Origin: Candidatus Spechtbacteria bacterium RIFCSPHIGHO2_02_FULL_43_15b
GTDB lineage: Bacteria > Patescibacteriota > Minisyncoccia > Spechtbacterales > HO2-43-30
Direction: 5' to 3'
Assembly (NCBI GenBank): GCA_001819985.1
Contig: MHOE01000003.1
Location: 233-40,129 of the forward strand
Length of the DNA: 39,897 nucleotides
The notes below the pieces were generated by a model. The model was not told the DNA's origin. It worked only from the letters and a program-made list of their open reading frames with translations, and did not search any database. Below are positions 1 to 39,897 of the stretch, one piece after another (position 1 is the first letter of the stretch; every line of letters begins with the position of its first letter). The translations under genes and the position numbers were made by a program.

Positions 1-183
1 ACTGGGAAAGCGTATTTTCGAGTTGAAAAAATTTCTGATAATCAATCTAGGCTAGTCAGTTATGTCGAGTATGGCAATAAATTTTTCGACAAAATTGTAA
101 ATTTTATTGTTAAAACTTCTGCCGCGAGGAGACACATTAAGGAAGAGGGAGAGAATCTTAAGAAATATTTAGAACGGAAATAA
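1..183 (+). CDS. C-terminal fragment of a protein, possibly SRPBCC/polyketide-cyclase-like (5' truncated by window edge)
   Basis: Frame 1 open from base 1 to TAA at 181-183: TGKAYFRVEKISDNQSRLVSYVEYGNKFFDKIVNFIVKTSAARRHIKEEGENLKKYLERK. The C-terminal EEGENLKKYLE resembles SRPBCC proteins. Confidence 0.45.
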   Translation, partial: TGKAYFRVEKISDNQSRLVSYVEYGNKFFDKIVNFIVKTSAARRHIKEEGENLKKYLERK

Positions 184-289
184 TTTATGAAAAATAGAGA
201 AAAAATTATAAGTGCAAAAAAGTTGTTGGTCCTCAATAAAAAATCGAAGCGTATTTTGGATGTTTTAAAAAAAATCAATCAGAGAAAAT

Positions 290-1075
290 ATGGAAAGATT
301 TGAGAAATATAGACCGAAGATCCTGCACGAAGTTTCCGAATTGGACATGGAATTATCTCCGGGCGAACTAGGGGAGTTTGTTGATGTAGCGATGTTAGAA
401 GCTGGGGAAACCCTCGATGCAATTAGTATTGAGGCGGCATCGTTGGAAACGCAGTATTTTTCTCTCGACGCATTTTATGAACTTCAGGCAATATTAGCTG
501 AATATGAAGGGTTGATTGCCAGTCTTGATATCAAAAATAAAGAGTTGCGTGTTAAAATTACAGGGATTCGCGATATTCTTAGAGATAAAAATCCTATAAG
601 TAATATTGCTGAAAATAATGGCGGATATGTCCTTGTTCACTCTTCAGATCTAAAAAGTTTGAGAAATTTAGTAGAAACAAAAAATGAAGTTGCCGAGGTA
701 TGTACTACTGCAAATTCTTTACGGATAAAAGGTGATATTTTCCAGAGTAGCACTAAATCGATTGAGGCTGGTTTTATTTACGATCCCAAACAGGCTACGG
801 CATGGTTTTCTAAAGATGTAGGTTCTCATACACACCTAGGGAAAAGAGTTTTAGAAAGACGATTCCAAGAATTTATTGCGACTTCACTTGACGATGCTTT
901 AAAAAAACAAAGTGGGCAGAGAGTTGAAGTTTGGGTTGACGCCGCAAAAATAAGCCCTGTTGCTATTCTTATTATTAGCGAGGCAAGGATTGAAGATTGT
1001 ATTAGAATGGGACGAGAGTTTGGATTACCAGTACTTTATAACTCTCATTTCTTTGAACAAGAATTCGGTCATTAA
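290..1075 (+). CDS. hypothetical protein
   Basis: 261-aa ORF, no motif recognised; 4-bp convergent overlap with the next gene. Confidence 0.7.
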   Translation: MERFEKYRPKILHEVSELDMELSPGELGEFVDVAMLEAGETLDAISIEAASLETQYFSLDAFYELQAILAEYEGLIASLDIKNKELRVKITGIRDILRDKNPISNIAENNGGYVLVHSSDLKSLRNLVETKNEVAEVCTTANSLRIKGDIFQSSTKSIEAGFIYDPKQATAWFSKDVGSHTHLGKRVLERRFQEFIATSLDDALKKQSGQRVEVWVDAAKISPVAILIISEARIEDCIRMGREFGLPVLYNSHFFEQEFGH

Positions 1076-2775
1076 ACCTGCCTGTGCCAATAGGCAACTG
1101 AAAAGTTTTCTGGGGTTATAGCAAAAATCATCAAAGCATTGGATATTTTAATAAGGATTTGATAAAGTAATCTTATGACCAAAAAAAGAATCCTGCCTGC
1201 CGATAGGCAGGTCGCCGTTGCGGTGCACAAAGCGCCAACGGATTTACGAAAAACCCTCATTTCTTCCCCAGCGGCGCCAAATAAAACATGAGTCCAGTAG
1301 CTTTGACCAAGAGATACATCCGATTCCGCAAAATCGCGGACTTTGAGCCGGCCATTTTTTTCTTCCAGCCAAAATTCAACGATTTCATCGGCTCTAATCT
1401 TTTCGTGCGTGAAAGTTTTTTTAAGCAACTCTTTTAACCTTGCCCGTTTAGCGAAAGATGTTCTCGGTCTCACGCATACGCCAAGGTCAATATCCGCGTC
1501 TTGCTGGCCATATCCATTGAGGCGGGAACCAAATATGAGAACTGTCGGATATATGAGCTTAAACAGTTCCGGATTTTGCTCGATGGACGCGGCCATCGCT
1601 CGTATTTCATCCATTTCCTGTTTCATGAATTTCAGGTTTTCAGAAAACGGACCAGCCAATTTAGGAATGACGATATTGAGTTCCGCCAGTTGTTCGTCGC
1701 GGATAATGAGTAGCTGGCGAAAGCGGCGGAAAGTTTTTGAGAGCGTCTCTCTCGTTTCTGGATCGTTTTTCCAGAGATTGAGCAGAGTCGCTTCATATTG
1801 CGTATATAGCACTTGCGCTTTTCTAAAGTCGGCTGACGCAATGAATTCGATTGCTTTCCCAATTCCTTCAATCAACGATTGGCGGCTTGCCGATTTTGCA
1901 TCGTGAGTAAGGAAAGTCATGGCAACTTCGGGGGAAAATCCATCCTCGACAATCGCCATGCTTATATGTTCCCCCATATACCAGATTGTTTCTTGCCGGC
2001 TCTTTTTTTTCAGCCATGCTTTGCGTCTGGGCATAATATCGCCGAAATCTTCGGATTCTATTTGAGAGAATCTTTTATCCAGTTCGGTTTGAACAGACGC
2101 AAGCGTTATGGCCATCGGTATTGCGTTTATTTTTTGCTTCCGCGTCTTCGCCCCAATGTTCGCAACAACGGAAAGCGCGGCGGCAATGCTATTCTTTAAT
2201 ATTTCGTCATCGCTATTTTCCATTAGCGCGACGACCTCTTCAACCGTGAGTAAGCCGTTTTGAACAAGTTTAGGTATGAGGTGAGCCGCTTTTACCACTC
2301 GCGGCAAGTCGCCGATCCGTCGTTCTACTTCAAGCACATCGCCATTTACAAAATTGGCGCGCACATCGTGCGTGTAAAGAAGGTTTTTCCACGCATCTAT
2401 ATATATTTTGCCGAATCGTTCTAGGGCTTGCTGAAGTTTTTTTTCGTAATGATGCCGTATTTTGTTTGGCAATAATTCAAACGGAAGATAGAGAATAAGG
2501 CGTTTATAGTCACGGTCGTCCGCGAGTAAGTCGCTTAGGGCCGTGTAAAGTTTCGTCACTTGTTCTTCTGTTATGTATCCTTCCGCGATTGCTGTTTCTA
2601 GCGGTATATCCGGCCGCGGCAGAGAATCAAATACGCCGTCTAAGCATTCTTTGAGCTCTTTGCGTAGTTTAAGCTGGTACATAAAAATTTCATTTCGTGA
2701 GATGCTCTTAGGCCAAATATCAGCCGCAAGAACAGAATCAAAAAACGACTCAACTGGAACTAAAGGCAGTATCAT
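1072..2775 (-). CDS. protein with C-terminal nucleotidyltransferase (NTP_transf_2-like) domain
   Basis: 567-aa ORF with GSRLNGYGQQDADIDLGV (GS-x-D-x-D pattern). GGAGG RBS on the minus strand upstream of ATG at 2775. The last ~50 aa overlap palindromic repeats, so the true 3' end is uncertain. Confidence 0.75.
   Translation of the reverse strand: MILPLVPVESFFDSVLAADIWPKSISRNEIFMYQLKLRKELKECLDGVFDSLPRPDIPLETAIAEGYITEEQVTKLYTALSDLLADDRDYKRLILYLPFELLPNKIRHHYEKKLQQALERFGKIYIDAWKNLLYTHDVRANFVNGDVLEVERRIGDLPRVVKAAHLIPKLVQNGLLTVEEVVALMENSDDEILKNSIAAALSVVANIGAKTRKQKINAIPMAITLASVQTELDKRFSQIESEDFGDIMPRRKAWLKKKSRQETIWYMGEHISMAIVEDGFSPEVAMTFLTHDAKSASRQSLIEGIGKAIEFIASADFRKAQVLYTQYEATLLNLWKNDPETRETLSKTFRRFRQLLIIRDEQLAELNIVIPKLAGPFSENLKFMKQEMDEIRAMAASIEQNPELFKLIYPTVLIFGSRLNGYGQQDADIDLGVCVRPRTSFAKRARLKELLKKTFTHEKIRADEIVEFWLEEKNGRLKVRDFAESDVSLGQSYWTHVLFGAAGEEMRVFRKSVGALCTATATCLSAGRILFLVIRLLYQILIKISNALMIFAITPENFSVAYWHRQV
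1077..1215. repeat. CCTGCCTG...AGGCAGG-type palindromic repeats (two copies)
   Basis: CCTGCCTGTGCCAATAGGCA near 1078 and CCTGCCTGCCGATAGGCAGG near 1194-1213, both able to form hairpins. Confidence 0.6.
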
Positions 2776-2887
2776 TCAATACCTCCATTACGCGTATGCG
2801 CGCATATTGTGGCAAATTGTTAAAAAGCAGGTTCTTTTTATGTTATGATTATAAAATAATTCAATCAATGCGTCAATATGCTAAGTA

Positions 2888-2915
2888 TTGACAGAATATT
2901 CACATAGTGTATAAT
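2888..2915 (+). promoter_or_regulatory. consensus sigma70-type promoter
   Basis: TTGACA (2888-2893), 16-bp spacer, TATAAT (2910-2915). Confidence 0.75.
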
Positions 2916-2920
2916 ATAAA

Positions 2921-3026
2921 TGATACGCTTCCTCGGGTAATAACCCCGACCGGCGTAATCCCTGGCCGAGCAGGGACTTTAAATAGTCTCATTGCCTGGC
3001 AAAAGGTACCGCAAGGTACCTTTTGT
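2921..3026 (+). ncRNA. candidate small structured RNA (unassigned)
   Basis: Downstream of the promoter at 2888-2915; hairpins CGGG/CCCG (~2933-2949) and TCCCTG/CAGGGA (2959-2976), ending in the hairpin at 3001-3024; no substantial ORF. Confidence 0.5.
3001..3026 (+). terminator. intrinsic-terminator-like hairpin
   Basis: AAAAGGTACC-gcaa-GGTACCTTTT, perfect 10-bp arms. Confidence 0.65.
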
Positions 3027-3067
3027 ATTACTTAAAATAATCTAATACGAATATGGAGGGTAGCGAT

Positions 3068-3086
3068 ACCGAGGTCAGACCCCGGT
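3068..3086. repeat. GGGGTCAGACCCC-family palindromic element (intergenic, degenerate)
   Basis: ACCGAGGTCAGACCCCGGT, near-perfect palindrome with the same core as other copies in the window. Confidence 0.65.
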
Positions 3087-3241
3087 AGTTTCATATCTTG
3101 TTTAATTGTTGACAAAGTGAATATGGAAGTTTGAATTTTGCGCGGCCACTACCAAGGGGCTGATATTTTATCCGACATTGATTTTTGAGAAAAATTATGC
3201 TTTCATATTCTTAAGTCGCTTGTGGGAGGTTAAATGTTTAT

Positions 3242-3799
3242 ATGGGTTTGAAATGGATTGTAATTATCGCTTGGATCGTAGTTTCTATATTTGGGTTTTA
3301 CTTGCTGTATCAAAAAGCTGATTTCGAAACAAAAGAAGAAAAAGTTATTTTTGAAAGCCCCTTGCGGGTCAGATATCCAGAATTAAATTTCGAAGAGAAA
3401 AATGACGGTGATTTTGTTGATTTGCGGAGATTGAAAAAGGAAGCGGTATCAAGCCCGGTAGTATTCGCAAGCGCGATAGATGAGTCAAAACCTTTATATC
3501 TCATCGTGAAAAAGGTGAATGGAGATTTTGGCGGTTTAGGTCGCAGTACTTCTATAGGACAAATAAACCTTGTTTACATTGGATATTCGCGGTTGGATTA
3601 TGGTGTTTTAGTTTCCTACATCGAAACTCACAATCCTCCGACAGAAGATTACCGTTGGCAAGTGGGTTCCGTAAACACAAGTGGCGCGACATGGATTTTT
3701 GATCCTAACGCAACCGAAAATATTGTCGCCCTTATTATTGTAGGCATTCTTTGGTGTGCTGTCGGCAGTATTATATTGTTTGCGATATATAACAAATAG
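3242..3799 (+). CDS. hypothetical membrane protein (N- and C-terminal TM segments)
   Basis: 185-aa ORF; hydrophobic WIVIIAWIVVSIFGFYLLY-like N-terminus and IVALIIVGILWCAVGSIILFAIY C-terminus; GGGAGG upstream. Confidence 0.75.
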   Translation: MGLKWIVIIAWIVVSIFGFYLLYQKADFETKEEKVIFESPLRVRYPELNFEEKNDGDFVDLRRLKKEAVSSPVVFASAIDESKPLYLIVKKVNGDFGGLGRSTSIGQINLVYIGYSRLDYGVLVSYIETHNPPTEDYRWQVGSVNTSGATWIFDPNATENIVALIIVGILWCAVGSIILFAIYNK

Positions 3800-3822
3800 T
3801 TATTTTTGAAAAAATTTATGTA

Positions 3823-3852
3823 AACAAGCCGCGCAGAATGGCTTGTTTTTTA
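3823..3852 (+). terminator. intrinsic terminator
   Basis: AACAAGCC...GGCTTGTTTTTT following the 3242-3799 CDS. Confidence 0.7.
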
Positions 3853-4011
3853 ATGCGCGTTTATGTTTGGACGGCAACGCACGCGATATAACGGCATTTT
3901 CTAAGCATAGGGAAAACCGCCATATGTGTGTACACATTACCTAACTATATTGACTTTTGCCTATGATTTGTTGTAATATTCATACGAGAATTGGAAACAG
4001 GGAGGAGAAGA

Positions 4012-4899
4012 ATGGACGGAATATTTACTATAATCGCGGGAAGCGAGGTATGCAACGCGCGATGTCCGTTTTGTATAAGCAAAATGACACAGCCGCTCGG
4101 CGTGCCTCTGGGAAAACCACCAGAGGTAAATTGGAGGAATTTTCATAAGGCATGCCATTTGGCGCAGGTCAATGGCATAAGTACGGTTCTTATAACCGGA
4201 AAGGGGGAGCCGACGCTCTTCCCTTCGCAGATATCGGATTTCCTAGTTGCGATGAATCGTTACGATTTTCCACTTATCGAGTTGCAGACAAATGGTATTA
4301 TGATGGCGAAAAAACCTAAAGAGTACTCCCAGTATTTGAAGGATTGGTACGGTTGTGGGGGGATGACGACCATAGCAGTTTCAATTGTGCATTACGAACC
4401 GGAAAAAAACAGGCAGATATATCTGCCGTACCAAAAGGATTACATTGACCTTAAGGCATTGATAGAGTTTTTGCACGGTCATGGTTTATCGGTGCGGTTA
4501 ACTTGCACAATGCTGAAAGGATTTATCGATTCAGGTGAAGAAGTTGCCAATTTAGTCAGCTTTGCTAGGGAAAACAAAGCGGAGCAGTTGACTATCAGGC
4601 CGGTTAACGCTCCGAAAGAAGAGGCGAGCAGGAATGAAGAGGTGGGAGTTTTAGTAAGGCGAGATATGATGCTCGCCGAAGATCAGATTGTGGATATAAA
4701 GAGTATGATCGCAGGAAGGGCGACATTGATTCGGACTCTTTCATACGGAGCTCAAATTTACGACTTCGGCGGGCAAAACCTTTGCCTTTCGAATTGTCTA
4801 ACCGTGGAAGGGAGTTCGAACTATGTGCGGAATTTCATTTTTTTCCAGGATGGGCATATCCGCACTTCTTGGGATCTTCCCGGAAGTATAGTATTATAA
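4012..4899 (+). CDS. radical SAM domain protein
   Basis: CNARCPFC (CX3CX2C), GKGEPTLFP and ELQTNG motifs; GGAGG RBS before ATG 4012 (annotated ORF begins at 3991). Confidence 0.85.
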   Translation: MDGIFTIIAGSEVCNARCPFCISKMTQPLGVPLGKPPEVNWRNFHKACHLAQVNGISTVLITGKGEPTLFPSQISDFLVAMNRYDFPLIELQTNGIMMAKKPKEYSQYLKDWYGCGGMTTIAVSIVHYEPEKNRQIYLPYQKDYIDLKALIEFLHGHGLSVRLTCTMLKGFIDSGEEVANLVSFARENKAEQLTIRPVNAPKEEASRNEEVGVLVRRDMMLAEDQIVDIKSMIAGRATLIRTLSYGAQIYDFGGQNLCLSNCLTVEGSSNYVRNFIFFQDGHIRTSWDLPGSIVL

Positions 4900-4901
4900 T
4901 C

Positions 4902-4940
4902 AAAACTCCCACGCGAAATTTCGCGCGGGAGTTTAATTTT
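4902..4940 (+). terminator. intrinsic terminator
   Basis: AAACTCCC(a)CGCGAAATTTCGCGCGGGAGTTT followed by a T-rich tract. Confidence 0.75.
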
Positions 4941-5061
4941 ACGCAAATTTTAAGAAAATATGCGTCTAGCTGGCTAAAAAGTTGTTTGGATTAATATTTT
5001 GTGATAATTTGTAAGAAGTATAATTCGCATTTTAACAATTTCATAAAGGAGTTCGTTCGCT

Positions 5062-5619
5062 ATGATAAGAATGATGGTGGACCACATAGGAAAAAAGAAT
5101 TCAAACGGGCAATTGGCAGTTATTCTAAAAACAGAAGACGCCGAAAGCGATGCAGTTTATTTGCTCGTATGGATAGTTCCATACGAGGCCTACGCTATTG
5201 TCTTGACTTTTTCAAACAGGGAAAGCGAAGTGCCGCTTATTCATGACTTGTTCAAATCACTTATCAGTTCATCGGGAGTTTCGGTAGAGCGAGTTTTCAT
5301 ATACGGCGTTAGCGGGGATGTTTTTATTTCAAAAATTTTTTTCAAAAACAGCGGTAATTATTTCGAGCTTGACTCGCGGGCAAGCGATGGTATCGCGATT
5401 GCTATGCGGGCAAACGCGCCAATATTTGTCGCGGAGAAAGTTTTGAATAGATATGGCAGAAAAAAAAATGGTCAGCTGATAAGAGGAGGTAGCGGCGGAG
5501 ATAGTGATCGGGTAAAGAGAAGCAAGAAAGTTACGGATTCGGATATCAAAAAAATGTCCGCTTTCGCGGATCTTATAGAGCACCTTGATATAGATGATTT
5601 CATCGGCGAGAAAGATTAG
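5062..5619 (+). CDS. bifunctional nuclease (DUF151) family protein
   Basis: KIFFKNSGNYFELDSRASDGIAIAMRANAPIFVAEKVL matches the DUF151/BFN signature (FELDSRxSDGIALAxRxxxPIFV). Confidence 0.8.
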   Translation: MIRMMVDHIGKKNSNGQLAVILKTEDAESDAVYLLVWIVPYEAYAIVLTFSNRESEVPLIHDLFKSLISSSGVSVERVFIYGVSGDVFISKIFFKNSGNYFELDSRASDGIAIAMRANAPIFVAEKVLNRYGRKKNGQLIRGGSGGDSDRVKRSKKVTDSDIKKMSAFADLIEHLDIDDFIGEKD

Positions 5620-5626
5620 ATATATC

Positions 5627-5668
5627 AAAAAATAGCTAGATACAGCTTCGTACATGGCTATTTTTTTA
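5627..5668 (+). terminator. intrinsic terminator
   Basis: AAAAAATAGC...GCTATTTTTTT. Confidence 0.55.
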
Positions 5669-5703
5669 GTCCGAAGCTAAAAGCGTTAAAAATTTCGTAT
5701 CTA

Positions 5704-5732
5704 TTGCATATTTCTATTTTATGTGTTATAAT
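5704..5732 (+). promoter_or_regulatory. sigma70-like promoter
   Basis: TTGCAT (5704-5709), 17-bp spacer, TATAAT (5727-5732). Confidence 0.6.
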
Positions 5733-5749
5733 TTTTCAAGAAGTAAATT

Positions 5750-5775
5750 ACACGATATTTACTTGAATATCGTGT
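5750..5775. promoter_or_regulatory. perfect inverted repeat in 5' leader (possible operator or RNA hairpin)
   Basis: ACACGATATT-tacttg-AATATCGTGT between the promoter and ATG 5810. Confidence 0.6.
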
Positions 5776-5809
5776 AGATTTGCTTGGGGATTCAAAAAAA
5801 GGAGTAAAA

Positions 5810-6505
5810 ATGACCCCAGCAATTTTAAAGGGGGTCAGCAGACCCCGACAGTCGGCACCTATTCCAGTCACTCGTATTATGCGCGAGTGGAATGATGCCG
5901 TTGATTTTTTTTCTTCAGAGCATCCCGAAAGGCGTAGAGAGCTCGAGGATGTAATTTTTATCATAATCAAATCCTTTCCATTGCTGGATGGCATAAATCC
6001 AGCCGAGTTTGCCTGCGAATTGTGCAAGCGGGCAAGCGACGCCCTGGTTCAAGCAAGGGGCAAGGCGAAAAAGGAATTCAACCTGCTGCCTTTATCCTCT
6101 TTGCGCTATCGAAGTTTAGACCTCGACACGGCAGAGAAGTCGAGGAATGGAGATGGCCGAAGGGGCTTTGATGAGTTTATTTCGGCAGAAAGACCAACTA
6201 GCAAAGAGTACTTGGATTTTATTAGATACAATGTTGGCGAGGAATTATGGGAGCATTTGGAATCGCCGTGCGGCGAGTCAATGCTCTGGAATTACCCAAA
6301 ATTCTGCGAGGAGATTCTGAGAAGCGCGCAGATGCGATCCAGGAGATTCTCCTGGTGTAGCACCCAGGAGTTAATAAGATCGGCGTTAGAAAAAGATAGA
6401 GAGGGTTGCTTCTCTACGCTTTTCGGCCCAAATTTCAGGGGCCTATTGGTCAGGGATTGCCTGACCATTAAAAAGCCGCGCGGAAGACCGCGCACGGCGA
6501 AATAG
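5810..6505 (+). CDS. hypothetical protein
   Basis: GGAG RBS at 5801 and ATG at 5810; 231 aa without recognised domain; basic tail KKPRGRPRTAK; N-terminus overlaps a GGGGTCAG-type repeat. Confidence 0.7.
   Translation: MTPAILKGVSRPRQSAPIPVTRIMREWNDAVDFFSSEHPERRRELEDVIFIIIKSFPLLDGINPAEFACELCKRASDALVQARGKAKKEFNLLPLSSLRYRSLDLDTAEKSRNGDGRRGFDEFISAERPTSKEYLDFIRYNVGEELWEHLESPCGESMLWNYPKFCEEILRSAQMRSRRFSWCSTQELIRSALEKDREGCFSTLFGPNFRGLLVRDCLTIKKPRGRPRTAK
5811..5847. repeat. GGGGTCAGACCCC-family element, variant, at the 5' end of a CDS
   Basis: TGACCCC (5811-5817) facing GGGGTCAGCAGACCCCG (from 5831). Confidence 0.5.
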
Positions 6506-6510
6506 ATTAG

Positions 6511-6552
6511 ATTTACCCTGGGCTCCCAAACAAGCCCGGGGTAATTTTTTTT
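6511..6552 (+). terminator. intrinsic terminator
   Basis: TTACCCTGGGCT-cccaaaca-AGCCCGGGGTAATTTTTTTT. Confidence 0.8.
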
Positions 6553-6632
6553 ATCCCCAGCTTGAATGTTGGGGATATTTATTTTTAGTGTATAATTTAC
6601 TGATGATTTTGAGCCCTTAAAAAGTTCAGTGC

Positions 6633-6745
6633 GAATTGCAAAACGGGGTCAGACCCCTGTGGTATTATTCTTTTCGAGTGAATATTTTTTTTAAGAGACA
6701 CATTTTTTAGAAGATGTTTTGGCGTCTGACCCAGTTTTGTAATTC
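6633..6745. repeat. REPIN/MITE-like inverted pair of GGGGTCAGAC repeats
   Basis: GAATTGCAAAACGGGGTCAGAC (6633-6654) and the reverse complement of GAATTACAAAACTGGGTCAGAC (6724-6745): 20/22 identity, ~70-bp AT-rich centre. Confidence 0.75.
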
Positions 6746-6805
6746 AAAGTTCATTAAAAATTTAATAATCCTGCAAGGAAAAAATTCACAAAGGAGTTGA
6801 ATCTT

Positions 6806-8899
6806 ATGCCTAACAGCGGGGAAAACGGAAAAAGGCTTTCATTTGATGAAAGCAAACTTCTTGGTCTTCTTTCAAAACATAGCGAGCCGGAAGTTAGCTT
6901 TCTGGCGAAGTCGCTGGATGTTAGCTCTGAAGATGTAATCATACTTGGCGATTCCCTTTCAAAGAAGGGGTATAAGATTGCCTATGACAAGCCGAACGAA
7001 ACCATCCGTCTACTTACGGAAGCGGAAGAGTTTGGAACTACCCATATAGACATTAGTGAAGCGTTGGACCACTTCCGCATCGGAGTGATAGCGGAAACTA
7101 GGATAGGCAGTATCCAACAGCAGATGTGCCTTCTAAGGGGGGTATATGAAAATATTTTCAAACAGCTAGGAACAACCTTCAATGTTGTTGTGGGAAACTT
7201 ACTTGTCGGAAAACCCGACAAAGGTTCCGCGCGCGCTTCAGTTCGTCAGGATGTATATCTTCGCACCCCAAACGAGCAGAGAAATTTTGTTGTTGAGCAA
7301 TTTCCAACTTCAGGAAAGGGCGTTAAAACCTACATTATTTCAGGAAGGTGCGACCTTACATTTAACGAAAAGGGATATAGCATAATCCAAGATATATGCC
7401 AGAGGCGGGACGATTTTGTTTATTGCGGAGATCAAGGGCATATTTTTGATATTAAAGGGACCGAAGTAATGGCAATGAACCCGTATCAGGACAACGGACC
7501 CGACGGAAAATCATACGGTCCTGAAAAGATAGCGCGTTCACTTTATAAGCACCCCGATATTTTGCTGGTTGCGGGAATGCATAGGGCGGGACTCGCCCCT
7601 GATTATTGGAATGACGGCAAGGGCGATCTTGTCATGATTCCCTCCATGCATACGCAAATGGCTCGTCAGCGGAATAAGCAGGCGCCAGTTCATCCGGATA
7701 TAGGAGTTTGCGTAATCGATATAGACCTGAAGCAAAAAGATAAGAACGGCAGGCCGAAAGTGTCTTATAGATTTATAAACCTGAATCCTTACGCCGATTA
7801 CTCGCAAACCGAACATCTGGAGCCCTATCCGAGTTTTAACAAGAAAGAGCTTTCCTCCGACGAGAAAGAAATTCTTAAATGGCTCAACAACGCTTCAAGT
7901 TTTGGTTTGAGTATTGGAGAAATGTCCCGCAAGAGAAGGCAACTAAGCAGACAGCGAATAGAAGAAGCGATTAGCCGTCTAAAAGAATTGGGCTATCCTA
8001 TTGACCTTCCCGGAGATAAGAAGCGAGTTTATCTTCAACAAAGCCGAAGAACGAATTTTTCATCCGCTCAATTTCCACGCCCCGAAAAAACATCTGCCCT
8101 GCTTGTAAGCGACTCTCACCTCACAAGTAAGCATCAGCAGGTAGGAATTTTGCATAAGGCGTATAAGATCGCCTCGGAGCGCGGGATACGGCACGCGTTT
8201 AATGGCGGAGATGTTCATGACGGTCCCGCATTCGGCGGGTATAAAGGGCATGATAAGGATGTTACAACCCCGGATCCCTGGGAACAGCTTGATTACGCGC
8301 GCGACAGGTACCCGCACCTTGAAGTAAATGGCGAGTGTTCGTGCGGCGAGGGTTGCGGATGCGGGAAAACATATATGATTGACGGCAATCACGACGGCTG
8401 GCAACAGCAATTTGATTTCGTGAAGGAACTTTGCGACAAACGGGATGACTTGGAATTTTTGGGCAGTCAGTATGGGCATCGGATTGTCGAGGGAGTTTAT
8501 TACTATGTGATACACCCGAGAGGCGGATCCGGGGATTCGCTGTCAAGAAAACTTGAGAAGCATATAAATCAAATTAGAAATCGAACAAGCAAAGGAAAGG
8601 GCTATCCCCGCGTGGCGATTCTTGGAAATTGGCATATCTCTTTCGCGATGTTCGACAGGGACATTCTTGGCTTTCTTGTGCCTTGCATGAAAGACGAAGA
8701 CGAGTTTCACGCGACTCTCGCCCTAGTTCCAAAAATCGGATTTTGGCTATCTCATATCGAAGTGGATGAAAACGGAAATATTTTCAGCTTCACGCCTGAA
8801 TATTTTGGTTTTTCCGAAGATGAAATAGATCCGATTGATTACCTCGATTTTCACAAGTGGCTGATAATGCGTGCCCAATCGAGTGTAAAAGAAAAGTAA
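6806..8899 (+). CDS. tandem wHTH-metallophosphoesterase protein (first MPE domain degenerate, second with metal-binding motifs)
   Basis: AAGGAG RBS then ATG 6806. C-terminal half has VSDSH, GGDVHDG, GNHDG, GNWH; N-terminal half has IAETR, VGNLLVG, SGRCD, AGMHR at equivalent positions; helical wHTH-like segments precede each. Confidence 0.8.
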   Translation: MPNSGENGKRLSFDESKLLGLLSKHSEPEVSFLAKSLDVSSEDVIILGDSLSKKGYKIAYDKPNETIRLLTEAEEFGTTHIDISEALDHFRIGVIAETRIGSIQQQMCLLRGVYENIFKQLGTTFNVVVGNLLVGKPDKGSARASVRQDVYLRTPNEQRNFVVEQFPTSGKGVKTYIISGRCDLTFNEKGYSIIQDICQRRDDFVYCGDQGHIFDIKGTEVMAMNPYQDNGPDGKSYGPEKIARSLYKHPDILLVAGMHRAGLAPDYWNDGKGDLVMIPSMHTQMARQRNKQAPVHPDIGVCVIDIDLKQKDKNGRPKVSYRFINLNPYADYSQTEHLEPYPSFNKKELSSDEKEILKWLNNASSFGLSIGEMSRKRRQLSRQRIEEAISRLKELGYPIDLPGDKKRVYLQQSRRTNFSSAQFPRPEKTSALLVSDSHLTSKHQQVGILHKAYKIASERGIRHAFNGGDVHDGPAFGGYKGHDKDVTTPDPWEQLDYARDRYPHLEVNGECSCGEGCGCGKTYMIDGNHDGWQQQFDFVKELCDKRDDLEFLGSQYGHRIVEGVYYYVIHPRGGSGDSLSRKLEKHINQIRNRTSKGKGYPRVAILGNWHISFAMFDRDILGFLVPCMKDEDEFHATLALVPKIGFWLSHIEVDENGNIFSFTPEYFGFSEDEIDPIDYLDFHKWLIMRAQSSVKEK

Positions 8900-8917
8900 G
8901 TTACGCGAGGTCTATAA

Positions 8918-9379
8918 ATGGATAAGCTGACCTTTCCGCCGTGTAGCTGGATTTTTGACCATCGCGGTCCTCATCATATAATACCTCGATCAAGATTTAC
9001 GGAAGCGCCGGTAAAAAATTTACAAGAGTTCAACTTATACCCCGAAATCAGATGGCCCAACGAAAGCGGAAAACATAGTTGCTGGCATTTGCTTTTCATT
9101 AATATGACATCCGAAGAAGTTATCGGCAAGATATTAAAATATACAAACAAAGACGGAACTTTGGATAAAAGATTTTTCAGAGTTAAATTCAAGGTAGAAG
9201 TAAAAAGCGGAAAGTCGGAAAACGGCGTGAAAAAAGCGCAGATAAAAACAGAAAAGGTCTGCGACAAAAATACTGAATGCGAACGAAAAGCCGCGTGGGG
9301 CATTTTATTTGGAGCGATGAACGGCTACGAAGCAGTCGCATGGATTAAAAAAGAGTTTATTAGAAAGGACTGGCAGTAA
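8918..9379 (+). CDS. HNH-nuclease-like small protein
   Basis: GPHHIIPRSRF...N..GKHSCWHLLFINMTSEEVI resembles HHxxPxSR...N..H..WH.LF HNH-like proteins. Confidence 0.6.
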   Translation: MDKLTFPPCSWIFDHRGPHHIIPRSRFTEAPVKNLQEFNLYPEIRWPNESGKHSCWHLLFINMTSEEVIGKILKYTNKDGTLDKRFFRVKFKVEVKSGKSENGVKKAQIKTEKVCDKNTECERKAAWGILFGAMNGYEAVAWIKKEFIRKDWQ

Positions 9380-9402
9380 GCCCCGTAATATCGGGGCTTT
9401 TA
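9379..9402 (+). terminator. intrinsic terminator
   Basis: AGCCCCG-taata-TCGGGGCTTTTAT. Confidence 0.7.
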
Positions 9403-9463
9403 TAAACGGCGGCTACACGGTTTTTTACTTATTTTTTACGAACTGGTATAATTTACATATACT

Positions 9464-10495
9464 ATGAGAATAGTGTTTAAGATATCGCTAATACTCGCGA
9501 TCGCATTCGACCTTATAGCCATAGGCGGATTGCTTTATCTCCTTACTGTTTCTAAAAGCGCCGCGGACCTGGCAAGCCGCGATATTATTGATTTTGAAGT
9601 TCAAAGCGGATGGAGCGCGGGGGATATTTCTCGGGAATTGAAGGCGAAGGGGGTCATAGACAGTGAATTTTACTTTACTTTTTACATAGTTTGGAACAAG
9701 GAATCAGGCAACTTAAAGGCGGGTTATTACGAACTTTCCCCGTCAATGACGATGCCGGAGATAGTGGAAGAGTTAAAGACGGGAAAGATAAAGCAGGTTA
9801 AAGTTACAATACCCGAGGGCTACACAACGAGCCAGATGGAGGAGCTTTTTATAAAATCTGATTTTGAATTAAATAAAGGAGAGCTTGTGGAGGCGGCGGA
9901 TGTATCTCCCGCGCTGGTGCATAGAATATTCAACCTCAATTTTTTGCTTGATTTGCCGGAAGATGCCACTATCGACGGATTTCTTTTTCCGGACACATAC
10001 ATATTCGAAGAATCTCCCGACTTAAATTCCATAATGGAAAAAATGCTGGTAAATTTTTCAGATAAGGTACCCGATGCGACACGAGTCAAAATAAAAGCTG
10101 ACGGCAGGACTCTCTACGATACGGTTAAGATGGCTTCTCTACTAGAGAAAGAGGTGAAAACCTACGAAGATATGCGAATTGCGTCGGGAATTCTATGGAA
10201 GCGCATCGAAATAGGTATGCCGCTACAAGTAGATGCGACCCTTATTTACATAACGGGTAAAAAGGGGAGCGAACTTACAAGCGAAGACAAACTGATAAAC
10301 TCGCGTTATAACACTTATCTTTATCGGGGTCTTCCTCCAACGCCAATAAACAATGCGGGGTTAAACGCCATAAACGCGGCGGTGAATCCGTTCGAAACCG
10401 AATTTTTGTATTACATTTCAACCCCGGATGGGGAAACAATATTCTCAAAGACATTGGATGATCACAACGCGAATGTGGCTAAATTTTTAAGATAG
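9464..10495 (+). CDS. mltG: endolytic murein transglycosylase MltG (YceG-like)
   Basis: N-terminal TM; IPEGYT, DGFLFPDTYIF, ASLLEKEVK, RYNTYLYRGLPPTPINNAGLNAINAAVNP and F(S)KTLDDHN motifs. Confidence 0.95.
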   Translation: MRIVFKISLILAIAFDLIAIGGLLYLLTVSKSAADLASRDIIDFEVQSGWSAGDISRELKAKGVIDSEFYFTFYIVWNKESGNLKAGYYELSPSMTMPEIVEELKTGKIKQVKVTIPEGYTTSQMEELFIKSDFELNKGELVEAADVSPALVHRIFNLNFLLDLPEDATIDGFLFPDTYIFEESPDLNSIMEKMLVNFSDKVPDATRVKIKADGRTLYDTVKMASLLEKEVKTYEDMRIASGILWKRIEIGMPLQVDATLIYITGKKGSELTSEDKLINSRYNTYLYRGLPPTPINNAGLNAINAAVNPFETEFLYYISTPDGETIFSKTLDDHNANVAKFLR

Positions 10496-10515
10496 CGTGC
10501 TATTTACAACACGCA

Positions 10516-10554
10516 AGCAAAATTCCCGCGCACTTTGCACGCGGGAATTTTGCT
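10516..10554 (+). terminator. strong intrinsic terminator
   Basis: AGCAAAATTCCCGCG / CGCGGGAATTTTGCT, perfect 15-bp arms with 9-nt loop. Confidence 0.8.
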
Positions 10555-10581
10555 TGACTTTTTAGTATTATCTTGTATAAT
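10554..10581 (+). promoter_or_regulatory. sigma70-like promoter
   Basis: TTGACT (10554-10559), 16-bp spacer, TATAAT (10576-10581), abutting the mltG terminator. Confidence 0.65.
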
Positions 10582-10647
10582 TCTATATAATAAGATCTTT
10601 GAAAATCCTCGGGAAAATATTTCTTATCCAGAAAAGGAGATGTCTAA

Positions 10648-12999
10648 ATGTCAGATGCTGGAGCCCAAAGGTTAAGACCAGTACTGTCGCAGACGGATGT
10701 AATATTCATTGTGTTTGCCGCTACAATCGGCGGCGGTCTTTTTACCCTCTTGAGTCCGGCGATTGCGTTAGCTGGCGCGGCTGTGTTGATTGTCATAGCG
10801 GCGGATGCGGCACTTGAGTTTTTGACTGCGGTTCGCTACGCACAGCTTTCAAGCGCTTTGCCGGATGTGGGCGGAGGACAGCAATGGATACGACAGGGGC
10901 TTGGAAATTTCGGAGGCCATATATGCGGGTGGATTTCATGGCTGGCTCATTCCGTGGCGTGCGGGGTGTACGCGATAAGTTTGGGGTTTTATTTGAATTA
11001 CACTTTCCTCAATTATCTCCCGCAGGCGGCGGTAGGGGAAAAGGTCTTTGCTATTTCAATTATTATCGTTTTAAGCATAGTCAATTATCTCGGAGTAAAA
11101 TTTACCGGAAGAATTAACAAGTACGGCGCTATTGGCGCTATTGGAATTCTTGCGTTATTTGTGGCGCTCGGCCTTTTAACTTCCGCGAGCGACATAGAGG
11201 CAAGCGCGAAAAATTTTGATAACTTTTTCATGTATGGATTTTCGGGTGTTTTTTCCGGGATGGGAATGTTTTATCTGGCATTTCAGGGGTCTGAAGTTGG
11301 AGCTCAAGCCGGTGAGGAAGTTCGAAATCCGAAAGATTTGAAACGCGGTATAATAATAGGACTTCTGGTTATCACCTCAATCTATTTGCTAGTTACATTC
11401 GTTGCTATAGCTGGCGTTCACGCATCCGACTTGTCGAGCGCGTCGTATCTTGCTGACGCGAAAGAGGGCGCGCTTATAGCGGCATCTTCAAAGTTTAAGC
11501 TCGGCACGATTCTTTTTCCGGCAATTCTCGTCGCGGGGATTATTGTAGCGTTCATAGCGCTGAATGCCACTATATATTCTTCGAGTCACGCATTTTTAGC
11601 GCTGGCACGCCACCAAAGCATTCCAAGATTGCTCGATAGGATAGATCCTAAATTTGGCACTCCAACATTTGGAATTGTGATTTCCGGATTTTTAATTTTG
11701 CTTATGGCGGCAGTTATGCCGCTTAAAGACATCGCGGTAGTGGCGGATGTTCTTTTTATGTTTCTGTTCGGGTTATTGCATCTCGCGTATGCCGATTTGC
11801 GAAGAAGAAAAAAGGCCTTACAGACCAATAAGGTCTACACCTTACCATTCTACCCATACCTAGAAATATTTCCGATTCCGGGATATCCGTATTCAATAGT
11901 TTTTGTCTATGGTGCGTTGATAGCGTTTATGTGGCATGTTAGTCCTCTCGGGGTGCTATTTGGGGTTGGGTGGCTGTTTCTAGGGGTAATCCTTTACAGC
12001 CGTTACGCAATGATTAAGGAAATAGAGGAGATCGATTCCTCAACGATTTACGGTGTAGAGGCAAGGCGAGACACGAGGTCTAGGTTTAAGGTGCATTGTG
12101 TTTTGCCAGATTCCTCGGCGATTACAGAGCACAGGAAAGTTTTTATGCTTAAATTCGTCTCCGCAATCGCTTCTATTAGAAAGCAAGGCGCTAAATTTTT
12201 CTGCTATGCGGACTCCGGAGCTAATAAGAATCAGGGCGAATACGACGATCGACTTTCCCGTTATTTCCAAGCATATTTTGCGCCGTTGGAGATTTTTTTT
12301 CGGGAAAGAGAAGATCTTTCATTTGCCGGTGCGGGACGCTTAGTGCAAGATAAGGGCGAAGATATAGTCGCGATGGTCGAGCGCTATGACCCCGATATCC
12401 TGATTATTCCGTACGAACAGCTTAGGGAACTGCGTCGTCGAGTATTATCCATAAGACAATTTCACCATGTTCTTCAGGAAGTTCGTTGCGATCTCATAAT
12501 TTCAAAGATAAACGATGGCGCGAGAAATCCCGTTCGGGTACTTGTTCCTTTCAGGGTAAAATCTCACAATCAGAACAATAGGTTACTTGCTGAAACAGTA
12601 ACGGCATTTTCGAAATTTTTCGATGGAAAGCCGACATTTCTTGTGATTGATGACGATAAAAAGGGGTCGGCAAGACAGAAAATCGAAAAAGATTTGAGAG
12701 ATATAGGGATTCCGGAAGACCTTGCGGGCGATATCCGGATAATTCATGCAGGCGTAGTAGCCGATCGTATTCTAGAAATGTCGAAAGATTTCGATGTGGT
12801 TATAATGGGAAGTTCGAGGGGCGGATCATTCAGCGAGATTACTTTGGGTCAAACCGCGGAATTAGTGCTTGAACGGTGCGAAACGACTACGATTGTGGTC
12901 AGGCATCATCAGGAAGTTTTCGATCCCATTACGAATCCAATCAGGGCTTTATATGAAGAAATTTACAAATTTTTTGCGAAAAAAGTTCCGGGTAACTAG
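10648..12999 (+). CDS. APC-family amino acid permease fused to C-terminal universal stress protein-like domain
   Basis: ~12 hydrophobic segments beginning FAATIGGGLFTLLSPAIALAG; C-terminus VRVLVPF...DVVIMGSSRGGSFSEITLGQTAELVLERCETTTIVVRH is USP-like; AAGGAG RBS. Confidence 0.85.
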   Translation: MSDAGAQRLRPVLSQTDVIFIVFAATIGGGLFTLLSPAIALAGAAVLIVIAADAALEFLTAVRYAQLSSALPDVGGGQQWIRQGLGNFGGHICGWISWLAHSVACGVYAISLGFYLNYTFLNYLPQAAVGEKVFAISIIIVLSIVNYLGVKFTGRINKYGAIGAIGILALFVALGLLTSASDIEASAKNFDNFFMYGFSGVFSGMGMFYLAFQGSEVGAQAGEEVRNPKDLKRGIIIGLLVITSIYLLVTFVAIAGVHASDLSSASYLADAKEGALIAASSKFKLGTILFPAILVAGIIVAFIALNATIYSSSHAFLALARHQSIPRLLDRIDPKFGTPTFGIVISGFLILLMAAVMPLKDIAVVADVLFMFLFGLLHLAYADLRRRKKALQTNKVYTLPFYPYLEIFPIPGYPYSIVFVYGALIAFMWHVSPLGVLFGVGWLFLGVILYSRYAMIKEIEEIDSSTIYGVEARRDTRSRFKVHCVLPDSSAITEHRKVFMLKFVSAIASIRKQGAKFFCYADSGANKNQGEYDDRLSRYFQAYFAPLEIFFREREDLSFAGAGRLVQDKGEDIVAMVERYDPDILIIPYEQLRELRRRVLSIRQFHHVLQEVRCDLIISKINDGARNPVRVLVPFRVKSHNQNNRLLAETVTAFSKFFDGKPTFLVIDDDKKGSARQKIEKDLRDIGIPEDLAGDIRIIHAGVVADRILEMSKDFDVVIMGSSRGGSFSEITLGQTAELVLERCETTTIVVRHHQEVFDPITNPIRALYEEIYKFFAKKVPGN

Positions 13000-13030
13000 G
13001 ATTAACCTTTGAGTTTTTCCGGTAAAATTT

Positions 13031-13055
13031 AACCCCCAATAAACGGGGGTTTTTA
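13031..13055 (+). terminator. intrinsic terminator
   Basis: AACCCCC-aataaac-GGGGGTTTTT. Confidence 0.75.
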
Positions 13056-13135
13056 ATTGCAAAGTTATGTGGTAATGTAAAAATTAAGTTATTTGACAAT
13101 TTATATCCTAATTTATCATCGAAGGAGGTGGCATT

Positions 13136-14347
13136 TTGCGAGAGGCGGAGTTCGCAAGGGTAATCACAACAAATGAAAAAAGATTGGCGTCATTCAGTAT
13201 TTTGGGGCTTATTTCTCTGCATACGGCTACAGCATACTTCCTGTATGTGCTTATAGGGGAAGCTTTGCCTAGATTTCATATTTTGGAATCGGGATTGATG
13301 GCAGTATTTTGCGCGTTATTTTTTTGCGGTATTTTCGTTTTGGCGGTAACAAATCGTTATCATCACGGAAAATATAGGGGCGAAGTAATAGATCACAAGT
13401 ACTATAAAAGGAAGCGAAAGTCGAAGGCGTTAAGAACAGCCGATATTTTGGGGCTTCTGTTTGTGACAGTCGGTCTTTTTGGGGCATTGCATCTGCTGAT
13501 ATTTTTGGGATTTTCGGCGTTTGGCGTGGCGACCTGGGCGCTTGCCTTCGCACTATTGATAATTTCAGGGTTATTCGGCATCACAATGGGGTATCATCGT
13601 TATGCTACGCATAAAGCTTTTGAGTGCGGAAAAATTTTTGGATGTTTTTTGCTGTTTTGCGGAGCTTTGTCATGTCAGGGCACTATAAAAAAATGGGCAA
13701 CGGAACATTTAATACATCACGCGCGTACGGAAATAGAACAAGAAGATCCCCACACGGCGGTTGAGGGATTTGTGCGTTCTCATATAGGGTGGCTAGTAAC
13801 GCCCTATAAGTACAACGAAAGAATCTGGAAAATGTTTTCTAGTGGTTTTGATTCGAATAAACTATTCGCCATTCAAGAGAAATTTTATCGTCCGCTTTAT
13901 ATGCTTAGCTTATTCGGCCCATTTTTTATCGTAGGGAGTTTGGGGTTTGTATTCGGCGATGGTTTTGCGGTTACGGAGGGGTTCAAAGCCGTATTGCTCG
14001 CGGGATTTTTTAGGGTTTTCCTGATTTTGCATATAACATTATCCGTGAATTCGGTATCGCATACATGGGGTTCCCAGCCATATGAAGATAGAAAGACCGG
14101 GGACAGCACGGATGTATGGATGCTAGCCCCATTTTCTTTCGGGGAGAATTTGCAAAATATACATCATCTTCTTCCTAGCGTCGCTTCTTACTGGGTAAAA
14201 TGGTATTATCCGGATATTACCGGAGTTCTTACTCAATCTCTTTCTTGGTTCAATCGGTTTTCCTTCTTAAAATGGATTGGCTTGCCATATAATCTGAAAC
14301 TAATCCGGGAATCAGAGTGGCGTTACATATCGTCTCACTCAAGCTAG
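13136..14347 (+). CDS. acyl-lipid/acyl-CoA fatty acid desaturase
   Basis: Three His boxes HRYATH, HLIHH and NIHHLLP in a multi-TM protein; TTG start after GAAGGAGGTG. Confidence 0.9.
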   Translation: MREAEFARVITTNEKRLASFSILGLISLHTATAYFLYVLIGEALPRFHILESGLMAVFCALFFCGIFVLAVTNRYHHGKYRGEVIDHKYYKRKRKSKALRTADILGLLFVTVGLFGALHLLIFLGFSAFGVATWALAFALLIISGLFGITMGYHRYATHKAFECGKIFGCFLLFCGALSCQGTIKKWATEHLIHHARTEIEQEDPHTAVEGFVRSHIGWLVTPYKYNERIWKMFSSGFDSNKLFAIQEKFYRPLYMLSLFGPFFIVGSLGFVFGDGFAVTEGFKAVLLAGFFRVFLILHITLSVNSVSHTWGSQPYEDRKTGDSTDVWMLAPFSFGENLQNIHHLLPSVASYWVKWYYPDITGVLTQSLSWFNRFSFLKWIGLPYNLKLIRESEWRYISSHSS

Positions 14348-14371
14348 GACAGTGATGTTTCAAATCAAATC

Positions 14372-14400
14372 AAACGGCGCGTAACTACGCCGTTTTATCT
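14372..14400 (+). terminator. intrinsic terminator
   Basis: AAACGGCG-cgtaacta-CGCCGTTTTAT. Confidence 0.65.
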
Positions 14401-14463
14401 TGACTTATCATTGTTTAATGTTATTATACCCGCATTAACTGGAACTTTCAAAAGGAGTGGGTA

Positions 14464-15594
14464 ATGGGCGCAAAAGAAACCATTACGCAAATTGCGGCAA
14501 CAGCGGGAATTACGATAAATGGGGATAATCCTTGGGATATAAAAGTCCATAACGAAAAATTGTACCGGAGGGTTCTATCCGAAGGGTCGCTTGGTTTAGG
14601 GGAAGCATACATGGATGGCTGGTGGGACTGCGAGCGGCTCGATCAATTTTTTTGCAGAATTATAAGCGAGGGAATGGATAGAAAAATGGGATTTAATTTC
14701 GAGCTTATAAAACAGCTTGCCAAAGCAAAGCTATTAAATATGCAATCGAGGTCGAGGGCGAAAACTGTTATAGACAGACACTACGATCTTAGCCCCGAGT
14801 TATATATGGGTTTTCTTGGCCCGTATAATCAGTACACATCCCTATACTTTTCGGAGTGCGAAACTCTCGAACTAGCGGAAGAGAAAAAGTTGCGTTTGAT
14901 ATGCGAGAAGCTCAATCTTCAAAGTCAAGATCGGGTACTCGATATCGGGTGCGGCTGGGGAGGGTTCGCGAAATTTGCGGCAGAGCGATTTGGATGCAGT
15001 GTTGTGGGCGTGAGCATATCCGAGGAGCAGATAAGATACGCTCGGGAATTCTGCAAAGGGTTGCCTGTTGAAATTATTTACCTGGACTATAGGGATTTAT
15101 CAGGAAAGTTTCCTGGGTATTTCGACAAAGTATTGGTTTGCGGGATGATAGAGCATGTTGGGCATAAGAATCACGGAAGATTGATGCGCGAAGTTTCGAA
15201 TTGTATAAACGATGAAGAGTGGAGCTTATTTTTACTCGATACGATAGGCGCTAATAAATCCAAAGTAACCGTGGATCCTTGGATAAATAGATATATATTT
15301 CCCGGCGGGATTGCTCCCAGCATAAAACAACTCGGAGAGGCCGCAGAAGATTTGTTTATCATGGAAGATCTGCATAGCTTTGGTCCGTCGTACGACAAGA
15401 CCTTAATGGCTTGGCACGACAGATTTGTTTCAAACTGGGATAATGTCAAACATATGTACGGTGAAAGATTTTATAGGATGTTTGAATACTATTTGCTAAG
15501 TTGCGCGGGAGGTTTTCGCGCAAGGATTGCTCAGCAATGGCAGATAGTTTTTTCAAAAAGAGGATACCCGGGCGGGTACGAAGCTGTCAGGTAA
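14464..15594 (+). CDS. cfa: cyclopropane-fatty-acyl-phospholipid synthase
   Basis: SAM motif VLDIGCGWGGFAKFAAERFGCSVVGVSISEEQ; YTSLYFSE, MIEHVGHKN, YIFPGG; GGAG RBS. Confidence 0.92.
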   Translation: MGAKETITQIAATAGITINGDNPWDIKVHNEKLYRRVLSEGSLGLGEAYMDGWWDCERLDQFFCRIISEGMDRKMGFNFELIKQLAKAKLLNMQSRSRAKTVIDRHYDLSPELYMGFLGPYNQYTSLYFSECETLELAEEKKLRLICEKLNLQSQDRVLDIGCGWGGFAKFAAERFGCSVVGVSISEEQIRYAREFCKGLPVEIIYLDYRDLSGKFPGYFDKVLVCGMIEHVGHKNHGRLMREVSNCINDEEWSLFLLDTIGANKSKVTVDPWINRYIFPGGIAPSIKQLGEAAEDLFIMEDLHSFGPSYDKTLMAWHDRFVSNWDNVKHMYGERFYRMFEYYLLSCAGGFRARIAQQWQIVFSKRGYPGGYEAVR

Positions 15595-15604
15595 TTTGAA
15601 TTCA

Positions 15605-15630
15605 AGCGCGGATAACTCCGCGCTTTTTAT
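15605..15630 (+). terminator. intrinsic terminator
   Basis: AGCGCGG-ataact-CCGCGCTTTTTATTT. Confidence 0.7.
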
Positions 15631-15663
15631 TTACAGGTATTGACTTATTCTTTGCGGTAATAT

Positions 15664-15850
15664 ACAGTGTATTTATCCATAGACCACGGGTGCAAATTTT
15701 TTCCAAATTTTTGCTTGGATAATAAAATCGAGTATTTAACAGCCCAGTAGAGCTGAAGCGGACATTCGATGGCTCAAATATCCCGTGCAGGAAAATCGGC
15801 TTATTCTATCCCGCCCCACCTTGGGGTTTATAGAAAGCTGATTTATCTTT
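15664..15850 (+). promoter_or_regulatory. ribosomal protein L10 (rplJL) leader-like structured 5' UTR
   Basis: AGACCACGGGTGC...TCCCGTGCAGG pairing (15686-15690 with 15782-15786) and a long hairpin AATCGGCTT...AAGCTGATT (15794-15843), directly upstream of rplJ; consistent with the L10 leader family. Confidence 0.7.
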
Positions 15851-15898
15851 TATCTGTGGAAACACGGATTTTTTATTAGAAATAAACTTTATCATACT

Positions 15899-16414
15899 AT
15901 GGCAACAAGCAGACAAAAAAAGGAAGAAATATTAAGAGATATAAAGGAAAAACTTTCAAAGAACAAGCTCGTCATTTTCGTCAACTATAAAGGCCTGACC
16001 GTGCCGGTTCTTGAAGGATTAAGGAGTAAACTGCGCGAAGAAGGGATAGATTTTAAGGTTATCAAAAAGACCTTGCTGGGCATGGGTCTCAAGGATTCCG
16101 GTATAGACGCGGATACGAAATCACTTGAAGGCCAAATCGGTGTCGTAATAGGGTATAAAGATGAAATTTTGCCGGCTAAGATTATAAATAAATTCGCAAA
16201 GGATATGGAAAATCTCAAAATTCTTTCGGGAATTTTTGAGAATAAATTCGCGGGAAGGGATAAAATACTAGCCCTTGCCGAAGTGCCATCCAGGGAAGAG
16301 TTGCTAGCAAGAATAGTTGGAAGCATAAATTCTCCGATTTCAGGCATCGTCAATGTATTTGCCGGAAATATTAGGGGATTAGTGCAAGTTTTAAGCGCGA
16401 TATCCAAAAAATAA
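15899..16414 (+). CDS. rplJ: 50S ribosomal protein L10
   Basis: NKLVIFVNYKGLTVPVLEGLRSKLREEGIDFKVIKKTLL plus position before rplL. Confidence 0.95.
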   Translation: MATSRQKKEEILRDIKEKLSKNKLVIFVNYKGLTVPVLEGLRSKLREEGIDFKVIKKTLLGMGLKDSGIDADTKSLEGQIGVVIGYKDEILPAKIINKFAKDMENLKILSGIFENKFAGRDKILALAEVPSREELLARIVGSINSPISGIVNVFAGNIRGLVQVLSAISKK

Positions 16415-16417
16415 TTC

Positions 16418-16470
16418 ATAAATAATGACCAATAGCCAATGACCAATGGCCAATCGGCAACCCAAATACT
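16418..16470. repeat. short degenerate ATGACCAATAGCCA-type direct repeats
   Basis: AATGACCAATAGCCAATGACCAATGGCCAATCGGCAA between rplJ and rplL. Confidence 0.5.
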
Positions 16471-16548
16471 TAATGACTAAAGTAATTTGGCATTCGGAGT
16501 TCGGGATAAGATTGGGCATTGAGGTTTTGGACTTTGGGTTTAACAATT

Positions 16549-16965
16549 ATGCCAGAAGAAAAAACACAAGAAGAAACAGTTGAGGTTCCGGATAAATTCA
16601 AGAAACTTGTCGAGGAAATCGAGAAAATGTCGGTACTTGATTTATCGGAGCTTGTGAAGGTTCTTGAGAAAAAATTTGGAGTTTCAGCCGCGGCACCGGT
16701 AGCGATGATGGCAGGAGGAGCACCCGGTCAGGGAGAGGCGGTTGTAGAGGAAAAAACTTCATTCAATGTTGAGTTGACAGAGATGGGCGGAAATAAAATT
16801 GGAGTAATTAAGGCGGTGCGGGAAGTTACGGAGCTTGGATTGAAGGAAGCAAAAGATTTAGTTGAAGGCGCTCCAAAAATGGTGAAAGAAGGCGTAACAA
16901 AAGAACAAGCGGAGGCGATGAAAGCAAAACTCGAAGCGGCGGGAGCAAAGGTTACATTGAAGTAA
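16549..16965 (+). CDS. rplL: 50S ribosomal protein L7/L12
   Basis: [59 protein letters not shown]; start at ATG 16549 (MPEEK) rather than 16519. Confidence 0.97.
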
Positions 16966-16982
16966 ATATCCGCAGTAAATTT

Positions 16983-17023
16983 AAAAAAGTCAAACCTGGT
17001 GGAAAACCAGGTTTGACTTTTTT
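16983..17023 (+). terminator. strong intrinsic terminator
   Basis: AAAAAAGTCAAACCTGGT-ggaaa-ACCAGGTTTGACTTTTTT. Confidence 0.85.
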
Positions 17024-17128
17024 ATGGCGTAAAATATATACTTAATAGAATAATGTTACGCGTTTATTTTCTATCTTCAGATTGCGTTTCCAATAATCCG
17101 GGAAGCAAAGAAGCTGGGAATCCATTAA

Positions 17129-17812
17129 ATGTCAGATCAAAGTTTAGAACTATTGTTTGAATCCGAGGCAAAGGTAAAATTACTTAAATTGTTTTTACGC
17201 AACGACGGTTTTAAGTTCACCGCTTCGGAAGTGAGGTCTAGGGCGCAGATTGATATAAGCGCGGCGAAAAGCAATTTGGAGAAGTTAAGATTAGCGGGGT
17301 TTCTTAAGAGTTACTCGAAGAAGGAAGAGAAAATTATAGTGAGAGAAGTTAGGGTTGTCAAAAAAGAAAAAAATAAAAAGCCCAAGATATCTATAGTAAA
17401 AAGAAGGAGAAAAAAGGAAGTTATAGAGAAAGTTTACTTTATCAATCCTCATTTCGTATTTTTTAATGAACTTCGGGATTTGGTTCTTAAATCATCTCCC
17501 GCGTCAAAGTCGAGAATTCTAAGTCGTTCTAAGGGGTTGGGGAGAGTTAAGATGCTTGTGCTTTCCGGTATATTCCTTCGCGTTGACAGGCAATTATCGC
17601 GAACGGATCTTCTGATGGTTGCGGATGATGTTTCGGAAAAAAGATTTCAGAAATTTCTAAGGCATTTGGAGGCGGAAGTGGGTTGCGAAATACAATTCAG
17701 CCTTATGTCATCGGATGAATTTTATTATCGCCATAAGATGCTTGACCGTTTCTTGCGGGATATACTGGAAAGGCCCCACGAGGTGCTGATAAATAAACTT
17801 GGCGCTTTGTAG
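17129..17812 (+). CDS. putative winged-helix transcriptional regulator with C-terminal nucleotidyltransferase-like fold
   Basis: N-terminal wHTH-like KVKLLKLFLRNDGFKFTASEVRSRAQIDISAAKSNLEKLRLAGFL; C-terminal LMVADDVSEKRFQKFLRHLEAEVGCEIQFSLMSSDEFYYR. Confidence 0.6.
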   Translation: MSDQSLELLFESEAKVKLLKLFLRNDGFKFTASEVRSRAQIDISAAKSNLEKLRLAGFLKSYSKKEEKIIVREVRVVKKEKNKKPKISIVKRRRKKEVIEKVYFINPHFVFFNELRDLVLKSSPASKSRILSRSKGLGRVKMLVLSGIFLRVDRQLSRTDLLMVADDVSEKRFQKFLRHLEAEVGCEIQFSLMSSDEFYYRHKMLDRFLRDILERPHEVLINKLGAL

Positions 17813-17856
17813 CATCGGAGGGATCTAGGGTCTAAGTAAAATTTGTGGTATGAAAT

Positions 17857-17883
17857 AAAAAGAGAGTTTTCGACTCTCTTTTT
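17857..17883 (+). terminator. intrinsic terminator
   Basis: AAAAGAGAGT-tttcg-ACTCTCTTTTT. Confidence 0.7.
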
Positions 17884-17903
17884 GCGAAAAGGGAGATAAA
17901 CAA

Positions 17904-17977
17904 GGGCGCTTAGCTCAGCGGTTCAGAGCACTGCATTCACATTGCAGGGGTCGTAGGTTCGAATCCTACAGCGCCCA
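17904..17977 (+). tRNA. tRNA-Val (anticodon CAC)
   Basis: Cloverleaf: GGGCGCT/AGCGCCC acceptor, CTGCA-TTCACAT-TGCAG anticodon arm, GTAGG-TTCGAAT-CCTAC T arm; CCA not encoded. Confidence 0.93.
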
Positions 17978-18014
17978 TCAGACAGGAAATTGAGGAGTTG
18001 ATAAAATAAAAACT

Positions 18015-19562
18015 ATGGAAAATTTTGAAGGTAATTTGCAAATTGATAAACCGGTTCAAAAACCGGAACAAATTTCAGATGCTGATAAAGAAACATCTCA
18101 AACGATAGCAATGGACTTCATTTTGCAAAGAGTACCTCCGATTGAAGGGCGTTTTAACCCCAGCGAGGAAGTACGAAAATTATGGTTGGTTCCCAAAGAA
18201 AAACGAAGGGAGGCAGTATCCGCATTCAAAGATAAATTATACAGACAGAGAGAGGCGTGGGCGTTGTGTAGGACGACTATTGAAGAAAAGATCGAGGCAA
18301 ACCCAGATATTTCCAAGCAAGAACTGGTTGGCATAATTGGTCAATTTGCTTCAAGTTATGGTTTTGCGGAATCGCATATTAGTACTGCGGAACAATTGAT
18401 TGATGGTTATATTACCCAACACAAAAGAGTGCGGGAAATTCGAGAAAAATATCCCGATGATATTGCATTAGTAAAACGACTAACTGGAATAAATTTTACC
18501 AAAGCCGATGCAGAAGATTTTAGTATTAAAGTAGGACCAATGTCGGTGGAGATATCATGTTCTGGGTTTAATGCCGGTAGAATTTATAGAAAATCACTAG
18601 AACCCATTCCGGGATTTATGTATGGTGGTTTCGCCGCAGAAAGCAGGGATAAAGAACCAGTTTTCTATTTGGTAGTGAATAATGATTATGCAACAACGAA
18701 TCCGGATTATTATGCATCCACAGTTCCACACGAACGAGAACATCAGAAGAATAGAATTTTAGGTCCAAAACTTTATGGTCAAAGTGGAATGCGTGTTGAT
18801 GTTCGAGAAAAACTAAATCGGGGTATAATCGGTGAAAGATTGTTGGGGTTTGAAAGAGAATCTGAAGACGAAATATACAAAAGGTACGAATCAGCAAAGG
18901 ATCCGGAAGAAAAGGCCTTTCTACTTAGGGAATATATGAGGTTAATAAGAGAAAGCGCGCTTAACCGAGCCAAAGACGAAATTATTGCATTGAAAGCAGA
19001 GCCTGGTTATTATCTATCTAATTATAGTCTATATACATACAATATTTTTTTAAGTCAAGACGGTGGTCCGTATGATTACTTGGCATATCTAAGAAATTGG
19101 AATGAGAAAAAAGGCGATTCGCTATGGCAGGAAATATCAAAGAGAGTTTTCGTTGATGAATATAGAGATATTATTGATAGAGCAATTATTGCTTTTGACC
19201 GCTTGAAAGGCGGGCGTTATTCGCTAAAAGAAGTAATCGCCATGTTATCCGATAAACGATTACAGGAGTGGCCAAAAACTGTTAGAAGATTGTTAGAAGC
19301 AGGAGATAAAGAGTTCGATCCATCGTACCGCCCATCAGCTATTGAAATTTATGACACATATATATGTCAATCATATCTTGGTAAACGAATGATCTTTGAT
19401 AGAAGAACGGGACGAATTTGTAAGATAGTCAATAGTATTGAAAGACCCGCTAGCGAATCGGAGATAAAAAATTTTTCTCGTCGTTTGCTCCGTGTTGGGT
19501 TATCCGATGCGGAGATAAAAAAAATGAAAAATAATTTGCCGGCAAAACAAAAATCGGAATGA
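18015..19562 (+). CDS. hypothetical protein with HExxH zinc-peptidase-like motif
   Basis: 515-aa ORF; STVPHEREHQKNRI contains HEREH. Confidence 0.75.
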   Translation: MENFEGNLQIDKPVQKPEQISDADKETSQTIAMDFILQRVPPIEGRFNPSEEVRKLWLVPKEKRREAVSAFKDKLYRQREAWALCRTTIEEKIEANPDISKQELVGIIGQFASSYGFAESHISTAEQLIDGYITQHKRVREIREKYPDDIALVKRLTGINFTKADAEDFSIKVGPMSVEISCSGFNAGRIYRKSLEPIPGFMYGGFAAESRDKEPVFYLVVNNDYATTNPDYYASTVPHEREHQKNRILGPKLYGQSGMRVDVREKLNRGIIGERLLGFERESEDEIYKRYESAKDPEEKAFLLREYMRLIRESALNRAKDEIIALKAEPGYYLSNYSLYTYNIFLSQDGGPYDYLAYLRNWNEKKGDSLWQEISKRVFVDEYRDIIDRAIIAFDRLKGGRYSLKEVIAMLSDKRLQEWPKTVRRLLEAGDKEFDPSYRPSAIEIYDTYICQSYLGKRMIFDRRTGRICKIVNSIERPASESEIKNFSRRLLRVGLSDAEIKKMKNNLPAKQKSE

Positions 19563-19764
19563 TTTTTGTAGTTCGCGAAGCGGAACGAAAAACTTGAAAT
19601 CGGGGCGGCGCGCAAACTTCGTTGGCATAAAATTCGGCGGCGGGAAGCGAGAGCTGGCAAAAATTCCTTCCCCCCAACCCCCTTTTATTTTTATTCAAAA
19701 ATTGCTATACTCAACTTAATATGGTAAAGGCCGAAAATATTAGCGTTGTAAAATACACAATATT

Positions 19765-20349
19765 ATGGGTATTTTTAGTTCTTACAAAATAATAGTGAAA
19801 GACCCGACAATTTCAAGAAAGCTTTTTTCCGAAGTCGGGATATGGAGTATAGTTTGGCTTATCGCGAGAGTGTATCTCGGGTGGGGATGGCTAAGCGCGG
19901 GTTGGGAAAAGATAAGCGGTAAAGGCGCAAATCCTTGGGGACCGGAATCAGTTCTTGCATTTTGGCAAAGAGTTGTCGAAGTGCCAGAGCCGCCGGCGCA
20001 TCCCGAGATTGTGTATGGCTGGTACAGGGGCTTTATCCAACTTTTAATGGAGGTAAACGCGCAAACTTGGTTTGCGCCTACTGTTGCCTGGGGAGAGTTT
20101 TTAGTCGGCATGCTTCTTATATTGGGGGCTTTCGTGGGAATTGCCGCTACGGCCGGAGCATTTATGAATCTTAATTTTATGCTTTCGGGAGTCGCCTCGG
20201 TCAATCCTATAATGTATTCGTTAGCTATCATTCTGATACTTTCTTGGAAAACCGCGGGATGGTGGGGACTAGACAGATGGCTTTTGCCAAAAATTGGAGT
20301 ACCGTGGAGTAAGGTGGAAGTGAAAGATGCTAATACTCCAAATAATTAG
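19765..20349 (+). CDS. DoxX/DoxD-like integral membrane protein
   Basis: IARVYLGWGWLSAGWEKI...GEFLVGMLLILGAFVGIAATAGAFMNLNFMLSG...WGLDRWLLP is DoxX-like. Confidence 0.8.
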   Translation: MGIFSSYKIIVKDPTISRKLFSEVGIWSIVWLIARVYLGWGWLSAGWEKISGKGANPWGPESVLAFWQRVVEVPEPPAHPEIVYGWYRGFIQLLMEVNAQTWFAPTVAWGEFLVGMLLILGAFVGIAATAGAFMNLNFMLSGVASVNPIMYSLAIILILSWKTAGWWGLDRWLLPKIGVPWSKVEVKDANTPNN

Positions 20350-20506
20350 GTTAGTTTGAAATATCAACTTTGGGCAGTAAATTCTTCGTACGCTTTGGTC
20401 AGTTCGAGATTTTTATGAACTAAGGAAAAATACAAAGCTACTAACGCGCAAATCATAAAAGAAAAACAGTAAAAAGTGATCGTTTTTCGCAGATATAAAC
20501 GAGCCC

Positions 20507-20542
20507 AAACAAAAAGGGAGGGTACACCCTCTCTTTTTGTTT
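20507..20542 (+). terminator. intrinsic terminator
   Basis: AAACAAAAAGGGAG-ggtacac-CCTCTCTTTTTGTTT. Confidence 0.75.
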
Positions 20543-20573
20543 GTGGATAACTATGTTTGACCCCCAGCGGTTA

Positions 20574-20619
20574 GTGGACTAAAATTAGAAGTAAGTGGAT
20601 AATTGTGGATAATTGTGGT
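20574..20619 (+). promoter_or_regulatory. putative MraZ-binding repeats
   Basis: GTGGA 20595-20599, GTGGA 20605-20609, GTGGT 20615-20619 (exact 10-bp period), plus GTGGA 20574-20578, just upstream of mraZ. Confidence 0.65.
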
Positions 20620-20630
20620 AATACGAAAGT

Positions 20631-21062
20631 ATGTTAATCGGAGAATATTCACATACAATAGATGAAAAGAGACGCCTTGCTATTCCTTCCAAATTCAGAA
20701 AAGAACTTGGCAATAAAGCGATTATAACAAGAGGTCTGGATAACTGCCTTTTTGTATTTCCAGAAAAGGAATGGAATGATCTTTCAGAAAAATTAAAGAC
20801 CTTGCCGCTTGGCCAACGGGATGCGCGAGGTTTTATACGCCTTATACTGGCGGGCGCTATGGATGTATCGTTCGACAGTTTGGGAAGAATACTTGTGCCG
20901 GATTATTTGAAAGAATATTCAAAGTTAAAGAAGCAAGTTATTGTGACGGGTGTATTGAACCGCCTTGAGATTTGGGATGAAAGTATATGGAACGAGTATA
21001 AATCGAGAACCGAAAAGGAAGCGGGGAATATAGCGGAAAGATTGGGGGAGCTCGGAGTATGA
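20631..21062 (+). CDS. mraZ: transcriptional regulator MraZ
   Basis: MLIGEYSHTIDEKRRLAIPSKFRKELG...SFDSLGRILVPDYLKEYSKL...GVLNRLEIWDE. Confidence 0.96.
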   Translation: MLIGEYSHTIDEKRRLAIPSKFRKELGNKAIITRGLDNCLFVFPEKEWNDLSEKLKTLPLGQRDARGFIRLILAGAMDVSFDSLGRILVPDYLKEYSKLKKQVIVTGVLNRLEIWDESIWNEYKSRTEKEAGNIAERLGELGV

Positions 21063-21137
21063 TGAGATTTAAGTTTTAAGATTCGAGGTTAAAATTAGTT
21101 CTGCCGAGGTGACGAACGCGTAAATTTTTAATCCCGA

Positions 21138-22094
21138 ATGTTTAATAAGATTATGCACATCCCCGTTCTATTAAACGAAATTCTGCGATATTTGGATCCG
21201 AAACCCGGAGACAATTTCATAGATTGCACAGTCGGGGAAGGCGGGCACGCTCTGGCAATACTTAAAATGACCGCTCCGAACGGCAAACTTATAGGCATAG
21301 ACAGGGACGCGGATATGGTAGAGCGATTGCGGGCGCGCGCAAAAGATATGGGAGTGGGGGAGAGATTCATAATTCATCATGGCAACTTTGCTGATATACG
21401 GAAAATAAGCGAAGGATACGATTTTTATAAGGTAAACGGGGCACTTTTTGATTTTGGTATGTCGTCGTGGCAGATAGACGAAAGCGGAATGGGTTTTTCC
21501 TTTCAGAATATTGAGCCGCTGGATATGCGATACGACAGGACAAAAAATACGCCGACAGCGGCAAATATTATAAATTCATGGCCGGAGGCGAGTTTAGCAA
21601 GAATTATCTACGAATTTGGAGAGGAGCGATACTCAAGGAGAATCGCAAAAGAGATAGTAATGGCGAGGAAAAAAGAGCATATAACTACGACTGATGAATT
21701 AGTGAGGATTATATTTCGCGCCGTACCGCGGGTTAGAGCGGGGAAGCCGGGTATTCATTTTGCGACTAGGACATTTCAGGCGTTTCGCATTGCCATAAAT
21801 ATGGAACTTGAAAATGTGGAAGCGGGCTTGGAGGAGGCGATATATCGCGTCGAGATCGGAGGAAAAGTTGCGGCGATTTCATTTCATTCATTAGAAGATA
21901 GAATTGTGAAAAATACTTTTAAGAAGTACTCACGACCGCGGGAGTTAGAGGGGGGTGTGTATTTCAATCGAGCTGAAGGGGGGGTTGTTAAAATTATCAC
22001 AAAAAAGCCGGTAAAGCCGGCGGCAGAAGAAATTTTTGAAAATCCCAGAGCAAGAAGCGCTAAATTGCGCGTGTCGGAAAAGGTAAGCGCGTAA
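21138..22094 (+). CDS. rsmH: 16S rRNA (cytosine1402-N4)-methyltransferase RsmH
   Basis: HIPVLLNEILRYL, FIDCTVGEGGHALAIL, GMSSWQIDESGMGFSF, ISFHSLEDRIVK; start may be 21153. Confidence 0.96.
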   Translation: MFNKIMHIPVLLNEILRYLDPKPGDNFIDCTVGEGGHALAILKMTAPNGKLIGIDRDADMVERLRARAKDMGVGERFIIHHGNFADIRKISEGYDFYKVNGALFDFGMSSWQIDESGMGFSFQNIEPLDMRYDRTKNTPTAANIINSWPEASLARIIYEFGEERYSRRIAKEIVMARKKEHITTTDELVRIIFRAVPRVRAGKPGIHFATRTFQAFRIAINMELENVEAGLEEAIYRVEIGGKVAAISFHSLEDRIVKNTFKKYSRPRELEGGVYFNRAEGGVVKIITKKPVKPAAEEIFENPRARSAKLRVSEKVSA

Positions 22095-22117
22095 GCGTTT
22101 ACCGCGAAGTTAAAAAT

Positions 22118-22432
22118 ATGCGTAATCTAAGGCATAAATCAGCAAAAAAAATAATTATATGCGACATTTTATTTATCGGCACGATATTGGCTTTCGGCGC
22201 GTTTTATTTGTTTAGCGCGAACAGTTTGACAAGCGACGGATTCGCGATAGACGAAATGCGATCCGCTATAAAAAATTTGAATCAGGAGTATTACTCCCTT
22301 TCAGTATACGCGATGGACGCGAAATCCATAAAAAATCTCGAAAGAAGGGTGAAAGATTTGAATCTTGAACGGGTAGATCAAGTTTCCTATATAAAAGCAA
22401 AATCCAGCTCGCCGCTGGTGTTGGGTAATTAA
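22118..22432 (+). CDS. FtsL/septum-formation-initiator-like small membrane protein
   Basis: Single N-terminal TM plus coiled-coil-like tail; position between rsmH and ftsI. Confidence 0.6.
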   Translation: MRNLRHKSAKKIIICDILFIGTILAFGAFYLFSANSLTSDGFAIDEMRSAIKNLNQEYYSLSVYAMDAKSIKNLERRVKDLNLERVDQVSYIKAKSSSPLVLGN

Positions 22433-22446
22433 ACTTCGAAATTCCC

Positions 22447-24276
22447 ATGAGCGTTTGGCGAATATATTTCGTCTTTTTTATTATTTTACTTGGGGGTGCT
22501 GGGATTTCAGCCCGGCTTTTTTATTTGCAGGTGTTAAGCGGGGGATACTATGCGGCTCTTGCCAAGGGTCAGCATACAAATTTCGTAAACTCCATTTCTT
22601 TGCGCGGTGATATATTTTTTCAGGATAAATTCAGCGAAGGCGGGGATACTCCCGGACTTTTTTTAGCGGCGACAAACAAGGATATTTTCGCGCTGTATGC
22701 CAGTTCGGAAAAAATTAGTAACTCCGAAGAAGTTGTAGAAAAAATTAGTCCAATTTTACACGAATACTATCTATACAGAGACCCTAAATACGGAGAGGAG
22801 AATTTATCGTCAGGAATTGCCAGCATGAGCGATGACTCGGCCTCGGGCGGGGATAATTCAGTTTCGGAAGAAAAAACAGCGCCGGTAAGTTTTGAAGATG
22901 TGCGAAGGGAACTTAAGGATAAGATGAATAAGGAGGACGACGCGTATAGAAAAGTGGCGGGTAGACTCGATGACAGCGCGATAAATGAAATAAAAGAGCT
23001 TGATATTGCTGGGCTGGATATAAGGAAAGAGAAGGTAAGGTATTACCCCGGGGGTGATCTTGGCGCTCATCTACTTGGATTCCTAGGTTTTAGCGAGTAC
23101 GAAAGAGTAGGGCAATACGGACTGGAAGGGTTTTATGACGATTTATTGAGAGGTTCATCCAATGAGGAGAGAATATCTATACTTCCGGGCAGTTCTTCCG
23201 TGGAGGATATAAAATCCGGAAAAGATATAATCACAAGCATAGATTATAACATTCAGTTTATGATTCAAAAAAAACTTGCGGAAACGAAAGAAAGGCTCAA
23301 GGCAAAAAGCGCTTCAGCGGTTGTCGTGGATCCCAAAACGGGTGAAATATTGGCGCTTGCCGCTGTGGGTACATTCAACCCGAACTATTATTCGGAGGTG
23401 AGCGGAATTGATGTTTTCCTAAACGATGTAGCCCAAAAGATGTTTGAGCCGGGTTCTGTGTTTAAGCCGATAACAATGGCCGCGGGAATAGACGCGGGTA
23501 AGATCCAGCCCACGACAAAATATGAGGATGAAGGGGAGGTTATCATAGGCAAGTACACAATAAAAAATTCCGATAACGAAGCGCATGGCGAGCAGAATAT
23601 GATAAATGTTTTGGAACTGTCGTTGAATACGGGCGTTGTGTTCGTGGAGGGCAAACTTGGGCATAGCAATTTTCGCGAGTATGTGCAAAGATTTGGATTC
23701 GGGGAAAAAACAGGAGTTGATTTGCAGGGAGAAGTGGAAGGCGATGTGCGAAATATTCTCGAAACAAATCGCGATGTTAACTTCGCAACGGCGTCGTTCG
23801 GGCAGGGAATCGCGGTTACGCCGATACAACTCGTTACGGCATTTTCCGCTATCGCAAACGGAGGCAATATGATGAAGCCGCATATAGCCAAAGCTATAGT
23901 GGACGATGATGGGACTATTAGAGAAGTGGCACCGGAGGTAGTCGGGAATCCCATTTCCGCTAAGACCGCGGGACAGATAACATCAATGCTTGTGAGTTCG
24001 GTTGAGAATGGATACGCGAGGAAAGCCGTGGTTTCGGGTTATAAAATCGCTGGAAAAACAGGAACCGCGCAGGTGCCGTCGGAAGACGGACAGGGCTATT
24101 CCGAAAAAACAATCCACTCCTTTATCGGTTTCGGCCCGGCATACGACCCGAAATTTTTAGCGCTTATAAAAGTAGATGAGCCAGAGATTATAAAGTTTTC
24201 ATCGGATAGCATAGGGCCTTTGTTTGGAGAGATTGCGGAGTATATTCTTAACTATTACGAGATACCCCCGGGTTAA
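22447..24276 (+). CDS. ftsI: penicillin-binding protein (FtsI/PBP2-type transpeptidase)
   Basis: N-terminal TM, EPGSVFKP (SxxK), SLNTG (SxN), GKTGTAQ (KTG). Confidence 0.92.
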   Translation: MSVWRIYFVFFIILLGGAGISARLFYLQVLSGGYYAALAKGQHTNFVNSISLRGDIFFQDKFSEGGDTPGLFLAATNKDIFALYASSEKISNSEEVVEKISPILHEYYLYRDPKYGEENLSSGIASMSDDSASGGDNSVSEEKTAPVSFEDVRRELKDKMNKEDDAYRKVAGRLDDSAINEIKELDIAGLDIRKEKVRYYPGGDLGAHLLGFLGFSEYERVGQYGLEGFYDDLLRGSSNEERISILPGSSSVEDIKSGKDIITSIDYNIQFMIQKKLAETKERLKAKSASAVVVDPKTGEILALAAVGTFNPNYYSEVSGIDVFLNDVAQKMFEPGSVFKPITMAAGIDAGKIQPTTKYEDEGEVIIGKYTIKNSDNEAHGEQNMINVLELSLNTGVVFVEGKLGHSNFREYVQRFGFGEKTGVDLQGEVEGDVRNILETNRDVNFATASFGQGIAVTPIQLVTAFSAIANGGNMMKPHIAKAIVDDDGTIREVAPEVVGNPISAKTAGQITSMLVSSVENGYARKAVVSGYKIAGKTGTAQVPSEDGQGYSEKTIHSFIGFGPAYDPKFLALIKVDEPEIIKFSSDSIGPLFGEIAEYILNYYEIPPG

Positions 24277-24368
24277 TATCTTTAAAAAAGCACATAGGTT
24301 GAACCTATGAATGCCGTTGTTGCCTATTTCAAATAAATGTGGCAAAATAAACTGGCTTCAATCAGCGC

Positions 24369-24444
24369 GGCGCTGTCGTCTAGTCCGGTCTAGGACACCA
24401 GGTTCTCATCCTGGAGATCGCGGGTTCAAATCCCGCCGGCGCTA
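24369..24444 (+). tRNA. tRNA-Glu (anticodon CTC)
   Basis: GGCGCTG TCGTCTAG...CCAGG-TTCTCAT-CCTGG, GCGGG-TTCAAAT-CCCGC, CGGCGCT A; Glu-type TCGTCTAG D-arm; acceptor includes two wobble pairs; CCA not encoded. Confidence 0.88.
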
Positions 24445-24516
24445 CTATCTAAAGGATTTCAGACGCTATTCTTTTTTGTGCAAGGGCCGATTTTTTAGGG
24501 TAGGTAAGAACAAATT

Positions 24517-24543
24517 AAAAGGCGAGGGTTCTCGCCTTTTTTG
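24517..24543 (+). terminator. intrinsic terminator
   Basis: AAAAGGCGAG-ggtt-CTCGCCTTTTTT. Confidence 0.75.
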
Positions 24544-24556
24544 ATGCGCGAAAAAT

Positions 24557-24592
24557 AAATGCCCCGTTTTCAATAAAAGCGGGGCATTTTGC
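24557..24592. terminator. terminator-like hairpin, probably for the minus-strand gene and/or bidirectional
   Basis: AAATGCCCCG...CGGGGCATTT. Confidence 0.65.
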
Positions 24593-24622
24593 GGTTTGAT
24601 TTTACTGCCTAGAGGGCATACA

Positions 24623-24865
24623 TTATATGTCAGTTTTCCAATCAGGAAAGGAATAAGGGTCAAATGCAAGTAACGCCGTAACCAAGTCCTCGAGGGACGC
24701 ATCGGGATTTTGCATATGGAACTCCGCATCGCTAATCGCGATCGGGTCTATGGAATTGCGTATCGCCAGTTCCACCCTTTGACGAATTTTTTGTCTTAAA
24801 GAAGCCGTTAATCTTTCGTCTATTTCTAACTGGACTTGTCTTCGGTCATGGTTTTCCGCGCTCAT
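24623..24865 (-). CDS. small hypothetical protein
   Basis: 80-aa ORF, charged/helical composition, GGGAGG upstream (long spacing), terminator downstream. Confidence 0.55.
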   Translation of the reverse strand: MSAENHDRRQVQLEIDERLTASLRQKIRQRVELAIRNSIDPIAISDAEFHMQNPDASLEDLVTALLAFDPYSFPDWKTDI

Positions 24866-25057
24866 TTTATTTAATTTTTACCTCCCAATTCCTTCTTTAA
24901 GTATCATATCATGTTAATAATAATTGTCAATTTTCAATGGCGTGCTACATTTGTTATCGGCATTTTGCCATAGTTGCGTTTATTATGTTTTATGATAAAA
25001 TACGCGCAGTAAAATTCGTGTCTGGTGCGGCTAGACCAGATTATGGAGGCATGAGAA

Positions 25058-25996
25058 ATGTTATGGTTGTGGGATCTTTTTGAATTTACCTGGCAGGGTC
25101 TTTTCAAATTTGTCTTATATTTTTTAATTGGCTGGGTATTTTTCGTGAGGCGGCCAAAACCCCGAAAGGGAGATTTGCCGATGGTCTTGGGTATGGCGGT
25201 GCTTATGTTTGCTTTTTCCTTCGCCAAGAGCGGTGTAAGTATATTTTCGTACGCGTACGGATTTTTTCTTTTTGGGTTCTGGGCTACCACCGTGCTATTC
25301 TTAAGGATAAAAATTCGTTATAGGGCGGCCGTGTTAGTAATTTTAGCTGGCCTTTTGGCGGCATCATGGATTTTTTTGTCGCCAGACAAACTGATATATG
25401 CGTATGTTCCGATTTCACTTTTGTCATTGACCGCTATGCTTTTCTCTAGATCTATCAGAAAGAGCGGCAACGATAAGAAAGATTTCTGGGATGACCCACG
25501 GCTTATTACGCCCCCTGATTTCAAAGAAATAAGCGAGCCGGTTATTTTTCTAATGGGTCCGATACAGGGAGCTCGAGAGTGGCAACGGGACGCGGCTTAC
25601 ATGATCTGGGGCATGAATAAAGATATTAGGGTCGCATGCCCGCGCAGAAAGTTCTTCAGCGAAAAATTTGATTATGACACGCAGGTTGATTGGGAAACAG
25701 CTTATCTGAATAGGGCGGCGGAAAACGGGGCGATACTATGCTGGCTCGAACGGGAGCATACGCATTACTGCGAAAGAGCTTACGCGCAGACAACAAGATT
25801 CGAACTTGGCGAATGGAAATCAAAGTATGAGGCAAACGGCGGAATAAATTTGGTTGTGGGTATAGATGAGGGATTTTCAAACGGCAGGTACATACTTAAG
25901 AGATTATCGGACGATTGTCCAGATGTGCCGATTGCAAAATCACTTAAAGAGGCTTGCGAAAAAGCGGTTGAGAAAATATTAGAAAGGTCCTCATAG
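25058..25996 (+). CDS. membrane-anchored nucleoside 2-deoxyribosyltransferase-like protein
   Basis: N-terminal ~4 hydrophobic segments; C-terminal PVIFLMGPIQGAREWQRDA...DTQVDWETAYLNRAAENGAILCWLERE...RFELGEWKSKY resembles Nuc_deoxyrib_tr-type domains. Confidence 0.7.
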   Translation: MLWLWDLFEFTWQGLFKFVLYFLIGWVFFVRRPKPRKGDLPMVLGMAVLMFAFSFAKSGVSIFSYAYGFFLFGFWATTVLFLRIKIRYRAAVLVILAGLLAASWIFLSPDKLIYAYVPISLLSLTAMLFSRSIRKSGNDKKDFWDDPRLITPPDFKEISEPVIFLMGPIQGAREWQRDAAYMIWGMNKDIRVACPRRKFFSEKFDYDTQVDWETAYLNRAAENGAILCWLEREHTHYCERAYAQTTRFELGEWKSKYEANGGINLVVGIDEGFSNGRYILKRLSDDCPDVPIAKSLKEACEKAVEKILERSS

Positions 25997-26008
25997 GGCC
26001 TTTTATTT
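25983..26008 (+). terminator. intrinsic terminator
   Basis: AAAGGTCC-tcata-GGGCCTTTTATTTTG. Confidence 0.65.
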
Positions 26009-26098
26009 TGTTTACTTATTTCAAAATTTGTGTTATAAATTTAATAGAACGGAACTTTGAAAATATGGCGGCTGACAACCGTAAAAGGAGGAGCGAAA

Positions 26099-26884
26099 GT
26101 GAAAAAGACGCTAACCGCGCGAATATCAAGTCGCGTGGAAATCGCAGAAGATCTGTTTTGTTTGCGGATTGATTTGGGAGAAAACCGCAGACAATTCAGT
26201 TTTAAGGCGGGGCAATATTTAACATTGGGACTCTTTGATTCCAACGGTAGCTGGGTCATAGATTCGGGTAAAAGGCCGGCTTTAAGGCCCTATTCGATAG
26301 TTTCAGCTCCGGATGAAAAAAATCTAGAAATTTTTGTGGAGCTTGTTTCCAGGGATAGAGGCGGAAATTTGACACCCCTGCTTTATGGGCTAAGAGAAGG
26401 GGATATGCTTCAGGTACTTCCGGAAGCAAAAGGCATTTTTATTTTTGAACCGGAATACAAAAATCAAGTTATGGTGGCTACCGTCACAGGAATCGCGCCG
26501 TTTGTCAGCATAATTAGGGATTACAGGAAAACCGGCGGTAGGGATGCTAAATTTTTCGTGCTTCACGGCGCTAGTTATTTTAATGAATTCGGATACGACA
26601 ATGAACTTTTAGATTTAAGCGGTAAATGGCCGGAAGATGTTTTAGCCGCTTATGTTAGGACAATAAGCAGGCCGGATGACCCCCGAAACGCGAACATTAG
26701 AAAACTCGGAATATCTGAAACTGGAAGAGTAAACGGAATAATCGAAAAATACCTAGGTTCTTGGGGATTAGAAATCAAAGATACCATAATCTATGTTTGC
26801 GGCCATCCGGGCATGATAGAGAATGTCAAAAATCGCTTATCGCCAAATGGGTGGATGATAAAAGAAGAAAGGTTTTGGAAGTAA
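26099..26884 (+). CDS. ferredoxin-NADP reductase-like FAD/NAD(P) oxidoreductase
   Basis: FKAGQYLTLG, RPYSIVSAPDE, TGIAPFVSIIRDY, FVLHGASYFNEFGY, IYVCGHPGMIENVKNRL, C-terminal KEERFW; GTG start after AGGAGG. Confidence 0.88.
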   Translation: MKKTLTARISSRVEIAEDLFCLRIDLGENRRQFSFKAGQYLTLGLFDSNGSWVIDSGKRPALRPYSIVSAPDEKNLEIFVELVSRDRGGNLTPLLYGLREGDMLQVLPEAKGIFIFEPEYKNQVMVATVTGIAPFVSIIRDYRKTGGRDAKFFVLHGASYFNEFGYDNELLDLSGKWPEDVLAAYVRTISRPDDPRNANIRKLGISETGRVNGIIEKYLGSWGLEIKDTIIYVCGHPGMIENVKNRLSPNGWMIKEERFWK

Positions 26885-26890
26885 GAAAAA

Positions 26891-27340
26891 ATGCAAAACG
26901 CCGCAAATTCGTTAGGGAATTCTTTTTTTGACTTGTCGGATGATGTAATCCTTGAAATTTTAGTAGATCAAACCGGCAAAGCGAAAGGATCTTGCGGGCT
27001 TAAATGGGATTATAGCGAAGAATTCGGGTTTCAAACCATTTTAGGTAAAACCAAATTCACCATGTCGCACTACCTAAACAGGATGGGACATCCAGAGGTG
27101 TATATTATTGCAAGTGAAGGAGGGCGCGAGCGGACAATATTCGAGCCCCCATTGCATATCTCGCAAACTCCGGCAGGCGCATTTCTTAGAGCTTTAACTT
27201 CTCTTTTTTGGTTCAAAAGTTTGCCGCAAGTTCCGGAAGGGGAGCGGCAAAAAACCAAATTAAGGAACGCAATACAGGATCTTTATAAAATGGTGGGCGG
27301 AGAGTACCCGCCATTTCCGACTATGAGATGGCCCATGTAA
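26891..27340 (+). CDS. hypothetical protein
   Basis: 149-aa ORF immediately downstream of the reductase; no motif recognised. Confidence 0.65.
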   Translation: MQNAANSLGNSFFDLSDDVILEILVDQTGKAKGSCGLKWDYSEEFGFQTILGKTKFTMSHYLNRMGHPEVYIIASEGGRERTIFEPPLHISQTPAGAFLRALTSLFWFKSLPQVPEGERQKTKLRNAIQDLYKMVGGEYPPFPTMRWPM

Positions 27341-27341
27341 T

Positions 27342-27368
27342 AAAACGAGATAAGTTCTCGTTTTTTTG
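27342..27368 (+). terminator. intrinsic terminator
   Basis: AAAACGAGA-taag-TTCTCGTTTTTTT. Confidence 0.75.
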
Positions 27369-27465
27369 TTAGTTAATTTACCGTGATTTTCTTTGAAATT
27401 TTTCTGGTATTGGTTTATTGTGTAATTGCTATCGGGTCTTTGAAAATCGATTAGTGGAGAGTGAT

Positions 27466-29688
27466 ATGGTCGTGGAAAAGATTCGGCTGTTTTTGGCATT
27501 GCTGGCTATTTTAGTTTTTTCAGTATCGTGCGTTAATGCGGGGATCGAAACCGGTAAAATTTTTGTTGGGACTGTTTGGGACGCAAAATTCGAATCCGTT
27601 GCCTGTAAGTATCCGGGCGACGGTTCAATTTTATACGACGGTCTTACCGAGATGGGACTCAACGATAATTTATTCAGATTTCAGGGCAACGAACTTCTTA
27701 AATCCGACTATTACGCGGCGGGGGTTTTAAGCGACGAATTTAAGCTGGCATGGTTCGACGATGTATGGAAAAACCCGAGTAGGGCGGGATGTTTCAATAA
27801 AAACACGGCATCAGAGCTGGATTATTATCTTGAACAGGCGCATCCGGTTGCCGATATATTATCGTACGCGGCATTGCTATCGGGCGACAATATCTATGGC
27901 ATCGAGCCATATACAAAAGGAAATTTGCCTGGAGATTTCAATAAGGCGATCAATGCGATTTGTGATTCGGCGGGAGGATGCGGCGAGGTTTCAGGCGATA
28001 TTCCGGAAGAACTAAAAATTGCAATAACGCCTTTGCTTTGGAGCATATTTGGCGGTATGGAAGCGCGAAAAAAAATGGACGGAGAACTTCAAGGGAATCA
28101 CGATCCGGAATGGTGGTTTAATTACGGCGGAGGGATAATTATAAAGAATACCGCAGATCAGGAGCCGGACCTGCTAAATAGCGACGATAGGAGTTATTTG
28201 CTAGGTGCGGGAGGGGGGCGCAAGGACCTTTACAAATCGGCGGCTGGAATCGCGTTTTCCATAGAAAACATACGCTGGGAAGCGTTTTGGAATATGGAAA
28301 ATGTCGAGTACAGCTTAAAGACCGAAGCTGGCTGGATTTTAATCCGCGATTCGACGAATCACAAGTATTGGGACGAGGGAAGAGATTTACTTTTAGTCAT
28401 AGACCTTGGCGGCGATGACCAATACCTTGAGCCCATGGGAGCGAATGAATCAGCAAAGAATTCGGTAAGCATAGCGATAGATCTTTCAGGGAACGATTTT
28501 TATGGTTACGAAGAATTTGGCACGGCATACGACAGGGAGGGACTTCCGCCTTCCGATAAATTCGGAAGATTCAGCGGAAACACGCGCTTGGGTAATGTAA
28601 GTATGTCCGACGAATGTAGGCAGGGGGCGGGGAGAAACGGCATAGGTATGCTTTTTGATATGGGTAGCGGCAATGATTCGTACCAGTCCCTAAGGTGTAG
28701 CCAGGGTTACGCTCATATTGGAGTGGGAGTTCAGCTGGATCAGGGTGGGGATAATATATTTACATCAGAATCCGCTTCGCAGGGTTTCGCGCAGTTTGGA
28801 ATAGGTTTGCATATAACTTCGGGGGACGGAAACGATAAAAGATCTTCATTCTCGTATTCTCAAGGTTTGGGATTTGTAAAAGGAATAGGAATATCTCTGG
28901 ATAAGTCCGGAGCGGATTCGTATGTCTGCGATCACGGGGATTCGGAAAAAGGAGGCATTCCGCTTTATTACAGCGCACAGCTCAAAGACAAAGGCAATTT
29001 GAGCTTTTGTCAGGGGGTTGGGTACGGTTACAGGGGCGAAGGCAAGGTAAAGAATTTTGGGTCCGGCGGTTTCGGAATTTTACGGGACTTGTCCGGAGAT
29101 GACATATACGATGCGTGCACATTTACGCAGGGTTCGGCGTATTGGCAAGGCGTAGGTTTGCTGTCGGACGGAGAGGGAAGCGACAAATACGACGCCTGCT
29201 GGTATATGCAGGGAGGATCCGCTCACTACGCGGTGGCTATTCATGCGGATTTAGGTTTGGGAAATGACGAATACAACTTAAAAAGAACGCCTTATCATGT
29301 TGGTCTTGGATCGGGCCACGACTTCAGCGTCGGGGTATTTATAAACGAAGCGGGGGACGAGATATACGGAGTTCCCAACCTAAGCGCGGGAGCGTCAAAC
29401 TGCAACGGCATAGGACTTTTCGTGGATAATGGCGGAAACGATTTGTATAGGTCCGATTCGGATTACGGAAGCGGAATGGGAAATGTGAGCGAGGAGTGCA
29501 AGGATACGAGATCCGCGTCGAGAAGTATAGGAATAATGATTGACGCGGGAGGCGCGGATGTCTACGAGTATCCCAAAAGCGTGTTCCCTACGCCCGCGAA
29601 CAATGCGAAGTGGGGGCATTCGCGAAATGGGTTGGCCTCGGAGTATGGATTTGGAATTGACAAGGAAGGCGAAAGCGGCGTTCACTAA
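27466..29688 (+). CDS. secreted repeat protein (GxGxxxDxxGxDxY...QG repeats)
   Basis: Signal peptide MVVEKIRLFLALLAILVFSVSCVNA; about 9-10 repeats such as GVGVQLDQGGDNIFTSESASQGFA, GFGILRDLSGDDIYDACTFTQGSA, GIGLFVDNGGNDLY. Confidence 0.8.
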   Translation: MVVEKIRLFLALLAILVFSVSCVNAGIETGKIFVGTVWDAKFESVACKYPGDGSILYDGLTEMGLNDNLFRFQGNELLKSDYYAAGVLSDEFKLAWFDDVWKNPSRAGCFNKNTASELDYYLEQAHPVADILSYAALLSGDNIYGIEPYTKGNLPGDFNKAINAICDSAGGCGEVSGDIPEELKIAITPLLWSIFGGMEARKKMDGELQGNHDPEWWFNYGGGIIIKNTADQEPDLLNSDDRSYLLGAGGGRKDLYKSAAGIAFSIENIRWEAFWNMENVEYSLKTEAGWILIRDSTNHKYWDEGRDLLLVIDLGGDDQYLEPMGANESAKNSVSIAIDLSGNDFYGYEEFGTAYDREGLPPSDKFGRFSGNTRLGNVSMSDECRQGAGRNGIGMLFDMGSGNDSYQSLRCSQGYAHIGVGVQLDQGGDNIFTSESASQGFAQFGIGLHITSGDGNDKRSSFSYSQGLGFVKGIGISLDKSGADSYVCDHGDSEKGGIPLYYSAQLKDKGNLSFCQGVGYGYRGEGKVKNFGSGGFGILRDLSGDDIYDACTFTQGSAYWQGVGLLSDGEGSDKYDACWYMQGGSAHYAVAIHADLGLGNDEYNLKRTPYHVGLGSGHDFSVGVFINEAGDEIYGVPNLSAGASNCNGIGLFVDNGGNDLYRSDSDYGSGMGNVSEECKDTRSASRSIGIMIDAGGADVYEYPKSVFPTPANNAKWGHSRNGLASEYGFGIDKEGESGVH

Positions 29689-29699
29689 TGAAATTTTTA

Positions 29700-29725
29700 C
29701 AAAGAGGCGTAAGTGCCTCTTTTTG
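29700..29725 (+). terminator. intrinsic terminator
   Basis: AAAGAGGC-gtaa-GTGCCTCTTTTT. Confidence 0.7.
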
Positions 29726-29899
29726 ATTTCCACATTTTCTTGTATTATAAACAAGTATTACAATAAATAGCGAAATTCATTTCAATTTCAAAACGAAATC
29801 AAGGTCGGCGTTAAAATTGTTTTATCATTTTAGGCGCAGTAGCCATTGCTGAATATTTTTTTGAACGGGGGGGTTTACGGAAAAATTCAGCGTAAATAT

Positions 29900-30382
29900 A
29901 TGAAAAATTTTTTGTCATTATTTGTTGTTATCGGAGTTGCGGCCGTAGGCGTGTATTTTTATCTGCAAAATGCGAAAACCTCTCCCTCTTCCGAAAACGA
30001 TGCAGGCGAAGAAAACAGTACTAATACGGAAACGGATATTACGGAAAACGAAGAAGACGCTGGCGAAACTGGCGAAATGCCGGCAGGCGACGCGGATAGC
30101 GATATGGTCAAGGAGTTCTCAATTATAGCAAAGCAATTTTCCTTTGAACCGGCAACAATAACCGTTAAAAAGGGAGATATGGTTAGATTGAAAGTTACAA
30201 GCCAAGATGTAAAGCACGGTTTGGCGATTCCGGAATTTGGAATAAATGCGGTTTTGAATCCTAACGAAGAAATGACGATCGATTTCGCCGCGTCAAAATC
30301 CGGAGTATTCAATATGTTTTGCTCTGTTTTATGCGGAGAAGGTCATGCGGATATGAAAGGGACTCTTATAGTTGAAGAATAG
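29900..30382 (+). CDS. membrane-anchored cupredoxin with CuA-type (COX2-like) motif
   Basis: N-terminal TM, acidic linker, then FSFEPATITVKKGDMVRLKVTSQDVKHGLAIPEFGIN...FNMFCSVLCGEGHADMKGTLIVEE (CX3CX3HX2M). Confidence 0.85.
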   Translation: MKNFLSLFVVIGVAAVGVYFYLQNAKTSPSSENDAGEENSTNTETDITENEEDAGETGEMPAGDADSDMVKEFSIIAKQFSFEPATITVKKGDMVRLKVTSQDVKHGLAIPEFGINAVLNPNEEMTIDFAASKSGVFNMFCSVLCGEGHADMKGTLIVEE

Positions 30383-30390
30383 GGAAATTC

Positions 30391-30424
30391 TAAAAAAGAG
30401 CTCTTTTTGAGGGCTCTTTTTTAA
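30391..30424 (+). terminator. intrinsic terminator
   Basis: AAAAAAGAGCtctttttgaGGGCTCTTTTTT. Confidence 0.65.
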
Positions 30425-30453
30425 TGCGGCAATAGAGGGGCGCACGATTTTTT

Positions 30454-31407
30454 CTAATTAAGTTTTGCGCCTATAATTCGGGGGTAGCCGTTAAGGAATT
30501 CTTTAGCGGACATATTCTGCTTGCTTTCGGGTTGAAGTTTTTCTATGGTAAAAACTCCCGAGCCGGTCTGTACGACAATACCGACACCGTTAGACAGAAT
30601 TTTTCCGGCTTCTTCGGGCCGGAATTTAAGAGATGAATTGTTGGCGTGGCCGGTTAGTATTTTGATCCGTAAGTTTCCAAAAAATGTAAAACTTCCGGGC
30701 CACGGAGTGAATGCCCTTATCATCCTTTCTATTTGCAGGGCTGACTCGGACCAATTAATATGTCCGTTTCCTTTTTTGATTTTTTTTGAATAAGTGGCTT
30801 TTTCGTGGTCTTGCTCGATGGTTTTAAGTTTCCCCAGTATCCAGTCGGGAATTACGCGAATTAAAAGTACAGATCCAAGATCGGCGAGCATATCGTGAAG
30901 TTCCGGATATTTCATATTTGATATATCGCGCTGTAGTTCTTCAGCCGCGATTATAGGGCCGTGATCAGCGTCTTCGTCTATAAGGATTATAGTGACTCCC
31001 GTTCTTTTATCGCCGTTTAGCAATGTGTAATGTATCGGGGAAGGGCCTCTCCATCGCGGAAGAAGCGACGGGTGGACATTCAAGGTTCCGTATTTGGGCA
31101 TCTCTAAAATTCCCTTCGGTATTATTTGGCCGTAAGCGGCGACAATAAAAAGCGCGTATGGTTCGGAGTCGGGCGCGTCAAGCGAAGATGAGTCCAAATT
31201 GAGAGGTTGTTCTACTAAAATATTATGCCTCTGGGCTAATATTTTGGCTGGCGGAAAAGTGATTTTTCGTTTTCGGCCGGCGGGTTTGTCGGGTTGGGTG
31301 ATAACTAAAGATGGCTTATACGGAGAGTTTATAAGTTTTTGAAGAATAATTGAAGCGAATTCAGAAGTGCCAAAAAAAGCAATTTTTAGTTTTTGATTGT
31401 CAGGCAT
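30454..31407 (-). CDS. fmt: methionyl-tRNA formyltransferase
   Basis: KIAFFGTSEFASIILQKL, VITQPDKPAGRKRK, YGQIIPKGILEMPKYGTLNVHPSLLPRWRGPSPI. Confidence 0.95.
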   Translation of the reverse strand: MPDNQKLKIAFFGTSEFASIILQKLINSPYKPSLVITQPDKPAGRKRKITFPPAKILAQRHNILVEQPLNLDSSSLDAPDSEPYALFIVAAYGQIIPKGILEMPKYGTLNVHPSLLPRWRGPSPIHYTLLNGDKRTGVTIILIDEDADHGPIIAAEELQRDISNMKYPELHDMLADLGSVLLIRVIPDWILGKLKTIEQDHEKATYSKKIKKGNGHINWSESALQIERMIRAFTPWPGSFTFFGNLRIKILTGHANNSSLKFRPEEAGKILSNGVGIVVQTGSGVFTIEKLQPESKQNMSAKEFLNGYPRIIGAKLN

Positions 31408-31410
31408 ATT

Positions 31411-31899
31411 TTATAATCTTTCTATAAACAAAATTCCGTTGAGATGGTCCGTTTCGTGCTGGAATATTCTTGCCAAAAGGCCCTCGGCAGAAACAGAAAA
31501 TTTATGACCCCTCTCATCGCGGGCTTTTAATTTTACCTTGAAAGACCTCGGCGTTTCTCTGTATATTCCCTTTACGCTCAAGCATCCTTCTTCGAGAACC
31601 TCTGTGCTTTTCGAATAAAAGCGGATTTCAGGATTTATAAAAACCGTGCGCTTTTCCGGTTTTATAATAGGCGAAAGAATCGCCCGGCTTTTCGCGACGG
31701 GAGCGATATCATCTGGTATCACAAAAACATTTAATGATTCTCCGATCTGCGGAGCGGCAAGGCCCAAGCCATCTTCTTTGGCAAGGGTATCTTTCATATC
31801 CTTTATAAGTTTCTTAAATTCATCCGAATTAAACTTGGTTACTGGTGGAGTTTTTTTGTGAAGTATTGGGTTTGGATCTTGGACTACGGATTTTACCAT
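31411..31899 (-). CDS. def: peptide deformylase
   Basis: GLGLAAPQIG, EEGCLSV, QHETDHLNG. Confidence 0.96.
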   Translation of the reverse strand: MVKSVVQDPNPILHKKTPPVTKFNSDEFKKLIKDMKDTLAKEDGLGLAAPQIGESLNVFVIPDDIAPVAKSRAILSPIIKPEKRTVFINPEIRFYSKSTEVLEEGCLSVKGIYRETPRSFKVKLKARDERGHKFSVSAEGLLARIFQHETDHLNGILFIERL

Positions 31900-31944
31900 A
31901 GATGTAAGAATTAAAACCTAAACAAATCCTGAACAGTCCCCGAT

Positions 31945-33936
31945 TTACAATATTTCAATCGGATCGATGTCGATTTTCCAGCCGCTCGGAACGACGCGCA
32001 GTAACTTGTTTCTTAAAATCAGGTTTTGTATTTTGGATTTTATCATAATATGCCAAATATATCTATTTTTTTGCCGCGAAACGAAGGCGGGCGCGGGACC
32101 CAATATGTCGTAATCTACGGCTGGAATACGGCAATTTTCGGCTTGAAGTTTTAATTTATTAAGGAGGACTTTCGCTTCACCTTCGGCTTTTTGCGGATTT
32201 GGGTGCGAGTAGCTGATTTTTATGATATTCGAGAACGGGGGCAATGACAGGACTTTTCTCATTTCAAGTTCTTTCTCGCTGAATGTTTCGAAACTGTTTT
32301 GTTTCCCGAAACTTTCCAATATATTTTTAAGCGAATAACTTTCCGGATTGTATGTCTGTATGAGAATTTCCGATGAGCTATTTTCCATAAGTTTGCGTAT
32401 AATCCCGAATATACGCTCGCTCATCCTAAAGTCCGGTATGGCGAGCATGGGGTCGATTGTTATTGCGGCGCACAAGCGGCATTTCGGGAGTATGCCTGTT
32501 TTCAGCATTAATTGCGTTCCTATCAGGACGGAAATTTTTTTTTGACGAAACAGATCAAATTTGTCTTGCTGTTCCTCCCATCCTTGAGTGTGGAGTGTGT
32601 CGATTATTGACATAGAACACTTGAGTTTGTTTCGCGCGCAAAATTTCTCAAGTTCGTCTTTGACTCGCTGGGTTCCCGTGCCGATGAATTTTATGCGGTA
32701 ACTTTGGCATTTCGGGCATACGGTTGGCGGATTTTTACTTAAAGCGCAATGATGGCAGGCGAGTTTATAGAGGTTGTTTTGCGCCGGGTGGGTTCTGTAA
32801 TAGGTCATCGGGACATCGCAGTTCGGACATTTCACGATATGCCCGCAATCCCTGCATAAAAGACCCGTTGAAAGCCCCTTTCTATTTATAAAAAGAATTG
32901 CCTGCTCGCCGTTTTGGATTGTTGAAGTTAATTTTTTTTGCAATTCCATACTGAATATGGAATAGTTTCCGTTCTTCAATTCCTGCCGCATATCAACCAA
33001 ACGAATCTGCCGATTTTGACCGCTTTTAGCACGCGGAATCCGTAACGCGGCCTTTGTGAATTCTCCATTTTTAGCTTGCCAGGCGGACTCAATGGATGGC
33101 ACATAAGATCCGAGTATGATTTTTGAGCGCGATAGTTCGGCCAGTTTTATCGCCAAATTCTTGGTGTTTATGTATGGTTGCTGGTCGAAAGATTTATGAT
33201 ATGGGCTTTCTTCCTCATCTAATATTATAAGCCCGAGATTTTTTATATGCATCGAAAGCGCGGCTCTTGTGCCAATAATCAATACCGATTTATTTGATAT
33301 GGACACTTTCCATATTTCGTATTGCTCCTTTGCGGTTAATTTGCCGGTAACCATCGCCGCTTTCCGCAGTAAAGGGATTTTGGTTATGTAGTAATCTATT
33401 TTATAGATTTCAGGAACAATAAACAGTACGGATTTTTTGTTTTTTATTGCCTTGTCTATGTTTTTTGAAAAGTAACTGATTTGTTGCGCGATATTTCCCC
33501 GCGCGAGTACGGGAACGCCGCCTTTTTCATGGTTGATTTCGGTTTCATCGGGTGCGGGTTTGATTTCGGATATTTCTTTCAGAAATTTTATCGTGGGTTT
33601 TGAAAAAAATTGCGGGAACAAAGTTTTTGCGATAAGGCCAGTCGGGGAGTAGTAATACATACTTGTCCACAATGCAAGCTTAATGTATTGCCTGGGGTAA
33701 ACGCATTGGGCATTTATGACTCTTTGTATGGGTTTGAGTTTGTATGGAGATTTTTTTATGCGAATTTTTTGGTCGGATATTCTGGAACAGGAAACGGCAA
33801 TGCCGAGGAGTTTCCTTGAAGATATGAGAATTTCCACTATTCCTCCGACTTCCACGATTTGATTGCAAAAATAATCCAGTGTTTGCGGGGCCGGGAATGG
33901 AATTTTAGAAAATGGGACAACGGTAATTACATACAT
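31945..33936 (-). CDS. priA: PriA-like primosomal protein N' (ATPase motifs apparently degenerate)
   Basis: Zn-binding CRDCGHIVKCPNCDVPMTYY...LACHHCA...CPKC, GTGTQRVKDEL, VLIGTQLMLK, LSLPPFSNIIKISY; Walker A absent; operon priA-def-fmt. Confidence 0.85.
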   Translation of the reverse strand: MYVITVVPFSKIPFPAPQTLDYFCNQIVEVGGIVEILISSRKLLGIAVSCSRISDQKIRIKKSPYKLKPIQRVINAQCVYPRQYIKLALWTSMYYYSPTGLIAKTLFPQFFSKPTIKFLKEISEIKPAPDETEINHEKGGVPVLARGNIAQQISYFSKNIDKAIKNKKSVLFIVPEIYKIDYYITKIPLLRKAAMVTGKLTAKEQYEIWKVSISNKSVLIIGTRAALSMHIKNLGLIILDEEESPYHKSFDQQPYINTKNLAIKLAELSRSKIILGSYVPSIESAWQAKNGEFTKAALRIPRAKSGQNRQIRLVDMRQELKNGNYSIFSMELQKKLTSTIQNGEQAILFINRKGLSTGLLCRDCGHIVKCPNCDVPMTYYRTHPAQNNLYKLACHHCALSKNPPTVCPKCQSYRIKFIGTGTQRVKDELEKFCARNKLKCSMSIIDTLHTQGWEEQQDKFDLFRQKKISVLIGTQLMLKTGILPKCRLCAAITIDPMLAIPDFRMSERIFGIIRKLMENSSSEILIQTYNPESYSLKNILESFGKQNSFETFSEKELEMRKVLSLPPFSNIIKISYSHPNPQKAEGEAKVLLNKLKLQAENCRIPAVDYDILGPAPAFVSRQKNRYIWHIMIKSKIQNLILRNKLLRVVPSGWKIDIDPIEIL

Positions 33937-34043
33937 GATATAATGAATATGCGAGTAAAAATAAAAGGCAAAAGTTCAAAATAAGGAGCCGAAAATTACG
34001 CCTAAAATTTTCAGCTTCAAACTTTTAATTTTCAGAATCAGCT

Positions 34044-34835
34044 TTGTACATACTTGGTACAAAAGTTCATAATTTAACGCTGGATCAGGCCGTAAAGAAA
34101 GCGGAAAGGTTTTTGTATGACGGAAAACAGCATTACATAGTAACACCCAATCCCGAAATAGTGATATGCGCGCGAAATAATCGCACATATCAAAATGTCA
34201 TAAACAGGTCCAGTTTAAGTATACCAGACGGAATGGGAATAGTGTGGGCGTCCAAAATTTTGCATCGAAGCTCGATACGCAAAAGAGTTACGGGAGTGGA
34301 TTTTATGCGGAAATTCCTTGAGCATATCGACGCGGTCAAGAGATTGAATTATAAGATTGGCGCGGGTGCGTATAGGTATGGGTGGGAAATCGCAAATTAC
34401 GGCATTGAAAACCGCGTTCTTTTAGCAGGCGGAAGGAACGGCGTTTCAGGAGTGGCCGCAAGAAATTTGGAAAAAGGGTTTTCAAGCATAAAATTTTACT
34501 CGATGGAAAATTTGGACAGCGATCGCTCCATATTCGTCATTAAAAATATAATTCAGCCGAATATAATTTTTGTGGCACTCGGCGCTCCAAAGCAAGAATT
34601 GTGGATAGCGAAGCATTTGAGGAGTTTCGATACCGTAAAGATAGCGATGGGCGTGGGCGGATCGTTCGATTTTATATCTGGAAAAATTCCTAGGGCTCCG
34701 GAGAAGATGCAAAATATGGGCCTCGAGTGGTTATGGAGGTTTGCGATCGAGCCGAGGAGATTTTTTAGAATCATCAAAGCAGTAGTTATTTTTCCAATGC
34801 TAGTTTTTAAGGAAAAGATTTCGAAAGCGTTTTAG
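34044..34835 (+). CDS. WecG/TagA/CpsF-family glycosyltransferase
   Basis: VTPNPEIVICARNN, SIPDGMGIVWASK, RVTGVDFM, VALGAPKQELWIAKH, GVGGSFDFISGKIPRAPEKMQNMGLEWLWRFAIEPRR; start uncertain (TTG). Confidence 0.92.
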   Translation: MYILGTKVHNLTLDQAVKKAERFLYDGKQHYIVTPNPEIVICARNNRTYQNVINRSSLSIPDGMGIVWASKILHRSSIRKRVTGVDFMRKFLEHIDAVKRLNYKIGAGAYRYGWEIANYGIENRVLLAGGRNGVSGVAARNLEKGFSSIKFYSMENLDSDRSIFVIKNIIQPNIIFVALGAPKQELWIAKHLRSFDTVKIAMGVGGSFDFISGKIPRAPEKMQNMGLEWLWRFAIEPRRFFRIIKAVVIFPMLVFKEKISKAF

Positions 34836-35028
34836 CCGCAGGTTTATGAGATTAGTTATCCACATATACAACAGCATTAAATATGCTACAATAATCTCGA
34901 CTTAAAATTTCGCAAACTATATTCGAAATTCGGAGCTTATTAAGAAATTAATTGATTCAATTTGCAATTACATCTATATGCCGCGTTTGGGCACATAATT
35001 GAATTTGCAGATTAGTCGGTATTTATTC

Positions 35029-35226
35029 ATGCCTATTATACTTTGGGTATTGATCGGCTTAGCCGTTGCGGGAGCTGGAGGTTACTTTTTCTTTTTTATG
35101 AAGAAGGGCGGCAAGAAAAGCGAGTCCGCGGGAATGCCGGAATCTTCAGGTAGTGTGTCTGACGGAGGTCAAGCCGGAAGTTCGCAGGGAGATGATTCTA
35201 TGTCGTCGGGAGAAAAATCATTCTAG
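35029..35226 (+). CDS. small single-TM protein with Ser/Gly-rich tail
   Basis: MPIILWVLIGLAVAGAGGYFFFFMKKGGKK followed by SAGMPESSGSVSDGGQAGSSQGDDSMSSGEKSF; start 35029 chosen over 34999. Confidence 0.6.
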   Translation: MPIILWVLIGLAVAGAGGYFFFFMKKGGKKSESAGMPESSGSVSDGGQAGSSQGDDSMSSGEKSF

Positions 35227-35330
35227 TTTGAATTCTAGGGGCGGCATAAAGACAAAACAATCTTATTATGCCTAGGAATCTATGCCTCGTAGTTTGTTAA
35301 ATAAAGGCAGATCAGCTTGGGAAAAGAGAT

Positions 35331-35370
35331 AACCCCGCTAGTCCGTGTGGACTGGCGGGGCGGTTTTTTG
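35331..35370 (+). terminator. intrinsic terminator
   Basis: AACCCCGCTAGTCC-gtgt-GGACTGGCGGGGCGGTTTTTT. Confidence 0.75.
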
Positions 35371-35387
35371 CTTGCTATAATTACAAA

Positions 35388-36308
35388 ATGAAAGGCAAAC
35401 CGGAAAAAGTTTTTGTAATTCTCTTAAACTGGAACAATTGGCACGAAACCCGGGAGTGTTTGGCGTCTCTTGAGAAAGCAGATTATCCAACTTTTGAAGT
35501 GATTATCGTGGATAACGGGTCAAACCAAAAAGATGTAGCGGAAATCAAAAATTTTAGTAATAATGTTTCAGGTTTTATACTTCATATCTTGTGGAATAGT
35601 AATAATCTTGGCTTTGCCGGAGGTAATAATGTGGGCATAAGATATGCCCTTGAGCGCGGCGCGGATTATGTTTTTCTTCTGAACAATGATGCGATTGTTG
35701 CGCCTGACTCTTTGACTAAACTGGTCAAAGCTGGGGAAAGCGACAAAATCCTTGGAATTCTAGGATCAAGAGTTTATAAGTACGGGACAGATGAAGTCGT
35801 GTTTGATGGCGGGAAGGTAAATAATCTAATGACAAAGGCCTATCATCAGCCAAAACTAACGGGGTCTGACCCCGTTAGTTTTGGGGTGCAGTATGTAACC
35901 GGTGCCGCTTTTTTAATAAAACGCGAAGCGATCGAAAAGATCGGTCTCATGCGTGAAGAGTACTTTCTTTATTATGAAGATGTTGATTGGTGCGTGCGGG
36001 CAAGAAACGCGGGGTTTAAGTGTGTGGTTGTTCCGGAAAGCAAAGTATGGCACAAGGTCTCCGCGACAAACAAGGAGGGTTCTCCTTCGTATATTTATTA
36101 CCATACTAGAAACAGCTTAATACTCGCCAAATTCAACGGCAATATTTGTCAAAAAGTATGCGCGTATTTACTCGCTATCTGGATTTTAGAAAAGCAAGTT
36201 CTGAAATTTTTTTTAGTCCCTTCCCGTCGCAAGTGGTCTAGGGCTATGACAAGGGGGGTATTGGATTTTCTAAAATGCAAATACGGGCAATACGAAAACC
36301 CGGCTTAA
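35388..36308 (+). CDS. GT2-family glycosyltransferase
   Basis: VILLNWNNWHETRECLASLEKADYPTFEVIIVDNGSN, NNLGFAGGNNVGIRYAL, FLLNNDAIV, YVTGAAFLIKREAIEKIGLMREEYFLYYEDVDWCVRARNAGF. Confidence 0.92.
   Translation: MKGKPEKVFVILLNWNNWHETRECLASLEKADYPTFEVIIVDNGSNQKDVAEIKNFSNNVSGFILHILWNSNNLGFAGGNNVGIRYALERGADYVFLLNNDAIVAPDSLTKLVKAGESDKILGILGSRVYKYGTDEVVFDGGKVNNLMTKAYHQPKLTGSDPVSFGVQYVTGAAFLIKREAIEKIGLMREEYFLYYEDVDWCVRARNAGFKCVVVPESKVWHKVSATNKEGSPSYIYYHTRNSLILAKFNGNICQKVCAYLLAIWILEKQVLKFFLVPSRRKWSRAMTRGVLDFLKCKYGQYENPA
35852..35882. repeat. 31-bp perfect palindrome, GGGGTCTGACCCC family, inside the GT2 gene
   Basis: AAAACTAACGGGGTC-T-GACCCCGTTAGTTTT: 15-bp perfect arms, in frame, encodes KLTGSDPVSF. 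Confidence 0.95.
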
Positions 36309-36321
36309 AACCCTTAATCAT

Positions 36322-37515
36322 ATGCGCATCGCCATCGACTGTCATAATCTTGAAGGAAACCGCACCGGCGTTGGCCGATATCTTTGGAATGTATTGCGCG
36401 AATGGTACAAACTAACGGGGTCAGACCCCGTTAGTTTGGAGTTGTTTCTTTATTTCAAAAACGAAATCCCAAAGGATTTGGACGCAATGGATCGGCCTTA
36501 TATGGAAAGACGGGAATCCCACATAAGAGTTTTGGATGCGGGGAGCAACGCTGTTTACAAGCACTTGCGCCTTCCCTTGGCGGTTTTTAGGGATAAGGCG
36601 GATGTTCTCTTTTGTCCGGATTATGTTCTCCCGATACTCAAATTCAAGAAATGCAAAACCGCGGTAACTATCCACGATATTATTTACGAAGCGCGGCCGG
36701 CTGAATATTCCTGGCCGTCCTTTGCCGACAAAATTTTGCTTAAATGGGCATCAAAGCGGTCCGCTAAAAAAGCAGATGTGATATTTTGCCCTTCAAATTT
36801 TACAAAAAGTGAAATTGAGAAATACTACAAAATAAATTCGAAAAAAATTACAGTAACACGCCTTGCGCCGGATCCGATTTTCAGAAAGCCGGATTTTTCA
36901 AAGATTAGAGAGATCGGATATGCGGAAAAATGGAGCGGCATAAAGAAGAAATACCGGATTGGCGATAATTTTGTATTTTTTGTGGGTTCAATATTTAATC
37001 GCAGATTTTTGCCAAAAACAGTCGATGCCTTTAAGGAATTCGCGCGCGAACGCGATGATTTTCAGTTTTTGATAATAGGAAAAAATCACTCCAGTCCATA
37101 TCAAGATATCGGCGCTGTTATAAAAAATACGAATTCAGAAATGGGTCGGGAGGCGGTAGTATGGCATGAATTTATTCGGAATGACGATGACCTTGTTTTT
37201 CTTTACAACAAAGCCCTGGCGACTGTTTGGGTTTCAAGCTATGAAGGTTTCGGTTTGCCGATTCTTGAAAGTATGGCGTGCGGAACGCCCGTGATTACAT
37301 CGAGGGGCAGTTCACTCGAGGAAGTTGGCGGAGATTCAGCTATTTACATAAAAGACCCGGGAAATATCAGAGAAATCTCAATGGCACTTTCAAAATTATC
37401 CAACGACAACAATTATCGTTTGGATTTATCGAGAAAATGCCTCGAATACACAAGAAAATTTTCATGGCAAAATACAGCAATGGCAACTCTGGACTGTTTG
37501 CTTAGATTGAAATAA
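36322..37515 (+). CDS. GT4-family glycosyltransferase
   Basis: GNRTGVGRYLWNVLREW, TVHD-like AVTIHDIIYE, FVGSIFNRRFLPKTVDAFKEF, SSYEGFGLPILESMACGTPVITSRGSSLEEVGGDSAIY. Confidence 0.93.
   Translation: MRIAIDCHNLEGNRTGVGRYLWNVLREWYKLTGSDPVSLELFLYFKNEIPKDLDAMDRPYMERRESHIRVLDAGSNAVYKHLRLPLAVFRDKADVLFCPDYVLPILKFKKCKTAVTIHDIIYEARPAEYSWPSFADKILLKWASKRSAKKADVIFCPSNFTKSEIEKYYKINSKKITVTRLAPDPIFRKPDFSKIREIGYAEKWSGIKKKYRIGDNFVFFVGSIFNRRFLPKTVDAFKEFARERDDFQFLIIGKNHSSPYQDIGAVIKNTNSEMGREAVVWHEFIRNDDDLVFLYNKALATVWVSSYEGFGLPILESMACGTPVITSRGSSLEEVGGDSAIYIKDPGNIREISMALSKLSNDNNYRLDLSRKCLEYTRKFSWQNTAMATLDCLLRLK
36408..36438. repeat. 31-bp perfect palindrome, GGGGTCAGACCCC family, inside the GT4 gene
   Basis: CAAACTAACGGGGTC-A-GACCCCGTTAGTTTG: 15-bp perfect arms, in frame, encodes YKLTGSDPVSL. 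Confidence 0.95.
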
Positions 37516-37545
37516 AAACCCGCGTTTAGCGCGGGTTTATTTTCT
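37515..37545. terminator. bidirectional terminator between convergent genes
   Basis: AAAACCCGCG-ttta-GCGCGGGTTTATTTTC. Confidence 0.75.
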
Positions 37546-38127
37546 TGACCCCCTAGAGCCAAGCACCGATAAATTTCTGTGTAAGTTGTATCTTGTCTGC
37601 GGCAAATCATTCAGTCCGCTTCTTAGTATGCGTTTTACATCCGGTGTTTTATCTGCTATGTAAACGCTCTTCCATCCGGAAGGAAGGGCAAGGTTTGGAT
37701 AGGGGATTGTCGCGTTTGATACAAGGGCGACTGGTATTGATAATTTTCTGTGCCTGGCAATAAAGCACCTATGAAGACCGTCCAATATCATCCATTTTCC
37801 AAAGTCCGAATATTCAATGATAGGGGGAGCTATGAAATTCACATCGCCAAATTCGTCTTCGTACTCGACTAAAGTATTGATTTTCGCGTAGTCGCCAAGT
37901 TTGGATGCTATATGGTCGGTTAGAAGACTTACGAATTTTAATCCGTCTCGAAGCACATAAAATGTACTAGGTTCAAAGCAAGACGGATCGCTGATTACTA
38001 TCTCGATCTCCGCGTCTTTGTATGGTAATATATCGGGGTTGTTATACAGCGTCACATTTCTTAATTTTTTGATGAAAGAGTCCCGCCTTATACGCTTTAT
38101 TTTTTTAATGTACATGATTACTCTCAC
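37537..38127 (-). CDS. ParB/sulfiredoxin-fold-like protein
   Basis: WMILDGLHRCFIARHRKLSIPVALVSN resembles the ParB-like DGxHR motif; 196-aa ORF. Confidence 0.55.
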   Translation of the reverse strand: MRVIMYIKKIKRIRRDSFIKKLRNVTLYNNPDILPYKDAEIEIVISDPSCFEPSTFYVLRDGLKFVSLLTDHIASKLGDYAKINTLVEYEDEFGDVNFIAPPIIEYSDFGKWMILDGLHRCFIARHRKLSIPVALVSNATIPYPNLALPSGWKSVYIADKTPDVKRILRSGLNDLPQTRYNLHRNLSVLGSRGSRK

Positions 38128-38216
38128 CTCGTCGTTGTGTAAATTTTATAACATCGGCAAGGCCAAGGGGTCATGTGGATAACTTGATAATCAATTCTAC
38201 GGCAAAAAAACAAAAT

Positions 38217-38774
38217 ATGAATATCGGCCTCGATTTAGATGGGGTTATCGTTGATCACACCGAAAATATAAGGAGAGTTGCCCGCGAGTTGGGATTTGAT
38301 GCGTCTGGGAAATATTCAAGCATACATACATTAAAGAAAATTATGCCTGAAGATTTGCATTACGATCTAAAAAAGGCAATATACGGCAAGATGAGCCTAA
38401 AAGCTAAACCGATGGCGTACGCAAAGAACAGTATCGAGAAATTGTCAGCGTCCGGGCACACGCTTTCCATCGTATCCCGTCGAGATCACGACAAAGATTA
38501 CGCGTTATCTTGGTTGAAAGTCCAGGGAATTCTGGAGCACATACCGGAACGCAGAATAATTTTTGTAGGAGACGATAAATATAAAGCAGTGGAGGCAAAA
38601 CGGCTCAAGTCGGATATTTTTCTGGATGATAAAATAGAAGTGCTTTTTTTCATAAAAAGCGTGGCATATCCCGTGCTGTTTAATCGTTTTGGATTGGATT
38701 TGAATGAGGATAAATATGAAGAAGTTCGTTCGTGGGGGGAGTTCCTAAAGCTGGTAAAAAATTTTACTCTATGA
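38217..38774 (+). CDS. HAD-superfamily hydrolase-like protein
   Basis: MNIGLDLDGVIVDH (DxDG), LSIVSRRDHDKDYALSWL, IIFVGDDKYKAVEAKRLKSDIFLDDK; ORF track start 38175. Confidence 0.8.
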   Translation: MNIGLDLDGVIVDHTENIRRVARELGFDASGKYSSIHTLKKIMPEDLHYDLKKAIYGKMSLKAKPMAYAKNSIEKLSASGHTLSIVSRRDHDKDYALSWLKVQGILEHIPERRIIFVGDDKYKAVEAKRLKSDIFLDDKIEVLFFIKSVAYPVLFNRFGLDLNEDKYEEVRSWGEFLKLVKNFTL

Positions 38775-39897
38775 AGTTCAGAAATTTTATAAACAGCCAT
38801 TTAACCCCAGTTAGCGCGCTTATAGCTTTCGAAATGGCAAGTGTTTTTTTGATGTCCGCGGGTTTTATACCTAGAGAATTTTCCCTGTTTCTTCTTGCCG
38901 CGATTTTAATATTTTCAATTTTTTCTTCGCTCAAAGAGGGTTTGAAGTTTTTTGTTTTCTCGATTCCTTTTTTCGTCTCACTCGCCGTGTCCGACTCTTT
39001 CGATTCAATGTCGAGCTGGAGAGTAGTATTGCTCGTCTTGTTTCTTAAATCCGTTTGGGTTTTTCTTGGAGACGGGAAATCGGCGGTTCGAAGATCAAAG
39101 GCGCTCTTGCTTTCGTGTTTGAAAAATCACTTTTTTTTGATTCTGGCGGTTTTTTTTCTGATAGGGTTCGCATCTTTATTTGTTTCCGAACAGCCGATAT
39201 ACGGAATAAAAAAGATAATTTTTCTGGCTAATATCTCCGCGCTTTTTTTTGTTGTATATGCGGCAGTAAAAAACAGGGAGGATATTATGGAAATAATGAA
39301 ATTTGCGTTCGCCGGTTCGCTCTCAGCGTTATTCATAGGTTACGGCCAGTTTATCGCGACGCTATTTTTGCCGCTTTTCGTTTTTTGGAAGTGGTGGGCT
39401 TCTCATGTAATTCCGGTTTTTTACGGAAATAACCTTGGCGATTTGCTTAGTTACTCGAATACTTGGTTTTCTTACTATGAAGACGCGGATGCCACACTAC
39501 GGATATTTTCCGTATTTCCCGATTCTCACTCGTTTGCTTTGTCAATGCTCATTTCAATACCGATAGCCGTTGCCTATTTTGTCGCAGAAAAAGAGCGCGG
39601 CGCGAGGAAGCTTTTTTTTGGTGTTATTTCGGCGCTTTACCTGATGTCTATAATATTTTCAGGCACGCGCGGGATATGGGTGGGGGCGGCGCCGGTGTTT
39701 TTGTTATGTCTCGCGGTTCTGTTCTTACCGAAAAGTTGCAATAAGATTTTAGAAAATTGTTTCGGCGGAATTTTCGCGGCGATTTTAGGAGCAAGGCGGC
39801 ATATTAAAATAAGCATAATTTCAATACTGGTTTTTTTCGCGTTTTTTCCGGCAGTTTCTCAATTCTTAGAGGTGTCGCAAATTCTTCAGGGAGGCAG
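38771..39897 (+). CDS. O-antigen ligase/polymerase-like multi-TM protein (3' truncated by window edge)
   Basis: Open frame from ATG 38771 (ATGA overlap with the previous stop) to the window end, absent from the ORF track; hydrophobic, with SGTRGIWVGAAPVFLL typical of Wzy_C proteins. Confidence 0.75.
   Translation, partial: MKFRNFINSHLTPVSALIAFEMASVFLMSAGFIPREFSLFLLAAILIFSIFSSLKEGLKFFVFSIPFFVSLAVSDSFDSMSSWRVVLLVLFLKSVWVFLGDGKSAVRRSKALLLSCLKNHFFLILAVFFLIGFASLFVSEQPIYGIKKIIFLANISALFFVVYAAVKNREDIMEIMKFAFAGSLSALFIGYGQFIATLFLPLFVFWKWWASHVIPVFYGNNLGDLLSYSNTWFSYYEDADATLRIFSVFPDSHSFALSMLISIPIAVAYFVAEKERGARKLFFGVISALYLMSIIFSGTRGIWVGAAPVFLLCLAVLFLPKSCNKILENCFGGIFAAILGARRHIKISIISILVFFAFFPAVSQFLEVSQILQGG

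Follow-up and report, generated by a model that had tools for sequence, protein, structure and literature searches.

In-frame REP-like palindromes in unrelated genes of a Patescibacteria family and their probable link to RAYT transposases

How two neighbouring genes of different protein families can come to carry the same short palindrome, each gene reading through it to give the same peptide, is the question raised by a stretch of 39,897 nucleotides (the window) from Candidatus Spechtbacteria bacterium RIFCSPHIGHO2_02_FULL_43_15b. The palindromes are probably copies of a short non-autonomous REP-like element of Patescibacteria that is mobilised in trans by a HUH tyrosine transposase of the RAYT/TnpA-REP kind, a reading to which we assign a probability of about 0.78. 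In what follows G000 is the genome of the window, G001 and G002 are the other two genomes (sister genera) of its family, and G156 is a class-level relative. The features of the window are listed here.

35388..36308, + strand: GT2 glycosyltransferase gene, 306 aa; KLTGSDPVS is residues 156-164, in a loop
35850..35884, no strand: perfect palindrome CCAAAACTAACGGGGTCTGACCCCGTTAGTTTTGG, arms 17 bp, centre T, in frame within the GT2 gene
36322..37515, + strand: GT4 glycosyltransferase gene, 397 aa; KLTGSDPVS is residues 30-38, in a loop
36408..36438, no strand: perfect palindrome CAAACTAACGGGGTCAGACCCCGTTAGTTTG, arms 15 bp, centre A, in frame within the GT4 gene
6642..6660, no strand: decayed intergenic copy, core GGGGTCAGACCCC intact and most of the arms gone, 146 bp to either adjacent ORF
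3068..3086, no strand: decayed copy ACCGAGGTCAGACCCCGGT, not within any listed ORF

Both palindromes are present and perfect, in agreement with the preliminary description, which had given each as 31 bp with 15-bp arms; that figure holds for the GT4 copy, but the arms of the GT2 copy are slightly longer. The 19-mer AACGGGGTCWGACCCCGTT has four matches in the window at no more than 3 mismatches, against 0.02 expected. The host genes belong to unrelated families, as had been stated, with Pfam assigning the first to PF00535 and the second to PF00534/PF13439. AlphaFold2 models also uphold the placement of both peptides in loops: residues 156-164 of GT2 are predicted to be coil with strands at 151-153 and 165-167 on either side (block pLDDT 68), and residues 30-38 of GT4 the end of helix 17-32 and the coil preceding strand 40-45 (block pLDDT 66), each peptide being a low-confidence coil adjoining well-predicted core elements. 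It is likewise true that the two copies share a frame and a peptide, but this provides no independent evidence. The remaining two frames of the element carry TAA/TAG, which by symmetry applies to both strands, and the common reading frame is forced because those frames hold stops; the shared frame as a sign of in-frame targeting was dropped on the same ground.

The genome-wide search proposed as a check was run on the 34 contigs (939 kb) of G000. The core GGGGTCWGACCCC occurs exactly at 12 sites (reversed control, 0), a 27-mer matches 13 sites at no more than 3 mismatches, 7 of them exactly, and the family reaches about 17 related copies once degenerate ones are added. The exact 27-mer had no match in the collected genome contigs, and viral contigs, scanned likewise, gave neither a match nor a phage carrier. 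Seven copies are genic, a count that rests on ORFs rather than annotation: the two in the window and the following.

L067: copy in an MBL-fold (metallo-beta-lactamase-fold) protein gene, in frame
L069: copy in the SecA gene, in frame
L072: copy in a dTDP-sugar-isomerase-like gene, in frame
L070:2457-3648 (G000:C25): two copies of the window's type in another GT4-like gene, in frame, one with a masked stretch of 12 N after it

All seven are in the GSDP phase, a phase imposed by the stops, and translate as (K/R)L(T/P/S)GS(D/N)P. The non-genic copies lie between ORFs or within short doubtful ORFs, those that are intergenic being 15-180 bp away from gene ends.

The distribution of the core is narrow. 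It is present in 14 of the 286 genomes of the class that were searched, and more than 2 copies are found solely in the family's three genomes, with counts of 12, 7 and 3 as compared with 1-2 in each of the 11 others. The two sister genera (7 and 3 exact matches) have the same core with other arms, and the arms are genus-specific, being AAACTAAC in G000, CAATCGGGC in G002 and ATTATTGC in G156. At least 7 in-gene palindromes occur in G002, with in-frame copies in genes for ComF, GalU, a GT2, two GT4 and an MBL-fold protein (the last at the same site as in G000), and 6 of 7 in-gene copies there are in the GSDP phase, though another frame is always open. A second subfamily, with ATGTGC arms, is dispersed at 8 places in G000 and 6 in G002 and is in frame in several genes, including that for UvrB in G002; its peptides differ (GGSTPH, RGWTPH). 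As a separate observation, an ATP-grasp gene of G000 (G000:C30:11101-11154; L223, about 1501-1560) contains two adjacent in-frame palindromes of the ATGTGC type, adding about CAGSNPAHMNVRGWTPHI.

That insertion, and not shared ancestry of the genes, accounts for the palindromes had been argued from the two glycosyltransferases alone, and is now supported by the spread of copies across unrelated genes and intergenic DNA and by the homologues of SecA, most of which lack the peptide. At its palindrome the G000 SecA has 11 residues (33 nt) that are missing from 19 of 28 homologues and likewise from PDB SecA structures, and when UvrB of G002 is aligned with PDB UvrB, a gap of 8 residues falls at its second-subfamily palindrome. 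Alignment to homologues had been suggested for the two glycosyltransferases, and there a clean 30-bp insertion is not supported, the net gain over the closest homologues being about 1 residue in GT2 and about 5 in GT4; in these two genes and in the MBL-fold gene the gain is less than the element length. Because the nearest homologues are just this much shorter, the GT2 and GT4 elements appear, from the alignments, to occupy loops of naturally variable length. Conservation of the peptide in orthologues, which had been named as evidence against insertion, was not seen, the peptide being absent in SecA, GT2 and GT4 homologues. No DNA-level empty site, which would define insertion boundaries and any target duplication, was found among the relatives compared.

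What occupies these sites differs between genera. G000 and G002 both have a palindrome at the MBL site, each with arms of its own. For GT2 and GT4, descent of the occupied site from a common ancestor was considered and rejected, as relatives hold other content there. In the sister genera the GT2 loop holds unrelated short repeats, GCAACATGCAACATGCAATATGCA in G001 (L191) and GAATTAGGAATCATGAATCATGA in G002 (L190), and the loop therefore accepts several kinds of repeat. At the loop of SecA where G000 has its palindrome, G001 (L122) has a different GC-rich, repeat-like insert, CCCTCCTTACGAAGGAGGGGGTAGGGGAGGTCAGACCCCCTCC.

The evidence for a mobilising enzyme comes mainly from relatives, in which a class 2 Y1 HUH transposase (HUH, Y---NP) is present; the window's own genome has an N-terminal fossil only. 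The RAYTs of relatives score above the PF01797 cut-off, with the HxH and Y---NP columns conserved. From named genomes, mostly Patescibacteria, 43 RAYT loci were taken, of which 38, nearly all from Patescibacteria, were usable, and palindromes whose arms measure 10 bp or more were sought inside the gene or no more than 110 bp from it. Such palindromes were found downstream at 25 loci, upstream at 16 and inside the gene at 18, compared with 7 of 294 control windows, and at several loci one palindrome recurs at all three positions. The internal palindromes are open in frame, mostly 20-35 residues ahead of the HUH motif, with a few immediately behind it. The Y1 transposase gene of G156 has a palindrome with the GGGGTCNGACCCC core upstream, downstream and, in frame, inside, and in the wider class most palindromes at RAYTs lack the GGGG core. 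The first Y1_Tnp loci of relatives lacked a GGGGTC palindrome, which spoke against a RAYT link, but the test for any palindrome at the 38 loci reversed this. At the loci L089, L083 and L085, the flanking palindromes of one RAYT have a common inner part and differing yet complementary outer arms. The apex GTC-N-GAC is frequent among RAYT palindromes despite differing arms, other apices being AACWGTT and ATCSGAT; the type of apex possibly marks the RAYT subtype.

With regard to the window's own family, a Pfam Y1_Tnp search gave no RAYT in G000-G002, and no intact RAYT is present in the three genomes as assembled (82-100% complete by estimate, in many contigs whose gaps could hide one). A profile made from an alignment of Patescibacteria RAYTs did retrieve, on contig C24 of G000, a truncated N-terminal fragment (E 1.6e-7).

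G000:C24, about 3290-3600 (L211:1451-1752): RAYT fossil, encoding MPSIRIKPATGESIYNIHNRGNEKHDIF...FLRYKFAGE

The fossil is bracketed by the palindromes TCCTATGTGCGGGGTCTAACCCCGCACATAGGA and CAATGTGCGGGGTTGAACCCCCGCACATTG, both with a GGGGTY..RACCCC core, and ends at the internal palindrome, directly ahead of an ORF that starts like uppP (named by eye). If the internal and downstream palindromes had recombined, the catalytic part would have been lost and just such a fossil left. Its arms are ATGTGC and those of the window copies AAACTAAC, the common part being the GGGGTY..RACCCC core alone; among dispersed copies, then, the ATGTGC subfamily matches the palindromes of this local transposase, and the window's subfamily matches by core only. 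The REP-like character first proposed for the window palindromes thus gains from the palindromes that flank RAYT transposases in relatives and from the fossil that persists in G000.

Under the REP-like reading, the apex of the element hairpin is GTC-N-GAC, the RAYT would act on this hairpin in single-stranded form, and copies may land anywhere. Those in genes would survive only where the frame stays open, which for the window's subfamily leaves one possible frame, and where they fall in a permissive surface loop, which would gain about ten residues with the protein left intact. With the RAYT since decayed in G000, the family may no longer move in this lineage. Several of the results weigh against this reading: no intact RAYT in the three genomes, fossil arms unlike those of the window copies, no GT[AG]G foot, no DNA-level empty site, a net gain below the element length in GT2, GT4 and MBL, and, in the wider class, RAYT palindromes that mostly lack the GGGG core.

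The symmetry of the copies has to be set beside this account. When right flanks were shuffled among copies relative to left flanks, complementarity beyond the family sequence was found to exceed chance in G000 (sum 31 vs 11.0 on shuffling, P 0.0005) and in G002 (sum 19 vs 4.8, P 0.007). The arms of the ComF copy reach 24 bp, and variants in one arm are compensated by complementary changes in the other (CTACC/GGTAG, CTATC/GATAG). The flank complementarity suggests either perfecting by template switching after landing or landing in small hairpins (hairpin targeting). Template switching has been proposed for the palindromes in coding genes of nematomorph mitochondria (PMC6649704), and it could be taken further, with template switching at hairpins during replication (quasi-palindrome correction) making the palindromes and keeping them perfect, arms and flanks being rewritten in place and a transposase rarely or never needed. 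The flank complementarity, the compensated variants, the different-armed palindromes at the MBL site and the small net length change in GT2, GT4 and MBL would all fit such a process, yet alone it cannot place the same 27-bp sequence at seven loci that are unlinked, and the RAYT association and fossil indicate a mobile source; we consider this explanation distinctly improbable. A combination of the two is somewhat easier to accept, although still unlikely: RAYT palindromes would seed permissive loops, and fold-back template switching would then rewrite the palindromes where they stand, such that arms and flanks stay complementary and sequences diverge by genus.

Selection offers two further explanations, on the DNA or on the peptide. 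Perfect symmetry and the position of intergenic copies near gene ends are what might be expected of functional sites (for protein binding, as terminators or as mRNA hairpins) that are merely tolerated in genes, but a core largely confined to a single family of organisms, arms that differ by genus, the lack of a common gene context and the many copies within unrelated coding regions make this very unlikely. It is harder still to credit that GSDP is a functional peptide motif under selection with the DNA palindrome as a by-product. The phase bias in G002, where another frame is open, is in its favour, but homologues of SecA, GT2 and GT4 do without the peptide, identical DNA is also intergenic, and the second subfamily encodes other peptides.

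The REP-like element thus preferred is of a known kind, and in-frame REPs, Rickettsia palindromic elements (RPEs) and REPs inside RAYT genes have already been published. In REPtrons (REP + RAYT/TnpA-REP), subclass 2.4 of Quentin et al. 2018 includes palindromes in frame inside the TnpA-REP gene, and double-foot symmetric palindromes exist (PMC6006769). The present system is like REPtrons in its HUH Y1 transposase with the Y---NP signature, its cognate flanking palindromes, its in-gene palindromes and its dispersed copies. It is unlike them in that the elements lack the GT[AG]G foot and have near-perfect symmetry with a 1-base apex, that most internal copies are N-terminal to HUH and not between HUH and Y, that copy number is low, and that the window's genome is without an intact RAYT. 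No common GT[AG]G tetranucleotide was found 5' of the stem, the outer flanks varying from copy to copy. Intragenic GTAG/CGTC REPs are found in frame in unrelated ORFs, including those for UvrA/UvrB, and two species have one at roughly the same position in RecB (PMC3733652). The tag of those elements, GTAG or CGTC, is unpaired, and over half of the intragenic ones are dimers or grouped (PMC3733652), whereas the present ones are symmetric, mostly single and found in Patescibacteria. The traits of CGTC REPs and of RPE-4 and RPE-6 (an unpaired CGTC end tag and a loop of 4-5 bases) are absent from these fully symmetric elements.

A resemblance to RPEs (Ogata 2000, 2002), put forward in the preliminary description, stands as to the way of working, as both are mobile palindromes in frame in many unrelated genes of small genomes with a recurrent peptide, but membership does not: RPEs are about 150 bp according to a review (PMC10969869), and the elements described here are set apart by length (25-49 bp) and host, belonging to another phylum, and by their link to RAYTs. 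The nematomorph mitochondrial palindromes, too, are perfect inverted repeats in coding genes with arms kept identical, but they reach 284 bp, and their description does not present them as one sequence family with dispersed copies (PMC6649704). What distinguishes the present elements from the published ones is the strict symmetry without the GT[AG]G foot and the complementarity that extends into copy-specific flanks. A limited literature search, which is no proof of novelty, retrieved nothing relevant on such elements in Patescibacteria, Parcubacteria or CPR.

Collectively, these observations extend in-frame REP-like insertion to the reduced genomes of Patescibacteria and to core genes such as secA and uvrB, and tie it to RAYTs by way of the copies that flank the transposase genes, lie inside them or accompany the fossil. 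Peptides that recur among the predicted proteins of these genomes, KLTGSDPVS for one, call for caution, being derived from the element and not domains. The set of orthologous sites could allow the insertion, rewriting and loss of coding palindromes to be tracked and, if seeding and rewriting were true, loops of core proteins would be replaced repeatedly, one repeat family after another, as the GT2 site of G000, G001 and G002 may illustrate.
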